Assembly (NCBI GenBank): GCA_021775875.1
Contig: JAJFHA010000020.1
Span: 275,544-339,543 of the forward strand
From: Hyphomicrobiales bacterium
GTDB lineage: Bacteria; Pseudomonadota; Alphaproteobacteria; Rhizobiales; NORP267
Direction: 5' to 3'
Length of the DNA stretch: 64,000 bases
Shown piece after piece: positions 1 through 64,000 of this stretch (the stretch's first letter is position 1; each line of letters starts with the position of its first letter). Position numbers and translations under genes: made by a program. The notes beneath the pieces are model-generated. The model made no database searches and was not told the DNA's origin. It was given only the letters and a program-made list of their open reading frames with translations.

Positions 1-2
1 CC

Positions 3-1061
3 GATGGCCGACTTTACGCTTGCTATGAAACGCCCGACGAACTGGAGCGAAAGCGAAAACGTTTGCTGGCGCGGGGTCGTCCTCCGGTCTATGACCGGGC
101 TGCCCTGGATCTGGATGCAGGGCAAATTGCTGCCCTTGAAGCCGAGGACCGCAAACCCCATTGGCGGTTCAAACTGGAAAACCGTGCTGTCCGTTGGAAA
201 GATGAAGTGCGTGGCAACCAGTCTATCGAAGCAGGCTCCTTGTCTGACCCGGTTCTGATCCGTGCCGACGGGTCTTACCTCTACACCTTGCCAAGCGTCG
301 TGGATGATATCGAATATGGCGTCACCCTGATTGTGCGGGGCGAAGACCATGTGGCCAATACCGGCGTGCAGATCCAGATTTTCGAAGCCCTCGGTGCGAC
401 CCCGCCGGGCTTTGCCCATCACAATCTTTTAACCGACGCGTCTGGCGAGGGCCTTTCCAAACGCATGGAGTCCCTGTCATTGCGAAGTTTGCGTAGCGAC
501 GGGTTTGAACCGATGGCGGTTGCCAGCCTTGCCACAACCATTGGTACATCTGAACCTGTCAGCCCGCACCCGGACATAACGGCGCTGGCGACAATTTTCG
601 GCTTCTCGAAAATTTCCCGTAGCCCTGCCCGTTTTGATTATGCCGAGCTGGAAAGCCTGAATGCAAAATTGCTGCATCAAACACCTTTTGCAGATGCTGC
701 ATCCCGCTTATCTGAGCTTGATATTTCCGGTGGTGAAGAATTCTGGAACGCGGTGCGTGGGAACCTGGAAAAATTCGCCGACATTTCGCTCTGGTGGAAT
801 GTGGTTGCCGGAGACGTAAATGCCGCCGCCGACAACCTGGAATTTCTTGGTAAAGCCGCTTCCCTGTTACCGTCAGAACCATGGGATGAAGCGACATGGT
901 CCGCCTGGACCGGGAGTGTCAAAGCTGAAACGGGTGCAAAGGGCAGGGAGTTGTTTCACCCTCTTCGCAAAGCTCTGACAGGGGAAGATCGCGGCCCGGA
1001 AATGAGTGTCCTGCTGCCCCTGATAGGTCGCGAAACCGTGTTAAAGCGATTAGCGGGCTAA
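3..1061 (+). CDS. gltX: glutamyl-tRNA synthetase (3' part)
   Basis: Class I aminoacyl-tRNA synthetase that charges tRNA-Glu in the cytoplasm. The reading frame is already open at base 3 and matches the family stretch just after the HIGH region, so the true start lies left of the window and about 100 N-terminal residues are missing. Visible hallmarks are the RGEDH stretch of the catalytic domain and a KMSKS-type loop written as LSKR at about base 445. The rest is the helical anticodon-binding part. The gene ends 3 bases before the convergent DUF2865 gene. The LSKR form and compact C-terminus suit one of the two GltX paralogues common in alphaproteobacteria; which one cannot be decided here. 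Confidence 0.93.
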
Positions 1062-1064
1062 GGT

Positions 1065-2309
1065 TTAACCTGCATTGTCATTTTTCCCGGTGCTATTTTC
1101 GTTGCGGTCAATCTCAAGCACGGATTTGTCCCCGGCGTGCGTTGGGGATTGAGAAAAATCCTTGCGGACATCGTCTGCGCTGGTGGCAAATCGGCTGTTG
1201 ATATGAGCCTTGTCCACTTCAGGTTCAGGTGCGTCGCCGTTTTTAGCGGCGATCCTGGCTTCAATTGCTCCGGCATTGTTATCCGGCCCGGACTGGTCCA
1301 GATCGCGCAACGGCAGGTTTCCAAGAAGGACACTGCCCGGGGCAGCCGTACTGCTATTCCGCGCCGTGTCCGATGCTGGAACATTGCCGTCGGCCTCCCG
1401 GTCGCCTGTCACCATGGCTTCTTCAAGTTCCCGAGCGGCCTGAGCATCAAGAGAGGCTTCAAGTTGCAGGGTTGTGGCATTGCAACTGCACCCGCGAACC
1501 ACTTCGCGGCGGAACCGCCAGGCATTGTCCAGCGCGTCGTAAGGTTGCCCTTGCGTTGTCGTCATTTGTTCGGTGGACCCGCCCGGATTTGGGTGGACAT
1601 ATAATTGCACATCTGATGTCGGGCACATCGAATTGCAGGTGCCTGCATCTTCCCCGAATCGGCTCGGCAGGGTTGAAAAGCTGATCGGGAAATAAAACCC
1701 GTCACAGGTGCGGACACAGAGCGTGCGGTAGGTTGTTATATCTCCCAACAAGCGGCCGCCCTGCGGGTTCATGGATCTGGGCCTGGACAAAATCCCTGCG
1801 GACGGGTCCTGGAACAGGCGGAACCGCGCCCGGCTGCGAGGCGCGAAACGGCGATATTGCGGGCCGCACTGATACCGGCCAAGCGATTGCATCAAGCGGT
1901 CGCGGACCGGGTCCGGCCGGTTGTCGCTAAAAATATCCCGGCGCTGGCGGTTGAGTGAGGCAAGGTTATCCTGCATCTCTTCCATCTGACCTTCGATCTG
2001 AAGACATTGCGGTGGACGCCGAGGCTGGAAAATAAAAAACCCGCGACGCTCGCACCCCATTTCCTGGGCTTGCCGTGACACCGCACTGAGTTCCTGCTGT
2101 TGACGGGCGATGGCGCGATCTAATCGCGACACCTGTTGGCCGTTGCCGGAGCGGCTTGCCATGTGGCTTGCCAATTCCTGTTCCAGCACGCCGCATTGAG
2201 GCGATACCGCCGCACTTGTATTGCCCGGCATCATCAGGGCAATTGCTGTCGCCACCATTGGCAACGCCAGACGCAAGGGGGATTTCCGCGTATCAGATTT
2301 CAAGACCAT
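1065..2309 (-). CDS. DUF2865 family secreted protein
   Basis: A 414-residue protein of unknown function. An N-terminal hydrophobic segment (about residues 12-33, ending near TSAA) looks like a Sec signal peptide, so a periplasmic location is likely. A Gln/Arg-rich, probably coiled-coil stretch follows (about 35-130). The diagnostic DUF2865 block TYRTLCVRTCDGFYFPISF comes next, with several paired cysteines (CNSMC, GCSCN) suggesting disulfides. The last ~120 residues are Asp/Ala/Asn-rich and look disordered. This family is essentially alphaproteobacterial, which supports the taxonomic call. No catalytic motif was recognised. Confidence 0.8.
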   Translation of the reverse strand: MVLKSDTRKSPLRLALPMVATAIALMMPGNTSAAVSPQCGVLEQELASHMASRSGNGQQVSRLDRAIARQQQELSAVSRQAQEMGCERRGFFIFQPRRPPQCLQIEGQMEEMQDNLASLNRQRRDIFSDNRPDPVRDRLMQSLGRYQCGPQYRRFAPRSRARFRLFQDPSAGILSRPRSMNPQGGRLLGDITTYRTLCVRTCDGFYFPISFSTLPSRFGEDAGTCNSMCPTSDVQLYVHPNPGGSTEQMTTTQGQPYDALDNAWRFRREVVRGCSCNATTLQLEASLDAQAARELEEAMVTGDREADGNVPASDTARNSSTAAPGSVLLGNLPLRDLDQSGPDNNAGAIEARIAAKNGDAPEPEVDKAHINSRFATSADDVRKDFSQSPTHAGDKSVLEIDRNENSTGKNDNAG

Positions 2310-2317
2310 TCCAATTG

Positions 2318-2950
2318 TTATTCAGCATCAGGCTGATTGGTAGGATGTGCGTCTATGAATGCAGCAATTTTTTGACAATGCGCTTCAACGGCTTTGATTT
2401 TTGGATACTCGTCCAGCGACATATTAAACCGGTGGGCGTTGAATAATTGCGGCATCAGGCACACATCCGCCAACGTTGCGGTGTCACCAAAACAGAATTC
2501 TTTACCCTCGATGGCCGGTTCGATGGCGTCAAATCCGAGTTTGATCCAGTGCACATACCAGGTATCGACCTGATCCTGTTCAAGGCCGAGCGGGTCTTTC
2601 AGATATTTCAGGATACGCAGATTGTCGATCGGATGAATGTCGCAAGCGATGATATCGGCAACGGCCCTGATTCGTGCTTTTCGTATGGCATCGCCGGGCA
2701 ACAGGGGTATTTCTGGCCAGGTTTCTTCAAGATATTCCAGAACGGCCATGGATTGGGTGAGGTAGTCACCATCATCCGTCTCAAAAACCGGCAACAATTT
2801 TTGCGGATTGATCGCTATAAATTCTGCTTCGCCTTGTTCGCCTTTTGCGAGGTGTATGAAACGATCCTGATAGCTGATCCCTTTCAGGTTGAGTGCAATG
2901 CGCAAGCGATAGGCCGCGGATGACCTGAAATATCCCCACAATGTCGGCAT
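2318..2950 (-). CDS. maiA: maleylacetoacetate isomerase (zeta-class GST)
   Basis: Glutathione-dependent cis-trans isomerase converting maleylacetoacetate to fumarylacetoacetate in tyrosine/homogentisate breakdown. The 210-residue length is normal. The zeta-class active-site signature SSAAYR is at residues 10-15, inside an N-terminal thioredoxin-like domain (KLLPVFETDDGDYLTQSMAVLEY holds the glutathione-contacting segment), followed by the all-helical C-terminal domain. It lies 8 bases after the MarR gene on the same strand and is divergent from the dioxygenase and hydrolase of the same pathway, which strengthens MaiA over a generic GST. Confidence 0.88.
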   Translation of the reverse strand: MPTLWGYFRSSAAYRLRIALNLKGISYQDRFIHLAKGEQGEAEFIAINPQKLLPVFETDDGDYLTQSMAVLEYLEETWPEIPLLPGDAIRKARIRAVADIIACDIHPIDNLRILKYLKDPLGLEQDQVDTWYVHWIKLGFDAIEPAIEGKEFCFGDTATLADVCLMPQLFNAHRFNMSLDEYPKIKAVEAHCQKIAAFIDAHPTNQPDAE

Positions 2951-2958
2951 GTTTTGTC

Positions 2959-3459
2959 CTATTCTGTCTGGTCGATGTTATGGTTCATGGTCTTTGCCAT
3001 TTCCTTGGACTTTTGCTTCAATCGGGACAGAATTCGGTCCAGGACCTCGACGTCTTCAGGGTCAAGCGCGCTTTCCAGTTCTCCGGCGAAACGAAGTGCG
3101 ACGGGCACAATTCTGTTGTAGGTATCCTTGCCCTTGTCGGTTAACGACAGGATAATCGAGCGCTTGTCATTTTCGTCTGTATGTCTCGCAATAAGACCCG
3201 ATAATTCAAGCGCAGCGATGGCGCGGCTGACCTTGGTTTTATGCATATGGGTTCGTATGCCAATTTGCTTGGCGCTGAGAGTGCCCGTTAGGCCAAGATT
3301 AGCTATAACGCGCCATTCCGGGATGCCAATGCCATATTGTCGGGAATAGACGCCAGCCAGCGACTGGCTCACAATCTCGGCCAGGATATTGAGCCGGTAG
3401 GGTAAGAATCGCTCGAGTTCAAGCTCTCTATTGTTGTCTTTTTCCGGGTCGGTCCCCAT
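2959..3459 (-). CDS. MarR family transcriptional regulator
   Basis: A 166-residue winged-helix repressor-type protein. The central HTH (AKQIGIRTHMHKTKVSRAI, about residues 78-97) and the beta-wing with DKRSIILSLT are clear. It is divergent from homogentisate dioxygenase and co-oriented with maiA (8-base gap), so I infer control of homogentisate catabolism, perhaps with an aromatic acid as ligand. The 121-base divergent spacer contains an imperfect palindrome that could be its operator. HmgR in pseudomonads is an IclR protein, so that name is not transferred. Confidence 0.85.
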   Translation of the reverse strand: MGTDPEKDNNRELELERFLPYRLNILAEIVSQSLAGVYSRQYGIGIPEWRVIANLGLTGTLSAKQIGIRTHMHKTKVSRAIAALELSGLIARHTDENDKRSIILSLTDKGKDTYNRIVPVALRFAGELESALDPEDVEVLDRILSRLKQKSKEMAKTMNHNIDQTE

Positions 3460-3499
3460 GGCAAATAACTATCTTCTCTGGACATTAGTCGCATCTGTA

Positions 3500-3515
3500 A
3501 CTAAATATTTGTAGT
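3500..3515. promoter_or_regulatory. candidate MarR operator
   Basis: ACTAAATATTTGTAGT is an imperfect palindrome (6 of 8 positions match between half-sites) in the spacer between the MarR gene and the dioxygenase. Size and position suit a MarR dimer. A second inverted repeat (CAGGGAT / ATCCTG) follows at about 3523-3541. Assignment rests on symmetry and location only. Confidence 0.4.
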
Positions 3516-3580
3516 CCTGTTTCAGGGATCAGACAATCCTGAACAGAACCTACCTTAGCCGGAAACGAGGGGAAAGCGCG

Positions 3581-4753
3581 ATGGCTACTAAAGATATTTC
3601 ATTTCCAAAACGGGCAGGGCGAGCTTCAAGACAAGCCCATGTGGATTTTCCGGAAGGCACATTTGAGCGGGAAATTGGCCGCGAAGGTTTCTTCGGCCCG
3701 GCCACGCAAATGTACCATACCCACCCGCCCACGGGCTGGGTAAGCTGGTCCGGACCTCTACGCCCCCATTGCTTCGATCTCAATCGCATGGCCGATGGGG
3801 GGAGTTGTTACTGGGATAACCCGACCATTTTGCATAATAATTCGGTAGGTGTCCGGCGCTGGGTAACAAGCGGCAAGATGGATCATCTTGTGCGCAATGG
3901 CGACGGCGACGAATTGCTGTTCATGCACGAGGGATCAGGGTCCCTCTTTTGTGATTATGGCCATCTGGAATACGAAGCTGGCGATTATATCATCATTCCC
4001 CGTTCAACCATGTGGCGGATCGAGGCCCGTGAAAAAACCACGATACTCGGCATCGAATGCACCAACGGCAATTATAAGCTGCCGGACAGGGGCATGATCG
4101 GCAATCAGGCGCAGTTTGACATGGGCGTTCTTGATACGCCGGAAATGGACGAAGCGTTTATCGCCCAGCAGGACGAGAATGAATGGAACGTCCGGATCAA
4201 ACACAGAAATCAGGTCTCGACGATTGTCTATCCATTCAACCCGCTAGATGCGGTTGGCTGGCAGGGTGATCTGGTCCCGATCCGCCTCAACGTCCGCGAT
4301 ATTCGGCCCATCAACAGCCACCGCTACCATTTGCCGCCATCAGCCCACACAACCTGGGTCGGTAACCGATTTGTCATCTGCACCTTTGTGCCGCGCCCGT
4401 TTGAGACTGATGCCGACGCGCTCAAAGTACCGTTTTTCCACAATAACGACGATTACGATGAGGTATTGTTCTATCATTCCGGCAATTTTTTCAGCCGCGA
4501 TAATATTGATACCGGCATGATGACCTGGCACCCGTGCGGGTTCACCCACGGTCCTCATCCCAAGGCATTGCAGAACATGTTCAAGGCGAAAAACCCGATG
4601 TCGGACGAAGTTGCCGTCATGCTGGATACCCGCGACCCGCTTGAAGCGGGGGAGGCGGCTCTGGACGTTGAATTGCAGGATTACACGGATTCATGGCGGA
4701 CGTCGGATGGCCCTGTCACGGCGCCAAAAATCCCGAAACCGGATGCCGAATAA
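3581..4753 (+). CDS. hmgA: homogentisate 1,2-dioxygenase
   Basis: Non-haem Fe(II) ring-cleaving enzyme turning homogentisate into maleylacetoacetate. The 390-residue protein has the cupin fold and the iron-site region near the C-terminus: a His in FHNNDDYDEVLF with the following Glu, and a later His in HPCGFTHGPHP. It is shorter than the usual ~430-445-residue enzyme, but a compact form is seen in several alphaproteobacteria. A purine-rich GAGGGGAAA precedes the ATG. Divergent from MarR and maiA and followed 18 bases later by fumarylacetoacetate hydrolase, so substrate identity is well supported by context. Confidence 0.85.
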   Translation: MATKDISFPKRAGRASRQAHVDFPEGTFEREIGREGFFGPATQMYHTHPPTGWVSWSGPLRPHCFDLNRMADGGSCYWDNPTILHNNSVGVRRWVTSGKMDHLVRNGDGDELLFMHEGSGSLFCDYGHLEYEAGDYIIIPRSTMWRIEAREKTTILGIECTNGNYKLPDRGMIGNQAQFDMGVLDTPEMDEAFIAQQDENEWNVRIKHRNQVSTIVYPFNPLDAVGWQGDLVPIRLNVRDIRPINSHRYHLPPSAHTTWVGNRFVICTFVPRPFETDADALKVPFFHNNDDYDEVLFYHSGNFFSRDNIDTGMMTWHPCGFTHGPHPKALQNMFKAKNPMSDEVAVMLDTRDPLEAGEAALDVELQDYTDSWRTSDGPVTAPKIPKPDAE

Positions 4754-4771
4754 AGAAGGACAAGTTTGAAT

Positions 4772-5782
4772 ATGAAACTGGCAACACTGAAAAGTGGTTC
4801 CCGGGATGGCGAACTGGTGATCGTCTCCAACGATTTGAGACGTTACACGCCCGCAGGCAGTATTGCGGCGACCATGCAAATGGCACTCGATGATTGGGCC
4901 AGACTGGCCCCAGAACTGGCGGCGCTCTCCGAAAAGCTGGAACTTGGCATGGTCGAGGGCGAACATTTTTCTGAAAGCGATGTCCGCTCACCATTGCCCC
5001 GCGCCTATCAATGGGCGGACGGATCAGCCTATGTCAATCACGTGGAGTTGGTCCGTAAAGCCCGCAATGCAGTGTTGTCGGACAGTTTCTGGACCGACCC
5101 ACTGATGTATCAGGGCGGATCAGATTCGTTCCTTGATCCACACGCGCCCATACCGTTGGCAAGCGAAGATTGGGGCGTGGATTTCGAAGCCGAAGTCGCG
5201 GTGATCGTCGATGATGTCCCCATGGGTGTTTCGGTTGAAGCAGCAGGCGCACACATCAAACTGATAATGCTGGTCAACGACGTTTCCTTGCGTGGTCTCA
5301 TCCCGGCAGAACTTGGCAAGGGGTTCGGGTTTTTTCACGCCAAACCGTCGTCTGCTTTTTCCCCGGTTGCTGTGACCCCGGAAGAATTTGATACAGCATG
5401 GGACGGTGGCAAATTAAATTTGCCACTTCTCTCCCATTTGAATGGCGCGTTATTCGGCAAGCCTGACGCAGGCGTTGATATGACTTTCTCGTTCAATGAT
5501 CTGATCGCCCATGCGGCAAAGACCCGGCCCCTTTGTGCTGGAGCAATCATCGGCTCTGGAACCGTTTCAAACAAGTTGGATGGCGGGCCTGGAAAACCGG
5601 TCAGTGAAGGCGGTGCGGGCTATTCCTGTATCGCGGAGGTGCGGATGATTGAGACAATCGAAGATGGTGCCCCGACGACCCCATTCATGAAATTCGGCGA
5701 TACCGTCCGGATCGAGATGATGGATGCCGACGGAAATTCGATTTTCGGCGCCATTGATCAGGAACTGGTAAGCGCTGAATAG
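4772..5782 (+). CDS. fahA: fumarylacetoacetate hydrolase family protein
   Basis: Last step of homogentisate breakdown: hydrolysis of fumarylacetoacetate to fumarate and acetoacetate. FAH-fold metal ligands are visible as the acidic pairs in DFEAEVAVIVDD and in LVNDVSLR, and the substrate-loop region GTVSNK is present. At about 336 residues it is the short bacterial form. A TTG two codons upstream (4766) could also start it, but the AAGAAGGA ribosome site at 4753-4760 is better spaced for the ATG at 4772. It forms an operon with hmgA. Confidence 0.86.
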   Translation: MKLATLKSGSRDGELVIVSNDLRRYTPAGSIAATMQMALDDWARLAPELAALSEKLELGMVEGEHFSESDVRSPLPRAYQWADGSAYVNHVELVRKARNAVLSDSFWTDPLMYQGGSDSFLDPHAPIPLASEDWGVDFEAEVAVIVDDVPMGVSVEAAGAHIKLIMLVNDVSLRGLIPAELGKGFGFFHAKPSSAFSPVAVTPEEFDTAWDGGKLNLPLLSHLNGALFGKPDAGVDMTFSFNDLIAHAAKTRPLCAGAIIGSGTVSNKLDGGPGKPVSEGGAGYSCIAEVRMIETIEDGAPTTPFMKFGDTVRIEMMDADGNSIFGAIDQELVSAE

Positions 5783-5791
5783 GCAAAAAAC

Positions 5792-6355
5792 TTATAATGC
5801 CGTTTGCCAGACCTTGATCGATTCAATCGGCCAGAGCAGCATCAATATATTCAACGCCAATCCATCGCGGATCACGATCATGGTTATGGTCTCAAACGCG
5901 ATTGCCAGGGCGACGGTGATCCAAATTGGCAGTCGGAATGCCATCCAGAACCCAAACCCCATGGCGATGATATCGAATGTAGAATTGATCACACTGTCGC
6001 CGAAATAATCGAGTGCGATGGTTGCTTCCCGGTAGCGCTCGATAATCAAGTTGGTGTTTTCAAGAACTTCCCAACCGCACTCGATCAGCATCGCTGCGAC
6101 CAGTCGCCAGCCGATACTGGCCCCGCGCATGAAGAGGTAGGCCATGCCATAGAAAATAATGCCATGAATGATGTGAGACGGCGTATACCAGTCACTCAGA
6201 TGCTGGGAATTCTCCGAACTAATGACTTCGCCGTGCCAAAGCTTGATCGTGCCGCAGGTGCAAATCGGATCACGGCCCATGGCCAGCAAAATGACGATGG
6301 TTATGATCAGCAGCGCCAAAGCGGCCCAATAGCCCTTGCCGATACTCAATTGCAT
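5792..6355 (-). CDS. UPF0314 / DUF2585 membrane protein
   Basis: A 187-residue integral membrane protein of unknown function with four or five hydrophobic segments (about residues 8-26, 60-78, 120-145 and 148-180). The conserved family block CTCGTIKLWHGEV followed by SQHLSDWYTPSHIIHG and the later ECGWEVLENTN are diagnostic of DUF2585. The His, Asp, Cys and Glu residues in these loops suggest a metal or catalytic site, but nothing is established. Convergent with fahA (9-base gap). Confidence 0.82.
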   Translation of the reverse strand: MQLSIGKGYWAALALLIITIVILLAMGRDPICTCGTIKLWHGEVISSENSQHLSDWYTPSHIIHGIIFYGMAYLFMRGASIGWRLVAAMLIECGWEVLENTNLIIERYREATIALDYFGDSVINSTFDIIAMGFGFWMAFRLPIWITVALAIAFETITMIVIRDGLALNILMLLWPIESIKVWQTAL

Positions 6356-6369
6356 TTTTAGCCTCCGCG

Positions 6370-7659
6370 CTAGCAGACCCGTGCCGGAATTGTCAAAAAC
6401 CCGCGAAATCTGGCGCGGCCGCCGCGCTCCGGTTCGCCGATCAATTTATAATCCGGGAACCGGGCGAGGAACCGTGAAATTGCTATTTTTCCCTCCAGCC
6501 GGGCCAATGACAACCCGGCACAGGTATGCGGACCGCCGCCAAAGGCCAGATGACGATTGGGTCTGCGCGAAATATCAAACTGGTCGGGATCAGGAAATTG
6601 TTCAGGGTCCCGGTTGGCCGCCCCCATACCAAGCCAGATACGGGTGTCCGGGCCCATTTTCACGCCACCAATTTCGACGTCCGTCGTGGTGATCCGGTTG
6701 CCGAGCTGGTTTGAAGACTCAAACCGCAAGCATTCTTCAATCGCTTTGTCGATTCCGTCCGGATCAGCTTTCAGACGTGCCATTTCTTCGGGCCATTCCA
6801 GCATCAAATATAAACCGTTGCCGATCAGGTTAGTTGTAGTTTCGTGTCCGGCGTTTAGCAGGAAAATACAATTTTGCAGCAATTCGATTTCGCTCAACCG
6901 GTCGCCGTCTTCCCCTTCAATCAGCCGGGTCAACACATCGACCGCAGGATCACCGGGATTTTTCCGCCGCTGGGTGACAAGCCCGCCAAGATAATCAAGC
7001 ATCTCGGTCACCGCGCGGTTGCCACGCGCTTCCTGCTCCGGCGTCAGAACGGCTTCGAGCGCACCCAGCACCGCAAGAGACCAACCCCGCAACGGCTCAC
7101 GCTCCTCGTGGGGCACATCCAGCAGATTGCCGATAATCTCAACGGGAATGGCGGACGAAAAGTCTTCGATCAGATCCACGTCCCGCTTGGCTGCCATGTT
7201 ATCGAGCAAATCATCAACCAGTTGGATAAGACCGGGTTCCATGCTGGCAATGGCCCGCGGTGTCAGCGCTCCCATAATCAGTTTTCGGACGCGGGTATGC
7301 AGCGGAGGGTCGTTAAAAACCAGACTGGTCGTGTGATGCTCGTAAAGCGGGCTATGCCCATATTTCGGCAGGAATTCCTTTTTCTTGTCGGAACTGAAAC
7401 TGGTCGTATCCCGATAAATCTGCACCAGATCGGTATAGCGCGTAGCGAAATAGGCCCCGTCCGGGCATAGATGCATCGGAGAATGCGCTAACAATGCCTG
7501 GTAGGTGGGGTAGGGGTTTATGTAAAATTCCGGCCGGATATTGAGCGGATCAAAATTTGCTGCCATGTCCTGCGCCTTGGCGGCATCCCATCCAGGCTCC
7601 TCATTTCGCTTGGGCAGATAGGACTCTACTTCAACGCTCTCATTCAAATTATCAGTCAT
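6370..7659 (-). CDS. cytochrome P450
   Basis: Soluble haem-thiolate monooxygenase of about 429 residues. The I-helix motif AGHETT, the K-helix ExxR (ECLR) and the haem-binding loop FGGGPHTCAGLSLAR with the axial Cys (residue 380 from this start) are all present. The frame is open 49 codons further upstream, but that stretch is Arg/Pro-rich and unlike P450 N-termini; the ATG at 7659 (MTDNLNE) is preceded by GGTGAG and is preferred. No ferredoxin or reductase gene is adjacent, so the electron donor must be elsewhere. The substrate cannot be told. Confidence 0.9.
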   Translation of the reverse strand: MTDNLNESVEVESYLPKRNEEPGWDAAKAQDMAANFDPLNIRPEFYINPYPTYQALLAHSPMHLCPDGAYFATRYTDLVQIYRDTTSFSSDKKKEFLPKYGHSPLYEHHTTSLVFNDPPLHTRVRKLIMGALTPRAIASMEPGLIQLVDDLLDNMAAKRDVDLIEDFSSAIPVEIIGNLLDVPHEEREPLRGWSLAVLGALEAVLTPEQEARGNRAVTEMLDYLGGLVTQRRKNPGDPAVDVLTRLIEGEDGDRLSEIELLQNCIFLLNAGHETTTNLIGNGLYLMLEWPEEMARLKADPDGIDKAIEECLRFESSNQLGNRITTTDVEIGGVKMGPDTRIWLGMGAANRDPEQFPDPDQFDISRRPNRHLAFGGGPHTCAGLSLARLEGKIAISRFLARFPDYKLIGEPERGGRARFRGFLTIPARVC

Positions 7660-7915
7660 GATCTCACCACTTGTTTCAATTGGGATCATTGCTGATAGTT
7701 TGTGAGAACTCCAGAGTGCCGGGAAAAATAAACCCGGCTCCGGAGGCAGCCGGAACCGGGAGACCCGGAGAACCGGGTGATCTGTCCAGCAAACATATCG
7801 ATACATACCGACAATCGGCTGGAAAGCTGAAATTCGTCACGTCCAGGCCATTCCGATTGACGGGCATTCCTGAAGTGATGAGAGGACGGAGAGCAAGCCT
7901 GGCGGCTCAAGACTG

Positions 7916-7939
7916 AATAAAACCCGTATCGGATGCGGG
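7916..7939 (-). terminator. orphan rho-independent terminator-like hairpin
   Basis: Read on the minus strand, CCCGCAT-CCG-ATACGGG forms a 7-bp stem (one G:U pair) directly followed by TTTTATT. No annotated minus-strand gene lies between here and 8154, so it would end an unannotated transcript of up to about 200 bases or act as a roadblock ahead of the P450 gene. Confidence 0.45.
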
Positions 7940-8040
7940 GGCAGGCAGGTTAAGATTACGTGTCTCACCAACCTTGATTTGCCAGACTTTGTTTGTGTCT
8001 CCGTCCTGACAAGAATCAATTTGCACTATTCGCTTTGAAT

Positions 8041-8089
8041 TGACCCTGAACCCTTCGTTCATGTTGGGTTCATGTTCGCGGTTGGGTCA
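8041..8089. repeat. nested inverted repeats upstream of TadG array
   Basis: TGACCC (8041-8046) and TGAACCC (8047-8053) are mirrored by GGGTTCA (8066-8072) and GGGTCA (8084-8089). The motif GTTCATGTT also occurs twice. The group ends 65 bases before the first TadG-like gene, a position that suits an operator or a 5' leader hairpin. Confidence 0.5.
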
Positions 8090-8154
8090 ATAATTAACCG
8101 AAATTACACCATGAAATCCCATAGTCAGACTCGAAAACCGAGGAATTTAGCGAA

Positions 8155-9717
8155 ATGTCACAAGACAGCAAAGAGATGCGCCAAACCGGGCTAGCGAAGG
8201 CTTTCCGGTCGTTACGTACCCGCTTTGCCAAATCTGAACACGGTAATATCGCCATGCTGTTCGGATTGATGCTGGTACCGCTCATTTTTGCAGTCGGCTC
8301 AGCGGTTGATTATTCCCGTGCGGCACAGCAAAAAGTTGCCCTCCAAACAGCCTTGGACGCTAGCGCACTCGCCCTTGGCCTGATGCCGGCCGGCTCACCC
8401 CAGGGCGATATGGAAACAATGGCAGCTCAAGTTTTCAACGCCAATTTTCCAGGTCAAGGCAATTGGGGTTCGAGTATTGTGGTTTCCAACGTGAATGGCG
8501 TCATTGATTTAACGCTTGTCGGCGATATCAATACCTTATTTATGGGTTTGGCAAATATCCACACGATGGACATTAACGTTGCGTCCCAAGTGGTTGTAGG
8601 TGGCGGAACAATCGAAATTGCCATGGTTCTTGACAATTCTGGATCCATGGGCGGCAGCAAAATTTCTGCTTTGAAGGACGCTGCCGAGGGTCTTGTAAAC
8701 ACGCTGTTTACCGGCATGCCACCCAGTACCACCGATCTCAGTTTCTCGCTGGCACCATTTGCTACATTTGTGGATATCGGCGAAAGCAACATCAATGCGT
8801 CGTGGATGGATACCAATGCACTTTCGTCGATCCACAGTGAAAATTTTTCTTCCCCCGCGAACCGGTTTGACCTCTACAATAATATTGCCAATGTGCATTG
8901 GGAAGGATGCGTCGAAGCACGCCCATACCCATACGATGTTCAGGACGATACCCCGAGTGTTGGCATACCGGATACATTATATGTGCCAAGTTTCGCACCT
9001 GATAATCGGGATGACTCGCGAGGAGATGGTGGGGTGTACTGGAACGACTATCTTCCGGACATGATTAGTGGGAGCAACGAAGATCGTCAGGAAAATATTG
9101 GAAAATATTATAATGGCGTCAATGCTCAACCGGATAATTTGGGCACCACTTACAACATAGGTCCGTCATTCTTGTGTAACCAATCTGAACTCGTGCCATT
9201 AACGTCAAACCAGGCAAACATTCTCGACGGTATCGGCAATATGGTCGCTCGGGGCAACACCAATATTGTGCAAGGATTGGTCTGGGGGTGGCGCACTTTG
9301 TCACCCAGCGAGCCTTTTACCCAGGGCCGAGCCTATACCGATAACAGAAACCAGAAAATCCTGATATTGTTGAGTGACGGAGCCAACTGGATTACACCGT
9401 CCAGAAATTTCAACAAATCTCTTTATTCGGCATACGGCTTTATCAAGGATAACAGGCTGGGAACTGTATCTGCATCAAGTTCTATGATTACCGCCCGGAT
9501 GAATGACCGGACCGCAGAAGCCTGCACAAATATCAAGAACACCGGCATTACCATTTACACCATTACCTTTGACCTGAACGATAGCAATACCATCGACATG
9601 ATGCGGAATTGCGCCTCGAGCAATTCCCACTATTACAATTCACCGAGCGTTAGTGATCTTGATGGGGTATTTGAGGAAATAGCAGAAAAATTGCGGCAAC
9701 TCCGTATTTCCAGATAA
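8155..9717 (+). CDS. TadG-like pilus-assembly / vWA protein, copy 1
   Basis: A 520-residue protein anchored by one N-terminal membrane helix (about residues 31-52) in the TadE/TadG block (GNIAMLF...AVDYSRAAQQKVALQTALDAS). A von Willebrand A domain follows, whose metal site DNSGS begins at Asp160; a second motif LLSDGAN lies near residue 405. Conserved cysteines at 252 and in GPSFLCN suggest a disulfide in the exported part. Such proteins are minor pilins or envelope-anchored factors of Flp/Tad pili. First of three tandem paralogues; no other tad gene is in the window. Confidence 0.85.
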   Translation: MSQDSKEMRQTGLAKAFRSLRTRFAKSEHGNIAMLFGLMLVPLIFAVGSAVDYSRAAQQKVALQTALDASALALGLMPAGSPQGDMETMAAQVFNANFPGQGNWGSSIVVSNVNGVIDLTLVGDINTLFMGLANIHTMDINVASQVVVGGGTIEIAMVLDNSGSMGGSKISALKDAAEGLVNTLFTGMPPSTTDLSFSLAPFATFVDIGESNINASWMDTNALSSIHSENFSSPANRFDLYNNIANVHWEGCVEARPYPYDVQDDTPSVGIPDTLYVPSFAPDNRDDSRGDGGVYWNDYLPDMISGSNEDRQENIGKYYNGVNAQPDNLGTTYNIGPSFLCNQSELVPLTSNQANILDGIGNMVARGNTNIVQGLVWGWRTLSPSEPFTQGRAYTDNRNQKILILLSDGANWITPSRNFNKSLYSAYGFIKDNRLGTVSASSSMITARMNDRTAEACTNIKNTGITIYTITFDLNDSNTIDMMRNCASSNSHYYNSPSVSDLDGVFEEIAEKLRQLRISR

Positions 9718-9864
9718 CCCCTCTTCGTCTCCGGACTGGTTGTTGTTTCCTTAACGTAATTCATTCTTTTTGAAGCAATTTGCGCCGCGCATTTTTGCGT
9801 GTTTGCAATCTCCCTCTGCTAGATTTTGTTCCAGGGCAGAATGAAATCAAGGTTGAGATGATCC

Positions 9865-11436
9865 ATGGGAATCCACCTGTCGCGCAATCAATCGTCGGCT
9901 TTAAACTCACGCAAACGCTGGTCAAAAACCAGGAATATTGCGGCTTTTTTCAAATCAGACCGAGGAAATGTGGCGCCTATATTTGCAGTTGTAATCGCAA
10001 CCGTAATTTTTACGGTTGGAGCTGCGATCGACTATTCCCGGGCTTCACAAACCAGAGCCCAGTTTCAGCTAGCCCTTGATGCGGCAGCACTCGCTGTTGG
10101 CCAGATGCCCAATTCGACTTCGCAAGCTGATTCTGAAACTCGCGCCGCCCAGGTGTTTGACGCAAATTACCAGGGCGCAGGAACCTGGGGCAGCCAGATA
10201 AACCTGACCCGGACCAACTCAGGCGTTACGCTCGCGATCAGCAATGAAGTCCAGACCTCATTTCTGGGTATCGCGCATATTCCAAGCATCGGATTTACTG
10301 CTGAAACAGAGGTTGTCCAGGGTGGCGGCTCGATTGAAATTGCGATGGTACTCGACAATTCAGGGTCAATGTCGGGAAGTAAAATATCGGCGTTGAAAAC
10401 GGCCTCCCACCAATTGATCGAAACCCTCTTTCAGAATATGCCAGCAGGATCCACTGATTTGAGTTTTTCGCTGACCCCGTTCGCAACTTTTGTTGATATC
10501 GGCGAAGGCAACATCAACCAGAGCTGGATGGATACCCAGGGCCTGTCGTCGATCCATAACGAGAATTTCTCACAACCTGCCAACAGGTTCGATCTCTACA
10601 ACAATATATCGAATGTTCAATGGGAAGGCTGCGTTGAGGCGCGCCCATACCCCTATGATGTGCAGGATACTGAGCCCAATGCCAGCAATCCCGATACATT
10701 ATATGTCCCGAATTTTGCGCCGGATAACCCCGACAACGAGGATTATTGGTGGCAATTCGCGAACAGCTATTTGGATGACGATACCAGTGGTTCTTTCACA
10801 ACGCGCCAGGAAAACCTGTCCAAATATGATGCTACTGTATCTGCGTCATCGAGTGATTACGGCAGCCAATACAATGTCGGACCATCATTTCTGTGTAACC
10901 AGTCCGAACTGGTCCCGCTGACAACCAGCCAGACGACAATCGAAAATGGTATCGATAGTATGGTTGCCCGTGGTTCAACCAATATCGTCCAGGGACTGGT
11001 TTGGGGGTGGCGCACCTTGTCGCCAGGTATGCCTTTCACCGAGGGTCGACCCTACACAGATAACCTCAACCAGAAAATTCTCATTCTGTTGTCCGATGGC
11101 CAGAACTACATCACGTCGCGCAGCAACATGAACCGGTCTCTCTATTCAGCCTACGGTTATATAAAGGACAATCGCCTCGATACCACATCCTCCTCTACGA
11201 GCACCGTAACCGCGCATATGAACACGCGGACGGCGGAAGCCTGTGACAATATCAAAGCCGCCGGGATCACGATTTTCACCATCACATTCGATTTGGATCA
11301 CGAGGATACAATTGACCTGATGCGGGATTGCGCGACAACGCCGATACATTATTTCAATTCACCCGACACATCCCAGTTAGATGATGTGTTCGCTGAAATT
11401 GCGGTGCGCCTTAAGGCACTTCGGATATCCCGTTGA
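9865..11436 (+). CDS. TadG-like pilus-assembly / vWA protein, copy 2
   Basis: A 523-residue paralogue of the preceding gene with the same architecture: basic N-terminus, membrane helix in GNVAPIFAVVIATVIFTVGA, the DYSRAS motif, vWA metal site DNSGSMSGSKISAL, and a C-terminus ending in LKALRISR. The helix is more divergent from copies 1 and 3 than these are from each other. The block between FAPD and GPSFLC (about 55 residues) does not match the other copies. It follows copy 1 after a 147-base spacer holding no obvious terminator, so read-through is possible. Confidence 0.85.
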   Translation: MGIHLSRNQSSALNSRKRWSKTRNIAAFFKSDRGNVAPIFAVVIATVIFTVGAAIDYSRASQTRAQFQLALDAAALAVGQMPNSTSQADSETRAAQVFDANYQGAGTWGSQINLTRTNSGVTLAISNEVQTSFLGIAHIPSIGFTAETEVVQGGGSIEIAMVLDNSGSMSGSKISALKTASHQLIETLFQNMPAGSTDLSFSLTPFATFVDIGEGNINQSWMDTQGLSSIHNENFSQPANRFDLYNNISNVQWEGCVEARPYPYDVQDTEPNASNPDTLYVPNFAPDNPDNEDYWWQFANSYLDDDTSGSFTTRQENLSKYDATVSASSSDYGSQYNVGPSFLCNQSELVPLTTSQTTIENGIDSMVARGSTNIVQGLVWGWRTLSPGMPFTEGRPYTDNLNQKILILLSDGQNYITSRSNMNRSLYSAYGYIKDNRLDTTSSSTSTVTAHMNTRTAEACDNIKAAGITIFTITFDLDHEDTIDLMRDCATTPIHYFNSPDTSQLDDVFAEIAVRLKALRISR

Positions 11437-11561
11437 TTGCTCTCTTCAGGGTAAATGCCAGATGAATGAAATCAACAAAAATTGAGCCATCGATTTACAG
11501 GAACTCAAACGATGTCGTCTATCCTGGGACTAATGAAGTTTATTCAGCAGGATGAAAATAG

Positions 11562-13136
11562 ATGCAAAAAATTGGTGGCAAGGTAACAAAGTTTCCTGAG
11601 AGAGCCTGGCAAACGATGGGGCTTTGGAATATCGTAACCGGGTTCACTGGAAACATGCGCGGCAATGTCGCGATGATGTTTGCGCTCCTGCTTGTGCCCG
11701 TTATCCTGGCCGTTGGTGCAGCAATCGATTATTCCCGCGCCTCCCAGCAAAAAGTGGCATTTCAGACCGCATTGGATGCAAGCGCCCTTGCGCTCGGTCT
11801 TATGCCGGTTGATGCGACGCAAGCTGAAATTGAGATCAAGGCGGCAGACGTGTTTGACGCAAACTTCGCCGGCACCGGTACGTGGGGCACAAGTATCGTC
11901 GCTGTCAAAACCGGGAGCTCAGTTGATCTGTCGCTGGCCGGCAACATCGACACCATGTTCATGGGCCTAGCCAATATCCACACCCTGGATATGCACGTGA
12001 ATTCAGAAGTCCTGATCGGTGGTGGCACCATCGAAGTTGCCATGGTTCTCGATAATTCAGGCTCCATGAGCGGGGCAAAACTATCTGCACTTAAAGTTGC
12101 AGCATCCGGTCTCGTTGATACTCTCTATGACGGTCTCCCTTCGAATACTACCGATTTGAGTTTCTCGCTGACGCCATTCGCTGCCTTTGTCGATATCGGT
12201 GAAAGCCACGCAAATGACCCCTGGATGGACAGGTTCGGGCAATCTTCGATCCACAATGAAAATTTCAATACGCCGTCAAACCGGTTTGATTTGTTCAACA
12301 ATATCACCAATGTCCAGTGGGACGGGTGTGTCGAAGCGCGGCCTTACCCTCATGATGTTCAAGACTCGACCCCGAGTTCGTCTGATCCTGATACTTTGTT
12401 TGTGCCCGCATTTGCGCCCGATCAACCTGACAATGGTGGTCCAGGCAGCAAATATCGCAGCCGTTATTTGTCCGACCAGACCAGTGGCAGCTGGCAGGTC
12501 CGCCAGCAGAATGTTGCTAAATATACTCCCGGTTCATGGGCCAACACCGGCTATTACGGCACATCACGGAATATCGGCCCTTCGCTCTATTGCAGAGTGG
12601 CGAACATGATCCCGCTGACTACATCACAATCAACAATTACTGACGGAATTTCGGGCATGTTTGCGCTCGGAACCACAAACATCGTGCATGGATTGGTCTG
12701 GGGCTGGCGGGCTTTGTCACCAAGTGAACCATTTACCCAGGGGCGTGCCTACACCGATAACAGAAATCAAAAAATTCTGATCCTGCTGACCGACGGGGCC
12801 AATTACTTGGGCAGTTCCGGCGGCAGCCCAAACAATTCCAGATATTCAGCTTACGGCTATGCCAGAGCCGGTCGGTTGGGCACTGTGTCGGCCTCAAGCT
12901 CTCTATTGACAGATAGAATGGACGACCGGACAGCGGAAGCCTGCCAGAATATCAAGAATTCCGGGGTTACGGTTTATACGATCACTTTTGATCTGAACGA
13001 TTCCGATACCATAAATCTGATGAGAAACTGCGCCACAAGCGCGCAGCATTATTTCAATTCCCCAAGTGCCAGCGACCTTGATGATGTATTTGAGGAAATT
13101 GCTCTGCAGCTGAGGTCACTTCGTCTGGTTAGATAA
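11562..13136 (+). CDS. TadG-like pilus-assembly / vWA protein, copy 3
   Basis: A 524-residue paralogue with TadE-like membrane anchor (GNVAMMFALLLVPVILAVGA, AIDYSRASQQKVAFQTALDAS), vWA metal site DNSGSMSGAKLSAL and terminal LRSLRLVR. Copy 1 resembles it most closely at the N-terminus. The second cysteine region reads GPSLYCRVANM instead of GPSFLCNQSEL, and the segment after FAPD is again specific to this copy. An AGGA lies 11 bases before the ATG. Likely exported and anchored in the inner membrane with the vWA domain outside. Confidence 0.85.
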   Translation: MQKIGGKVTKFPERAWQTMGLWNIVTGFTGNMRGNVAMMFALLLVPVILAVGAAIDYSRASQQKVAFQTALDASALALGLMPVDATQAEIEIKAADVFDANFAGTGTWGTSIVAVKTGSSVDLSLAGNIDTMFMGLANIHTLDMHVNSEVLIGGGTIEVAMVLDNSGSMSGAKLSALKVAASGLVDTLYDGLPSNTTDLSFSLTPFAAFVDIGESHANDPWMDRFGQSSIHNENFNTPSNRFDLFNNITNVQWDGCVEARPYPHDVQDSTPSSSDPDTLFVPAFAPDQPDNGGPGSKYRSRYLSDQTSGSWQVRQQNVAKYTPGSWANTGYYGTSRNIGPSLYCRVANMIPLTTSQSTITDGISGMFALGTTNIVHGLVWGWRALSPSEPFTQGRAYTDNRNQKILILLTDGANYLGSSGGSPNNSRYSAYGYARAGRLGTVSASSSLLTDRMDDRTAEACQNIKNSGVTVYTITFDLNDSDTINLMRNCATSAQHYFNSPSASDLDDVFEEIALQLRSLRLVR

Positions 13137-13203
13137 ACACCGAGCCCGCGAGAATCGAGTCCAGGTCTGTGCGTGATCAATAGTTCGGTTACGGCCACTT
13201 GCG

Positions 13204-14766
13204 ATGCAAAGGGCTTTCAATCAAACTGGGCGCATGAGTGACAGTGCTGATCCCAGCCCCCTAAAACCTGCCATGCGCAACCTTGCGCAATCGGTTCGCC
13301 GCCAGGCTTCATTTGACCCGGACCGTGTTGCAATCCGGTTTGAAACAGACAAGCCGATAACCTATCAGGCGCTTGACCATTGGGTTGACAACCTCGCCCA
13401 CCAATTGCGCGATCAATTTGATATTAGACACGGTGATCGTGTTGCCTGGCTCGGGTATAATCATCCGGCGATGATAGCTACGCTCTATGCTTGCGCCCGG
13501 CTGGGTGCAGCCCTGGTTCCGGTGAATTGGCGGCTCTCCAATGAAGAAATTTCCTTCATCATAGAAAATTGTGCCCCAAAGCTGTTGGTTTACGGCGAGG
13601 ATTTCAAAGACGCAGCAATCGGAACGGGTCAGGAAAATTGCGAGATCAGACCGCTACAGGACCTCACCAGAAAAACCGATAGCGCGAAGCCTTTCGAAGG
13701 TGAGGGGCAGCTCAGCGACATGGTGATGATCGTCTATACGTCTGGCACCACGGGTCGCCCCAAGGGCGCTATGCTCGGTCAGGAATCAATCTACATAAAC
13801 GCCGTCAACAGTATCGATGCTCATGAATTACGCCGGTCAGACAGGCTTCTGGTCAACCTGCCGCTGTTTCATGTAGGTGGATGGAATATCCAGATGTTGC
13901 CGGGATTGATGGTTGGTGCTGAAATTATTCTGCACGAAAAATTCGATCCCGCAATGGTAAGTAAAGCCATCGTTGACTTGCGCCCGGACCTGATGGTGCT
14001 GGTGCCGGTAACAATGAAGGCGCTCATTGATCTGCCCAATTGGCAGGAAGTGGATTATTCCAGCTTGCGCGCCATCGCCGCCGGTTCATCGATTATTTCG
14101 ACCGAACTGATAAATATATTTGAGGAAAAGAACCTGCCGGTCATCCAGATTTATGGATCGACGGAATCGGGACCAATTTCGGTTTATCAACGTTCCGGGG
14201 ACAGGACTTATATCCCAGGGTCCATGGGCAAGCCTGCCTTGCTGGCGGAAATTCGCCTGGTTGATGTTGATGGTGTGGAAATTACCGAAACAGAAACCAA
14301 CGGTGAGATTGAAATTCGCGGTGCCCATTTGATGCAGGGTTATTGGAAAAATCAGGAAGCTACGCGATCAGCGTTTAACGATGGTTGGTTCCGCTCCGGG
14401 GACATTGGCCAACTGGATGCAGACGGATTTTTGTATTTTCAGGATCGCCACAAGAACCTGATCATCTCCGGCGGCGAAAATGTTTATCCTGCCGAAATTG
14501 AGCGCGTATTGGCGACCATCCCCGGGATTACCGAGGCTGCGGTGATCGGCGCCCCAGACGAAAAATGGGGCGAGGTCCCGGCGGCCGTGCTGGTTGTCGA
14601 GGAAGACGGACCCGACGAAGCTGCGATTTCCGGGATACTCGGGAAAAATCTCGCGCGGTTCAAATTGCCGCGCCAATATCATTTGGTTGATGCCTTGCCG
14701 CGAAATTCCATGGGAAAGGTTGTCGCGGAACTTGTGCGTGACCTGGTGCTTCAAGACAAAAATTGA
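13204..14766 (+). CDS. acyl-CoA synthetase (AMP-forming)
   Basis: Class I adenylate-forming enzyme that activates a carboxylic acid to its CoA ester. The P-loop-like motif YTSGTTGRPKGAML (about residue 178), the GYWKNQEAT and GWFRSGDIG motifs, and DRHKNLIISGGENVYPAEIE near the hinge are all clear. The terminal GKV Lys motif (NSMGKVVAE) is retained. Length (520) suits a medium/long-chain or aryl acid ligase; the substrate cannot be read. An alternative ATG at 13234 (MSDSADP) is equally plausible; neither has a strong ribosome site. It precedes a TRAP transporter that might supply an organic acid. Confidence 0.88.
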   Translation: MQRAFNQTGRMSDSADPSPLKPAMRNLAQSVRRQASFDPDRVAIRFETDKPITYQALDHWVDNLAHQLRDQFDIRHGDRVAWLGYNHPAMIATLYACARLGAALVPVNWRLSNEEISFIIENCAPKLLVYGEDFKDAAIGTGQENCEIRPLQDLTRKTDSAKPFEGEGQLSDMVMIVYTSGTTGRPKGAMLGQESIYINAVNSIDAHELRRSDRLLVNLPLFHVGGWNIQMLPGLMVGAEIILHEKFDPAMVSKAIVDLRPDLMVLVPVTMKALIDLPNWQEVDYSSLRAIAAGSSIISTELINIFEEKNLPVIQIYGSTESGPISVYQRSGDRTYIPGSMGKPALLAEIRLVDVDGVEITETETNGEIEIRGAHLMQGYWKNQEATRSAFNDGWFRSGDIGQLDADGFLYFQDRHKNLIISGGENVYPAEIERVLATIPGITEAAVIGAPDEKWGEVPAAVLVVEEDGPDEAAISGILGKNLARFKLPRQYHLVDALPRNSMGKVVAELVRDLVLQDKN

Positions 14767-14801
14767 ACCAGGGTTACAGCGAAGGGGCATTTCCGAAAAA
14801 T

Positions 14802-14824
14802 GGTTGCACATGTAACCTTTTTTT
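14802..14824 (+). terminator. rho-independent terminator after acyl-CoA synthetase
   Basis: GGTTGC-ACAT-GTAACC makes a 6-bp stem (one G:U) with a 4-base loop, followed at once by seven T. A second copy of the left arm (GGTTACA, 14772-14778) could pair alternatively with TGTAACC. It separates the ligase from the TRAP genes. Confidence 0.7.
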
Positions 14825-14892
14825 GGATATTGTTTGCGGATCACGCCGTCGCCTGCTTGAATTGTCCGCAAAGGGGCCTCAGGTCGCGTATA

Positions 14893-14910
14893 AATTGCCG
14901 AACGGCAATT
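14893..14910. promoter_or_regulatory. perfect palindrome upstream of TRAP operon
   Basis: AATTGCCG-AA-CGGCAATT is an exact 8+2+8 palindrome ending 27 bases before the dctP ATG. No T-run follows, so it is more likely an operator for a dimeric regulator than a terminator. No regulator gene is adjacent. Confidence 0.55.
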
Positions 14911-14937
14911 GAGGAACTAAAAAACAGGGAGCAAGAC

Positions 14938-15963
14938 ATGAAATTCTTCACGTCACTAATTACCGCCACCACTATGGCAGCCGGAATGTTGTTCGGCACA
15001 ATGCAGGCATGGTCTGCAGAATATACGTTAGTAATTTCCAGTTGGGCACCGCCCAGCCACGGCATCAATGCCATCATGTGGCCTAATCTGATCAAGATGA
15101 TCGAAGAGGCGACCGACGGCCAGGTAACTGCTGAGATCAAATATGGTCTGGCACCGCCTCCATCACAGCCTGACCTGGTTCAGGATGGTGCCGCTGATTT
15201 GACCTGGATGTTCCATGGTTACAATCCTGGCCGCTACACCACCACGAAAATGCTGGAGCTACCTGGCTATGAAGGCAGCGCGGAAGCCGCATCGAACGTT
15301 TATTGGCGCGCTTACGAGCAATTTTTTGCAGGTGCCAACGAGCATGATGGTTTGAAACTTGTTGGCCTGATGACCCATGGTCCCGGCCAGTTGCATTCAA
15401 ACACTCTGGTAACCAGCCTGTCTGAAATTGACGGCATGAAGCTTCGCCTTGGCGGCGGTGTATCCGGTGCTGTTGGTGCTGCTCTAGGCGCAACTGGTAT
15501 CCGGGTGCCTGCGCCAAAGGTTTATGAAACCCTTGCTTCAAATGCTGCCGATGGCGTCATGATGCCGCTGGAATCCCGTAAGGGCTTCAAGCTCACGGAA
15601 GTGGCCCAGAATGTTTTTGAAATGCCAAACGGCTTTTATCGAGGCTCGTTTGCCATCGTCATGAACAATGACGCTTTCAACAACCTGCCGGAAGACATTC
15701 AGCAGGCCCTTGAAGAAAAAGTCTTTGGTCTCGCAGCGTCCACAATGGCTGGTGCGGTATGGGATCAGATCGATGTTCAGGGACGTGAAGTTACCGTGGC
15801 TGCTTCAGATAACAGCATCAATGTAGCCTCCGCGGCCGATCAGGCAGCTTATGGCGAAATCGCTTCCAAGATCATCGATGATGTCATGGCTGAAGTTAGC
15901 GCAATGGGCATTGATGCTGCAGTTGCACATGCCTTCATTGCTTCGGAAATGGCGGCATATTGA
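14938..15963 (+). CDS. dctP: TRAP transporter substrate-binding protein (DctP type)
   Basis: Periplasmic solute receptor of a tripartite ATP-independent transporter; about 341 residues. The frame is open 46 codons further up, but the ATG at 14938 has a GGGAGCAAG ribosome site and begins a textbook signal peptide (MKFFTSLITATTMAAGMLFG...WSA). The mature part shows DctP features such as LRLGGGVSG and GVMMPLESRKGFKL, where the family's ligand-carboxylate Arg region would be. First gene of a P-Q-M operon. The ligand is not predictable, though carboxylic acids are usual for the family. Confidence 0.88.
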   Translation: MKFFTSLITATTMAAGMLFGTMQAWSAEYTLVISSWAPPSHGINAIMWPNLIKMIEEATDGQVTAEIKYGLAPPPSQPDLVQDGAADLTWMFHGYNPGRYTTTKMLELPGYEGSAEAASNVYWRAYEQFFAGANEHDGLKLVGLMTHGPGQLHSNTLVTSLSEIDGMKLRLGGGVSGAVGAALGATGIRVPAPKVYETLASNAADGVMMPLESRKGFKLTEVAQNVFEMPNGFYRGSFAIVMNNDAFNNLPEDIQQALEEKVFGLAASTMAGAVWDQIDVQGREVTVAASDNSINVASAADQAAYGEIASKIIDDVMAEVSAMGIDAAVAHAFIASEMAAY

Positions 15964-16003
15964 TCCAGGTCTGGATCTTGCTGAAAGAAAGTCCTGAAGC
16001 GGC

Positions 16004-16534
16004 ATGAAAATACCTCTCCAGGATACGATATGGGGACGGACCGGCATTTGGCTGGTCCGTCTTCCGTCGTGGTTGGCGGCTTTTGCCCTGTTTTCGCTGA
16101 TGGTCATGACCTTCAGCGACGTGGTTTTACGGTCCGTCATCAACGATCCGATTGAATCAGCCACCGAACTGACCCGGATATTGATGGCTGTCATTGTGTT
16201 TGCCAGCCTGCCGCTTGTGTCTGTGCGCGGCGAACAGATTGTGGTGGATTTGTTTGACGGGTTCTTCTCCAATGGTGCCGCACGCATCCGCGATGGCTTG
16301 GTAAACCTGATAAGCGGCGGCATGTTGTTCTGGCCCGCCATGAAAGTGTATGGACTGGGTTTGCGGGCACTCAATTATGGCGATGTCACCGAATATCTGC
16401 GCATCCCGCAAGTTTACATGACCATGTTCATCGCTTTTTTCACACTTCTAACCGCTGCTGTAATGGTCGTGCGCGGGATCTACATTCTCGTAGTCGGACA
16501 ACCGACCGCCCATACAGATCATCAGGTGACCTGA
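16004..16534 (+). CDS. dctQ: TRAP transporter small permease (DctQ)
   Basis: A 176-residue membrane protein with four hydrophobic segments (about 24-42, 58-78, 102-120 and 142-162), the size and layout of DctQ. FSDVVLRSVIN and the ELTRILM segment are typical of the family. It assists the large permease DctM, which begins 2 bases downstream, so the two are translationally close. Confidence 0.86.
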   Translation: MKIPLQDTIWGRTGIWLVRLPSWLAAFALFSLMVMTFSDVVLRSVINDPIESATELTRILMAVIVFASLPLVSVRGEQIVVDLFDGFFSNGAARIRDGLVNLISGGMLFWPAMKVYGLGLRALNYGDVTEYLRIPQVYMTMFIAFFTLLTAAVMVVRGIYILVVGQPTAHTDHQVT

Positions 16535-16536
16535 CA

Positions 16537-17853
16537 ATGATAGAAGGTCTCATCGGTTTCGCCTTGGTGCTGGTGCTGGTATTCATTCGAATCCCAATCG
16601 CTTTTGCCATGGGTATTGTCGGGCTCTTTGGCTATGCCAGTGAAACCTCCATGCGCGCTGCTATTTCCATGGCCGGCAGATTAATCGTCGATACGGCCCA
16701 GAATTACGGGCTGTCGGTGGTGCCGCTCTTCATTCTGATGGGACTTTTTGTAAATAAAGGCGGCCTATCGCGCGAATTGTATCAGGTCTCATATTCGTTC
16801 CTCGGACATTTCCGGGGTGGCCTCGCAATGGCTACCATTGTCGCCTGCGGCGGGTTTTCTGCAATTTGCGGTTCGTCGCTGGCAACCGCCGCGACCATGT
16901 CCAAAGTCGCCATGCCACAAATGCGCAAATACGGCTATCACGATCAGCTTTCCACCGCCGCAATTGCTGCCGGTGGCACACTTGGTATCCTGATCCCGCC
17001 AAGCGTCATCCTTGTGATTTATGGTCTTTTGACCGAAACCTCGATCGGCCAGCTATTCATGGCAGGCATCGTGCCCGGCATGATCGGCATTCTGTTTTAT
17101 CTGTTTGCTGTGCGTTTCACGGTTGGCCGCAACCCCGATATGGGTCCGGCAGGGGAGCGGACCGGATGGGGTGACCGGGTTAAAGCGCTTTATGGCGTTT
17201 GGGCCGTATTGCTGCTGTTCTTTGTGGTGATTGGTGGTCTCTACGGCGCACTAAATGTATGGCCGCTCAATTTGGCATTTTCACCAACAGAAGCTGCTGG
17301 TATGGGCGCTATGGGCGCATTCATTATAGCGCTCGCCCGGCGCAATCTCTCCTGGAAGGCTATGGTCGAAGTGTTGCTTGAGACGGCGCAAACAACGGCA
17401 ACCCTGTTCTCGGTCCTGATCGGGGCCTGGATTTTCTCGAATTTCGTGAATTATGCGGGCCTGCCGTCAGACCTGCTCGCGATGGTAACCAGCATGAGCG
17501 TCGAGCCGATTGTGGTGATATTCATCATTCTCGGGATTTATCTGGTGCTTGGCTGTGTATTTGAGAGCCTCTCGATGCTGCTCCTGACCGTGCCGATTTT
17601 CTTCCCCCTCGTGACCAATCTCGGGTTCGACCCGGTATGGTTCGGCATCATCGTGGTTGTTGTTACCGAAATCAGCCTGATCACCCCGCCGGTTGGGCTG
17701 AATGTCTTTGTGTTGAAGGGCGTTCTGGGCGATGTCACCACAGGCACGATTTTCCGGGGCGTGACCCCGTTCTGGATGGTGGATATCTTGCGCTTGTTGC
17801 TTCTGGTGCTGGTGCCCTGGCTGGTGCTGTTTTTGCCCCAGACCATGCGATAG
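16537..17853 (+). CDS. dctM: TRAP transporter large permease (DctM)
   Basis: A 438-residue inner-membrane symporter subunit with about 12 hydrophobic segments. Family motifs include SAICGSSLATAATMSKVAMPQM near residue 110 and AAGGTLGILIPPS near 145, the latter being the signature of DctM/IT-superfamily transporters. Uses a sodium gradient to import the ligand handed over by DctP. Last gene of the operon; no strong terminator directly follows. Confidence 0.9.
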   Translation: MIEGLIGFALVLVLVFIRIPIAFAMGIVGLFGYASETSMRAAISMAGRLIVDTAQNYGLSVVPLFILMGLFVNKGGLSRELYQVSYSFLGHFRGGLAMATIVACGGFSAICGSSLATAATMSKVAMPQMRKYGYHDQLSTAAIAAGGTLGILIPPSVILVIYGLLTETSIGQLFMAGIVPGMIGILFYLFAVRFTVGRNPDMGPAGERTGWGDRVKALYGVWAVLLLFFVVIGGLYGALNVWPLNLAFSPTEAAGMGAMGAFIIALARRNLSWKAMVEVLLETAQTTATLFSVLIGAWIFSNFVNYAGLPSDLLAMVTSMSVEPIVVIFIILGIYLVLGCVFESLSMLLLTVPIFFPLVTNLGFDPVWFGIIVVVVTEISLITPPVGLNVFVLKGVLGDVTTGTIFRGVTPFWMVDILRLLLLVLVPWLVLFLPQTMR

Positions 17854-17949
17854 TCCGAAACAGTCGCCTGCAAAAGCTTGACCGGTCGATCACAAAATGG
17901 TCTTTGTCTTTTCATGAAAACCGGAACAAAGATAAAATGTATCTCACGT

Positions 17950-17968
17950 AAATACGATATTCGTATTT
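17950..17968. repeat. perfect inverted repeat between dctM and cysS
   Basis: AAATACGA-TAT-TCGTATTT is an exact 8+3+8 inverted repeat. A second hairpin, CAACTAGC-AAATA-GCTGGTTG (17988-18008, one G:U pair), lies 19 bases later. Neither is followed by a T-run. The 267-base spacer also holds two 15-base direct repeats (12 of 15 identical) at 18062-18091. These are possible control sites for cysS or the 3' end of the TRAP transcript. Confidence 0.5.
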
Positions 17969-18120
17969 GCGCGTGCATTATTATTACCAACTAGCAAATA
18001 GCTGGTTGCGGTCGTTCCTGAAATCCCACTTGAAAATTGAACGTCCCGGCCAGCGGAACCGCCGTTTGACGGATACCCGTTTAGCGGACACACGTTCGCG
18101 CAATCGCGCTGGAGGACAAT

Positions 18121-19746
18121 GTGGTACTGACGCTCCACAATACACTGACCCGGAAGAAAGCGCCGTTCACGCCGCTGGATCCGACAAATGTCCGCATGTA
18201 TGTGTGTGGGCCGACGGTCTATGACAATGCCCATATCGGCAACGCCCGCCCGATCATTGTCTTTGATGTGCTGTACCGGCTGCTGCGCCATATTTACGGA
18301 GCGGATCATGTCACTTACGCCCGTAACATCACCGACGTTGATGACAAGATCAACGACCGTGCGGCGAAAGAATATCCAGACCTGCCCCTGAACGAGGCGA
18401 TTGCTCAGGTGACGGAACTGACAACAGAACAATTCCACAAAGACATCGCGGCTTTGGGCGTCCTCGAACCAACTCATGAACCCGCATGCACCGACCACAT
18501 CCCGCAAATGGTCGAGATGATCAAAGTGCTGATCGCCAAGGAAAATGCCTATGAGGAGGAAGGCCACGTCCTGCTCGATACCACCAGCGTGCCGGATTAC
18601 GGCAGGCTTTCCGGGCGCTCGCTGGATGAAATGATCGCCGGTGCCCGTGTCGAAGTCGCTCCCTATAAACGCAACCCCGCCGATAGCGTTCTCTGGAAAC
18701 CTTCAACCGACGAGCAACCCGGATGGGACAGCCCCTGGGGTCGCGGCCGCCCCGGCTGGCACATCGAATGCTCGGCCATGGCGAAAGAATATCTCGGCAA
18801 AGTCTTTGACATCCACGGCGGCGGCATCGATTTAACCTTCCCCCACCACGAAAACGAACGCGCCCAATCAACCTGCGCCCACGGCACCAGCGAAATGGCC
18901 CAGGTCTGGATGCATAACGGCTACCTCCAGGTCGAAGGCCGCAAGATGAGCAAGTCCGAGGGGAACTTTGTGACGATCAGCGAGTTGTTGACCGGGGATG
19001 GATTTGGTGGGCGTCCTTGGCAGGGTGGTGTTTTACGACTCGCCATGTTGAAAACCCATTACCGCAAACCGATCGACTGGACTCTAAGTCAGTTGAAAGA
19101 ATGCCGGAAAGAAATGGAGTGGTTCAATCTTAAGGTAGATCACTCGATTGGACCAGGAAGGCTTGCTGCTGAACTGTCATCAGGACAATCCAGTCACCAT
19201 CCCGATCCCGGAATAATTTCAGCGCTGAGTGACGATCTCAATACACCCCTGGTTGTTAGCCGGCTTCATGAATTGGCTTCATCCGCAAAAAGCGAAAATG
19301 AGAAAATTGCACTTTTATACAACCTGCACTTTCTTGGACTGATGGGTCCGAGAGATTACAAGGCGTTTAGCGCAATGGGTTTTGTAACTGATACGTCGAT
19401 AGGTCAAATTTTGAATGCCCACGATCAATTCGACTTAGCGGAACGATTGCGGGTGGCACAAGTAAATGACAACCAGCAAAATTTCACAAGATTGATACAT
19501 GAAGTAGAAAGTTGGGGTGTTGAAGTAGAGATACGCCGTCGAATAGGAGATTTGAGTTTTAAAGCGCCAGACAGGGATTCTGAAAGCAAGAAAATTGCCG
19601 AAATTGAATTATTGATCGAAGCCCGCAACAAAGCCCGTGCTGAAAAGGATTTTGCCGAATCTGACCGCATCCGCGACGAGCTGGATGCCATGGGCATTGT
19701 CCTGAAAGACGGCCCCGAAGGCACCACGTGGGAGGTCAAGCGATGA
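18121..19746 (+). CDS. cysS: cysteinyl-tRNA synthetase
   Basis: Charges tRNA-Cys. Start is GTG with GGAGG at 18112-18116. The HIGH-type motif (HIGNARP), KMSKS at residues 275-279, and the zinc ligands Cys29, Cys217, His242 and Glu246 are present, so the catalytic core is intact. At 541 residues it is about 70 longer than the usual ~460-470, and the extra length lies after the KMSKS loop. By eye the DNA from about 19120 to 19600 is richer in A/T than the flanking parts of the same gene, while the last ~45 codons ([16 protein letters not shown]) return to normal family sequence. Confidence 0.92.
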
Positions 19747-19763
19747 TGATTCAACACCCCATC

Positions 19764-19850
19764 CGTCATTCCGGCGAAAGCCGGAATCCAGTATTGCTCT
19801 CCGAGAACGCGGAACCATTGTTCTGGACTCCGGCTTTCGCCGGAGTGACG
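19764..19850. repeat. paired-hairpin palindromic repeat (REP-like)
   Basis: Two 28-base arms (19764-19791 and 19823-19850) are reverse complements of each other except at two positions. Each arm is itself a hairpin: ATTCCGGC-GAAA-GCCGGAAT on the left and ACTCCGGC-TTTC-GCCGGAGT on the right. The two differences between arms are compensatory within each small hairpin. Elements of this look recur in alphaproteobacterial intergenic DNA. It lies between cysS and a small membrane ORF. Confidence 0.75.
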
Positions 19851-19870
19851 ACGCTTGGGGCGTTCCCACG

Positions 19871-20002
19871 ATGACCGAAGATGAAGAAGCCCGGCGCAAG
19901 GCGAACCAGGTTCCGCGCCGCTGGATATGGCTCGCGGTGGCCAAACTTGTCGTGATCGCGATCATCACCCTGTGGGTGCTGCGCAGCTATAATCTGGTAT
20001 GA
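19871..20002 (+). CDS. small single-helix membrane peptide (43 aa)
   Basis: A short ORF beginning MTEDEEARRKANQ, with a charged N-terminus, a Pro/Arg-rich turn (VPRRW), then one hydrophobic helix of about 22 residues (IWLAVAKLVVIAIITLWVL) and a short RSYNLV tail. Orientation by the positive-inside rule puts the N-terminus in the cytoplasm. It fills the gap between cysS and the GFA gene, stopping 4 bases before the latter's ATG, which supports real translation as part of the operon. No function is recognised. Confidence 0.55.
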   Translation: MTEDEEARRKANQVPRRWIWLAVAKLVVIAIITLWVLRSYNLV

Positions 20003-20006
20003 AATT

Positions 20007-20480
20007 ATGAGTGAGATAAATTACACAGGCGGATGCCAATGCGGCGCGGTACGATACAATGCTGAAAGCCTTGGGCGTGCTTCCATCTGCCATTGTCGCA
20101 TGTGCCAAAAGGCGTTCGGCGGTTTTTTTGGCCCACTTGTTACCGCTTTCGGGCTGCGATGGACCCGTGGTAAACCGGCTCTTTATGCCAGTTCCAACAA
20201 AGTATCGCGGGGCTTTTGCACCGAATGCGGTACGCCACTGACCTATGATTGGGGCGGTGACATAGAGATCGCCATCGGCACGCTGGACGACCCGGAACAG
20301 GCTGCCCCGATATTGCAAGTCAACCCGGCGGACAAATTATCATTCTTCGACAATTTACATGCACTCCCCGTTCGCGACTTTGAAGCCGGATCGATTGAGG
20401 TAAAATTTATGGCCGGAATTTCGGACCTTCAACACCCAGACCATGACACTGTAATCTGGCCGCCAAAGGACAAACCATGA
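20007..20480 (+). CDS. GFA / CENP-V domain zinc protein
   Basis: A 157-residue protein of the glutathione-dependent formaldehyde-activating (GFA) fold. The zinc cysteines are visible in GGCQCGAVRY, CHCRMCQKAFGG and FCTECGTPL. Most bacterial members are not proven formaldehyde enzymes and are best regarded as zinc proteins, probably carbon-sulfur lyases or thiol-binding. Its stop overlaps the cimA start (ATGA), so the two are translationally coupled; the reason for that pairing is unknown. Confidence 0.85.
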   Translation: MSEINYTGGCQCGAVRYNAESLGRASICHCRMCQKAFGGFFGPLVTAFGLRWTRGKPALYASSNKVSRGFCTECGTPLTYDWGGDIEIAIGTLDDPEQAAPILQVNPADKLSFFDNLHALPVRDFEAGSIEVKFMAGISDLQHPDHDTVIWPPKDKP

Positions 20481-22084
20481 CCAAAGAGCGCCTATATTTG
20501 TTCGATACCACGCTGCGCGACGGGGCGCAGACCAGCGGGGTTGATTTCTCCGTTGAAAACAAGCGCACCATCGCCATGCTGCTTGATCAATTGGGTGTCG
20601 ATTATGTGGAAGGCGGTTACCCGGGCGCCAACCCGACGGACACTGAATTTTTCAGCTCTGCGCCAAAATTGGCAACCGCACGCCTAACCGCGTTCGGCAT
20701 GACCAAGCGGGCAGGGCGCTCGGCGTCTAACGATCCCGGTTTTGCGACGATCATGAATGCCGGCACTGACACCATCTGCCTAGTGGCCAAAAGCTGGGAC
20801 TATCATGTGGATCTGGCGCTTGGTATTTCGAACGAGGAAAATCTGCGCTCGATCCGGGAATCCGTCGAAGCGATTGTTGCTGGCGGCAAGGAAGCCATGA
20901 TCGATTGCGAACATTTCTTTGATGGCTACAAGGCCAACCCGGAATACGCGCTGCAATGCGCCAAAACGGCCCATCAGGCGGGTGCGCGCTGGGTTGTTCT
21001 ATGCGACACCAATGGTGGCACCATGCCGGATGAAATCATGACCATCGTCGGTGACGTGATCAAACACATTCCCGGCGAATATCTGGGCATCCATACCCAT
21101 AACGATACCGAACAGGCGGTTGCGAATACGCTGGCTGCGGTCTCCGCCGGGGTCCGACAGGTGCAGGGCACTTTGAACGGCCTGGGAGAAAGGTGCGGCA
21201 ACGCCAATCTTGTCTCGCTGATCCCAACCCTGCTGCTGAAACAGCCCTTCGCGGATCAATTTGAGATGGGCATCGACCGAGACAAGCTGAATACCCTGAC
21301 CCATGTGTCGCGGCAATTGGATGATTTGTTGAATGTGCAACCAGACCGCCACGCGGCCTATGTGGGCGAGGCGGCATTTGCCCATAAGGGTGGCATCCAT
21401 GTTTCCGCGGTTGAGAAAAACCCTGATACCTATGAACATGTTCCTCCGGAATCTGTCGGCAATCGGCGGCGGACCCTGGTGTCGGATCAAGCGGGCAAAT
21501 CAAATATCTTGGCCGAACTGAGCCGGCTTGGCATTGAGGCCGACAAGAACAACCCCTTCGTCCAGCAATTGCTGGATAAGGTGAAAGAGCATGAGGCAAT
21601 CGGCTACGCCTATGAAAGTGCACAGGCCTCATTCGAGATGCTGGCCCGACGCATTCTTGGTACCGTACCTGAATATTTTGACGTCCAGAGTTTCCGCGTC
21701 CTGGTGGAACGTCGCCACAATGCCCTTGGCGAATTGATCACCATGTCGGAGAGTACGGTCAAAGTGAAAGTCGATGGCCAGGTGATCATGTCGGTGGGTG
21801 AGGGCAACGGCCCGGTTAACGCTCTGGACCAAGCGTTACGCAAAGATTTGGGGCGTTATTCCGCGTTCCTCGATGATCTGGAACTGGTCGACTTCAAGGT
21901 GCGTATCCTGGACGGCGGCACGGGCGCGGTCACCCGTGTGCTGATAGAAAGTCAGGACGGCGCTGGCAAACGCTGGTTCACGGTCGGGGTCTCGGCAAAT
22001 ATCGTCGACGCCTCGTTCCGGGCACTCACCGATTCAATTTTCTATAAATTATTGAGAGACGGTGCCCCTTCGCCCGGTTCCTGA
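20477..22084 (+). CDS. cimA: (R)-citramalate synthase
   Basis: Condenses pyruvate with acetyl-CoA to citramalate, the first step of the threonine-independent isoleucine route. DTTLRDGAQ at the N-terminus is the HMGL-like TIM-barrel signature with the metal-binding Asp, HTHNDTEQAVAN holds the His metal ligands, and GLGERCGNANL is the usual second LeuA-family motif. The C-terminal regulatory (LeuA dimer) domain is complete at about residues 400-530. Length 535 and the GVDFSVENK segment suit CimA rather than 2-isopropylmalate synthase. Its last 43 bases overlap the convergent LOG gene. Confidence 0.9.
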   Translation: MTKERLYLFDTTLRDGAQTSGVDFSVENKRTIAMLLDQLGVDYVEGGYPGANPTDTEFFSSAPKLATARLTAFGMTKRAGRSASNDPGFATIMNAGTDTICLVAKSWDYHVDLALGISNEENLRSIRESVEAIVAGGKEAMIDCEHFFDGYKANPEYALQCAKTAHQAGARWVVLCDTNGGTMPDEIMTIVGDVIKHIPGEYLGIHTHNDTEQAVANTLAAVSAGVRQVQGTLNGLGERCGNANLVSLIPTLLLKQPFADQFEMGIDRDKLNTLTHVSRQLDDLLNVQPDRHAAYVGEAAFAHKGGIHVSAVEKNPDTYEHVPPESVGNRRRTLVSDQAGKSNILAELSRLGIEADKNNPFVQQLLDKVKEHEAIGYAYESAQASFEMLARRILGTVPEYFDVQSFRVLVERRHNALGELITMSESTVKVKVDGQVIMSVGEGNGPVNALDQALRKDLGRYSAFLDDLELVDFKVRILDGGTGAVTRVLIESQDGAGKRWFTVGVSANIVDASFRALTDSIFYKLLRDGAPSPGS

Positions 22085-22662
22085 TCGGCGAGCATTTCAG
22101 CCGCCCCTTGTAGCATCGGTACAACGTCCGCTATTTTGTCAGCGACAAGGTAGCGGACCATCAAACCTTCTCTAATAAATTCCTGTTCGCGCATATGTTC
22201 GAATAATTCGATCAGCGGCACCCAAAAATCCTTGATATTGGTAAGCAAAATAGGTTTGGCATGTTGCCCGAGTTGACCCCAAGTCAACATTTCAACGGTT
22301 TCTTCCAACGTACCGACGCCGCCGGGAAGCGCTACAAAGGCATCTGAACGTTCATACATCAGCTGCTTGCGCTCGTGCATGTTCCTGGTCACTATTAATT
22401 CTTGCACATCTTCAAGCATGCGTTCGCGGGAAGAGAGAAAATCAGGGATAATGCCCGTTACATGGCCGCCAGCTTCGAGAACCGAGCGGGCGACGATGCC
22501 CATCAATCCAAGGCTGCCGCCGCCATAGACAAGGCCGATATTGGCCGCCGCCAGAGCTTGCCCAAGTGCCTTTGCGGCGTCGCCATAGGCCGGATCGGTG
22601 CCTGGGCCCGAGCCGCAATAGACGCATACATGTTTTATCTTGTTCATGAACGCATCTGGCAT
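22042..22662 (-). CDS. LOG family protein (nucleoside-5'-monophosphate phosphoribohydrolase type)
   Basis: A Rossmann-fold protein of 206 residues with the family signature PGGVGTLEE and the earlier GLVYGGGSLGLMG. Relatives cleave cytokinin-riboside or purine 5'-monophosphates; older databases call them lysine decarboxylase-like, which is misleading. A start at 22647 (MNKIKHVCVYCGS) would match family N-termini better than 22662. The 3' end runs 43 bases into cimA on the opposite strand, an unusually long convergent overlap for two conserved genes. Confidence 0.87.
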   Translation of the reverse strand: MPDAFMNKIKHVCVYCGSGPGTDPAYGDAAKALGQALAAANIGLVYGGGSLGLMGIVARSVLEAGGHVTGIIPDFLSSRERMLEDVQELIVTRNMHERKQLMYERSDAFVALPGGVGTLEETVEMLTWGQLGQHAKPILLTNIKDFWVPLIELFEHMREQEFIREGLMVRYLVADKIADVVPMLQGAAEMLADQEPGEGAPSLNNL

Positions 22663-22775
22663 TTCTCAAGCCACGCCGTCAAGTTGCCAGTTTTTACGTC
22701 TCTATCGCTGACAAACGGGCTCTACCCACCTATATGTGGTCAGGTTAGAATCAATAAAATCTGTTACGGAAACGA

Positions 22776-24683
22776 ATGTCAGATATTGCCAACAAGGATG
22801 ATCTGCCAGCGGACGCAGACCCAGTTGAAGCCAGTCAATGGTCAACGCTGGTGCGGCTATGGCCCTTTATCTGGCCTGCTGATCGCCCCGACCTGAAGGT
22901 CCGGGTGTTGATCGCTCTTGCGCTTTTACTGGCGGCGAAGGTCGCCACCGTGATGGTGCCGTTTTTCTATAAAGCGGCTGTCGATCAACTGACAATCGAA
23001 CCGGGCAGCCCGGCCGCGCTCATTGTGGTGCCGCTGGCTATGGTGATCGCCTATGGCGTCGGGCGCGTCATGATGATCGTGTTTGCCCAGATACGCGACG
23101 CCTTATTCACCAAAGTTGGCCAGCACGCGGTCCGCACCCTGGCGCTGAAAACATTTGAGCAGATCCATCGTCTGTCCCTGCGCTTCCATCTGGAACGCCG
23201 TACCGGCGGGTTGGCGCGGGTTATCGAACGGGCCACCAAGGCGATTGAAGTCATCATCCGCTTCACGATCCTGAATACGATCCCGACCGTGCTGGAACTC
23301 GCTTTCATTGCCGGTATTCTCGGTCTCTATTTCGATCTCTGGTATCTCCTTGTGGTGGTGGTGACCGTGATTTTCTATGTCTGGTTCACATTTATGGTCA
23401 CCGAAATGCGGATCGCGATTAGGCGCGAAATGAACGAGTCTGATACAGATGCCTATGCCAAAGCCATCGACAGTCTGCTGAATTACGAAACCGTCAAATA
23501 TTTTGGCAACGAGGACTGGGAAGCCGGACGCTACGACACGGCATTTGCGCGCTATGAGAAGGCGGCCATAAAAACCTATATCTCGCTTGCAATCATGAAT
23601 AGCGGGCAGGCGGCCATTTTTACCGCCGGCCTGACCATTTGTATGATTATGGCGGGTTATGACGTTGTTGCAGGAACTCTGACCATCGGTGATTTTGTGA
23701 TGATCAACGCGTTCCTGATCCAGCTTTACATGCCACTCAATTTCATGGGCACCGTCTATCGTGAAATCAAACAGGGCCTCATCGATATCCAGATGATGTT
23801 TGAGCTGATCGGCAGAGAGCCTGAAATCAAGGACGCGCCGGGTGCGAATGATTTGATCGTGACAGATGGCGAAGTGCGGTTTGAGAATGTGCGTTTTGCT
23901 TACGAAGACGGCAGGCCGGTGCTGGAGGATTTATCGTTCACCGTCCCGCCCGGCCATACCGTCGCCATTGTTGGCCCGTCGGGTGCCGGCAAATCAACGC
24001 TGTCACGCATCCTGTACCGCTTTTATGATGTGGCCGCTGGCAGCGTAACTATTGATGGTCAGGATATCCGCGAAGTGACGCAGGCAAGCGTGCGCGCAGC
24101 TGTCGGCATGGTGCCGCAGGACACGGTGCTGTTCAACGATACCATCGCTTACAATATTCGCTATGGCCGCCCGGATGCATCCATGGATGAAGTTCAGGAA
24201 GCAGCCCGGTTGGCCCAGATCGACACCTTTATCGAGGCGCAACCGCAAGGCTACGACACGGAAGTTGGAGAGCGCGGCCTCAAATTGTCTGGTGGTGAAA
24301 AACAGCGCGTCGCCATCGCTCGAACCATTCTTAAAGGTCCGCCGATCTTGATGCTTGATGAAGCCACGTCGGCGCTTGACGTGAATACCGAGCGGGATAT
24401 CCAGTCAGCGCTTTCAAAAGTTGCCGAAAACCGCACCACGCTTGTGATAGCTCATCGGCTTTCGACCGTAGTCGATGCCGATGAGATAATTGTCATTGAT
24501 GCCGGGCGCATTATCGAACGTGGGCGTCATCGCCAATTGTTGAAAAAACCCGGTCTTTATGCCGAAATGTGGAACCGCCAGAAAGAAGCCCAGAAGGCGC
24601 GTGCAAATCTGGTCAATACGGTCGCCAATGTCGAAGACAGAATGTTGCCGGAAGCGGAGCGCTTTTCGCAAAAGTCCAAGTAG
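22776..24683 (+). CDS. ATM1-type ABC exporter
   Basis: A 635-residue half-transporter: six-helix membrane domain (residues about 45-330), then an ATPase domain with Walker A GPSGAGKST, signature LSGGEKQRVAIA, Walker B ILMLDEATSALD and switch His in IAHRLST. The EIKQGLIDIQMMFEL linker and NYETVKYFGNE are typical of the ATM1/HMT1 branch, which exports glutathione-linked sulfur or metal compounds for Fe-S assembly or metal resistance. Works as a homodimer in the inner membrane. Divergent from the LOG gene. Confidence 0.9.
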   Translation: MSDIANKDDLPADADPVEASQWSTLVRLWPFIWPADRPDLKVRVLIALALLLAAKVATVMVPFFYKAAVDQLTIEPGSPAALIVVPLAMVIAYGVGRVMMIVFAQIRDALFTKVGQHAVRTLALKTFEQIHRLSLRFHLERRTGGLARVIERATKAIEVIIRFTILNTIPTVLELAFIAGILGLYFDLWYLLVVVVTVIFYVWFTFMVTEMRIAIRREMNESDTDAYAKAIDSLLNYETVKYFGNEDWEAGRYDTAFARYEKAAIKTYISLAIMNSGQAAIFTAGLTICMIMAGYDVVAGTLTIGDFVMINAFLIQLYMPLNFMGTVYREIKQGLIDIQMMFELIGREPEIKDAPGANDLIVTDGEVRFENVRFAYEDGRPVLEDLSFTVPPGHTVAIVGPSGAGKSTLSRILYRFYDVAAGSVTIDGQDIREVTQASVRAAVGMVPQDTVLFNDTIAYNIRYGRPDASMDEVQEAARLAQIDTFIEAQPQGYDTEVGERGLKLSGGEKQRVAIARTILKGPPILMLDEATSALDVNTERDIQSALSKVAENRTTLVIAHRLSTVVDADEIIVIDAGRIIERGRHRQLLKKPGLYAEMWNRQKEAQKARANLVNTVANVEDRMLPEAERFSQKSK

Positions 24684-24761
24684 CTGCTTCTTTGATTTGT
24701 CGGTATAGTCCCGTGAAATCAGCACCACAGGCTTGGTTTATTTGAAAGGTTTATTCCCAAC

Positions 24762-25457
24762 GTGTTCGATTCCATTCTATCAACCCTGACCCCGATCCAT
24801 CGGGAAGGCTACCGGTTCATCGCAATTTTTGCAGCCCTGACCCTGGTTCTGTTCTGGCTGGCACAGCCGCTCGGATGGATCGGAATAATCCTGACCGCAT
24901 GGTGCGCCTATTTTTTCCGTGACCCGGAACGCATAACCCAGGTCCGCGACGGATTGGTGGTCAGCCCGGCCGATGGCCGGGTTTCGGCAATTGTCGAAGT
25001 GGTGCCACCGGCTGAAATGAATTTGGGCGTTGAATTACGCACCCGGATTTCAATTTTCATGAATGTTTTTGATTGCCACGTAAACCGCGCACCCGTAGCG
25101 GGCAGAATTTCACTTATCCATTATACCCCCGGCCTGTTTGTTAACGCCGAGCTGGACAAAGCGAGCGAAGACAATGAGCGAAATGCGCTTGTGCTTGAAA
25201 TGGACAATGGCGAAAAACTGGGTGTTGTCCAGATTGCCGGTCTGGTCGCGCGTCGGATTGTCTGTTGGGTGAAGGAAACCGAACCCCTTGGGGCAGGTGA
25301 GCGCTTTGGCTTGATCCGGTTCGGCTCGCGGCTTGATGTCTATTTGCCGCCGGGACAAAAATCCCTGATCAGCGAAGGCCAGCGGGCCATTGCCGGAGAG
25401 ACCATTCTGGCTGATCTGGTGAACGAAGAACCAGAGCGCGCGACCCGCGCCTCTTAA
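24762..25457 (+). CDS. psd: phosphatidylserine decarboxylase proenzyme (short form)
   Basis: Converts phosphatidylserine to phosphatidylethanolamine on the inner membrane. The 231-residue length is that of the short, alphaproteobacterial/archaeal-type enzyme. It has an N-terminal membrane stretch, the SPADGRVS motif, and near the C-terminus [11 protein letters not shown], where cleavage between Gly and Ser gives the pyruvoyl group. Start is GTG (VFDSIL). The immediate downstream gene makes its substrate. Confidence 0.92.
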
Positions 25458-25495
25458 TCTGTTATATTGGCTCTCTAACAAAGCGAGTATTTGGT

Positions 25496-26443
25496 ATGGA
25501 TTGGCCTTTTCAACCTTTTGATCCGGAACGGCGCGGACGCAGAAAATTCCGCACGATCCCCATCCGCAGGCTGATCCCGAACGTTATTACTCTGCTTGCG
25601 ATCTGTATGGGGCTTACGGCTGTGCGGATGGCGATTGAGGGTCGCTTTGAACTGGCAATCGCTGCAATCGCCGCCGCTGCATTCCTGGATATGCTGGATG
25701 GCCGTGTCGCGAGGATGTTGAAAGCCACTTCACGATTTGGCGCGGAACTGGATTCACTGGCTGATTTTGTTAATTTTGGCGTCGCCCCGGCGGTCATTCT
25801 CTACAGCTGGTCGCTGGTGCAATTAAAGTCGGTGGGCTGGATGGCAGTGCTCGCATTCGCCATATGCTGTGTGCTGCGTCTGGCACGTTTCAATGTCGCG
25901 CTTGATGATGATAAACCGGCCTGGCAGAGTAATTATTTTGTGGGCATGCCCGCACCTGCCGGTGCGCTATCGTTGTTGTTGCCGCTTTATATCCACCAAC
26001 TAGATATTATCGGGGTCCGCGAACATCCTGTCCCCGTTATGGTTTTCAGCATTGCGGTTGCGTTCATGATGGTGAGCCGTATCCCAACATTTTCAGGAAA
26101 GGCCATTGGCGGCCGTATTTCGCTGGATCTGGTGGTGCCGCTTTTCTTTTTCTTCGTGCTGGCTGCAGCTTTTCTAATCTCGTTCCCCTGGCTCACCATG
26201 AGCCTGATAACGCTTGGCTATCTGATGTCCATTCCTGTCAGCTTTGTCTGGTTTTATCGCCAAAAAGAGCGCGAAGCCGCGAAGGAAGAAAAAGAGCGTT
26301 TGCCAGCTTCAACCGGGGGCAGGCGTCGGAAATCTGCTAAAACCACCGGAAAAAGCCAAAGCTCAGCAAGTGATATTTCGTCGGAAGGTGATCAATCGTC
26401 CGATGGCGATGAGTCACCGGACCATCCAACCCAGCTTCACTAG
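25496..26443 (+). CDS. pssA: CDP-diacylglycerol-serine O-phosphatidyltransferase
   Basis: Makes phosphatidylserine from CDP-diacylglycerol and serine, supplying Psd 38 bases upstream. The CDP-alcohol phosphatidyltransferase signature is complete: Asp68-Gly69, Ala72-Arg73, Gly82, Asp86 and Asp90. About seven hydrophobic segments follow. The last ~55 residues are a charged Lys/Ser/Asp-rich tail (REAAKEEKERL onwards) of low complexity, absent from minimal family members and probably cytoplasmic. Convergent with the RND permease gene, leaving only 6 bases between stops. Confidence 0.92.
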   Translation: MDWPFQPFDPERRGRRKFRTIPIRRLIPNVITLLAICMGLTAVRMAIEGRFELAIAAIAAAAFLDMLDGRVARMLKATSRFGAELDSLADFVNFGVAPAVILYSWSLVQLKSVGWMAVLAFAICCVLRLARFNVALDDDKPAWQSNYFVGMPAPAGALSLLLPLYIHQLDIIGVREHPVPVMVFSIAVAFMMVSRIPTFSGKAIGGRISLDLVVPLFFFFVLAAAFLISFPWLTMSLITLGYLMSIPVSFVWFYRQKEREAAKEEKERLPASTGGRRRKSAKTTGKSQSSASDISSEGDQSSDGDESPDHPTQLH

Positions 26444-26449
26444 ATCGAG

Positions 26450-29400
26450 CTACTCAGCCGCTTCCGCCAGCCTTGGCCGGGCGGTTCTGGCTTTACGGGT
26501 CCGCTTCTTTTTTGGCGTTACTTTGTCCTGTGCATCAACAGCAACGGGCGCTGTTAGGTTTGAGCCTTTCCTGAAGCTCGCAATCCAATGAAACAGTTTC
26601 AGAATTCGCGCTTTCAGGATAGACGGCGCGGCCAGCATGGTGGGAATCAGGATCAGGGTCAGCAGCGTTGAGAAACTCAGCCCGAAAATAATTGCGGTGG
26701 AAAGCTGAACCCACCAGATCGAGGTGATACCGCCGACCAGAATTGAACGGTCAAAGAAATCGATGGTGATTTGCAACGCCATCGGGACCAGGCCGAGCAC
26801 CGTAGTTATAGTGGTCAGCATGACCGGGCGCATCCGCTGGGCGCAGGCGCGTAGCACTGCGTCGACCGGATTAAGCCCGAGACTGACCATTCGGTTATAG
26901 GTATCGATCAGTACAATCGCGTTGTTGACGACGATCCCCGCAAGCGCAATGACCCCGGTGCCGGTCATGATGATCGAGAAGGTTTGCCCGGTTGCCATCA
27001 TGCCAAGCAGAACGCCGAATACAGACATCACCACCGTCGAGAGCGTGAGGAAGGTCTGGTAGAAACTGTTGAACTGGGTCACCAGAATGATGAACATCAG
27101 GAACAGCGATGCCGCCATCGCCTTGCCTAGAAAAGCGCCGGCTTCTCTTTGCTCTTCATCTGCCCCGCGGAATCGGAACTGGACACCATTCGGCCAATTC
27201 TGCGCCTGAACCCAGGCGTCAAGCTCGCGCACTTTCTCGTCCGCAGAAACATCATCCAGCACGTTGGCCTTGACCATCATCGCGTTGCGGCCATTCTGGC
27301 GGTTGATCGCAGAGACGCTGGGTTGCGGTGTGCGGGTGACAAGGTTGCCAATCGGTACAAGTCCCTGATTGGTCGGGATCCGCAATTCATCCAGCCGGTC
27401 GAGCGAGCGTTCGCTTTCCGGCAACCGGAGCCGGATATCAATTTCATCCTCAGAGTCATCAGGTCGATAGGTTGCGATCAAAAGACCGTTGGTGACCATC
27501 TGGATCATGCTGCCAACGGACAGAATATCCGTCCCATATCGTCCGGCTTCTACCCGGTCGACCTCAAGTTGCCATTCGATGCCGGGCAGGGGGCGTCCGT
27601 CTTCGACGTCACGCAATCCGTCCATGGTATCGACAAAGCTGCGGACAATGCCGGTAATATTTTTGACGGTTTCATAATCGTTGGCAGTGATTTCAAGCCG
27701 GATATCCTTTCCGGTTGGGGGACCACCTTCAATTTTTTTGACTTCAACATGAATGCCGGCCAGCGGCGCGACCCGCGACCTGATTTCGGCAAAAATCTCT
27801 TCTGCACGTCGCCGCTGAGAAAAATCTTCCAGTTCAAGAGTTAAAACGCCAATCTGATCGACCGGTTGATCTGGTCCGGCGCCGATCTGCGGCGCGCCAC
27901 TGGCCGCGCCGGTATTCAGCAAAACGCCCTGGATGCCGTCAATCGCCAGAACTTCATGTTCAACCTGGATCACAAGATCGCGTATTTCAATTGCAGACAG
28001 ATTTCCGCGCCCGGTGACCAGGACAATGGCATTTTCCGGTTCTTCATTCACAAAGAACTCGACGCCGTTATTATTCTCGGAAAAAGAGACAAAAATGTAC
28101 GCCAACATAGCGAGCGATACGACGACCACAGAGATTGGACGTTTTACGAGAAACCCAAGCGTGCGGATATACATGCCGGTGAGACCGCGAATTTCGGAAT
28201 AATCAATTTCCTGCGCGCCGGATAGTTTTTCAGCGATTTCAATTTCATGATCGGTCGCGGTGGTTTTGCCCATCAACCCACCAAGAACCGGCAGGAATAC
28301 CATTGCAGTCAGAAGCGACGCCGACAGCACAATAATAACCATCAGCGGCAGGAAGCTCATGAATTCACCAGATACGCCGGGCCAGAACAGCATGGGCAAA
28401 AATGCTGCCAGCGTGGTGGCTGTTGAGGAAACAATCGGCCAGAACATCCGCTTGGCTGCCAGAATATAGGCTTCGCGCCGATGCAACCCTTCGGCCATTT
28501 TCCGGTCGGCATATTCCACAATCACAATCGCACCATCGACCAGCATACCGACGGTCAGCACCATGCCGAACATCACCATGATGTTGACGGTCATGCCGAG
28601 CAGGCCGACAAACAGGAACCCGACCATGAAAGAGGTCGGGATGGCGAACCCAACCAGCAGGGCGGAACGCAGCCCCAATGCCGCAATCACGATAATCATA
28701 ACGAGAGCAATCGCGGTCAGGATCGCGGATTGCAACGACCTGATCACTTCGAAAATATTGCGTGATTCGTCCAGTGTGAAATCAATGTGAATGCTCTCTG
28801 GCCAGTCAGCAGTAAATTCCGTCACCACTTCCAGAACGCGGGCGTTGTTCTCGATAATATTTGTCCCAAGCCGTTTCACGATCTGGATGGCGATTGCGGG
28901 CTGTCCGTTGAACCGGGTGAAGCTCGTGGCATCCTTGAAGGTGCGCCGAATGGTGGCGATATCGCCGAGCGTGACGATCCCGTCGCCATTGACCTTGATC
29001 GGCAGGGAATAAACATCAGCGGCAGATTCAAACAATCCCGGAACCTTGACGTTAAAACGTCCAAGACCATCATCCATTGCGCCTGCCGGGATCAACTGGT
29101 TGTTTCGGACCACGGCCTGAACAAGCTCATCCTGCGAAATATCGTAGGATTCGAGCTTCATCGTATCGATGATAACTTCAAGCATTTCCTCCCGGTGGCC
29201 GGTCAGATTGGCTTCCAGCACTGTCGGCAAAGCTTCAATCTGGTCTTTCAATTGCCGGGCATGCTGATAGAGCAAACGTTCTGGCACTTCGCCAGAGAGA
29301 ACCGCGACCACGGTCGGCACAAGGCTGAAATTGGTTTCCAGAATTTGCGGTTCTTCGGCGTCAGCCGGTAGATCGGCCTGAGCCTCGTCTACCTTGTCGC

Positions 29401-29728
29401 GGATATCGGCAAGCGCTGCGTCTTTGTCAAAACTGATATCAAATTCGAGAATGATTCCTGCATGACCCTCGCTGGCGATGGCGGAAATTTCTTTCAAGCC
29501 ATCCAGCCCGCGCAACTTGGTTTCCATGGGCCGTACAAGCAGGCGCTCGGAATCTTCAGGCGAAATACCCTGTTGGGAAATCGAGATATAAAATACCGGT
29601 ACATCAATGTCCGGATTGGCTTCTTTGGGAACCGTGATGTAGACCATGACACCAGCCATGAACATGGCCAGCATGATTGTCATCACGCTCCGTGGACGCG
29701 ATAATATCCCTTCAAGCGCGTCAATCAC
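26450..29728 (-). CDS. RND efflux permease (HAE1-like)
   Basis: Inner-membrane proton antiporter of a tripartite efflux pump, 1092 residues. One N-terminal helix, a large periplasmic loop, the TM4 segment GMVLTVGMLVDGAIVIVEY, and a repeated second half are as in AcrB-type pumps. In TM4 the usual Asp-Asp pair is Asp-Gly, a variant found in some HAE1 subfamilies, so proton relay may differ from AcrB. The C-terminal ~35 residues are Lys/Arg/Ala-rich. Overlaps the adaptor gene by 4 bases (ATGA). No outer-membrane factor is encoded here. Confidence 0.9.
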   Translation of the reverse strand: MIDALEGILSRPRSVMTIMLAMFMAGVMVYITVPKEANPDIDVPVFYISISQQGISPEDSERLLVRPMETKLRGLDGLKEISAIASEGHAGIILEFDISFDKDAALADIRDKVDEAQADLPADAEEPQILETNFSLVPTVVAVLSGEVPERLLYQHARQLKDQIEALPTVLEANLTGHREEMLEVIIDTMKLESYDISQDELVQAVVRNNQLIPAGAMDDGLGRFNVKVPGLFESAADVYSLPIKVNGDGIVTLGDIATIRRTFKDATSFTRFNGQPAIAIQIVKRLGTNIIENNARVLEVVTEFTADWPESIHIDFTLDESRNIFEVIRSLQSAILTAIALVMIIVIAALGLRSALLVGFAIPTSFMVGFLFVGLLGMTVNIMVMFGMVLTVGMLVDGAIVIVEYADRKMAEGLHRREAYILAAKRMFWPIVSSTATTLAAFLPMLFWPGVSGEFMSFLPLMVIIVLSASLLTAMVFLPVLGGLMGKTTATDHEIEIAEKLSGAQEIDYSEIRGLTGMYIRTLGFLVKRPISVVVVSLAMLAYIFVSFSENNNGVEFFVNEEPENAIVLVTGRGNLSAIEIRDLVIQVEHEVLAIDGIQGVLLNTGAASGAPQIGAGPDQPVDQIGVLTLELEDFSQRRRAEEIFAEIRSRVAPLAGIHVEVKKIEGGPPTGKDIRLEITANDYETVKNITGIVRSFVDTMDGLRDVEDGRPLPGIEWQLEVDRVEAGRYGTDILSVGSMIQMVTNGLLIATYRPDDSEDEIDIRLRLPESERSLDRLDELRIPTNQGLVPIGNLVTRTPQPSVSAINRQNGRNAMMVKANVLDDVSADEKVRELDAWVQAQNWPNGVQFRFRGADEEQREAGAFLGKAMAASLFLMFIILVTQFNSFYQTFLTLSTVVMSVFGVLLGMMATGQTFSIIMTGTGVIALAGIVVNNAIVLIDTYNRMVSLGLNPVDAVLRACAQRMRPVMLTTITTVLGLVPMALQITIDFFDRSILVGGITSIWWVQLSTAIIFGLSFSTLLTLILIPTMLAAPSILKARILKLFHWIASFRKGSNLTAPVAVDAQDKVTPKKKRTRKARTARPRLAEAAE

Positions 29729-30840
29729 TGGCCAAAGCTCCCGCTATCTTGGCCAGAGACATCCTGGATTGGCACAATCTCCTGCCCGTCAACCACATAT
29801 TCCTGACCAATTGTGACCAGCGTCACTGTGTCTGGTAACCCGGCAACCCAAACACCTTCGCGGGTATCGGCAAGAATGGTAACGGGCATGAATTGAATGA
29901 TGTTATCCGGGCCAACCGTCTTGACGCCGATCTGGCCAGTATCGTCGAGTGTCAGGATGGCCGCCGTGAAGCGATGAGCCAGCGCCGGTGCCAGCTCGAT
30001 TTCGATATCGGCGGTGATATTGTCGCGGATCGAATAATCCGGATTGTCGATTTCCAGTTCAACCCGAAATGTGCGGGTCTGGGAATCTGCAGACGGGGAG
30101 ATGAAACTGATCTGTCCGGAAATTTCTTCCCCGGTTATCAGCTTGACGTCGCCTTCCATGCCTTCGCTCAAACTGGCGACGACGCGCTCGGAAACCTGTC
30201 CGACAACAAGCATCGGATCGAGCGAAATAATGGTGACGCAGGTGCTGCCAACATTGAGAAAGTCACCAATTTCAGCGTCATCATGTTCGACAATGCCAGC
30301 AAAGGGCGCGTGCAATTCGGTGCGCTCCAGATCCAGTTCAGCACGGGCCAGCGCGGCTTGCGCGGCATCTAGTTCAGCCTTGAGCGCACGAAGGCGGGTT
30401 TCTGCGGTGTGCCCTAGCTCTACCAGCTTTGCAATGGCCTCATGGTCCAGGTTGGCCTGTTCAACTCGGGCGCTGGCTTCAAGCACGTTGGCGTTTCGGG
30501 CGCCTGGCTCAATACGGCACACCAATTGGCCAGCCGCGACCCGGTCGCCACGGGACACCGGAATTGCTTCTACCAACCCACCTGTTTCCACTTTGATACT
30601 GACACGCGCATCGGTTTGGGTGCGGCCACGAATGGCAAGCAGGGCGGTGCGTTGCTCTGATTGGAACGATGTTACGCGAACCTGGATCAACGCTTGTTCA
30701 AGGGGCGCATCAGGGGGCGCATTGTCAGAATTATTTTCTGAATTTGACTGTCCACCAATCACCAACTCACCTGAATAGAGCCAGCCACCAACAATAATGG
30801 TGATTAATAAGGCCCAGATATATGATCCCTTGATTTTCAT
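29725..30840 (-). CDS. RND periplasmic adaptor (membrane fusion protein)
   Basis: A 371-residue HlyD/AcrA-type adaptor. It has an N-terminal membrane anchor (about 8-27), a lipoyl half-motif (VEAIPVSRGDRVAAGQLVCRIEP), a coiled-coil hairpin rich in Ala/Glu/Leu (about 115-170), the second lipoyl half (ELHAPFAGIVEHDDAEIGDFLNVG) and a beta-barrel domain. There is no lipobox Cys at the anchor. Lies between the PadR regulator (4-base gap) and the pump gene. Confidence 0.88.
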   Translation of the reverse strand: MKIKGSYIWALLITIIVGGWLYSGELVIGGQSNSENNSDNAPPDAPLEQALIQVRVTSFQSEQRTALLAIRGRTQTDARVSIKVETGGLVEAIPVSRGDRVAAGQLVCRIEPGARNANVLEASARVEQANLDHEAIAKLVELGHTAETRLRALKAELDAAQAALARAELDLERTELHAPFAGIVEHDDAEIGDFLNVGSTCVTIISLDPMLVVGQVSERVVASLSEGMEGDVKLITGEEISGQISFISPSADSQTRTFRVELEIDNPDYSIRDNITADIEIELAPALAHRFTAAILTLDDTGQIGVKTVGPDNIIQFMPVTILADTREGVWVAGLPDTVTLVTIGQEYVVDGQEIVPIQDVSGQDSGSFGQ

Positions 30841-30844
30841 TTCT

Positions 30845-31387
30845 TTACTCGGCAGCCTCTAAATTCCGGTCTTTGCCAAGTTGCTCGACAAATGCGCGAT
30901 TGTCTTTGAGATAATCCAGTGCGGCCTGAAACATCGCCTTGCCATAACCAATGACAAATTGACTGCCATCGTGGTCGCAATGTTCGCGAACTTCATCCAG
31001 GTGCTGGCATTTGTCTTCCAGATGGGCGATCCGGTCATCGATAAATTTTCTGATCAGGGATTTGTCCAGATATTCGGCGCACATCATGAGAAACAGGAAT
31101 TGCGACTTGAATTTGTCTGGCGCAGGTTCGTCATCGAGACTATCGATAAAATCGCGTCGCCCGGCCTCTGAAATCGAATAGACCTTCCGGGTTGGTTTGC
31201 CATCCTGAAATTCCTCACGAAAGCTGATCAAGCCGTCTTCATGCAACCGGGTCAGCGCCGGGTAGATGGCACCAAAGCTGGCATCGATAAAATGACTGAA
31301 GCGGCCCTCGGACGAGAGCTTCTTGATTTCATAGCCCGTTGCATCACCGAAATTTAGAATGCCGAGGCACAATGTGCGAATATTCAT
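30845..31387 (-). CDS. PadR family transcriptional regulator
   Basis: A 180-residue winged-helix regulator. N-terminal HTH (LGILNFGDATGYEIKKL ... GAIYPALTRLHEDGLI) is characteristic of PadR, followed by a C-terminal helical Vir/dimerisation domain. First gene of the efflux operon and just downstream of a long AT-rich palindrome, so autorepression relieved by a pump substrate is the natural model. The effector is unknown. Confidence 0.88.
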   Translation of the reverse strand: MNIRTLCLGILNFGDATGYEIKKLSSEGRFSHFIDASFGAIYPALTRLHEDGLISFREEFQDGKPTRKVYSISEAGRRDFIDSLDDEPAPDKFKSQFLFLMMCAEYLDKSLIRKFIDDRIAHLEDKCQHLDEVREHCDHDGSQFVIGYGKAMFQAALDYLKDNRAFVEQLGKDRNLEAAE

Positions 31388-31410
31388 GAAAGAGCCTGTC
31401 TGAATTCATT

Positions 31411-31450
31411 GTTCAAAAAACATATGCCGGTTTGATATATGTTTTTTTGA
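31411..31450. promoter_or_regulatory. candidate PadR operator (long palindrome)
   Basis: TTCAAAAAACATAT (31411-31424) is mirrored by ATATGTTTTTTTGAA (31436-31450) with one extra T, spaced by 11 bases. The inner CATAT/ATATG halves fit the ATGT-spacer-ACAT type seen for PadR sites. It lies 24 bases upstream of the PadR start codon, where it would overlap or follow the promoter. Confidence 0.65.
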
Positions 31451-31542
31451 AATATAGCATTCAGTAACACTATACAAGTCAAAGACGTAAATTATTGAAA
31501 CGAAAGTTCAAGGAGGTTGGACAGAATTATTTCTACCCGGAT

Positions 31543-32205
31543 TTAGCTTTTTGGTGTGGAGAAATATCCAGATAAACACCCGAGTGAAATCCAGAAAAAG
31601 CCAGTGATAAACAGCGACCATAACGAAAATTGCTGAACAAGGCTGAGTGGTAAAATCGCGCCACTTTCATCAACCAAAGGCGCACCCCAGATATGAGGTA
31701 TCGCCAACAGCGCTATCCCGGCAACGATTGCCCAAATCCCCCGGACAAGAAACATCATGCCGAGACCGACTGCCGTGCAGGCCGCTGTCGCAATCCACCA
31801 GATTTGCCGGGTGAACAGATCAGCTTCCGGGTAAGCCGGTGGGCGTGGTGGCAAGCCAAGTGACGGGGCCAGCGCAAAAATAACAAATGCTGAAATCCCG
31901 ATCAGAAAACCGTATTTCAACCTGGTTTTGCCGATCATCACCATAACGCCGCCAAGCACCAGCGCCCCGCCAAAGCCAAAAATCATGTTGGTGGCGATAT
32001 TGGTTACAATCCGGGTCCATTCAGCTTGAAACGGGGCTACTTCAGGCCCCAAATCTCCGGGCGCTACAGCTCCGCTTTCATAGGCTTCTGCCATGACAAT
32101 GAGAGGGTTGATTGTTAGTTCTTGCATCAACCCGGTCGCCAGTCCCGTTATTGTTCCGGCGAGAAGGGCAATTGCAAACAAACGTGTCAGATAGTTCATG
32201 AGCAA
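31543..32205 (-). CDS. cbtA: CbtA family cobalt transporter subunit (predicted)
   Basis: A 220-residue membrane protein with five to six hydrophobic segments. The N-terminal FAIALLAGTITGLATGLMQ, the LGLPPRPP loop and the following DLFTRQIWW match CbtA, predicted to carry cobalt (or another divalent metal) with CbtB. Transport by this family is inferred from comparative genomics rather than proven. It follows cbtB after 12 bases. Confidence 0.82.
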   Translation of the reverse strand: MLMNYLTRLFAIALLAGTITGLATGLMQELTINPLIVMAEAYESGAVAPGDLGPEVAPFQAEWTRIVTNIATNMIFGFGGALVLGGVMVMIGKTRLKYGFLIGISAFVIFALAPSLGLPPRPPAYPEADLFTRQIWWIATAACTAVGLGMMFLVRGIWAIVAGIALLAIPHIWGAPLVDESGAILPLSLVQQFSLWSLFITGFFWISLGCLSGYFSTPKS

Positions 32206-32217
32206 TTTTAAAGCGCC

Positions 32218-32400
32218 CTAGTGGCAGGGAAACGAAAAGACGTGCCGTCCGTCATGAGCGGCATTGTGGATTGCTTCGATCGGCACGAACCCGGTCGTGA
32301 ACAGGATTAGCAGCCCAACACCAAGCGCGATCATAGCACTCAAAATGCGCTCCCGGCTGGAGAAATTTACGCTATTTATGGCGCTTGTTTGGCTAGTCAT
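32218..32400 (-). CDS. cbtB: CbtB family protein
   Basis: A 60-residue one-helix membrane protein (helix about 21-38). The C-terminus IHNAAHDGRHVFSFPCH has three His and a terminal Cys-His, the hallmark metal-binding tail of CbtB. Pairs with CbtA. The 74 bases upstream, back to the aminotransferase stop, are too short for a cobalamin riboswitch and do not show its conserved boxes, which is notable because B12 control is common for cbtAB. Confidence 0.85.
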   Translation of the reverse strand: MTSQTSAINSVNFSSRERILSAMIALGVGLLILFTTGFVPIEAIHNAAHDGRHVFSFPCH

Positions 32401-32474
32401 GAATCGTCACCAAATTTCGTTATGCTTGCCTAATGCTGACATGGGAGCCTTCGCGCCGCAAGGCGGAAAGCGTC

Positions 32475-33335
32475 CTAAATCCGAGGTTCTTCAGTTTGCG
32501 CCAGTTCCAGATACAATTCCCTGAGCCGCAGCGACAAAGGCCCCGGTTTGCCATCACCGATGGTCTGATCATCGATTTGCACAATCGGCATCACCAGCGA
32601 GGAGGCAGAAGTCAAAAACGCTTCAGACGCCTGATAGGCTTCTTCAAGAGTGAAGCGCCGGTCTTCGACTTTTAGTTCCTGCTCCGCAGCCAGCTTCAAA
32701 ACTGATTGCCGCGTGATCCCGGCCAAAATTTGGTTGTTGATCGGACGCGCCACAATCGCCCGCTCTGGCGTTATGATGAAGGCGCTGGAAGATGACCCTT
32801 CGGTCACAAACCCGTCCTCCGTCATCCATGCTTCATAACATCCGGCTTCTGATGCCACTTGTTTGGCAAATACCTGGGCCAGCAGAGCGGTGCTTTTAAT
32901 GTCTCGGCGCTGCCAGCGGATATCTGGCGTTGAAACTACTTTGGCTCCCGTACGCGATACCGGGGAATCACCGAATTTCTTGTCTTGAGTAAACAGGACC
33001 ATAGTTGGTTCGATATTTTCTGGAAACGGGAAATCCCGGTCGGCAGAGCCACGCGTGATCTGGAGATAGATCAAGCCTTCTTCAAGGCCATTCCGCCGAC
33101 CCAATTCCAAATGGATATCGACTAGTGCCTCGTCACTCATTGGAAAATTGATATTCATTTCGCGCAACGAGCGGCGTAATCGCGCCAGATGCCCCGAAAT
33201 ATCAAGCAACCGCCGGTCAAGCACGGCGGTGACTTCATAAACCCCGTCGCCAAACAGAAAGGCGCGATCAAGGATCGATATTTTGGCATCCTCAATCGGG
33301 AGATATTCGCCGTTGACATAGGCTGTACGCGCCAT
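32475..33335 (-). CDS. class IV aminotransferase, D-amino-acid transaminase type
   Basis: PLP enzyme of fold type IV, 286 residues. The FGDGVYEV motif near residue 28, the PLP Lys in RRDIKSTALLAQVFAK (about residue 145) and EGSSSSAFII are typical. Overall it is nearest to D-alanine aminotransferase (interconverting D-amino acids and 2-oxo acids, e.g. for peptidoglycan), but branched-chain aminotransferases share these motifs, so specificity is inferred. Confidence 0.82.
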   Translation of the reverse strand: MARTAYVNGEYLPIEDAKISILDRAFLFGDGVYEVTAVLDRRLLDISGHLARLRRSLREMNINFPMSDEALVDIHLELGRRNGLEEGLIYLQITRGSADRDFPFPENIEPTMVLFTQDKKFGDSPVSRTGAKVVSTPDIRWQRRDIKSTALLAQVFAKQVASEAGCYEAWMTEDGFVTEGSSSSAFIITPERAIVARPINNQILAGITRQSVLKLAAEQELKVEDRRFTLEEAYQASEAFLTSASSLVMPIVQIDDQTIGDGKPGPLSLRLRELYLELAQTEEPRI

Positions 33336-33425
33336 GATTTGCTCCAGAAAATATGATCAATTGCTGCGTGCGCTGCCGCATCAATTTATCCGATTGCCAA
33401 AGTACGGCAACCGCTTTGAAGCGGA

Positions 33426-34139
33426 TTATCCCTGATACGCGGTGGAATTTTCTTCAACAACCTCGGGGTCGAAATTCTCACCAACCGACATGGCGCAAAT
33501 CCGCGATAGCTGAACCCGGCTAAGCCCGGTCTCAATGGCCCAAATATTGAACTGGGCTTCGATTCTTTTCATGTCGCCTTTGGATGTGGGGTTGGCCGCG
33601 ACGTCAAGCCCGGCATCGCGCAGGCACACCACAACATCTTTGGAGGGTAGGAAACAATCCTTGCCGGAAAAGCGGACGAAATATTTGCCGGTCATACCAC
33701 CAAGGCGCTTGCCCCGTTTTGCGAGCAAAGCCCAGAGCCCGGTAATGTCTTCATCCGGCCAATTCTGGAGAAAATCGCGGAAGTTACCATGCTCGGTGGC
33801 GATCTCCTTGACGAAGCCGGCATTGTCGCGCATGGCGAGAATTTTAGCGTGGTGACGCACAATCGCTTTGTTGCGGGTCAGTTCGTCCCAGAATTCCTCC
33901 GGCTGAAACAGCAGCGCATTAGGATCAAATCCAAGAAAGGCTTCTTCAAATCCTGGCCATTTCTGTTCGACCACACGCCAGACAAATCCAGCGCGAAAAA
34001 TGCATCGCGCTATTTGTGATAGCGCCCGATCGTCGGTGTAATCAGCGGTAATCTCAATCGCCTCTGGCATCAATGACATAAGAACGTCATCACCGCCCTT
34101 GCGGTCGGCGGCCCGTGCCCGAATCTCGGTAAAATTCAT
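33426..34139 (-). CDS. Tag-like DNA-3-methyladenine glycosylase
   Basis: A 237-residue HhH-GPD-superfamily base-excision protein related to Tag (ALSQIARCIFRAGFVWRVVEQKWPGFEEAF). The Tag pattern of Cys/His zinc ligands at the N-terminus is not evident, so this is the divergent Tag-like branch and glycosylase activity is assumed, not shown. It starts 7 bases after the HcrB-like gene, suggesting co-transcription with the molybdoenzyme genes although no functional link is apparent. Confidence 0.75.
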   Translation of the reverse strand: MNFTEIRARAADRKGGDDVLMSLMPEAIEITADYTDDRALSQIARCIFRAGFVWRVVEQKWPGFEEAFLGFDPNALLFQPEEFWDELTRNKAIVRHHAKILAMRDNAGFVKEIATEHGNFRDFLQNWPDEDITGLWALLAKRGKRLGGMTGKYFVRFSGKDCFLPSKDVVVCLRDAGLDVAANPTSKGDMKRIEAQFNIWAIETGLSRVQLSRICAMSVGENFDPEVVEENSTAYQG

Positions 34140-34146
34140 CGAGGAC

Positions 34147-35127
34147 TTATCCCCCAGCTAAAAGGCTGACCGCCTGTCTCCGCGCCATGGCACCGGCGAT
34201 GCGGCGTCGGCCAAATGGTTGCACCAATGTGGTCTTCATCGGTGATACCTGTTTTTGCACGATATCGGCAAGCTTGGCCTGATCGTCTTCACCAAGTGTT
34301 GAACCGGTAAAGGCTTCAAGACCTTCAACCAGAAACGGGCTTGTATTGGTACCGGTGACGGCGATTTTCAGGGTTTTGACTTTGTCGCCGTCTTTGGTCA
34401 GCGCGACAGCAACCCCAGCAAGCGGGAAGTCAATCGCTCCGCGAACTCTGTGCTTTTCGTAGGCCGCAGGGGGCGTATTAGCAGGCACATGGATGCCGGT
34501 CAGCAATTCGCCAGGCTTCAGCGTGAGGTGGTCCATGCCATCGCCAGTATAAAGCGCCGACAAGGGCTCGCGTCTGGTGCCATCTGGACCGGCAATTTCG
34601 ATTTCAGCGTCGAGCACCAGAAATACCGGGGCCAGATCGCCTGAAAAAGCCGCGTGGCAAAAATCACCCTTTGGAGCCACGTGGCAAATTTCGCCCTGGT
34701 GTTTCAGGCAGAAATGATTGGCTTCCCGCCACCATTGGCTCTGGTTGTAGAAAACGCAGCGTGTATCGAGGCATAAATTGCCGCCAACCGTCCCGGTTTC
34801 CCGGTGGCCGGGTCCGGCAATCTCACCGGCCGCTACCCGCAGTGCCGGATAGCGAGTGCGGATGGTCACATCATTTGCGAGATTTGCAATCGTCACACCG
34901 GCACCGATCACCAACCCGCCATCCTTGCCATCAGCGATATTTTGAAAATCTTCGATCCGGTTGAGTGAAACGAGGGTTTCCGGGTCGCCGATGCCGCGGC
35001 GCAAATTGACAATCAGATCGGTGCCACCAGCTACATAACGCGCGTCAGGTGCGCTGCCATGGATCGCAATCGCTTCTTCAATGCTTGTCGGGTGGCGCAG
35101 CGAAAATGCGGGGAGAAGTTCAGTCAT
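34147..35127 (-). CDS. hcrB: molybdenum hydroxylase FAD/4Fe-4S subunit (HcrB type)
   Basis: FAD-binding medium subunit of the xanthine dehydrogenase family, 326 residues. FAD motifs are VAGGTDL and the TVGGNLCLDTRC region. It carries four cysteines at 124, 140, 148 and 157; the spacing 16-8-9 equals that of the extra [4Fe-4S] cluster in the beta subunit of Thauera 4-hydroxybenzoyl-CoA reductase (Cys122/138/146/155 there, from memory). Ordinary xanthine or CO dehydrogenase medium subunits lack this insert. Overlaps the large-subunit gene by 4 bases. Substrate identity remains inference. Confidence 0.82.
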   Translation of the reverse strand: MTELLPAFSLRHPTSIEEAIAIHGSAPDARYVAGGTDLIVNLRRGIGDPETLVSLNRIEDFQNIADGKDGGLVIGAGVTIANLANDVTIRTRYPALRVAAGEIAGPGHRETGTVGGNLCLDTRCVFYNQSQWWREANHFCLKHQGEICHVAPKGDFCHAAFSGDLAPVFLVLDAEIEIAGPDGTRREPLSALYTGDGMDHLTLKPGELLTGIHVPANTPPAAYEKHRVRGAIDFPLAGVAVALTKDGDKVKTLKIAVTGTNTSPFLVEGLEAFTGSTLGEDDQAKLADIVQKQVSPMKTTLVQPFGRRRIAGAMARRQAVSLLAGG

Positions 35128-37472
35128 TCTGCTGCTCCTGTTGCTTCCGCCGCGCGGGCTGCAGCAACCCTGTCCCGATGCTGCTTTTTGGATATTGCTT
35201 CAACCAGCCGGTCAGGCGTGACCGGTAATTCGGTGTAACGCAATCCGGTCGCATCATAGATCGCATTGACGAGCGCCGGGATGAAACTTGAAAGCGAACA
35301 TTCCCCGGCTTCCTTGGCACCAAAGGGGCCATTCGGGTCAATGCTCTCGACAATATAAGTGTGGATCGGTGGCGATTCCACAATCGACGGGACGCGGTAA
35401 TCCAGCATGTTGGTGAACATCGGCATACCATTTTTGTGGTATCTGGTTTCTTCACTCAGCGCCTGGCCCATGCCCATCCAGACGGAACCCTGGATTTGCC
35501 CTTCGACCGCGAGCGGGTTGATGGCATAGCCGCAATCATGCGCCACCCATACATTCTCCACCCTGACCTGTCCGGTATCGGGATCAACCGATACTTCAAC
35601 AGCTTGCGCCGAATACGAAAAGCCCATGGTGGATCCAACCGCACCGCCGCGATGTTTGCCGCCCTGAAATTCTGGCGGGCAGGTGAAGGTGCCCTTGACG
35701 GTAATCGTGCCGGTATCAACAAGCGCGGCCTCAACCACTTCCTGGAACGGCAGGCCTTCATCCTGGCCACCGGACACCCGAAACATCTCGTTGACGATCT
35801 CGATATCTTGCGGCCGGGCATCGAGTTTTGCCGACGCCGCAACCAGCAAAATATCGCGGAGATGGTTGGCCGCATCGATGGTGGCGTTGCCGACCATCAT
35901 GGTAACGCGGGATGAGTATGACCCATTGTCTTTCGGCGTAATGGCGCTGTCATTTGCGATGATCCTGACTTTGCGGATATCAAGTCCGCAAACTTCAGCA
36001 ACCGTCTGCGCCACAATTGTAGAAGATCCCTGGCCGATATCGGCAGCGCCGGTAAGCGCTGTGATACTGCCATCAAAATCCAGTTTCAGATTGACAACTG
36101 CGTGGGGTTCCCCGGTCCAGTTGACCGGCTTGGCGGCACCAGAAATATATTGCGAACAGGCAAAGCCGATGCCGCGTCCCGGTCCCAGTTGGCCGACTTT
36201 ATCTTTCCAGCCGGACTCAAGTTCGACCTTGTCGACACATTCATCCAGACCGTACGACATGATCTTGATGCCATTCATTGTATCGGTCGGCACCGTGAGC
36301 ATGTTCCTGCGACGCACTTCGAGCGGGTCGAGGCCAAGTTCTTCGGCCATTTCATCGAGCAGGCATTCAAATGCATGACGTGAATCAACTGTACCGTGGC
36401 CACGCATCGCACCGCTCGGCGGCACATTGGCGTTGACCCGGATGCCGTCATATTTGACTGCTGGAATATCGTAGATGCCTTGCAACAGCGCACCGGCATA
36501 AAGGATGGTCACGATACCATAGCCGGCATATGCGCCGCCGAGCTGCACCGCATTACAATAGGTCGCCGTCAAGTGACCGTCTTTGGTCATGCCGATTTTC
36601 ATGGTGATTTCGGTATAGGGCCGGGTGCGCGAAGTGAGGAAGGTTTCCTCTCGGTTCAGATGCATCGCGACTTTGCCCTTGGCGGCACGCGCCAGAATTC
36701 CGGCAATCAGTTCAAAATTCAAGGTTTCGGTACGGGTGCCAAAGCCGCCGCCGACAAATGGCTTGATGACCCTGATCTGGTTGCGCTCCAGTTCCATCGT
36801 ATGGGCCAGCATCAAATGCACATAATAGGGAACCTGCGAACAGGTACGGATTGTTAATTGCGCACGCTCATCGTCCCATTCCGCAAGGCTGGCATGGGGC
36901 TCCATATGGGTCTGGCAAATTTCGGCACATTTGAAAGTTTGCTCGCGCACCAGATCGGCTTTCTCGAACCCTTCTTCCACATCGCCAAATTCGTTATGCA
37001 CATCGCGCTCTATGTTGCCGGGCTTGTCGTCGTGAAGCAAAATTGCGTCATCCGCCAGCGCGTCTTTAATCGTGAAATAGGCCGGTAATTCTTTCACTTT
37101 CATTTTGATCAATGAAAGCGCCTTGCGCGCGGTCTTTTCATCAATCGCGGCAATTGCAGCTACCGGCTCGCCGTAATAACGGACCCGGTCGCGAGCCATC
37201 GGGTATTCATTGCGGGCAATGGGAATAATTCCGTAAGTGTGAGGGCAATCGTCGCCGGATACGATTGCAACAACGCCGTCAAGGGCACGGGCTGCGGTGA
37301 GGTCCAGTTCAAGAATTTCCGCATGGGCATACGGACTTCTGAAAATCACCCCGCATAGAGCGTCATTTGGGTAAAAATCAGCGGAGAATTGCGCCTGGCC
37401 GGTTACTTTCTCAACGCCGTCTACAAGCGGTGTCGGGACACCAATGGCGGTGCGGTCTATTGGTTTGTTCAT
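35124..37472 (-). CDS. hcrA: molybdenum hydroxylase large subunit (HcrA type)
   Basis: Mo-molybdopterin catalytic subunit, about 782 residues. Key features: GGGFGTR near residue 245 (cofactor contact), a SGAMRGHG stretch, and the active-site Glu region GPFGAKEAGECSL near the C-terminus. The frame continues 56 codons further up inside the 2Fe-2S gene, but the ATG at 37472 (MNKPIDRTAIG) overlaps that gene's stop by 4 bases and gives the family's normal N-terminus. Subunit sizes (782/326/161) resemble 4-hydroxybenzoyl-CoA reductase, which removes a phenolic hydroxyl from the CoA ester. Confidence 0.85.
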   Translation of the reverse strand: MNKPIDRTAIGVPTPLVDGVEKVTGQAQFSADFYPNDALCGVIFRSPYAHAEILELDLTAARALDGVVAIVSGDDCPHTYGIIPIARNEYPMARDRVRYYGEPVAAIAAIDEKTARKALSLIKMKVKELPAYFTIKDALADDAILLHDDKPGNIERDVHNEFGDVEEGFEKADLVREQTFKCAEICQTHMEPHASLAEWDDERAQLTIRTCSQVPYYVHLMLAHTMELERNQIRVIKPFVGGGFGTRTETLNFELIAGILARAAKGKVAMHLNREETFLTSRTRPYTEITMKIGMTKDGHLTATYCNAVQLGGAYAGYGIVTILYAGALLQGIYDIPAVKYDGIRVNANVPPSGAMRGHGTVDSRHAFECLLDEMAEELGLDPLEVRRRNMLTVPTDTMNGIKIMSYGLDECVDKVELESGWKDKVGQLGPGRGIGFACSQYISGAAKPVNWTGEPHAVVNLKLDFDGSITALTGAADIGQGSSTIVAQTVAEVCGLDIRKVRIIANDSAITPKDNGSYSSRVTMMVGNATIDAANHLRDILLVAASAKLDARPQDIEIVNEMFRVSGGQDEGLPFQEVVEAALVDTGTITVKGTFTCPPEFQGGKHRGGAVGSTMGFSYSAQAVEVSVDPDTGQVRVENVWVAHDCGYAINPLAVEGQIQGSVWMGMGQALSEETRYHKNGMPMFTNMLDYRVPSIVESPPIHTYIVESIDPNGPFGAKEAGECSLSSFIPALVNAIYDATGLRYTELPVTPDRLVEAISKKQHRDRVAAARAAEATGAAE

Positions 37473-37954
37473 GACAATTCCTCCGCCGCGGCTTGCACTG
37501 CTTCGATGATTTTGACGTAGCCCGTGCACCGGCAGATATTTCCGCCAAGGGCATCGCGAATTTCGTCTTCGCTGGGGCTGGAATTGCGTCGCAACAGGGC
37601 TTCTGAGGCCATGATCATACCCGGCGTACAATAGCCGCATTGGGAACCGAGTTTTTCATGGAAGCCGCGCTGAAGTGCTGACATTTTACCGTTGGTGGCA
37701 AGCGCTTCAATTGTCTCGACCGATTTCCCTTCGCATTCCGCCGCCAGTGTTATGCAGGATAACCGTGATTTACCATCTACCAAAACCGTGCACGCGCCGC
37801 ACTCACCGCCATCGCAGCCTTGCTTGGTGCCGATCAGGTCGCAGGTTTCACGCAGATAATCCAGTAACAGGATATTATCACCGACCGCATCATGCCGGAC
37901 CCGACCGTTCAGGGTCATGGACAGCAGGCGAGGGGCTTGCTCGGATGAACTCAT
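37469..37954 (-). CDS. hcrC: molybdenum hydroxylase 2Fe-2S subunit (HcrC type)
   Basis: Small subunit of 161 residues with two [2Fe-2S] clusters: a plant-ferredoxin-type site at Cys47, Cys52, Cys55 and Cys67, and the C-terminal helical site at Cys106, Cys109, Cys141 and Cys143 (CGYC ... CRC). All eight ligands are present. First gene of the C-A-B operon. Electrons would run between the Mo site and these clusters, and onward through the FAD/4Fe-4S subunit. Confidence 0.88.
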   Translation of the reverse strand: MSSSEQAPRLLSMTLNGRVRHDAVGDNILLLDYLRETCDLIGTKQGCDGGECGACTVLVDGKSRLSCITLAAECEGKSVETIEALATNGKMSALQRGFHEKLGSQCGYCTPGMIMASEALLRRNSSPSEDEIRDALGGNICRCTGYVKIIEAVQAAAEELS

Positions 37955-38198
37955 AGGCGAACTCTCCTGTTTCTACGAGGCGTCGTACTTCAAACTGTCT
38001 CTAGTCTTTTGCACGAAGATGTGTCCAGCCGATGGTACAATTGCTGGATAGGCTGACAAAAGCCCTTGAGGCAAAATACAGCCTCGTTGCAAAAAATAAT
38101 ATCTTCGCGGCGATCATAGCAGAAAATAACCGGAACTTGTGTTTCCTGATATCTTTCTACGAATTTTCGGGTCAGACACTTGATCTGGAAAGTACGGT

Positions 38199-39182
38199 TT
38201 AGCCGAACCTGGAAGCCCGGTCATGGGGGCTATTAAAATCAATCTCCGGTCCCATCGGGACAATGCCTGTCGGGTTGATGCTTTTATGGCTGGTATAATA
38301 ATGCTGGCGACAATGTTCCACGTCGCAAGTCTCTGAAACACCGGGATGCTGATAGATATCGCGCGTGTAATTCCACAAATTTGGATAATCCACGAGCCGC
38401 CGAATATTGCATTTGAAATGCCCTACATAAACTGGGTCAAATCTGAACAGCGTTGTGAACAGCCGGATATCGGCTTCGGTTAGACGGTTACCAACAAGGT
38501 AACGGCTCTTGCCAAGTCGCTTCTCCAGATCGTCCAAAGTTGCGAATAGATTGGTGACGGCTTCGTCGTAAGCCTCTTGCGAAGTCGCAAACCCGGATCG
38601 ATAAACCCCGTTATTCACATTTGCATATATAGGCTCGTTGACGGCATCGATCTGGTCCTTCAGCGTAGCCGGATAATAATCACCCTCTATCGCGCCAACT
38701 TCGTCAAATGCCGAATTGAACATGCGAATAATCTCAGATGATTCATTTGAAACCATAGTGTTTTGCGCCTTGTCCCAAAGCACCGGGACACTGGCCCGGC
38801 CGGTATAATCCGGGTCAGCGCGGGTATAGACTTGATACATGAAATCAGCGCTGCCAATCGGGTCTTTGATAACCCCTGAGCGGTCTTTGAATGTCCAACC
38901 ATTTTCTGCCATCAAAGGATGAACAATAGAGACCGAGATCATCTCTTTGAGGCCCTTGAGGGTCCGCATGATCAGGGTTCTGTGAGCCCACGGACAGGCA
39001 AGCGAAACATAAAGATGGTAGCGACCGCTTTCGGCCTTGAAACCGGACCGGCCTGATGATCCGGTAGATCCATCGGTGGTAACCCAGCTACGAAACGAAG
39101 TTTCTGCACGCTTGTATTGGCCGCTTTTTTGGGTAGAGACTGATCCTTGCTCAACCCATTTGCCGTCGACCAATTGTCCCAA
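38199..39182 (-). CDS. glutathionyl-hydroquinone reductase (Xi-class GST)
   Basis: A 327-residue protein of the YqjG/PcpF family. It has the catalytic Cys in CPWAHR (about residue 64), followed by the insert-rich thioredoxin domain and a helical C-terminal domain with RYLVGNRLTEADIRLFTTLFRFD. These enzymes reduce glutathionyl-hydroquinones with glutathione, protecting against quinones. It fits a genome that handles aromatics, but it has its own unit here; the 244-base spacer to the hcr genes shows no further gene. Confidence 0.88.
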   Translation of the reverse strand: MGQLVDGKWVEQGSVSTQKSGQYKRAETSFRSWVTTDGSTGSSGRSGFKAESGRYHLYVSLACPWAHRTLIMRTLKGLKEMISVSIVHPLMAENGWTFKDRSGVIKDPIGSADFMYQVYTRADPDYTGRASVPVLWDKAQNTMVSNESSEIIRMFNSAFDEVGAIEGDYYPATLKDQIDAVNEPIYANVNNGVYRSGFATSQEAYDEAVTNLFATLDDLEKRLGKSRYLVGNRLTEADIRLFTTLFRFDPVYVGHFKCNIRRLVDYPNLWNYTRDIYQHPGVSETCDVEHCRQHYYTSHKSINPTGIVPMGPEIDFNSPHDRASRFG

Positions 39183-39238
39183 TGCATTATCCTCTGTTCG
39201 TAGCCGGTTTTCGGGTTAAGTAGAGGAGCAGTCTAGGA

Positions 39239-39823
39239 TCAGGCCAGATCGTTGACCAGTGAAATGCGGATATTTTCCGGTACCGGCACAACATTGTGAT
39301 CGTAGTTTTCGTGGGAAATGCCCATTGCTATCGGCGCGCCGCTTTTGGCGGCTTCTGCCATCTCATCGGTCAACTCAAACCGGAGGAAATGCACGGAAGA
39401 GGTTTTCTCCGTGGTTTCCCGCTCCAGATCTTCGTTGGCGATGGGCGTAACTTTGCCCAGATCACCGACCTGAACCCATGTCGCGCGTTCAATCCCGATC
39501 AGCTTGGCCAGCATTTTCTGGCGCTCGTCCACATCTTCATATTCGATCATGAAGGTGGCTTTCCAGTTGCGGCCACTCGGGATCATGGGGTTGTAGGTGT
39601 CCAATTCTTCCTGAATGCCGTCAGCGGTGAAAATTTTCTCGATCCTGAGCATTTCCTGAATTTGGTACTGGACGGTTTTGAGATCTTCAAAATACAGCGT
39701 CGTGTTCGGACCGATGCCAACATGACGGGTTTTCTTGTGAGCCATAACCTCGGCGCGAAATGCACCGCGCTCATCTGAATAGGTTTCAAGCGACATCAGA
39801 TCGCTGCGGGTGAGATCAGTCAT
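39239..39823 (-). CDS. DUF3501 family protein
   Basis: A 194-residue cytoplasmic protein of unknown function (DUF3501). Notable conserved stretches are ITLEDL-like LTRSDLMSLETY, NTTLYFEDLKTVQYQIQEMLRIEKI and SVHFLRFEL. No cysteines for metal clusters. Its ATG overlaps the Fe-S oxidoreductase stop by one base (TGATG), and rubrerythrin is upstream; the three genes recur together in proteobacteria, implying one process linked to peroxide or Fe-S chemistry. Confidence 0.8.
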   Translation of the reverse strand: MTDLTRSDLMSLETYSDERGAFRAEVMAHKKTRHVGIGPNTTLYFEDLKTVQYQIQEMLRIEKIFTADGIQEELDTYNPMIPSGRNWKATFMIEYEDVDERQKMLAKLIGIERATWVQVGDLGKVTPIANEDLERETTEKTSSVHFLRFELTDEMAEAAKSGAPIAMGISHENYDHNVVPVPENIRISLVNDLA

Positions 39824-41214
39824 CAGTCTCGCTCCAGTCCATAGGCCATGCGTAACAGGGTGAGGGGGTGTTCAGGCTGTTTGCCGCTTTTCAGACTATT
39901 GGCAATGTGATGCCCGGCCATCGGGCAATCACTGCCATGATGATCGCAATCGCTCTCATCAACCTTGCGCACAACCGGGCGAACGATTTTCAGCGCCGCT
40001 GCCCGGTGTTCGGATTTCACGGCGTAAGTGCCGTCATGGCCTGAACAGCGCTCGATGATGGTGACCTCTGTATCTGGGATCAGCGACAGCATCTCAAACG
40101 TCTTGCGTCCCACATTCTGCACCCGCTGGTGACATGCTGCATGATAAGCAACTTTGCCAAGCGGGGACTTGAAATCTGTATTCAACAACCCTTCTTTGTG
40201 GCGCAATATCAGATATTCAAACGGGTCGAAAATCGCCGCTTTGACCTTCTGCACCGCTTCTTCATCAGGGAACATCAGCGGCAATTCCTGGCGAAACATC
40301 AGGGCGCACGAAGGCACCGGCATCAGGATATCAAAGCCCTCGTCAACCAGTTTTTCCAGCACTGGAATATTGGCGTTTTTTGCTGCCTCAACCGATTTGA
40401 GATCACCCAGTTCCAGCTTTGGCATGCCGCAACATTGCTCGCGCGGGGTGAGTGAAACGGGGATATTGTTATGTTCAAATACGGCCTTCAGATCAGCCCC
40501 GATACCGGGTTCAGAATAATTGCCGTAACACGTGGTGAACAGCGCAACTTTCCCCGTCGTGCCGTTTCCAGGCGTTGGGGTGATTGCGGAATTATTTCGG
40601 TTTTTCAGTCTCTTGCGCAGCGTATTTGAATCATATTCTGGCAACCATGCATCGGCCGCGACGGCGAAGGTTTTCTCCAGAGCCTTGCGCGCAAGGCCGG
40701 TCTTGTTGATAGTGTTTATGACCGTCGTGACGCCCGGAACGGTGGCGATCTTGCCAATCGCATCGGTGCTGGTCATAACCTTGTCGCGTAGCCCGACGCC
40801 GCTCTTTATGAAGTTCGCCGCCTTGGCCCGCAGCATCAAATGAGGGAAGTCAATATTCCATTCATGGGGCGGGGTGTACGGGCATTTGGTCATGTAACAA
40901 AGGTCGCAGAGATAACATTCATCAACGACCTTTTTGAAATCTTTTTTGTCAACCCCGTCCATCTCGAACGTGGGTGAATCGTCCACCAGATCAAATAGCG
41001 TCGGGAAGGCATTGCAGAGGGAAACACAGCGCCTGCATCCGTGGCAAAGGTCGAACACCCGCTCCAATTCTTTTTCCAGCAAAGCCTCGTCGTAGAAATC
41101 CGGGTTCTGCCAATCCAGCGGGTGCCGGGTCGGAGCTTGCAAATTGCCTTCGCGCGGTGCGTCTGCACGTGGCACATTTACACGGGGCGGATTTGAATTT
41201 GCGTTTTCAGACAT
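39823..41214 (-). CDS. Fe-S oxidoreductase (heterodisulfide-reductase-like, CCG domains)
   Basis: A 463-residue protein. The N-terminal ferredoxin part carries two [4Fe-4S] sites (CHGCRRCVSLC about residues 56-66 and CYLCDLCYMTKC about 98-109). The C-terminal half has two cysteine-rich CCG-type domains (EQCCGMPKLE and the later AYHAACHQR ... ERCSGHDG), as in HdrB, GlpC and LutA subunits that move electrons to quinone or disulfide acceptors. Residues 168-260 are the usual linker. Middle gene of the rubrerythrin - Fe-S - DUF3501 operon; its partner and substrate are unknown. Confidence 0.85.
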   Translation of the reverse strand: MSENANSNPPRVNVPRADAPREGNLQAPTRHPLDWQNPDFYDEALLEKELERVFDLCHGCRRCVSLCNAFPTLFDLVDDSPTFEMDGVDKKDFKKVVDECYLCDLCYMTKCPYTPPHEWNIDFPHLMLRAKAANFIKSGVGLRDKVMTSTDAIGKIATVPGVTTVINTINKTGLARKALEKTFAVAADAWLPEYDSNTLRKRLKNRNNSAITPTPGNGTTGKVALFTTCYGNYSEPGIGADLKAVFEHNNIPVSLTPREQCCGMPKLELGDLKSVEAAKNANIPVLEKLVDEGFDILMPVPSCALMFRQELPLMFPDEEAVQKVKAAIFDPFEYLILRHKEGLLNTDFKSPLGKVAYHAACHQRVQNVGRKTFEMLSLIPDTEVTIIERCSGHDGTYAVKSEHRAAALKIVRPVVRKVDESDCDHHGSDCPMAGHHIANSLKSGKQPEHPLTLLRMAYGLERD

Positions 41215-41311
41215 AACAATCCGTTCACCGGCAAGACCGGTCGAAGAAGCATGATTTCAAATAGGGTGCTGTGGCGGCCCAAATTGAATCGGGCCGCCGA
41301 TCAGCAAAAAT

Positions 41312-41728
41312 CTAGCCGAGTTCGTCGAGGGCTTTCTGGAACCGGTTGGCATGGCTCCGCTCGGCTTTTGCCAGCGTTTCGAACCAGTCAGCGATTTCAT
41401 CAAAACCTTCTTCACGCGCGGTCTTGGCCATGCCCGGATACATATCCGTATATTCATGGGTTTCACCGGCGATTGCCGTTTTCAGATTGTCGTCGGTCGC
41501 ACCAAAAACCATGCCGGTTGCCGGATCACCGCAAGCTTCGAGATATTCAAGATGCCCGTGGGCGTGGCCGGTTTCACCTTCCGCTGTGGAGCGGAACACT
41601 GAGGCGACATCATTGTGGCCTTCGATATCGGCTTTGCCTGCAAAATAGAGATACCGACGATTTGCCTGAGATTCCCCAGCAAATGCGTCCTTGAGACTTG
41701 TTTCGGTCTTGCTGCCTTTAAGATCCAT
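41312..41728 (-). CDS. rubrerythrin (ferritin-like, no rubredoxin tail)
   Basis: Di-iron peroxide-scavenging protein of 138 residues. The ferritin-like four-helix bundle shows the ligand motifs [10 protein letters not shown] (about 51-60) and the second-half Glu/His pairs [12 protein letters not shown] and [10 protein letters not shown]. The C-terminal rubredoxin domain of classical rubrerythrins is absent, so electrons must come from another protein, plausibly the Fe-S oxidoreductase 97 bases downstream. GGAAAGATC precedes the ATG. Confidence 0.88.
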
Positions 41729-42081
41729 GATCTTTCCTCACTTTGTTCAATTTTTGAAGCCAGGGCCTTGGCCTAAATTCAGGCTTTTTATGCCCCAGTC
41801 TGGAACCATTATAAAACGATAAAATCTTGTGTGTTTAATCGGAAAAACCGATTACTTACAAGCGATCCCTCGGCAATATCATGTTTTGTAACAGCAGGAG
41901 CGTTGCCTCCGCATATCATGCCCGCTGGAACAATTTGCATTCTAACAATGTTGCTTACCAAAAATTCAGAGTGTTTCTCAGTTTTCGCCAGATAGCTCCA
42001 ATCGTGAACGAATTTTAGTAAATTTCGACTATCTTTCTCCCCAATCCGGAAACTGGACAAAAAATGCAGGGGTGCAGGAAG
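41729..42081. other. intergenic region upstream of rubrerythrin
   Basis: About 350 bases without a supported gene. It should contain the rubrerythrin promoter (minus strand) and that of the small secreted protein (plus strand). A structured segment, AAGCC..GGCCTTGGCC..GGCTTTTT (about 41757-41789), can fold on either strand. An 83-codon open frame on the minus strand (41809-42060) resembles nothing known to me and lacks a clear ribosome site. Confidence 0.5.
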
Positions 42082-42444
42082 ATGAATGTTTCAAAGAAAA
42101 TGACGAGTGCCGCAATTTTGGTTGCCAGCGTGTTGGCGACGATGCCAGCTTACGCGGCCGAGCAACCGCTGTCGGGCGAAGAATTGCAGGCGATGGTAAC
42201 TGATGTAGATATCGAATTTTCCGGGCGCGGCTTGTCCGGTGTTACCAGCTACCGCCTGGACGGTACCGCAACGACCAAATTGACAATTGGTTTCTCGGAT
42301 AGTGGCAATTGGTGGCTGGATGGTGATCAGGTTTGCACGCGTTGGGAGCGCTTTCGGCGCGGCGAAGCCTCATGCTTTACTGTTCACCCAAGCGAAGGCA
42401 ACACCTATCAGACCAGCTCCGGATTTACGATCCGCGCTCTTTAG
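42082..42444 (+). CDS. small secreted protein, unknown function
   Basis: About 120 residues. The start MNVSKKMTSAAILVASVLATMPAYA is a clear Sec signal peptide with an AYA cleavage site. The mature part (about 95 residues) has one disulfide-capable pair, QVCTRW and EASCFTV, in a W/T/S-rich beta-looking fold; secreted single-domain proteins with a CxRW...C pattern occur in many alphaproteobacteria. The ATG at 42082 has AGGGGT 8 bases upstream; 42064 is an alternative. Ends close to a fragment left by the IS6-associated rearrangement. Confidence 0.65.
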   Translation: MNVSKKMTSAAILVASVLATMPAYAAEQPLSGEELQAMVTDVDIEFSGRGLSGVTSYRLDGTATTKLTIGFSDSGNWWLDGDQVCTRWERFRRGEASCFTVHPSEGNTYQTSSGFTIRAL

Positions 42445-42470
42445 GGTTGATCGTAACGCTATTTTTTTGG

Positions 42471-42572
42471 TTAACCAGTATTCCCCAATGCCGCGATGAT
42501 ATCCTCACAAGTTGAGACATCGCCGCCATTGGTGACAATGCCAGCGCCACTGCGGCCAATTTCGGAGTGGCC
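42471..42572 (-). pseudogene. 3' end of a broken gene beside the left IS6 remnant
   Basis: On the minus strand, in a frame different from the transposase, a 33-codon stretch reads LGHSEIGRSGAGIVTN ... EDIIAALGNTG and then stops. It looks like normal protein sequence and begins exactly where IS6 similarity ends, so I read it as the C-terminus of a gene cut by the insertion or a later deletion. The family is not recognised. Confidence 0.4.
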
Positions 42573-42777
42573 CAGCACGCCTTTTTCTGATCTCGGAGGC
42601 GAATAACGGCCCAAACCTATTCCACCAGGCGCGTATGGTCACATTGCTTACCTCTATCCCACGTTCGTGAAGCAGGTTCTCTACATTTCGAAGCGAAAGT
42701 GGAAATCGTACATACATCATCACCGCCAAGCGGATAATCTCAGGGGAAGTCTTGAAATAGCGAAACGGATTTCTCAT
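42505..42777 (-). pseudogene. truncated IS6-family transposase
   Basis: Begins with the typical IS6 N-terminus (MRNPFRYFKTSPEIIRLAVMM, then the HTH with RNVENLLHERGIEVSNVT and WWNRFGPLFASEIRKRR). Similarity stops after about 68 residues, before any of the DDE catalytic residues; the remaining codons to the stop are out-of-frame neighbouring DNA. A full enzyme is about 230 residues, so this is inactive. Confidence 0.85.
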
Positions 42778-42835
42778 CCGACAACGCTATGAAATAACCC
42801 CTGCCGGCTCAAGGCATTTTTCCTCTGACAAAGCC
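42573..42835 (-). mobile_element. left IS6-family remnant with terminal inverted repeat
   Basis: Contains the first ~200 bases of the transposase gene plus the 58-base leader, ending at the IS tip GGCTTTGTC (read on the minus strand from 42835). The leader matches the right remnant at 45544-45619 with two differences over about 76 bases, in inverted orientation. The tip faces the cargo; the other end of the element is lost. Confidence 0.85.
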
Positions 42836-42947
42836 ATCCAGACTGATCGCCGAAAGCAAAAAATATGGAGAAACTTCATGAGTCATGACGCCCTCACATC
42901 GGCCATTCTGAAGGGTCAAAAATTAGTTCCCAGAACTGATCCGGGCT

Positions 42948-42953
42948 TATAAT
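42948..42953 (+). promoter_or_regulatory. possible -10 box for the cargo operon
   Basis: A perfect TATAAT lies 47 bases before the amidohydrolase ATG. The matching -35 region (around 42923-42930) is weak. It is inside the IS-bounded segment, so the cargo may carry its own promoter. Confidence 0.35.
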
Positions 42954-42999
42954 ATATTTGAACACCCTACTCACTATTACCAAGAGAGAGCACCCGAAA

Positions 43000-43677
43000 A
43001 TGGAACTTTCCGACCTAACCCCCCGCCAGTACTTTGAACAGGTCAAGGCAAATCCGGCCCGTGCCCGCTTCGGGTTTGGTAGCAAGGCTGCAATCATCAA
43101 CATCGACTTGCAGTGTGCTTACACCAAAGTCGATGAATTCAAGACAGCCTACGAAACCGACCCCAATCAATTGAACTACATCAATCAGATATCTGATCAG
43201 GCCCGCGAAAAAGGCATGCCCGTGGTCTGGACGCATGTTGGCTATATGGAATCAGGTGAGGATGCCGGTGTCTGGGGTACCCGCACCGACACACCGGATT
43301 CCTTGCAAAATATCAAGGTCGGCGCACGCCGATTTGAGTTTGATGACCGGATGCACATTGATCATGAACGCGATCCCATCTACGTCAAGCGGATGGCTTC
43401 GGCCTTCCACGAAACAGCGCTTCAATCCTTACTGGTTTGGCACAAAGTCGATACTCTAATTCTCATGGGAGGATCGACATCTGGATGTATCCGCGCCACC
43501 GCAGTCGATAGTTTGATGCGCGGCTACCGGACAATCGTCCCTGAAGAATGTGTAGCCGACAAACACGAGATACCCCACTTCGCCAACCTGGCCGATTTAA
43601 TGCTCAAGTATGCCGACGTGGTTCCCGTGGCAGAAGTGTTCGAGTTTCTGGAAACCTATCAAAAAACTGACGATTAA
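43000..43677 (+). CDS. isochorismatase-fold cysteine hydrolase (N-carbamoylsarcosine amidase-like)
   Basis: About 225 residues. The catalytic triad of the family is visible: Asp in INIDLQCAY, the Lys region FDDRMHIDHERDPIYVKR, and nucleophile Cys in GGSTSGCIRATAVDSLMRGY, which is closest to N-carbamoylsarcosine amidohydrolase and RutB-type enzymes. Open frame continues up to a TTG at 42958, but the ATG at 43000 with AGAGAGAG upstream is preferred. It heads a three-gene cargo operon; hydrolysis of a carbamoyl or amide group is likely, exact substrate unknown. Confidence 0.82.
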   Translation: MELSDLTPRQYFEQVKANPARARFGFGSKAAIINIDLQCAYTKVDEFKTAYETDPNQLNYINQISDQAREKGMPVVWTHVGYMESGEDAGVWGTRTDTPDSLQNIKVGARRFEFDDRMHIDHERDPIYVKRMASAFHETALQSLLVWHKVDTLILMGGSTSGCIRATAVDSLMRGYRTIVPEECVADKHEIPHFANLADLMLKYADVVPVAEVFEFLETYQKTDD

Positions 43678-43691
43678 AGGGGAAAGCCGTC

Positions 43692-44603
43692 ATGAAAAGC
43701 GACCTCGGTTTCTATGATTTCAATCCATATATAAACCGGCCCAGGATCAAGTGGCCCAATGGGGCTCGTATCGCCTTTTGGGTTGCACCCAATATCGAGT
43801 ATTACGAATTGGAACCACCACCAAATCCGACCCGCCAAGCATGGGCCAGGCCCTTACCCGACGTTCAGATGTATTCGTCGCGCGATTACGGCAACAGGGT
43901 CGGCCACTGGCGTGTGATGGAGGCGATGGACCGTCATGGCGTGCGCGGCAGCGTGTCCTTGAACGTCGCCCTGTGCGATCACCACCCGGAAATAATCAAG
44001 GATTGTGCTGATAGGGGATGGGAGTTTTATTCCCACGGCATTTACAACACCCGGTTCGTCTTCAACATGGACAAGGACCAGGAACGGGCCATGATTAAGG
44101 ATGTTTTTGACACAGTCAAAAAGCATACCGGTCAAACTGTATCCGGATGGCTTTCTCCAGCCTTGACCTACAATGAATGGACCCTGGATTTATTGGCCGA
44201 AGCGGGCGTCCAATACGTCTGCGACCTTTTCCACGATGACCAGCCACAGCCGGTAAACGTTGACAATGGTCGTTTGATCAGCGTCCCTTATTCATTAGAG
44301 ATGAATGACATCATCGCCTACAACGTCAACCAGATTCCGCCCCGTCAGTATCTCAACCAGATTAAGGCCTGCTTCGATCAACTTTATAAAGAAGGGGCTG
44401 AATCCGGGACCGTTATGTGCATTCCTTTACATGGTTATGCCGTTGGTCATCCTCATCGAATAGCCGCTTTCGAAGAAGCCCTGGAATACATCACAGGTCA
44501 CGATGATGTTTGGGTGACCACCGGTCGCGAGATTGCTGAGTGGTACTACGCTCATAATTACGATCAAGCGGTTGAGCATCTTAAACTTGTGAAGGGAGCC
44601 TAG
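43692..44603 (+). CDS. polysaccharide-deacetylase-family hydrolase (PuuE-like), copy 1
   Basis: A 303-residue NodB-fold metal hydrolase. It begins with RPRIKWPNGARIAFWVAPNIEYYE and has YSSRDYGNRVGHWRVMEAMDRHG and WEFYSHGIYNTR, typical of the cofactor-independent allantoinase (PuuE) and related amidohydrolases rather than true chitin deacetylases. The first metal-binding Asp of NodB enzymes is replaced or shifted, as usual in PuuE relatives. Starts 14 bases after the amidase. Neighbours suggest a cyclic amide or ureide substrate. Confidence 0.8.
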   Translation: MKSDLGFYDFNPYINRPRIKWPNGARIAFWVAPNIEYYELEPPPNPTRQAWARPLPDVQMYSSRDYGNRVGHWRVMEAMDRHGVRGSVSLNVALCDHHPEIIKDCADRGWEFYSHGIYNTRFVFNMDKDQERAMIKDVFDTVKKHTGQTVSGWLSPALTYNEWTLDLLAEAGVQYVCDLFHDDQPQPVNVDNGRLISVPYSLEMNDIIAYNVNQIPPRQYLNQIKACFDQLYKEGAESGTVMCIPLHGYAVGHPHRIAAFEEALEYITGHDDVWVTTGREIAEWYYAHNYDQAVEHLKLVKGA

Positions 44604-44607
44604 GGAC

Positions 44608-45531
44608 ATGGCTATTTCTGACGACTATCTGAAATACCCCAAGCGGGCCCACGGAATGGATCACGACCGCTATGACTGGTCGATGATTCAAGACCGCCCC
44701 CCTCTGAAATGGCCCGGCGATGCCAAGGTTGCCGTTTGTGTGATGGTGGCGTTGGAATTCTTTCCGCTCGATCAGCCCGCAAAACCGTTCAAGGCGCCCG
44801 GCGGCATGGCGACCCCTTATCCTGACCTGCGTCACTATACGCTTCGCGACTATGGCAACAGAATTGGTTTTTACCGTGTCATCAAGGTTCTCGACGAGCT
44901 TGGCGTCAAACCCACAGTGGCCTTTAATTCGGTTGTGGCAGAGCGCTATCCGCAACTGGTTGATGAAGTCAATCGCCGGGACGGAGAAATTCTCGCCTAT
45001 GGCGTCGACATGGGCAAGCTGCACCATGGTGAAATGGCAATCGAGGAAGAAGCAGAGCTGGTCCGTCAATCTGTGGCTTCCTTACGTCAAGCATCTGGAC
45101 AAGCGGTTACCGGCTGGTGGTCGCCAGCCAGATCTGAATCCATGAACACCCTTGATCTAATCGCGGCAGAGGGCATCGAATATGTTTGTGACTGGATCAA
45201 TGACGACCTGCCTTACCCGATCCGTTCAAAAAACGGGCAGATCCATTCTATGCCAATTTCACATGACATTGACGATCAGACCATTATCTCGGGTTATCAT
45301 CAGTCGGAAGACGATTTCGTTGATCAGGTATGCGATGCGTTTGATATCCATATGGCTGATTCAAAAACCCATGGCGGACGGGTTTTCACCCTTACGATCC
45401 ATCCCTGGATGTCGGGCCAACCCCATCGCATCAAGTCTTTGAAGAGGGCGCTTAGTCACGTCATGGGCACTAGTGGAGTCTGGTCAGCAACCGCAAGTGA
45501 AATCCTCGACGCATTCAAAAAGCAAGGGTGA
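44608..45531 (+). CDS. polysaccharide-deacetylase-family hydrolase (PuuE-like), copy 2
   Basis: A 307-residue paralogue of the preceding gene (shared PPLKWPGDAKVAV, LRDYGNRIGFYRVIKVLDELG, TGWWSPARSE, ICIPLHG-like LTIHPWMSGQPHRI). It follows after 4 bases with the ribosome site in the previous gene's end. The copies are far enough apart to be an old duplication and probably form a heteromer or act on related compounds. Ends 12 bases before the right IS6 tip. Confidence 0.8.
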   Translation: MAISDDYLKYPKRAHGMDHDRYDWSMIQDRPPLKWPGDAKVAVCVMVALEFFPLDQPAKPFKAPGGMATPYPDLRHYTLRDYGNRIGFYRVIKVLDELGVKPTVAFNSVVAERYPQLVDEVNRRDGEILAYGVDMGKLHHGEMAIEEEAELVRQSVASLRQASGQAVTGWWSPARSESMNTLDLIAAEGIEYVCDWINDDLPYPIRSKNGQIHSMPISHDIDDQTIISGYHQSEDDFVDQVCDAFDIHMADSKTHGGRVFTLTIHPWMSGQPHRIKSLKRALSHVMGTSGVWSATASEILDAFKKQG

Positions 45532-45543
45532 GATACCAATGGG

Positions 45544-45619
45544 GGCTTTGTCAGAGGAAAAATGCCTTGAGCCGGCAGGGGGTATTTCATAGCGTTGTCA
45601 GATGAGAAATCCGTTTCGC
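45544..45619 (+). mobile_element. right IS6-family remnant (tip and leader only)
   Basis: Starts at the tip GGCTTTGTCAGAGG and includes the leader and the first six transposase codons (ATG at 45602, MRNPFR), then breaks straight into a hydantoinase B fragment. Inverted relative to the left remnant and differing from it at two positions. Confidence 0.85.
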
Positions 45620-45818
45620 CATCCCGCGCGGCTTTGTCGATAACCGTTTTAACGGCGAATGACATGGCGCCGACAAAAATCGGCAGACCGGATTTCCCCT
45701 GCACAAGGGTGGCACCGGTTTCAGCATCGTAAAGCCCGTGCGACGCGTCATGGGCTTCCGCGATAATCGGGTTGAAGGCACTACGAAACAGGGCCGCGTC
45801 CATCTCGTCGGCAATCTG
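45619..45818 (-). pseudogene. hydantoinase B (HyuB) internal fragment
   Basis: Minus-strand frame QIADEMDAALFRSAF ... GLYDAETGATLVQGKSGLP ... MSFAVKTVIDKAARDGETDF matches the N-terminal region of hydantoinase B / 5-oxoprolinase-type subunits. Residues that normally precede it are missing (a stop codon sits just upstream) and the sequence ends at the IS6 junction. About 65 codons of a ~550-codon gene remain, so it is a relic. Confidence 0.75.
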
Positions 45819-45855
45819 TTAAAGACGGCCTTTGAGGACGGCTAGGGTTACTGGA

Positions 45856-46749
45856 TCAATCATCGTCACCGCCAAAGTTTGCCGCGTCATATTGCTGGCC
45901 TTCGGCAAGCATGTCGGCTGTTCCTATCAAATCGTTCAGGGCATCGAAATCAACCATCCGGTCAAGGTTGGATGCGTTCGATCCGGTCGCCGCCAGATTG
46001 CCAAAATACTCGGTTGCCATATGAGCAAAAGCCCGTGCCAGACCGCCCGGAAAAATTACGATTTTGTAGCCGATATTTGCCAGTTCATCTGCCGATTTTT
46101 GTGGCGTTTTTCCGCCTTCCACCATGTTGGCAAGCAATGGCGCTTTGTTGCCAAGACGCGCAGTCAGGGTCGCCATATCGGCGTCGGTTTGCGGGGCTTC
46201 CACAAATAAAACATCAGCCCCCGCTTCTGCATAATGTTCAGCGCGCTCCAGGGCGGCGTCCAGTCCTTCAACCGCGATGGCGTCAGTGCGGGCAACGATC
46301 AGGGTGGTGTCGCTGGCACGCGCATCCAGCGCCGCCTTGATTTTGCCAACCATTTCACCGGTTGAGACCAGCGTTTTGCCGGCAAGATGCCCACATCGTT
46401 TCGGCAAAGTCTGGTCTTCAAGCTGGATCGCACCCGCGCCATTTCGCTCTAACAATTTTACAGTACGTACGACATTTAACGCATTGCCAAATCCGGTATC
46501 GGCATCGACCATGATCGGGATGGAAATACGTTCGCTAATAGCACCAAGGACGCCTGCCACTTCGCTCAAAGTCACAAGGCCGATATCAGGGCGCCCGAAC
46601 CGGCTATAGGCGATGCTGGCGCCCGAAAGATAAACCGCGCCAAAGCCTGCTTTTTCAGCGATCAACCCGCCAAACGCGTCGTATATGCCCGGCGTGACGA
46701 GGATATTGTCCGGGCTCAATAATTCTGTGAAGGTTACGCCCGCTTTCAT
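45856..46749 (-). CDS. isocitrate lyase / PEP mutase family lyase (dimethylmalate- or methylisocitrate-lyase-like)
   Basis: A 297-residue TIM-barrel C-C lyase. VDADTGFG (Asp82, Asp84) holds the metal, and LEDQTLPKRCGH includes the catalytic Cys119 of the KRCGH loop, which marks methylisocitrate-type lyases rather than PEP mutase. It follows a LeuC/LeuD-type hydro-lyase pair with a 5-base gap, the arrangement of dimethylmaleate hydratase and 2,3-dimethylmalate lyase in nicotinate fermentation. Products would be pyruvate plus a short acid. Exact substrate is inference. Confidence 0.82.
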   Translation of the reverse strand: MKAGVTFTELLSPDNILVTPGIYDAFGGLIAEKAGFGAVYLSGASIAYSRFGRPDIGLVTLSEVAGVLGAISERISIPIMVDADTGFGNALNVVRTVKLLERNGAGAIQLEDQTLPKRCGHLAGKTLVSTGEMVGKIKAALDARASDTTLIVARTDAIAVEGLDAALERAEHYAEAGADVLFVEAPQTDADMATLTARLGNKAPLLANMVEGGKTPQKSADELANIGYKIVIFPGGLARAFAHMATEYFGNLAATGSNASNLDRMVDFDALNDLIGTADMLAEGQQYDAANFGGDDD

Positions 46750-46754
46750 GAAAT

Positions 46755-47270
46755 TCAGCTCTCTCTATTGCCCGACAAACGGGTTTCAAGCTGGGCGACC
46801 AGCCCACCCTGATTTGCCATTTCGAGAAGAAAGTCGGGGACCGGCTCAGAAGTCAAGAGAATGTTCCGGTCGGGGACAGAAATTTCTCCGGCTTCGGGGG
46901 CGACATGGACCTTGTCTCCGGTTTTTATCTCAGATGTTTGCTTACAAACAATCGCCAACAGGCCTAAGTTATAGGCATTGCGAAAAAATATGCCGCCGAA
47001 AGATTTTGCAATTACCGCGCCAACGCCAAGCAGCTTTAAAACTTCTGCCGCCTGTTCGCGTGATGATCCAACACCAAAATCTTCGCCGGCTATTATTAGA
47101 TCACCTGGTTGCAGGTTGGCAGCGAAAGAGGGATCAAGCGCTTCAAGACAGTGGCTGGCAAGTTCCTCAACAGGGGCGGCCATATATCGTCCAGGTGCCA
47201 ATACATCCGTGTTGACCCCGTCTCCAAAAATCCAAGCCCGTCCGGAAAACGTTTTTTGACCGTTAGTCAT
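46755..47270 (-). CDS. LeuD-type hydro-lyase small subunit
   Basis: Swivel domain of an aconitase-superfamily heterodimer, about 171 residues. Signature segments are FGDGVNTDVLAPGRYM and EDFGVGSSREQA, followed by IAKSFGGIFFRNAYNLGLLA. Start taken at 47270 (MTNGQKTF), which overlaps the large-subunit stop by 8 bases; an ATG 8 codons upstream is possible. The DVLAPGRYM loop (substrate specificity) differs from leucine-pathway LeuD, in keeping with a different C4-C6 hydroxy-acid. Confidence 0.83.
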   Translation of the reverse strand: MTNGQKTFSGRAWIFGDGVNTDVLAPGRYMAAPVEELASHCLEALDPSFAANLQPGDLIIAGEDFGVGSSREQAAEVLKLLGVGAVIAKSFGGIFFRNAYNLGLLAIVCKQTSEIKTGDKVHVAPEAGEISVPDRNILLTSEPVPDFLLEMANQGGLVAQLETRLSGNRES

Positions 47271-48555
47271 GGGCAGCCCTTTCCAGAAATTCACGGGGGT
47301 CGGTGACCCGGCCCCGTATGGCAGAAGCTGCGACTGTATAAGGAGAGGCTAGATAGACCTCCGAGGACGATGCCCCCATCCGACCCTGAAAATTGCGTGC
47401 AGTTGACGAGATGCAGACTTCGTTTTCACCAAGCAGGGCACCAATATACCCGGCGCAGATACCACAACCGGACTCCAGAAACTCAGCCCCCGCCGCTACC
47501 AGAATATCAAAGGTGCCATCGGCTTTGGCATCGGCCAAAATCTTGACCGAAGCTGGGGCTACCATCAGGCGGATATTGGACGCAGATTTCCGGCCTTTGA
47601 GAATTGTTGCAGCCATCTGGAGGTCGCCAAGTTTCGCTCCAGTGCAGGCACCGATATAGGCGCGGTCCAGCGGTGTATTTAGATGCGCTTCAACCGGGCC
47701 GGCATTGGCTGGACTATGCGGTGCTGCGACTTGCGGTACGAGGGTTGATAAATCGAGATCGTGTTGTTCGCTATAAACTGCATCCGCGTCGCTTTGCCAA
47801 TCACCGTCGTCGTCAATTCTGACACCAACACTTTCGAGATATTTTGTGGTTACTTTGTCAGGGGCGATGATCCCGGTCATGGCGCCAAGTTCTGCCGTCA
47901 TATTGCACAGGGTCATACGCTCTTCGATGTTCATGGTTTCGATGCCGCTACCGACAAATTCAATCACCTGATATTTACCGCCGCCCATGCCAAGTTTTTG
48001 GCAAAGTGCAAGGTTGATATCTTTCGCAGAGAGGCCTTTGTCTAGTTTCCCGGATAGATTTATCAAGATCGATGCGGGCACTTTGAGCCAGGTTTCTCCT
48101 GTTACCAATACACCCGCCATGTCGGTGGCGCCGATTCCGAACATGAAGCATCCGAACGCACCTCCAGTCGGTGAATGGCTATCGCCGCCAACAACAAACA
48201 TGCCGGGTTTCAAATGACCCTGTTCCGGCAACACGACGTGGCATATGCCTTTCATGTCGTGAAAATTCTTGATTGCGTTGGCGTGTGCCCAATCCCGCGT
48301 CAATTGCAAAATGGATTTCGCGTTGTCATCGTCGCCCGGAACATAATGATCGGATACCAGCACCACTTTATCAGCGTCCCAGACGCTTGCCCCCAGCCGC
48401 TTGAGAATTGGCGCCACCCGGCGCGGGCCACCGGAATCGTGTATCATCGCCAGATCAACCCGGCAGGTGACGATGTCGCCGGGGCTGACCTGGTTGAGGC
48501 CCGCAGCGCGCGCGATGATTTTTTCAGCAAGGGTTCGAGGCAAGGTAAGTTTCAT
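47263..48555 (-). CDS. LeuC-type hydro-lyase large subunit
   Basis: About 430-residue aconitase-superfamily subunit with the [4Fe-4S] ligands Cys304 (IGACTGAKLGD), Cys364 and Cys367 (SGCGICAG). GGDSHSPTGGAFGCFMFGIGATDMA is the usual substrate/cluster loop. The frame stays open 24 codons upstream, but the ATG at 48555 (MKLTLPRTLAEKIIARAAG) gives the family N-terminus. With LeuD and the lyase it forms a three-gene operon. The leucine-pathway role is unlikely because leuB/leuA are absent and a lyase takes their place. Confidence 0.84.
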   Translation of the reverse strand: MKLTLPRTLAEKIIARAAGLNQVSPGDIVTCRVDLAMIHDSGGPRRVAPILKRLGASVWDADKVVLVSDHYVPGDDDNAKSILQLTRDWAHANAIKNFHDMKGICHVVLPEQGHLKPGMFVVGGDSHSPTGGAFGCFMFGIGATDMAGVLVTGETWLKVPASILINLSGKLDKGLSAKDINLALCQKLGMGGGKYQVIEFVGSGIETMNIEERMTLCNMTAELGAMTGIIAPDKVTTKYLESVGVRIDDDGDWQSDADAVYSEQHDLDLSTLVPQVAAPHSPANAGPVEAHLNTPLDRAYIGACTGAKLGDLQMAATILKGRKSASNIRLMVAPASVKILADAKADGTFDILVAAGAEFLESGCGICAGYIGALLGENEVCISSTARNFQGRMGASSSEVYLASPYTVAASAIRGRVTDPREFLERAAHD

Positions 48556-48685
48556 CCGGCAAAGGTGGTACGAAGACCGCAGTATAGCGAGATATTCGCA
48601 GTGCGGAAATCCCGTTTCGGCAAGCAATTAACGCACGATTAACCATAATGACCTAAAGTAAATATAGGCGATAGGATTACAGCCG

Positions 48686-48718
48686 GGGAGAGTGCGCCAT
48701 TCAGCTCTCCCTGGTTTT
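48686..48718 (+). terminator. orphan terminator-like hairpin (plus strand)
   Basis: GGGAGAG (48686-48692) pairs with CTCTCCC (48705-48711) around a 12-base loop, followed by TGG and five T (48714-48718). The genes on both sides are on the minus strand, so no plus-strand gene explains it; a small RNA from about 48600-48718 is one possibility. Confidence 0.45.
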
Positions 48719-48739
48719 TATATTCTGATTCTCAATTTA

Positions 48740-49495
48740 TCACCCAAAAAACCCAGCTGTGCCTTTCCAAAGCAAGGGGATACTTGTTGTGATCAGGATC
48801 GCCAGGGTCAGGCGTTCAAACGTTGTTTGAGAAAAATGTCGGCCAATGCGGGCGCCAAGCGGAAGCCCGATAAATACCGAAATAAGCGCGAATAAGCCCT
48901 GCACCAGTCGGTCTGGAGTCATGATGTCCGACACAAACAACATGGGTAGTTGAAGGCTGGAAAAAACCAGAAACATTGTGGAGATCGCGAAAACATAAAC
49001 TTCGCGCGGTAGTTTTATTGAATGTAAAAAGGTGCCGCTCACAGGGCTCGAAATACCAGCGCCTGCGTGAAACAGGCCGGTGAGAAATCCAGCAAAGGGC
49101 GCGACCGTCATGCTGGCATTTTCCGACAGACGAAAGTTGGGCGCGATCAACCGCGTTGCCAGATAAGACACCACGATCAAGCCAAGTGCCAGTTCCAGCC
49201 AATGACTTGGAACAGCGGACAGCAACCATGTGCCAAGCGCAACGCCGCCGGTGCCGATTATGAGAAAGCGGAACAGAAAGGGCACTCGCTGGCGGAATTT
49301 CCACCCCTGAATGGATTGCCACAGATTAGCGACAATGATCGGGATTGTGATGACAGCGATGGCGTGCGGTACCCCGAGCACGATCGAGATGAAAGGGGTC
49401 GCGAGCATTGGCAGCCCCATTCCAGCTGCGCCCTTCAAAACCGCACCAAGAAATAATGTGAAGACCACAAGGGAAATTTCAAATACGTCGAACAA
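48740..49495 (-). CDS. TauE/SafE family sulfite-exporter-like permease
   Basis: Membrane protein of about 250 residues with eight hydrophobic segments arranged as two homologous halves (FLGAVLKGAAGMGLPMLATPF and AGFLTGLFHAGAGISSPVSGTF). The family moves sulfonates, sulfite or organic anions; substrate unknown. No ATG suits; a TTG at 49495 begins at the first helix as in relatives. An in-frame TTG at 49615 would add 40 unusual residues and overlap the RpiR gene by 47 bases. Confidence 0.75.
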   Translation of the reverse strand: MFDVFEISLVVFTLFLGAVLKGAAGMGLPMLATPFISIVLGVPHAIAVITIPIIVANLWQSIQGWKFRQRVPFLFRFLIIGTGGVALGTWLLSAVPSHWLELALGLIVVSYLATRLIAPNFRLSENASMTVAPFAGFLTGLFHAGAGISSPVSGTFLHSIKLPREVYVFAISTMFLVFSSLQLPMLFVSDIMTPDRLVQGLFALISVFIGLPLGARIGRHFSQTTFERLTLAILITTSIPLLWKGTAGFFG

Positions 49496-49568
49496 GCGCA
49501 GGATTTTCCAGATAAGGGATGGGGGGAGGTTTATGTAGCAGACCCTAACCGGAATCGGTGCAAGGGGC

Positions 49569-50444
49569 CTAGCTGAATTTTCGGAACAATTTTGTTTTGT
49601 CAAACAACTCTTCAAGGCTCTTCACGCGGTCGCGGGTCTCCCCCCAGGTATTGGTTTGGACGGCTGCGAGCAGGGCTTCCACCAAAAACAATGTGACGAC
49701 GGAAGAATCCCACGCCGACGGCACTTCGATCCGTAAATTGAAAACGTGCCGCGCATGACGCGCCGCAGGAGACCCCCATTGGTCAGTAAATAACACAAGT
49801 GTTACGCCGCGCGCCGTCGCCATTTCAGCGAGGCGCAGAAGGTCGCGCTCATAGCGGCGAATATCAAAGGCGACCAGAACGTCACCTTCATTCATGTTCA
49901 AAACGAAATGTGGCCAGGTGCTGGAACCTGAATCGATCAGGTTCATGCCTTTGCGGATAACCTGCATATGGGTGAAAAAATATTGTGCGATCGTATGCGT
50001 AATTCGCCCGCCCGCTACATAAACATCGTTTTCGGAATTCGATAAAAGTGCCGCGACGCTATCGAAAGTTTTCGGGTCAATGCGCTTCAGCGATTGCCGC
50101 ATATTCTCTAGAGCCGCCTCGGCAAACCGGTTCAGGATATGGGTGTCCGGCGCACTTTCGGCAAAGCGCTCATGCTTTGCGATCGGGTTTGAGATGGTGG
50201 CTTCAAGCTCTTCCCGCAACGCGATCTGCATCGCCGGGAAGCCGGAAAATCCAAGTTTGCGGGCCATCCTTGCAACGGTCGGGGTTGAAACCCTGGAGGC
50301 ATTTGCAAGTGTTGTAATGCTGCCCATCGCCGATACCGGATAATTTTCCAGAATGATATCTGCCAGTTGATGCTCGGCCCGGGTCAATTCGTCAAAATTT
50401 TCTCGGATCCTTTCAGCAAGCGTTCTGGATCGTTTATTGCTCAT
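49569..50444 (-). CDS. RpiR/MurR family transcriptional regulator
   Basis: About 291 residues: N-terminal HTH_6 domain (residues about 1-77; TLANASRVSTPTVARMARKLGFSGF) and a C-terminal SIS domain (about 110-250) that binds phosphosugars or other small metabolites. The ATG at 50444 (MSNKRSRTLAERI) is favoured over one 13 codons upstream. It is divergent from the amidohydrolase and TRAP genes and is the best candidate regulator of that locus. Confidence 0.86.
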   Translation of the reverse strand: MSNKRSRTLAERIRENFDELTRAEHQLADIILENYPVSAMGSITTLANASRVSTPTVARMARKLGFSGFPAMQIALREELEATISNPIAKHERFAESAPDTHILNRFAEAALENMRQSLKRIDPKTFDSVAALLSNSENDVYVAGGRITHTIAQYFFTHMQVIRKGMNLIDSGSSTWPHFVLNMNEGDVLVAFDIRRYERDLLRLAEMATARGVTLVLFTDQWGSPAARHARHVFNLRIEVPSAWDSSVVTLFLVEALLAAVQTNTWGETRDRVKSLEELFDKTKLFRKFS

Positions 50445-50488
50445 TATCCGTGTCCCATAACGAAGCCAAGCCAGAGCCGACAAGGTGC

Positions 50489-50516
50489 GTATAAAGTATA
50501 TTGAAAAATATTATAC
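50489..50516. promoter_or_regulatory. candidate RpiR operator
   Basis: GTATAA (50489-50494) and TTATAC (50511-50516) form a 6+16+6 inverted repeat in the AT-rich divergent spacer between the regulator and the catabolic operon. RpiR members often bind AT-rich palindromes of this size. Location and symmetry are the only support. Confidence 0.45.
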
Positions 50517-50613
50517 ACAGTTTATCCATCTTGAAGAGATAATTTCAGAATGCTAACCTCTTTAGCAGATTGAAGTTTTGTCAGGTGTTTTGGGTGGGGC
50601 AGGGCAGCGGCGT

Positions 50614-51432
50614 ATGGCTGAGGTTTCTGAAGAGATAAAAGATTTTTCCGTGGTTGATCTGATCAATCCGGATGCGTCCGGCTCGGTCGTGCTTGTCTGC
50701 GAACATGCTTCAAATTTTATTCCTGAAAAGTACAAATATCTCGGCCTTGATGCCTCCGCGATACAAAGCCACATCGCCTGGGATCCAGGCGCGCTGGCGC
50801 TCGCAAAAATTCTGTCCCACCACTTGGACGCGCCACTGATGGCGCAGACAGTTTCCCGACTGGTTTACGATTGCAACAGACCGGGCGAAGCTGCGAACGC
50901 TATTCCGGCCCGAAGCGAAATTTGGGATATACCCGGCAATTCTGAATTGTCGGATGCTGGTCGCCAGGCACGTATTGATGACGTTTACGAGCCTTTCCGG
51001 GATGCTCTCGACGCATTATTGCAAAAGCGAATGGATGCGGGTGTTCCGACGAATATTGTGACAATTCATTCCTTCACGCCAATTTTCCACAACAAGCCAC
51101 GCGACGTCGATGTCGGAATTCTCCACGATGAAGATACCCGGCTGGCGGATGTGTTGTTGCAGGAAAGTGCTAACGAGACCCGGTTCCGGGTGCGCCGCAA
51201 CCAACCCTATGGTCCTGAGGATGGTGTAACTCACACCCTGAAAGTGCACGGAATTGCCCGAGGGTTGCCCAACGTCATGCTCGAAATTAGTAACGATCTG
51301 GTTGCCGATGAAAGTGCGCAAACCCGGATGGCCGACTGGTTGCTGCCACGGATTAATGCTGCACTTAATGTTGTCTCCGGCGCGCAAGAAACCATGCCCC
51401 TCACCCGCGAAATGACGGGAGGGCATCGCTAA
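50614..51432 (+). CDS. N-formylglutamate amidohydrolase family enzyme
   Basis: About 272-residue zinc amidohydrolase. VCEHASNFIP near the N-terminus holds the family Glu-His, ARSEIWDIPGN and IHSFTPIFHNKPRDVDVG follow, and PNVMLEISNDL is the C-terminal Glu motif. True HutG-type enzymes cleave N-formyl-Glu, but no hut gene is present; in this locus with a GS-like ligase the enzyme may instead release glutamate from a gamma-glutamyl product (inference). Start chosen at MAEVSEE (50614). First gene of the operon, 3 bases before dctQ. Confidence 0.82.
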   Translation: MAEVSEEIKDFSVVDLINPDASGSVVLVCEHASNFIPEKYKYLGLDASAIQSHIAWDPGALALAKILSHHLDAPLMAQTVSRLVYDCNRPGEAANAIPARSEIWDIPGNSELSDAGRQARIDDVYEPFRDALDALLQKRMDAGVPTNIVTIHSFTPIFHNKPRDVDVGILHDEDTRLADVLLQESANETRFRVRRNQPYGPEDGVTHTLKVHGIARGLPNVMLEISNDLVADESAQTRMADWLLPRINAALNVVSGAQETMPLTREMTGGHR

Positions 51433-51435
51433 GCC

Positions 51436-51942
51436 ATGCTGAATTTTGCCAGAAAATACGTGAAATTTACCGAGAAGATAAACTATCTCATCGGACGGTT
51501 TGCGATGTATTTGATATTCGTCATCATGGGCATTCTGCTTTGGTCTTCTGTATCCAAAACTTTTTTTCTGCCAAGTCTGTGGACGCTGGAAATGGCCCAA
51601 TTCGCCATGGTCGCCTATTATATGCTGGGCGGTCCATATTCCCTGCAAATGGGTTCCAACGTGCGCATGGACCTGTTCTATGGAGACTGGTCGATAACCA
51701 AAAAAGCATTGGTCGACGCTTTTACAATTTTCTTCCTGCTATTCTATCTCGGCGTACTGCTCTATGGCGGATATCAGAGCACCGAATATGCGCTTCGCTA
51801 TGGCGAACGCAGCGCCACTGCATGGCGTCCCTTTATGTCGCCGATAAAAATCATCATGTGTGCTGGTATCTTCTTGATGATCCTTCAGGCGGTGGCGGAA
51901 CTTTTCAAGGATATTGCAACCGTGCGCGGGGTTAAATTGTAA
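51436..51942 (+). CDS. dctQ: TRAP transporter small permease (DctQ)
   Basis: A 168-residue four-helix membrane protein. The first helix is IMGILLWSSVSKTFF; WTLEMAQFAMVAYYMLGGPYSLQMGSNVRMDLFYG carries the conserved Arg-x-Asp after helix 2. Its TAA overlaps the DctM ATG by one base (TAATG), showing translational coupling. Confidence 0.86.
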   Translation: MLNFARKYVKFTEKINYLIGRFAMYLIFVIMGILLWSSVSKTFFLPSLWTLEMAQFAMVAYYMLGGPYSLQMGSNVRMDLFYGDWSITKKALVDAFTIFFLLFYLGVLLYGGYQSTEYALRYGERSATAWRPFMSPIKIIMCAGIFLMILQAVAELFKDIATVRGVKL

Positions 51943-53264
51943 TGTCCCATGAAATGATCGCCCTCTTCATGTTCTCCATGATGATGATCCTGTTATTTAC
52001 CGGCCAGCGTGTCTTTGGAGCCATCGGCGCGGTTGGCGCGATTTCAGCTATTTTGCTGTGGGGCACAGGCGGTGCCGATATCGGCTTTTCTGCAGCGGTC
52101 AAACTAATGAATTGGTATCCGCTGCTTACATTGCCGCTGTTCATTTTGATGGGCTATGTGCTGTCTGAATCCAAAATCGCCGACGACCTCTACAAAATGT
52201 TTCATGTCTGGATGGGGCCAATCCATGGCGGATTGGCGATCGGTACAATTCTATTGATGGTGCTGGTCTCGGCCATGAACGGCCTCTCGGTTGCCGGTAT
52301 GGCGATCGGGGCCACGATTGCCCTACCGGAATTGCTGCGCCGCGGCTACGACAAGGTAATGGTTACCGGCGTAATCCAGGCGGGATCGTCGCTTGGAATC
52401 CTGGTGCCGCCATCCGTGGTGCTTGTGCTGTACGCCATGATCGCCCGCCAGCCGGTTGGCCAATTATGGCTGGCAGGCGTTTTCCCAGGTTTGATGATGG
52501 CGGCCTTGTTCATTTTTTATGTGGCGGTCCGGTGCAGGCTTCAGCCCGAGCTTGGGCCAGTTTTACCACCAGAAGAACGCAATGTCCCGATGGCTGAAAA
52601 GCTCCGGTTGCTGCGCGCCGGTATTTTGCCGATTGGGATTTTCGTTTCCATGATGGTGCCGTTTGTAAACGGCTGGACCAGTCTTGTTGAAAGTTCAGCC
52701 ATCGGCGCAGGCGCGGCGATGCTGGCGGCTACCTTCAAGGGCCGGATGACAAAAATCGTGTTTGAAAATTCAGTCCGCCAGACCCTCGGTATTTCCTGCA
52801 TGTTCATGTGGATCATTCTGGCTGCGCTCGGATTTGGCGCAGTGTTTGACGGCCTCGGCGCTGTAAAAGCAATCGAAGGATTGTTTATCGGTCAATGGGG
52901 ATTGAGCCCGTGGACGATCCTGATCCTGATGCAACTCTCGTTTTTGGTCATGGGTACATTTCTCGATGATACCGCGATGCTGGTCATCGTCGCCCCGCTT
53001 TATGTGCCGCTTGTAGGCGCACTTGGCTTCGATCTGATCTGGTACGGTGTACTTTATACGATCACCACCCAGATCGCTTATATGACCCCGCCCTTTGGCT
53101 ATAATCTGTTTTTAATGCGTGCGATGGCGCCGCCTGAAATTGGGCTGCGCGACATTTACCGCTCGATTGTGCCCTTTGTGGGCGTGATGATCTTCGCCTT
53201 GGCGTTGGTCATGTTGTTTCCTGAAATCGCACTCTGGTTGCCGGACTATGTCTATGCACGATAA
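51942..53264 (+). CDS. dctM: TRAP transporter large permease (DctM)
   Basis: A 440-residue, ~12-helix transport subunit. AGSSLGILVPPSVVLVLYAMIARQ is the family signature, and FLDDTAMLVIVAPLYVPL is the mirrored motif in the second half. Belongs to the Q-M-P operon controlled by the RpiR protein. The sequence is distinct from the other DctM in this window, so the two systems are not recent copies. Confidence 0.9.
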   Translation: MSHEMIALFMFSMMMILLFTGQRVFGAIGAVGAISAILLWGTGGADIGFSAAVKLMNWYPLLTLPLFILMGYVLSESKIADDLYKMFHVWMGPIHGGLAIGTILLMVLVSAMNGLSVAGMAIGATIALPELLRRGYDKVMVTGVIQAGSSLGILVPPSVVLVLYAMIARQPVGQLWLAGVFPGLMMAALFIFYVAVRCRLQPELGPVLPPEERNVPMAEKLRLLRAGILPIGIFVSMMVPFVNGWTSLVESSAIGAGAAMLAATFKGRMTKIVFENSVRQTLGISCMFMWIILAALGFGAVFDGLGAVKAIEGLFIGQWGLSPWTILILMQLSFLVMGTFLDDTAMLVIVAPLYVPLVGALGFDLIWYGVLYTITTQIAYMTPPFGYNLFLMRAMAPPEIGLRDIYRSIVPFVGVMIFALALVMLFPEIALWLPDYVYAR

Positions 53265-53360
53265 AATCAAAAATCCCGGCGGCAAGTGGGAGGCAAGAGC
53301 GCTTATTAGGCGCCCTTTAACTGGGCTAGGCCCGAACGAAGTAAAACAAGGAGAGTTGAA

Positions 53361-54401
53361 ATGACCAATAGACGTGATTTCTTGAAAAAGACAGGGATCG
53401 TGGGCGCAGCCGGCGTCGCTTCGCTGGCGGCACCTGCTGTCCATGCGCAGACTACCATCCGCTGGCGCATGCAGACATATGCTGGCCCGGCTTTGGCCGA
53501 GCATGTAATCAAACCAGCCATCGATTCCTTCAACAAGGTCGCTGGCGACCAGATGCAGATTGAGCTGTTCTTTGCTGACCAGCTGGTGCCGACCGGCGAA
53601 TTGTTCCGCGCCATGCAACGCGGCACCATCGATGCTGTTCAATCAGATGATGACTCAATGGCATCGCCAACCGAAGTCACGGTGTTTGGCGGTTATTTTC
53701 CATTCGCCAGCCGCTATTCTCTCGATGTGCCGGTATTGTTCAATCAATACGGTCTCGGCGAAATCTGGGAAGCTGAATATGCCAAGGTTGGTGTCAAGCA
53801 TCTCTCGGCCGGTGCCTGGGATCCTTGCCATTTCGCCACAAAAGATCCGATCAACAGTCTTGCCGACATGCAAGGCAAGCGCGTCTTCACCTTCCCAACA
53901 GCGGGCCGGTTCCTGACCCAGTTCGGTGTGGTTCCTGTAACCCTGCCGTGGGAAGATATCGAAGTGGCGGTCCAGACCGGCGAACTGGACGGCATTGCCT
54001 GGTCCGGCATCACCGAGGACTACACCGTTGGTTGGGCTGATGTAACCAACTATTTCCTGACCAACAATATCTCCGGTGCCTGGGCAGGTTCGTTCTTCGC
54101 CAATATGGATCGGTATAATGAATTGCCGGCCAATTTGCAGGAATTGCTAAAACTGACCATGGATAGTAGCCATTATTACCGTCAATGGTGGTATTGGGGC
54201 GGCGAAGCCGATTTGCGCGTCAACGGCCCGAAAATGCAACTGACCAGCATTCCCGACGAAGAATGGCAAACGGTTGAAGACGCCGCTGTTGCTTTCTGGG
54301 ATGAAATTGCGGCTGAATCCGAGACCAAGGCCAAGGTTGTGGAAATTTTCAAGACCTACAACGAAACTATGGTCAAGGCGGGCCGACCTTACCGCTACTA
54401 G
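53361..54401 (+). CDS. dctP: TRAP substrate-binding protein with Tat signal
   Basis: A 346-residue periplasmic receptor. The N-terminus MTNRRDFLKKTGIVGAAG is a twin-arginine signal (RRDFLKK), with cleavage near AVHAQ, so it is exported folded. In the mature part FPTAGRFLTQFGVVPVTLPWEDIEVAVQTGELDGIAW covers the ligand-binding Arg and Trp region, similar to 2-oxoacid- or carboxylate-binding TRAP receptors. AGGAGA precedes the ATG. The 96-base gap from dctM holds only a weak GCCC/GGGC hairpin. Confidence 0.87.
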   Translation: MTNRRDFLKKTGIVGAAGVASLAAPAVHAQTTIRWRMQTYAGPALAEHVIKPAIDSFNKVAGDQMQIELFFADQLVPTGELFRAMQRGTIDAVQSDDDSMASPTEVTVFGGYFPFASRYSLDVPVLFNQYGLGEIWEAEYAKVGVKHLSAGAWDPCHFATKDPINSLADMQGKRVFTFPTAGRFLTQFGVVPVTLPWEDIEVAVQTGELDGIAWSGITEDYTVGWADVTNYFLTNNISGAWAGSFFANMDRYNELPANLQELLKLTMDSSHYYRQWWYWGGEADLRVNGPKMQLTSIPDEEWQTVEDAAVAFWDEIAAESETKAKVVEIFKTYNETMVKAGRPYRY

Positions 54402-54434
54402 GAAGTCTGCTTAAATTGAACTATGCAATAAAGA

Positions 54435-54460
54435 CCCTCTCCCGGTGATCCGGGGGAGGG
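54435..54460 (+). terminator. strong hairpin after TRAP operon
   Basis: CCCTCTCCCGG-TGAT-CCGGGGGAGGG makes an 11-bp stem (one T:G) with a 4-base loop. Only AATATTGGTTT follows, so it may act as a partial terminator or mRNA stabiliser between dctP and the GS-like gene rather than a full stop. Confidence 0.55.
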
Positions 54461-54499
54461 AATATTGGTTTCATTTGCTCCAACTATTCAGAATTAGGG

Positions 54500-55876
54500 A
54501 TGGCTGTCATGGCTGGAAAACTGTTGCTTGATGACCTCAAACAGGCCGCGAAAACGGGCGAAATAGATACGGTCCTTGCCGTCATGGTTGATATGCAGGG
54601 TCGCTTGATGGGCAAGCGTTTCCAGATCGAGTTTTTCCTCGATAGTGCAGTTGAAGAAACCCATAGCTGCAATTATCTGCTGGCGACCGACATGGAAATG
54701 AATACGGTTGAGGGGTATAAATCCACTAGCTGGGAAGCGGGTTACGGCGATTATGCCATGCGGCCTGATCTCTCAACACTACGCCGCATCCCCTGGCTCG
54801 AAGGCACCGCTTTGGTGATTTGCGACGTGGTGGATCATCATTCCGGAGCCGATATTTCCCATTCACCCCGGGCGATCCTTAAAAAGCAGATTGCCCGCCT
54901 CGAAGCCCTTGGCATGAAGGCTATGATGGCGTCTGAGCTGGAATTTTTCCTGTTTAAGGAAAGTTACGAAGAAGCGCAGGAACAGGGACACCGCTACCTC
55001 TCGCCAATCAGCGCCTACAACGAAGATTACCACATCTTCCAGACCAGTAAGGAAGAGGGTGTGATGCGCGCAATCCGTACCGGGTTGCAGGGCGCAGATA
55101 TTCCGGTTGAAAACTCAAAAGGCGAAGCCGATGCCGGGCAGGCGGAAATCAATGTGCGCTATACCGATGCCCTGACCATGGCCGACCGCCATTCGATCAT
55201 CAAAAACGGTTGCAAGGAAATTGCCTGGGCCAAGGGCCGTGCCATCAGCTTCATGGCCAAATGGAAGTCCGACGCGGCGGGTAGTTCGAGCCATATCCAC
55301 CAATCGCTCTGGTCCCTGGACGGTGAGCCTTTGTTCTTCGACAAAGGTGCCAAGTACGGCATGTCCGATATGATGCGCCATTATGTTGCCGGTCTGCTCA
55401 AACATGCCGGTGAAATTACACTTTTTCTGGCCCCCAACATTAATTCCTACAAACGCTTCGTTGCAGGCACCTTTGCCCCGACCAAAGCAATCTGGTCGAT
55501 GGATAATCGCACCGCTGGATACCGTGTTTGCGGTGCCGACAGCAAAGCGGTGCGGATCGAATGCCGGGTCGGTGGTGCCGACCTGAACCCCTATCTCGCC
55601 ATGAGCGCTTTACTGGCAGCAGGCATTGATGGAATCGAAAACAAGCTTGAACTGGAAACAGAATTTGTCGGCGACGCCTATGGCGGCAAGGACGCACGGG
55701 AAATCCCGACCACGCTCCGCGACGCAACAACAGCGCTCGACGGCTCCAAAATGCTGCGCGAAGCCCTGGGCGAAGATGTCGTCGACCATTACGTCCACGC
55801 CGCACGCCACGAACAATCAGAATATGATAGCCGGGTAACAGACTGGGAAGTCAGTCGCGGTTTTGAACGGTCTTAA
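54500..55876 (+). CDS. glutamine-synthetase-like gamma-glutamyl-amine ligase
   Basis: A 458-residue member of the GS superfamily. The catalytic ELEFFLF (metal-binding Glu), GEADAGQAEINVRY, SSSHIHQSLW and NINSYKRFVAGTFAPTKAIWS motifs are all present. The family branch (PuuA/GlnA3/GlnA4-like) joins glutamate to an amine other than ammonia, such as a polyamine or ethanolamine, and starts gamma-glutamylated degradation. No adenylylation-loop Tyr of GlnA is evident. Followed by an aldehyde and an alcohol dehydrogenase, which fits that role. Confidence 0.86.
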   Translation: MAVMAGKLLLDDLKQAAKTGEIDTVLAVMVDMQGRLMGKRFQIEFFLDSAVEETHSCNYLLATDMEMNTVEGYKSTSWEAGYGDYAMRPDLSTLRRIPWLEGTALVICDVVDHHSGADISHSPRAILKKQIARLEALGMKAMMASELEFFLFKESYEEAQEQGHRYLSPISAYNEDYHIFQTSKEEGVMRAIRTGLQGADIPVENSKGEADAGQAEINVRYTDALTMADRHSIIKNGCKEIAWAKGRAISFMAKWKSDAAGSSSHIHQSLWSLDGEPLFFDKGAKYGMSDMMRHYVAGLLKHAGEITLFLAPNINSYKRFVAGTFAPTKAIWSMDNRTAGYRVCGADSKAVRIECRVGGADLNPYLAMSALLAAGIDGIENKLELETEFVGDAYGGKDAREIPTTLRDATTALDGSKMLREALGEDVVDHYVHAARHEQSEYDSRVTDWEVSRGFERS

Positions 55877-55894
55877 AAGTTATAAAAGGTACTA

Positions 55895-55923
55895 TTGACA
55901 TAAAAGTAACTATATGTGTTTAT
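55895..55923 (+). promoter_or_regulatory. possible promoter of the toxin-antitoxin pair
   Basis: TTGACA (55895-55900) is followed 17 bases later by GTTTAT (55918-55923). Flanking GGTACT/GGGTACTC and the repeated AAAAGGTACT / AAAAGTAACT are short repeats that an antitoxin could bind. The block is markedly AT-rich compared with its surroundings. Confidence 0.4.
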
Positions 55924-55949
55924 GAGGGGTACTCAAATGGAGAATAGCC

Positions 55950-56348
55950 ATGACCAAATATGAACCCCTCGGAGAATTCCTCTCAAAAACCAACTATAAG
56001 CGCGTTCCTATGACCTTTGAAAATATTGAAAAATTGATCCACGATGTGCTGCCACCGTCCGCACGAAAACACCGTGCATGGTGGAGCAACAATCCAAGTA
56101 ACAGTGTTATTACATTCGCTTGGCTCAATGCGGGGTACAAGACTGCCAATGTTGATATGGCGGATGAAAAAGTCACGTTTATAAAACGCGAGGACAGGGT
56201 ATCGCCCAAGGAAAGACTAGCTGACCCGCTTAAGCGGGTTGGGCGGCATCCAGCTTGGGGAGCGCTTAAAGGGACCACCATTGTTGCTGAAGGTGTGGAC
56301 CTGACGCAACCTGCCGATCCAGATTGGGGCAAAGTCTATGAAGACTAA
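55950..56348 (+). CDS. putative antitoxin with DUF7662-like N-terminal domain
   Basis: A 132-residue two-part protein. Residues 1-80 (YEPLGEFL, MTFENIEKLIHDVLPPSARKHRAWW, AWLNAGYKTANVDMADEKVTFIKR) resemble the DUF7662 domain found alone or fused elsewhere. Residues about 88-132 (RHPAWGALKGTTIVAEGVDLTQPADPDWGKVYED) resemble the toxin-binding tail of VapB-type antitoxins. The usual AbrB/RHH DNA-binding head is absent, so the DUF7662-like part may take that place. Its end overlaps the PIN gene by 11 bases. Confidence 0.7.
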   Translation: MTKYEPLGEFLSKTNYKRVPMTFENIEKLIHDVLPPSARKHRAWWSNNPSNSVITFAWLNAGYKTANVDMADEKVTFIKREDRVSPKERLADPLKRVGRHPAWGALKGTTIVAEGVDLTQPADPDWGKVYED

Positions 56349-56754
56349 CCTTCTAATCGATACCTGCGCGGCAATTTGGATGACAGAAGATGCGCCTTTT
56401 TCTGAAGAAGCTGCAAAGGAAATTGACGAGGCCTATCGAGACGGAAGGCGTACTTTCGTTTCGCCAATGACGGCGTGGGAGAGGGGAATGCTAGATGCCA
56501 AAGGGCGCTTGTCCTCCCCGACATCTCCCCACCGCTGGTTTGATATTTTGCTCACAGAATTGGGCTTTGAACTTGCGGAATTAACCCCCGGGATACTGAT
56601 CGATTCATCGTTCCTTCCTAGCAGTGTAAATTCCGATCCCGTCGACCGTATCCTCATCGCAACCGCCCGGGCTAACGACTTTACCATCGTTACCCGCGAT
56701 CAAAAAATTCTCGATTATGCCGATAAAGGCCATGTTCGAGCCATGGCATGTTGA
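56338..56754 (+). CDS. vapC: PIN-domain toxin (VapC-like)
   Basis: A 138-residue PIN RNase. The acidic Mg-binding residues are Asp8 (IDTCA), Glu48 (AWERG), Asp103 (DPVDRILIATA) and Asp121 (TRD). VapC toxins cleave tRNA or rRNA and are held by a co-translated antitoxin; here the antitoxin frame overlaps by 11 bases. The ALDH GTG follows 12 bases after the stop, so the pair is embedded in a catabolic operon. Confidence 0.85.
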   Translation: MKTNLLIDTCAAIWMTEDAPFSEEAAKEIDEAYRDGRRTFVSPMTAWERGMLDAKGRLSSPTSPHRWFDILLTELGFELAELTPGILIDSSFLPSSVNSDPVDRILIATARANDFTIVTRDQKILDYADKGHVRAMAC

Positions 56755-56765
56755 AGGAATAGTTT

Positions 56766-58148
56766 GTGATTAAAACAATCCAATGCATCTCTCCCATTGA
56801 CGGTTCGGTATATGCTGAGCGCCCGGTTGCGGCATTTGATGATGCGTCCGGAATTGTCGATGCCGCGCGAGACGCCCAACGCGTCTGGGCCACGCGCCCG
56901 CTCGCCGAGCGTATCGAACTGGTCCGCGCCGGGGTCGCCAGAATTGGCGAAATGAACGATGAGATTGTACCCGAACTGGCATGGATGATGGGGCGACCGA
57001 TCCGTTACGGCGGCGAATTTGGCGGGGTCAATGAACGCGCGTCTCATATGGCGGGTATCGCCGAAGAGGCCTTAAAGCCGATTATCGTTGAAGACAGCAA
57101 CAATTTTGAGCGCCGGATCATGCGCGAACCCCACGGTGTCGTATTTGTCGTGGCCCCCTGGAATTACCCCTATATGACGGCAATCAATACCGTCGCTCCG
57201 GCTTTGATCGCAGGTAACTCAGTTATCCTGAAACACGCCACCCAGACCCTGCTTGCTGGTGAGCGCATGGTGCGGGCGTTTATTGAAGCCGGGTTGCCGG
57301 AAGGTTTGTTTGCCAATCTGTTCCTGGATCATCAAACCACCGAAGACCTGATCGCGGCCAAAAAATTCGACTTTATAAATTTCACCGGATCGGTCGGCGG
57401 CGGACGCGCCATGGAGCGGGCGGCAGCCGGGACCTTTACCGGCATTGGCCTAGAACTCGGTGGCAAGGACCCGGGTTACGTCATGGACGATGCTGATCTT
57501 GATGCTGCTGTGGATACCCTGATTGATGGGGCAATGTTTAATTCCGGCCAATGTTGTTGCGGGATTGAGCGGATTTATGTGTGTGCGGAACTTTACGACG
57601 AGTTTGTCGAGAAAGCGGTGGCGATTGTATCCAAATATGTGTTGGGGAATCCTCTCGAAAAACCCACTACATTGGGACCAATGGCGAATATCAGATTTGC
57701 CGCTGAAGTACGGGCACAAACCGCTGAAGCACTCGCAGACGGTGCCGCACCCATGTTAGATATCGCGCTCTTTCCGGCGGACGATGGCGGTGCTTATCTC
57801 GCGCCACAAATTCTGACCAACGTCACCCACAAGATGCGGGTGATGCGGGACGAGAGTTTTGGCCCTGTGGTTGGCATCATGAAGGTATCTTCAGACGAAG
57901 AAGCGATTGCCCTCATGAATGACAGCGATTTCGGTTTGACCGCCTCGCTCTGGACCAAAGACCCGGCGCGCGCTGCTCAAATAGGCGGAAAAATCGAGAC
58001 CGGGACCATTTTCATGAACCGGGCAGATTATCTTGATCCGGGCCTTTGCTGGACCGGACGCAAGGATACCGGTCGTGGCGGAGCGCTTTCTGTCATTGGG
58101 TTCCAAAACCTCACCCGCCCGAAATCATATCATCTCAAGAAGGCCTGA
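56766..58148 (+). CDS. NAD(P)-dependent aldehyde dehydrogenase
   Basis: A 460-residue ALDH-superfamily enzyme. Catalytic Asn133 (PWNYP), general-base Glu230 (LELGGKDP) and nucleophile Cys264 within NSGQCCCGIERI are present. Start is GTG (IKTIQCISPIDGSV). Length and PWNYPYMTAINTV are nearest to succinate-semialdehyde/lactaldehyde-type ALDHs. By neighbourhood it likely oxidises a gamma-glutamyl amino-aldehyde made by the next gene. The operon reads GS-like, TA pair, ALDH, ADH. Confidence 0.88.
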   Translation: MIKTIQCISPIDGSVYAERPVAAFDDASGIVDAARDAQRVWATRPLAERIELVRAGVARIGEMNDEIVPELAWMMGRPIRYGGEFGGVNERASHMAGIAEEALKPIIVEDSNNFERRIMREPHGVVFVVAPWNYPYMTAINTVAPALIAGNSVILKHATQTLLAGERMVRAFIEAGLPEGLFANLFLDHQTTEDLIAAKKFDFINFTGSVGGGRAMERAAAGTFTGIGLELGGKDPGYVMDDADLDAAVDTLIDGAMFNSGQCCCGIERIYVCAELYDEFVEKAVAIVSKYVLGNPLEKPTTLGPMANIRFAAEVRAQTAEALADGAAPMLDIALFPADDGGAYLAPQILTNVTHKMRVMRDESFGPVVGIMKVSSDEEAIALMNDSDFGLTASLWTKDPARAAQIGGKIETGTIFMNRADYLDPGLCWTGRKDTGRGGALSVIGFQNLTRPKSYHLKKA

Positions 58149-58153
58149 CTGCC

Positions 58154-59299
58154 ATGAAGTTGACCGCCAACTGGAGCTATCCCACATCAATCAGGTTCGG
58201 GGCCAGACGGATTACAGAACTTGCCGATGCTTGCAGGTCTTTGGGCATGAAGCGCCCGCTGCTGGTGACCGACAGGGGCCTTGCGGATTTGCCGGTGACC
58301 CATACCGCGCTCGATATTCTGGACGTCAACGGCCTTGGCCGGGCGATATTTTCTGAAGTCGACCCAAACCCGGATGAGACAAATCTTGCCGCTGGCGTTG
58401 CAGCGCTAAACGCCGGAGACCATGACGGCGTTATCGCCTTTGGCGGCGGTTCTGGCCTTGACCTCGGCAAGCTCGTTGCCTTCATGGCAGGGCAAACCCG
58501 CCCGGTATGGGATTTCGAAGATGTTGGAGACTGGTGGACCCGTGCCGATGCCGATGCGATTTTGCCGATTGTCGCGGTGCCAACAACCGCCGGGACAGGA
58601 TCAGAAGTTGGCCGGGCAGGCGTCATCACCAATTCCGAAACCCATGTGAAGAAAATCATCTTTCACCCGAAAATTTTGCCTGGCATCGTCATCTGCGATC
58701 CGGAGCTGACGGTTGGTATGCCGCCGGTCATCACGGTCGGCACCGGCATGGATGCGTTTGTCCATTGTCTGGAAGCCTATTCGTCTCCGCATTATCATCC
58801 CATGAGCCAGGGCATCGCTCTCGAAGGTATGCGACTGGTAAAGGAAAATCTGCCCAAAGTGGTCGCTGACGCAAACGACATCGAAGCCCGCGGTCACATG
58901 ATGAGCGCCGCTGCCATGGGCGCAACTGCATTCCAAAAAGGGTTGGGCGCGATGCACGCTTTGTCCCACCCGGTCGGGGCACTTTACAATACGCACCACG
59001 GTATGACCAACGCCATCGTGATCCCACCAGTATTGCGGTTCAACCGTCCGGCGATTGAATCCCGGATCAATAATGTTGCAGATTATCTGGGAATTGAAGG
59101 CGGTTACGGTGGTTTTCTTGATTATATCATGAAGCTAAGAGCTGATCTCGGCGTACCGGATCGATTGCGTGATCTTGGCGTTGACACCGACCGGATCGAC
59201 GATCTGGCGGCGATGGCAGTCGAAGATCCAAGCGCTGGCGGCAACCCGGTAGAGCTTACTCTGGATGCCGCCAAACGCTTGTATGAAGAAGTGATCTGA
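58154..59299 (+). CDS. iron-containing alcohol dehydrogenase
   Basis: Group III (Fe/metal-dependent) alcohol dehydrogenase of about 381 residues. NAD-site GGGSGLDLGK, the metal region GTGMDAFVHCLEAY and the pair of His in GAMHALSHPVGALYNTHHG are clear. The frame is open 36 codons upstream inside the ALDH gene, but the ATG at 58154 (MKLTANWSYPTSIRFG) is the family start. Its likely job is oxidising the hydroxyl of a gamma-glutamyl amino-alcohol to the aldehyde. Convergent with the nitronate monooxygenase gene. Confidence 0.88.
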   Translation: MKLTANWSYPTSIRFGARRITELADACRSLGMKRPLLVTDRGLADLPVTHTALDILDVNGLGRAIFSEVDPNPDETNLAAGVAALNAGDHDGVIAFGGGSGLDLGKLVAFMAGQTRPVWDFEDVGDWWTRADADAILPIVAVPTTAGTGSEVGRAGVITNSETHVKKIIFHPKILPGIVICDPELTVGMPPVITVGTGMDAFVHCLEAYSSPHYHPMSQGIALEGMRLVKENLPKVVADANDIEARGHMMSAAAMGATAFQKGLGAMHALSHPVGALYNTHHGMTNAIVIPPVLRFNRPAIESRINNVADYLGIEGGYGGFLDYIMKLRADLGVPDRLRDLGVDTDRIDDLAAMAVEDPSAGGNPVELTLDAAKRLYEEVI

Positions 59300-59303
59300 A
59301 ACC

Positions 59304-60281
59304 TTACGCCGCTCGGAAACCAGCCAGTCGCTCGCTGATCAATTGATCGGCCTCAATCATGATCCGGTCGATCAATTCTTTGCATGTGGGTGTGTCGTTG
59401 ATTAGTCCGGCGACCATGCCACAACTCCATGCGCCGGCATCCATATCGCCGTCCATCATGACCTTTGGATAGACGCCAGCGACCAGTTCCATAATGTCGT
59501 CGATGACGATATCAGCGCCCTTTTCTTTTTCGATTTCCATGACCCGCTCGACCGCCGGGCTGTTCATCACCCGCTCGGTATTGCGCAAACCCCGCATGAC
59601 GAGCCGGGTATCGAGTTCAGACGCTGCAACAATTGCGGCCTTCACATTGTCATGAACCGGCGCCTCGCGGGTCGCGATGAACCGGGTGCCCATATTCATG
59701 CCATCTGCGCCAAGTGCCAATGCCGCCACCAGGCTGCGACCGTCGGCCATGCCCCCGGAAGCCACAAACGGAATTTTCAATTCTTCGGCAGCCCGCGGCA
59801 ACAGGATCATATTCGGGATATCGTCCTCGCCCGGATGTCCGCCACATTCAAACCCATCCACACTGACCGCATCACAGCCAATGGCTTCGGCTTTCAGGGA
59901 ATGGCGTACGGACGTACATTTATGAATGACCTTGATCCCGGCATCCTTGAGAATCGGCATAAACTGTTCCGGGTTGCGCCCGGCCGTTTCAACAATTTTT
60001 ACGCCGCCCTGAATGATCGCGTCGATATATTCCGGATATGGCGGCGTGGTGAAGCTCGGCAGGAAGGTGATGTTGACCCCAATCGGCTTGTCAGTCATCT
60101 CCTTGCATTTGGCAATTTCCGTGCTGAGTTTCTCCGGCGTTCCCTGTGTCAGCGCCGTAATGATGCCGAGACCACCCGCATTGGAAACCGCTGCCGCAAG
60201 TTCGGCAAAGCCCACATAATGCATCCCACCCTGGATAATCGGGTGCTCGATACCAAACAATTCGGTGATCCGTGTTTTCAT
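59304..60281 (-). CDS. nitronate monooxygenase (NPD family)
   Basis: A 325-residue FMN TIM barrel. IEHPIIQGGMHYVGFAELAAAVSNAGGLGII is the classic N-terminus; GFECGGHPGE and VASGGMADGRSLVAALALGADGMNMGTRF form the FMN phosphate site. Members oxidise alkyl nitronates (e.g. propionate-3-nitronate) with O2. The ECGGHPGE motif is of the bacterial class I type, though some relatives are enoyl reductases. Stands alone. Confidence 0.86.
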   Translation of the reverse strand: MKTRITELFGIEHPIIQGGMHYVGFAELAAAVSNAGGLGIITALTQGTPEKLSTEIAKCKEMTDKPIGVNITFLPSFTTPPYPEYIDAIIQGGVKIVETAGRNPEQFMPILKDAGIKVIHKCTSVRHSLKAEAIGCDAVSVDGFECGGHPGEDDIPNMILLPRAAEELKIPFVASGGMADGRSLVAALALGADGMNMGTRFIATREAPVHDNVKAAIVAASELDTRLVMRGLRNTERVMNSPAVERVMEIEKEKGADIVIDDIMELVAGVYPKVMMDGDMDAGAWSCGMVAGLINDTPTCKELIDRIMIEADQLISERLAGFRAA

Positions 60282-60421
60282 GAAATGGTTCCTGTTTTGA
60301 TGGAAAAGTCCGGATTTCAGGGAGGAATTGTACGTAACCAGCCTGAAACTTCATATTTCCCTGAATTTATACTATGCTATCTTCCGACAGGTTATCGCTG
60401 AAAATTATCGTGTGCAGTAAA

Positions 60422-61660
60422 ATGTTTGCTCCGGTCAAAAAGATATTCACGAGACTGATCAAGAAGGGCAACCTTCGGGTTACGGACGCATCTGGCATAG
60501 CCTACGAAGTGGGTGATGGAACCGGCTCCCTGAGCGCAGTGCGATTCTCCGATCGCTGGACCGAATATCGCATTGCCTTAAATCCGGCGCTGGCAATCGG
60601 CGAAGCCTATATGGATGGTCGTTTGATCATCGAAGAGGGCGATCTGTACCTGTTTCTTGATATTCTTTCGGTCAATATCGACTATGCTCACATGCCGCGC
60701 TGGGTATTGCTGCTCGACCAGTTACGGTTTTTGGCCCGGCGGATCAATCAGTTTAATCCGCGTAGCAGGGCGCGCAAAAATGTCGCCACCCATTATGATA
60801 TCGAACCGGAAATCTACAAGCTGTTTCTCGACGGCGACATGCAATATTCCTGCGCCTATTTCGAGACCGAAGACACCGATCTGGAAACCGCACAGTTAGC
60901 TAAAAAGCGCCATCTTGCGGCTAAATTGTTGATCGAGCCTGGACAAAAAACCCTCGATATCGGCTCAGGCTGGGGCGGCATGGCGCTGTATCTGGCGGAA
61001 ACCGCGGATGCGAATGTAACGGGGATTACCCTCAGCGAAGAGCAATTGGCCACGGCAACGGCAAGAGCCAAAACCGGTGCAAAAAATGATCAGGTAAAGT
61101 TTCGGCTGGAAGATTACCGCGACACCGACGAAACCTATGACAGGATCGTGTCGGTCGGTATGCTGGAGCATGTGGGTGTTGATCACTACCGGACCTATTT
61201 TGAGAAAATAAGCCGGTTGCTGGATGAAGATGGCGTCGCCGTCATCCATTCAATCGGGCGGTTTGATGGCCCTTATGCGACGAACCCTTTTATCCGGAAA
61301 TACATTTTCCCCGGTGGCTCGCTGCCTGCGCTGAGTGAGATCATGCCGGTCATTGAATCCCTCGATCTGAAAATTTGCGATATAGAAATTTTGCGTCTTC
61401 ATTACGCCCTCACGCTGCGCCGCTGGCGGGAACGGTTTTCCAAGCGGTGGGATGAAGCGGTGGCGCTCAAAGGCGAGCGTTTCTGCCGCATGTGGGAAGT
61501 GTATCTCGCAGGTTCAGAAATAACCTTCCGCTATCAGGACGGCATGGTTTTCCAGTTGCAATTGACCCATCGCCGTGCCGCCGTACCGCTCACGCGCGAT
61601 TATATCGGGGAAGAAGAAAAGCGCCTTTCGCGGCAGGAAAATTTGATCGCCGCCGAGTGA
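60422..61660 (+). CDS. cfa: cyclopropane-fatty-acyl-phospholipid synthase
   Basis: S-adenosylmethionine-dependent enzyme that methylenates unsaturated acyl chains in membrane lipids; about 412 residues. A short N-terminal domain precedes NVATHYDIEPEIYKLFLDGDMQYSCAYF (active-site His/Cys region), the SAM motif LDIGSGWGGMALYLAE, GITLSEEQ and EHVGVDHY. The C-terminus keeps YIFPGGSLP. ATG at 60422 (MFAPVKKIF) is favoured; an ATG 16 codons upstream is possible. Divergent from the nitronate monooxygenase. Confidence 0.9.
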   Translation: MFAPVKKIFTRLIKKGNLRVTDASGIAYEVGDGTGSLSAVRFSDRWTEYRIALNPALAIGEAYMDGRLIIEEGDLYLFLDILSVNIDYAHMPRWVLLLDQLRFLARRINQFNPRSRARKNVATHYDIEPEIYKLFLDGDMQYSCAYFETEDTDLETAQLAKKRHLAAKLLIEPGQKTLDIGSGWGGMALYLAETADANVTGITLSEEQLATATARAKTGAKNDQVKFRLEDYRDTDETYDRIVSVGMLEHVGVDHYRTYFEKISRLLDEDGVAVIHSIGRFDGPYATNPFIRKYIFPGGSLPALSEIMPVIESLDLKICDIEILRLHYALTLRRWRERFSKRWDEAVALKGERFCRMWEVYLAGSEITFRYQDGMVFQLQLTHRRAAVPLTRDYIGEEEKRLSRQENLIAAE

Positions 61661-61962
61661 AGGCTACGGGGGACCGTTCAGTTTTCTGTACGATAATATT
61701 ATTCCCATTTGCCAAATTATGTATTTAAAAACAATCTGATTACCCGTTGTTCAGAAAGGTCTATATGTTTCTGCCATGGATTCGCGGCCGGTTTGTCGCG
61801 CTAGAGATGAAATCCGCCAGCCAGCATTGGGAGTTCATATTAGCCCATCCTGCACTACACCCACTCCCACGCGCTTGTAGAGACCGGCACCGTAAAGGGC
61901 AAAATCGTCGTCGAAGGATTTTAGACTTCGCAAACAACCAAAACTTTTAAAGGATTAGCCAA
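61661..61962. other. intergenic region with a gene remnant
   Basis: About 300 bases, AT-rich at the left (61680-61745). The right part holds a 3' fragment of a dehydrogenase-like gene, listed separately. No terminator or RNA gene was seen. Confidence 0.55.
61844..61924 (+). pseudogene. C-terminal remnant of a zinc-type dehydrogenase / quinone oxidoreductase
   Basis: After an in-frame TAG at 61841, codons from 61844 read PILHYTHSHALVETGTVKGK and on to VVEGF, then TAG. The HALVETG...GKIVVEGF ending is what medium-chain dehydrogenases and quinone oxidoreductases commonly end with. The upstream reading frame is interrupted, so only a relic of about 26 codons is left. Confidence 0.35.
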
Positions 61963-62286
61963 ATGGCATTTTTTGAATTGCGCCAATATACAATTTTCCC
62001 AGGGAAAATGGACGAATGGCTCGCCATAATGGAAGGTGAGATCATTCCTTTTAACATTGCTCAAGGTATGGTCGTCACAGCCAGCTTTCGTGGCGAGGAA
62101 GACCAATCCGTGTATATCTGGATCCGACGCTTTGAAGATGAAGCGCATCGCGAGAAACTCTACGAAGCGGTCTATGAAAGTGATCACTGGAAGACCGTAT
62201 TATTACCAAAGCTCGCCGGGATAGTTGATCGCGAAGCCCACCACATCCAGCGGATTGTTCCGACGCGGACCTCGCCAATGCAATAA
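61963..62286 (+). CDS. NIPSNAP family protein
   Basis: A 107-residue alpha/beta protein of the dimeric ferredoxin-like NIPSNAP family. FELRQYTIFPGKMDEWL at the start and EDQSVYIWIRRFEDEAHREKLYEAVYESDHW are typical. Bacterial members have been linked to oxidative degradation enzymes but no firm role is known. It precedes the transketolase-like gene by 139 bases. Confidence 0.8.
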   Translation: MAFFELRQYTIFPGKMDEWLAIMEGEIIPFNIAQGMVVTASFRGEEDQSVYIWIRRFEDEAHREKLYEAVYESDHWKTVLLPKLAGIVDREAHHIQRIVPTRTSPMQ

Positions 62287-62425
62287 CAGGTATTTCGTTC
62301 AATGTTGTTTTGTACCGCTGCGTTGGTTGTGGCGTCATTTGTTAACACCGTTGCTATTGTTGAAGGCCCGACTGCGCGTATTTTACGAGACGCAAAAAAT
62401 GCATCCGGCATCGGAGGAAACCATC

Positions 62426-64000
62426 ATGTCGTCGCGAGCGGATCATTTAAAAACGATTGAGCAACGTCTATTGTGGCTTTCGCATTGGATGATCCACAAC
62501 GCCAATCACATTCGCGAAAAGCAAGACGATATCAAAGTTGGTGGTCATCAGGCTTCATCTGCCTCGATGGTATCAATCATGACGGCGCTATATTTCTCAG
62601 CTTTGCGGCCTGAAGACCGGGTCGCTGTTAAACCGCACGCGTCACCCATTTTCCACGCGATCCAATATTTGATGGGCAACCAGACACGGGAAAAAATGGA
62701 GAATTTTCGCGGATTTGGCGGCGTGCAATCTTATCCTTCCCGAACAAAAGATATAGATGATGTGGATTTTTCGACAGGGTCCGTTGGCCTGGGTGTGGCC
62801 CTAACGTCGTTTGCATCCCTGATTCAGGATTATATCCAGGCGAAATCCTGGGGCAAAGATCTGCCGCTCGGCCGGATGGTTGCTCTTGTTGGCGACGCTG
62901 AACTGGACGAAGGTAATATTTACGAATGCCTTCAGGAGGGGTGGAAAAACGATCTGCGCAATGCCTGGTGGATCATCGACTATAATCGCCAATCCCTTGA
63001 TGGAATTGTCAGGGAAGGTTTGTTCCAGCGCATTGAAAAAATCTTCGATGTTTTTGGCTGGGACGTTGTCCGCATCAAATACGGGCGTTTGCAGAAAGCT
63101 GCTTTCCAGGAACCCGGCGGGGCGACACTAAAAGACTGGATCGATAAGTGTCCGAACCAGCTCTATTCAGCTCTGACCTTTATGGGCGGGGCTATTTGGC
63201 GTGAACGCCTGATGGAAGCGTTGGGCGATCAGGGTGATGTGTCAGCTTTGATCGATAAACGCAGTGACGCGGAACTTGCAGAATTAATGGAAAATCTGGG
63301 TGGTAACTGCGTCCAGACAATGGCCGAGGCTTTCGACGCGATTGATCACGACCGCCCGGTTTGCTTCCTCGCTTATACAATCAAGGGCTGGGGTACGCCG
63401 ATCGCTGGCCACAAAGACAATCATGGCGGCTTGATGAACAAGGCGCAGATGGCGGATTGGCAAACCCATATGGGGGTCCCGGCGGGTGAAGAATGGGAGA
63501 CATTCGCGACCGTCCAAGAGCCGGATGAATTTCAGCGTTTTTTGACTCAGGTTCCATTTTTCTCAAAAGGCGCTCGCCGTTTTACCGACGAGACCCTCAA
63601 TGTTCCTCACATTGAGATGAAGTCGGAACGCAAAATCTCAACGCAAATGGGGTTTGGCAAAATTCTCGATGATCTCTCAAAGGGAAGTTCTGAGTTTGTT
63701 GACCGCATCGTCACGGCGTCGCCAGACGTTACCGGGACCACCAATCTTGGTCCGTGGGTGAACCGGCGAAAATTGTTTGCGCGTAGCCCGCAAGCGGACA
63801 CCTTCATCGCAGAAAATATTCCATCCACCGCAAAATGGGAGTTTGCGCCGCAAGGCCAACATGTCGAGCTGGGAATCGCGGAAATGAACCTGTTCCTGTT
63901 GCTTGGAGCAGCTGGATTGTCTCATTCGCTTTTTGGGAAGCGCCTTATTCCCATTGGCACGGTCTATGACCCTTTTGTTGTGCGCGGCCTGGATGCACTG
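62426..64000 (+). CDS. transketolase / pyruvate dehydrogenase E1-like enzyme (5' part)
   Basis: The frame opens at ATG 62426 after GGAGGAAA and stays open to the end of the window (525 codons), so it continues beyond. Thiamine-diphosphate enzyme: GGHQASSASM near residue 35 and GDAELDEGNIYECLQEGW...WIIDYNRQSLDG (GDG-x-N motif with one change) bind ThDP and Mg. Length and order, with TIKGWGTPIAGHKDNHGG, resemble homodimeric AceE-type E1 proteins more than classical transketolase. No E2/E3 gene is visible here. Substrate is a 2-oxo acid or ketose, undecided. Confidence 0.85.
   Translation, partial: MSSRADHLKTIEQRLLWLSHWMIHNANHIREKQDDIKVGGHQASSASMVSIMTALYFSALRPEDRVAVKPHASPIFHAIQYLMGNQTREKMENFRGFGGVQSYPSRTKDIDDVDFSTGSVGLGVALTSFASLIQDYIQAKSWGKDLPLGRMVALVGDAELDEGNIYECLQEGWKNDLRNAWWIIDYNRQSLDGIVREGLFQRIEKIFDVFGWDVVRIKYGRLQKAAFQEPGGATLKDWIDKCPNQLYSALTFMGGAIWRERLMEALGDQGDVSALIDKRSDAELAELMENLGGNCVQTMAEAFDAIDHDRPVCFLAYTIKGWGTPIAGHKDNHGGLMNKAQMADWQTHMGVPAGEEWETFATVQEPDEFQRFLTQVPFFSKGARRFTDETLNVPHIEMKSERKISTQMGFGKILDDLSKGSSEFVDRIVTASPDVTGTTNLGPWVNRRKLFARSPQADTFIAENIPSTAKWEFAPQGQHVELGIAEMNLFLLLGAAGLSHSLFGKRLIPIGTVYDPFVVRGLDAL

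Follow-up and report, generated by a model that had tools for sequence, protein, structure and literature searches.

The antitoxins that accompany PIN-domain toxins have been described with a variety of DNA-binding heads, and the portions of Makarova et al. 2009 (PMC2701414) considered here name RHH, AbrB, PHD, DUF433/COG2442, COG2886, COG2880, COG1753 and MerR-like partners. Modular antitoxins, in which a DNA-binding module is joined to a separate neutralising tail, are described in the corresponding portions of the NetFlax study (PMC10440598). The locus considered here lies in a stretch of 64,000 nucleotides that was analysed as a whole (the window) and encodes a pair that resembles several of these systems. 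With VapBC modules whose antitoxins carry Phd/YefM heads it shares a PIN toxin of the same subgroup, the antitoxin gene in first position and the same C-terminal tail, but the head of the window antitoxin is DUF7662. With VapBC modules that have RHH (PSK_trans_fac, Rv0623-like) or AbrB heads it shares gene order and a PIN toxin, and at two loci (L164 and L165) the tail is found on an RHH-type head, although neither domain was detected by Pfam in the window antitoxin. An unusual DNA-binding head beside a PIN gene recalls the families of PMC2701414, and the build of module plus tail recalls those of PMC10440598, but in the portions considered neither names a DUF7662-type partner. In the literature searched, the name DUF7662 does not occur and neither the domain nor a DUF7662-PIN pairing is described, and a search on toxin-antitoxin pairs in catabolic operons returned nothing relevant. 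In Pfam the window antitoxin is a full member of PF24698 (DUF7662); the members encountered outside the present set are mostly single domains or nuclease-related fusions with no assigned function. The two genes and their parts are as follows.

55950..56348, + strand: antitoxin gene, 132 aa, DUF7662 head and VapB-type tail (ORF list, Pfam)
55959..56180, + strand: DUF7662 domain, antitoxin residues 4-77 (Pfam; winged helix predicted by AlphaFold2, with weak fold comparison)
56250..56330, + strand: putative toxin-binding tail, antitoxin residues 101-127, common to Phd/YefM- and RHH-headed antitoxins
56338..56754, + strand: PIN-domain (VapC-type) toxin gene, 138 aa, with D8, E48, D100/D103 and D121 (ORF list, Pfam)

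The pair is read here, with a probability of about 0.85, as a VapBC-type (type II) toxin-antitoxin module in which the DUF7662 head would be a winged-helix-like reader acting on the pair's own promoter, a reading drawn from sequence and structural modelling. The PIN-domain protein would be an endoribonuclease that stops growth when free, and the C-terminal tail of the antitoxin would wrap around and block it. The DUF7662 head would bind the half-sites GGTACTAT and AGTAACTAT around TTGACA (55888-55913), such binding would repress the promoter, and on degradation of the antitoxin repression and inhibition would end together. The conservation of the pair, its intact catalytic residues, the shared tail, the replacement of the head, the covariation with the operator and the insertion between a glutamine synthetase-like (GS-like) and an aldehyde dehydrogenase (ALDH) gene were computed; from these sequences we infer toxicity, neutralisation, DNA binding, repression, and RNase activity with its target.

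The two reading frames overlap by 11 nt (56338-56348) and the pair is present in the genome as a single copy. The product of 55950-56348 matches DUF7662 at residues 4-77 (E 1.6e-17, 63.5 bits against a curated cut-off of 26); the original prediction had described a DUF7662-like head joined to a VapB-type tail, and while the tail stands as described the head belongs in full to the family rather than merely resembling it. No other Pfam domain was found in the antitoxin at E<=10, be it AbrB, RHH or Phd/YefM. The product of 56338-56754 matches PIN (PF01850, E 1.3e-12, 48.8 bits against a cut-off of 23.6), and the acidic residues already noted in it were borne out across 64 relatives, which show no change at D8, E48, D100 or D103 and retain D121 in at least 90% of cases. 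Searches of PADLOC and PHROGs gave no match to the antitoxin and none to the toxin beyond one chance-level PHROG, and NCBIfam gave a weak, partial match to the toxin below cut-off and nothing else for the pair. Solved structures searched by sequence yielded chance matches only, leaving DUF7662 with no solved relative by this route. Phage records contained no match to the pair and plasmid records matched the head alone.

Scanning one genome per species for the antitoxin gave 157 relatives, 80 of which were kept. In the survey of neighbourhoods that the original prediction had proposed, a PIN gene lies directly downstream (3') of the antitoxin gene in 78 of the 80, mostly with a distance of -8, -4 or +6 nt from antitoxin stop to PIN start, and the keeping of this order argues that the arrangement is beyond chance. 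The two exceptions, L054 and L059, are near-identical and combine an intact antitoxin with an apparently broken PIN start; read by eye, a PIN-gene-like start with a frameshift and an early stop lies at about 3382-3480 of these loci, 3' of what is now an orphan antitoxin. Loss of the toxin with retention of the antitoxin is the direction expected for a toxin-antitoxin pair. Purifying selection predominates among close pairs: in nine of the 11 compared, both genes have dN/dS values of 0.04-0.29. The toxin does not exceed 0.24 in any of the 11, and the antitoxin reaches 0.40 and 0.95 in two pairs that are near-identical and have very few changes. The pair is a widespread, conserved two-gene module. 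Three relatives (L067, L074 and L079) come from contigs labelled Nitrospinota, Acidobacteria and Aminicenantes, and their pairs nest within those of Alphaproteobacteria, which either transfer or mis-binning of the contigs might explain.

Sister PIN genes were gathered from the same class and their upstream neighbours examined. These neighbours have heads of the Phd/YefM type, or of the RHH type at the two loci mentioned above, and end in the same tail as the window antitoxin, HPAWGALKGTTIVAEGVDLTQPADPDWG, which recurs in this way among antitoxins of the same PIN group. A profile made from the tail only and run against 1221 six-frame segments around the sister PIN genes gave matches at E<0.08 solely in the ORF directly 5' of the PIN gene. 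Pfam matches to Phd/YefM exceed the cut-off in L146 and L155 (E 2.4e-8 and 6.3e-9) and fall just under it in L156, and the match of L165 to PSK_trans_fac (RHH-type) is weak and below cut-off (E 0.0017). As the same tail and toxin group occur with three kinds of head, DUF7662 occupies the place of the DNA-binding head. The proposed replacement of an AbrB or RHH head is upheld as a replacement; judged by sequence, the nearest alternative head is Phd/YefM rather than AbrB.

DUF7662 has a wider distribution, being fused to HNH_2 (L103), DUF4268 (L104), HEPN_Swt1 (L020) and, weakly, GIY-YIG (L106), and its union with such varied nuclease-related domains is what a portable targeting domain would be expected to display. 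In L103, L104, L105 and L106 DUF7662 occurs in plasmid-borne proteins alongside HNH_2, DUF4268 or GIY-YIG-like parts; the L105 protein (Thermococcus) is encoded close to a gene for a type I restriction endonuclease, from which a ribonuclease J gene separates it. In L012/L021, L017 and L018 a second type of DUF7662 antitoxin, with the tail GFTVSREQIYD, lies 5' of a different PIN protein, and in L012/L021 the two are followed by a protein of the HEPN_Swt1-DUF7662 type.

The AlphaFold2 model of antitoxin residues 1-82 has a mean pLDDT of 95.5 and comprises H5-13, E18-22, H23-30, H37-40, H42-45, H55-60, E63-69 and E74-79. This order, H-E-H-H-H-H-E-E, fits a winged-helix-like topology in the model and does not prove the fold. 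Residues 39 and 40 are placed in the helix after the first turn, and 52 and 54 just ahead of the next helix. The top structural matches found with VIA-align were both DNA-bound, RepE (Z 5.6, rmsd 3.2, 74 aligned) and CtsR (Z 5.0, rmsd 2.7, 65 aligned), and Foldseek gave no match to solved structures at E<=0.001. Because Z values near 5 are common, and may reflect a common arrangement, the fold match was not taken as proof of DNA binding.

The candidate operator and the segment that would read it are given below.

55888..55895, + strand: operator-like half-site GGTACTAT, with GTACTAT at 55889 and GGTACT at 55888; this class of half-site is enriched upstream in relatives
55895..55900, + strand: TTGACA, a -35-like box flanked by the two half-sites (sequence scan; no good -10 by simple scan)
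55905..55913, + strand: operator-like half-site AGTAACTAT, with GTAACTAT at 55906; TAMCTA motif in 41/54 relatives of the Ser class
56058..56117, + strand: predicted DNA-reading segment, antitoxin residues 37-56; residues 39, 40, 52 and 54 track operator class

An AT-rich promoter belonging to the pair itself had been predicted. At 31.5%, the G+C content of the 73 nt ahead of the antitoxin gene is below that of the pair (49.8%), of the GS-like gene (54.2%) and of the ALDH gene (55.2%), and the start originally assigned to the locus, 55895, coincides with the TTGACA box, coding beginning at 55950; a simple scan for promoters returned none on the + strand, and no good -10 box, upstream of the antitoxin. 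The two half-sites of the window are in direct rather than inverted orientation. Across the relatives, half-sites recur within 90 nt upstream of antitoxin genes, often inverted and far above the level in dinucleotide shuffles, and the arms of upstream inverted repeats are longer than in shuffles (p 1.8e-8).

The half-sites differ with residue 52 of the antitoxin: GTAACTA/GTACCTA-type half-sites lie upstream of Ser-52 loci, the class to which the window belongs, and ACACAC upstream of Asn-52 loci (21 of 22, with 2.7 expected from shuffles). Association was tested on 75 loci with complete pairs, in which ACACAC accompanies 20/21 Asn-52 versus 4/54 Ser-52 loci (p 2.6e-13) and TAMCTA 41/54 Ser-52 versus 1/21 Asn-52 loci (p 1.2e-8), both Fisher values being inflated by shared ancestry. 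Some loci of the Asn class have no ACACAC (L082, L173 and L175). Residue 52 had been picked after looking, and every one of the 238 variable columns in the two proteins was therefore scanned against operator class, with the toxin columns, which share the ancestry of the pair, as a control; antitoxin residues 52, 40, 54 and 39 ranked top (scores 0.54-0.37) and the best toxin column reached 0.26. In held-out loci, which were fetched afterwards and share less than 85% identity with the first set, 6/10 Asn loci have ACACAC versus 0/11 others (p 0.004); set against the Ser class alone (0/3) the difference is not significant in this small sample (p 0.19). On the tree there are 10-12 switches at residue 52, of which only five well-supported independent pairs are available, too few for significance in a sign test, and in nearly every tree pairing residue and motif go in the same direction or show no difference. 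More distant pairs (L199, L200 and L202-L205) have other palindrome-like repeats upstream and also differ in the 'WWSN' segment, and possibly represent further operator classes.

Head replacement, the upstream half-sites, the covariation of residue and operator and the predicted winged helix together suggest that DUF7662 very probably binds DNA. A true toxin-antitoxin pair in which DUF7662 served toxin binding, stability or sensing instead, with DNA bound by the tail or the complex, or not bound at all, would suit a domain with no solved relative by sequence and with weak fold matches; it is nonetheless unlikely, since operator class is tracked by residues of DUF7662 and far less by any column of the tail or toxin, and since the tail is the same on Phd/YefM or RHH heads, so that DUF7662 would be unneeded for neutralisation. 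The borders of the site at which the pair is found are listed here.

54500..55876, + strand: GS-like (glutamine synthetase family) gene, left border (ORF list; orthologues directly 5' of ALDH in relatives)
56766..58148, + strand: aldehyde dehydrogenase gene, right border (ORF list; junctions of relatives)

As originally described, the pair splits these two genes of a catabolic operon, being flanked by the GS stop at 55876 and the ALDH start at 56766. In a genome of the same genus (G385) 7 nt separate GS stop and ALDH start with no pair between, the junction is empty in most other relatives, and within the genus and family this genome alone yielded a DUF7662 pair. The absence of the pair from the junction of the same-genus genome indicates that it was inserted, as had been supposed. 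A one-off insertion is an insufficient account, since the same junction is occupied in many families: a GS-like gene is directly upstream in 19/80 relatives and ALDH directly downstream in 18/80, and the pairs between the two come from Rhizobiaceae, Stappiaceae, Paracoccaceae, Tepidamorphaceae and others, with further cases in G399 (L135/L183), L171, L193, L196 and L198. Presence of the pair needs five changes on the GS tree.

That the pair is confined to this genome within its genus and family might suggest that the two intact ORFs serve no present function and are a neutral or decayed insert; both frames are open, the motifs are kept and the relatives are mostly under purifying selection, which makes this very improbable. 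It is also decidedly unlikely that the pair is a working part of the operon and no addiction module, the PIN RNase and its partner tuning the GS-ALDH transcript. Such a role would explain the use of the junction in many families, about 20 of the 80 pairs lying between GS-like and ALDH genes, and GS-linked pairs do cluster on the tree of the pair (6 changes versus 17.8 when shuffled), but in a class-wide GS sample not chosen by the pair 0/17 measurable GS-ALDH junctions outside the window were occupied, and most pairs are elsewhere, e.g. near ispG in Bradyrhizobium. The sampled junctions, being usually empty, argue against a conserved part of the GS operon as the general case. The junction is thus usually empty yet a recurrent home of the pair, and the recurrence could stem from homologous recombination via the conserved flanks, from operon transfer or from site preference. 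A second recurrent home lies beside an ispG-like gene (named by eye from its translation) in Bradyrhizobium and Variibacter (L030, L031, L033, L034, L036, L040, L069, L070 and L073). Six loci (L113, L119, L128, L134, L229 and L230) have a GS-ALDH spacing of 97-202 nt instead of about 10, and these long spacers are possibly remnants of former inserts.

With the pair read as a toxin-antitoxin module, the main new point is the assignment of DNA reading to DUF7662, which is proposed on computational grounds. A broader proposal, tentative and placed somewhat below even odds, is that DUF7662 represents a new class of winged-helix DNA reader with a readable code, the choice between GTAACTAT/GTACCTAT and ACACAC half-sites being set by residues 39, 40, 52 and 54. 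Under this proposal it would act as the antitoxin head of two or more PIN systems and also as a targeting domain of nucleases, and the toxin-antitoxin pair would repeatedly move into the GS-ALDH junction. A likely function would thereby be given to a domain found also in fusions with HNH, HEPN and further nuclease-related domains, and candidate DNA-reading residues are named for it. The heads of PIN-toxin antitoxins would gain one more DNA-binding type, together with a natural series of operator switches, and the recurrence at one operon junction would offer a concrete case for how toxin-antitoxin pairs choose their home.
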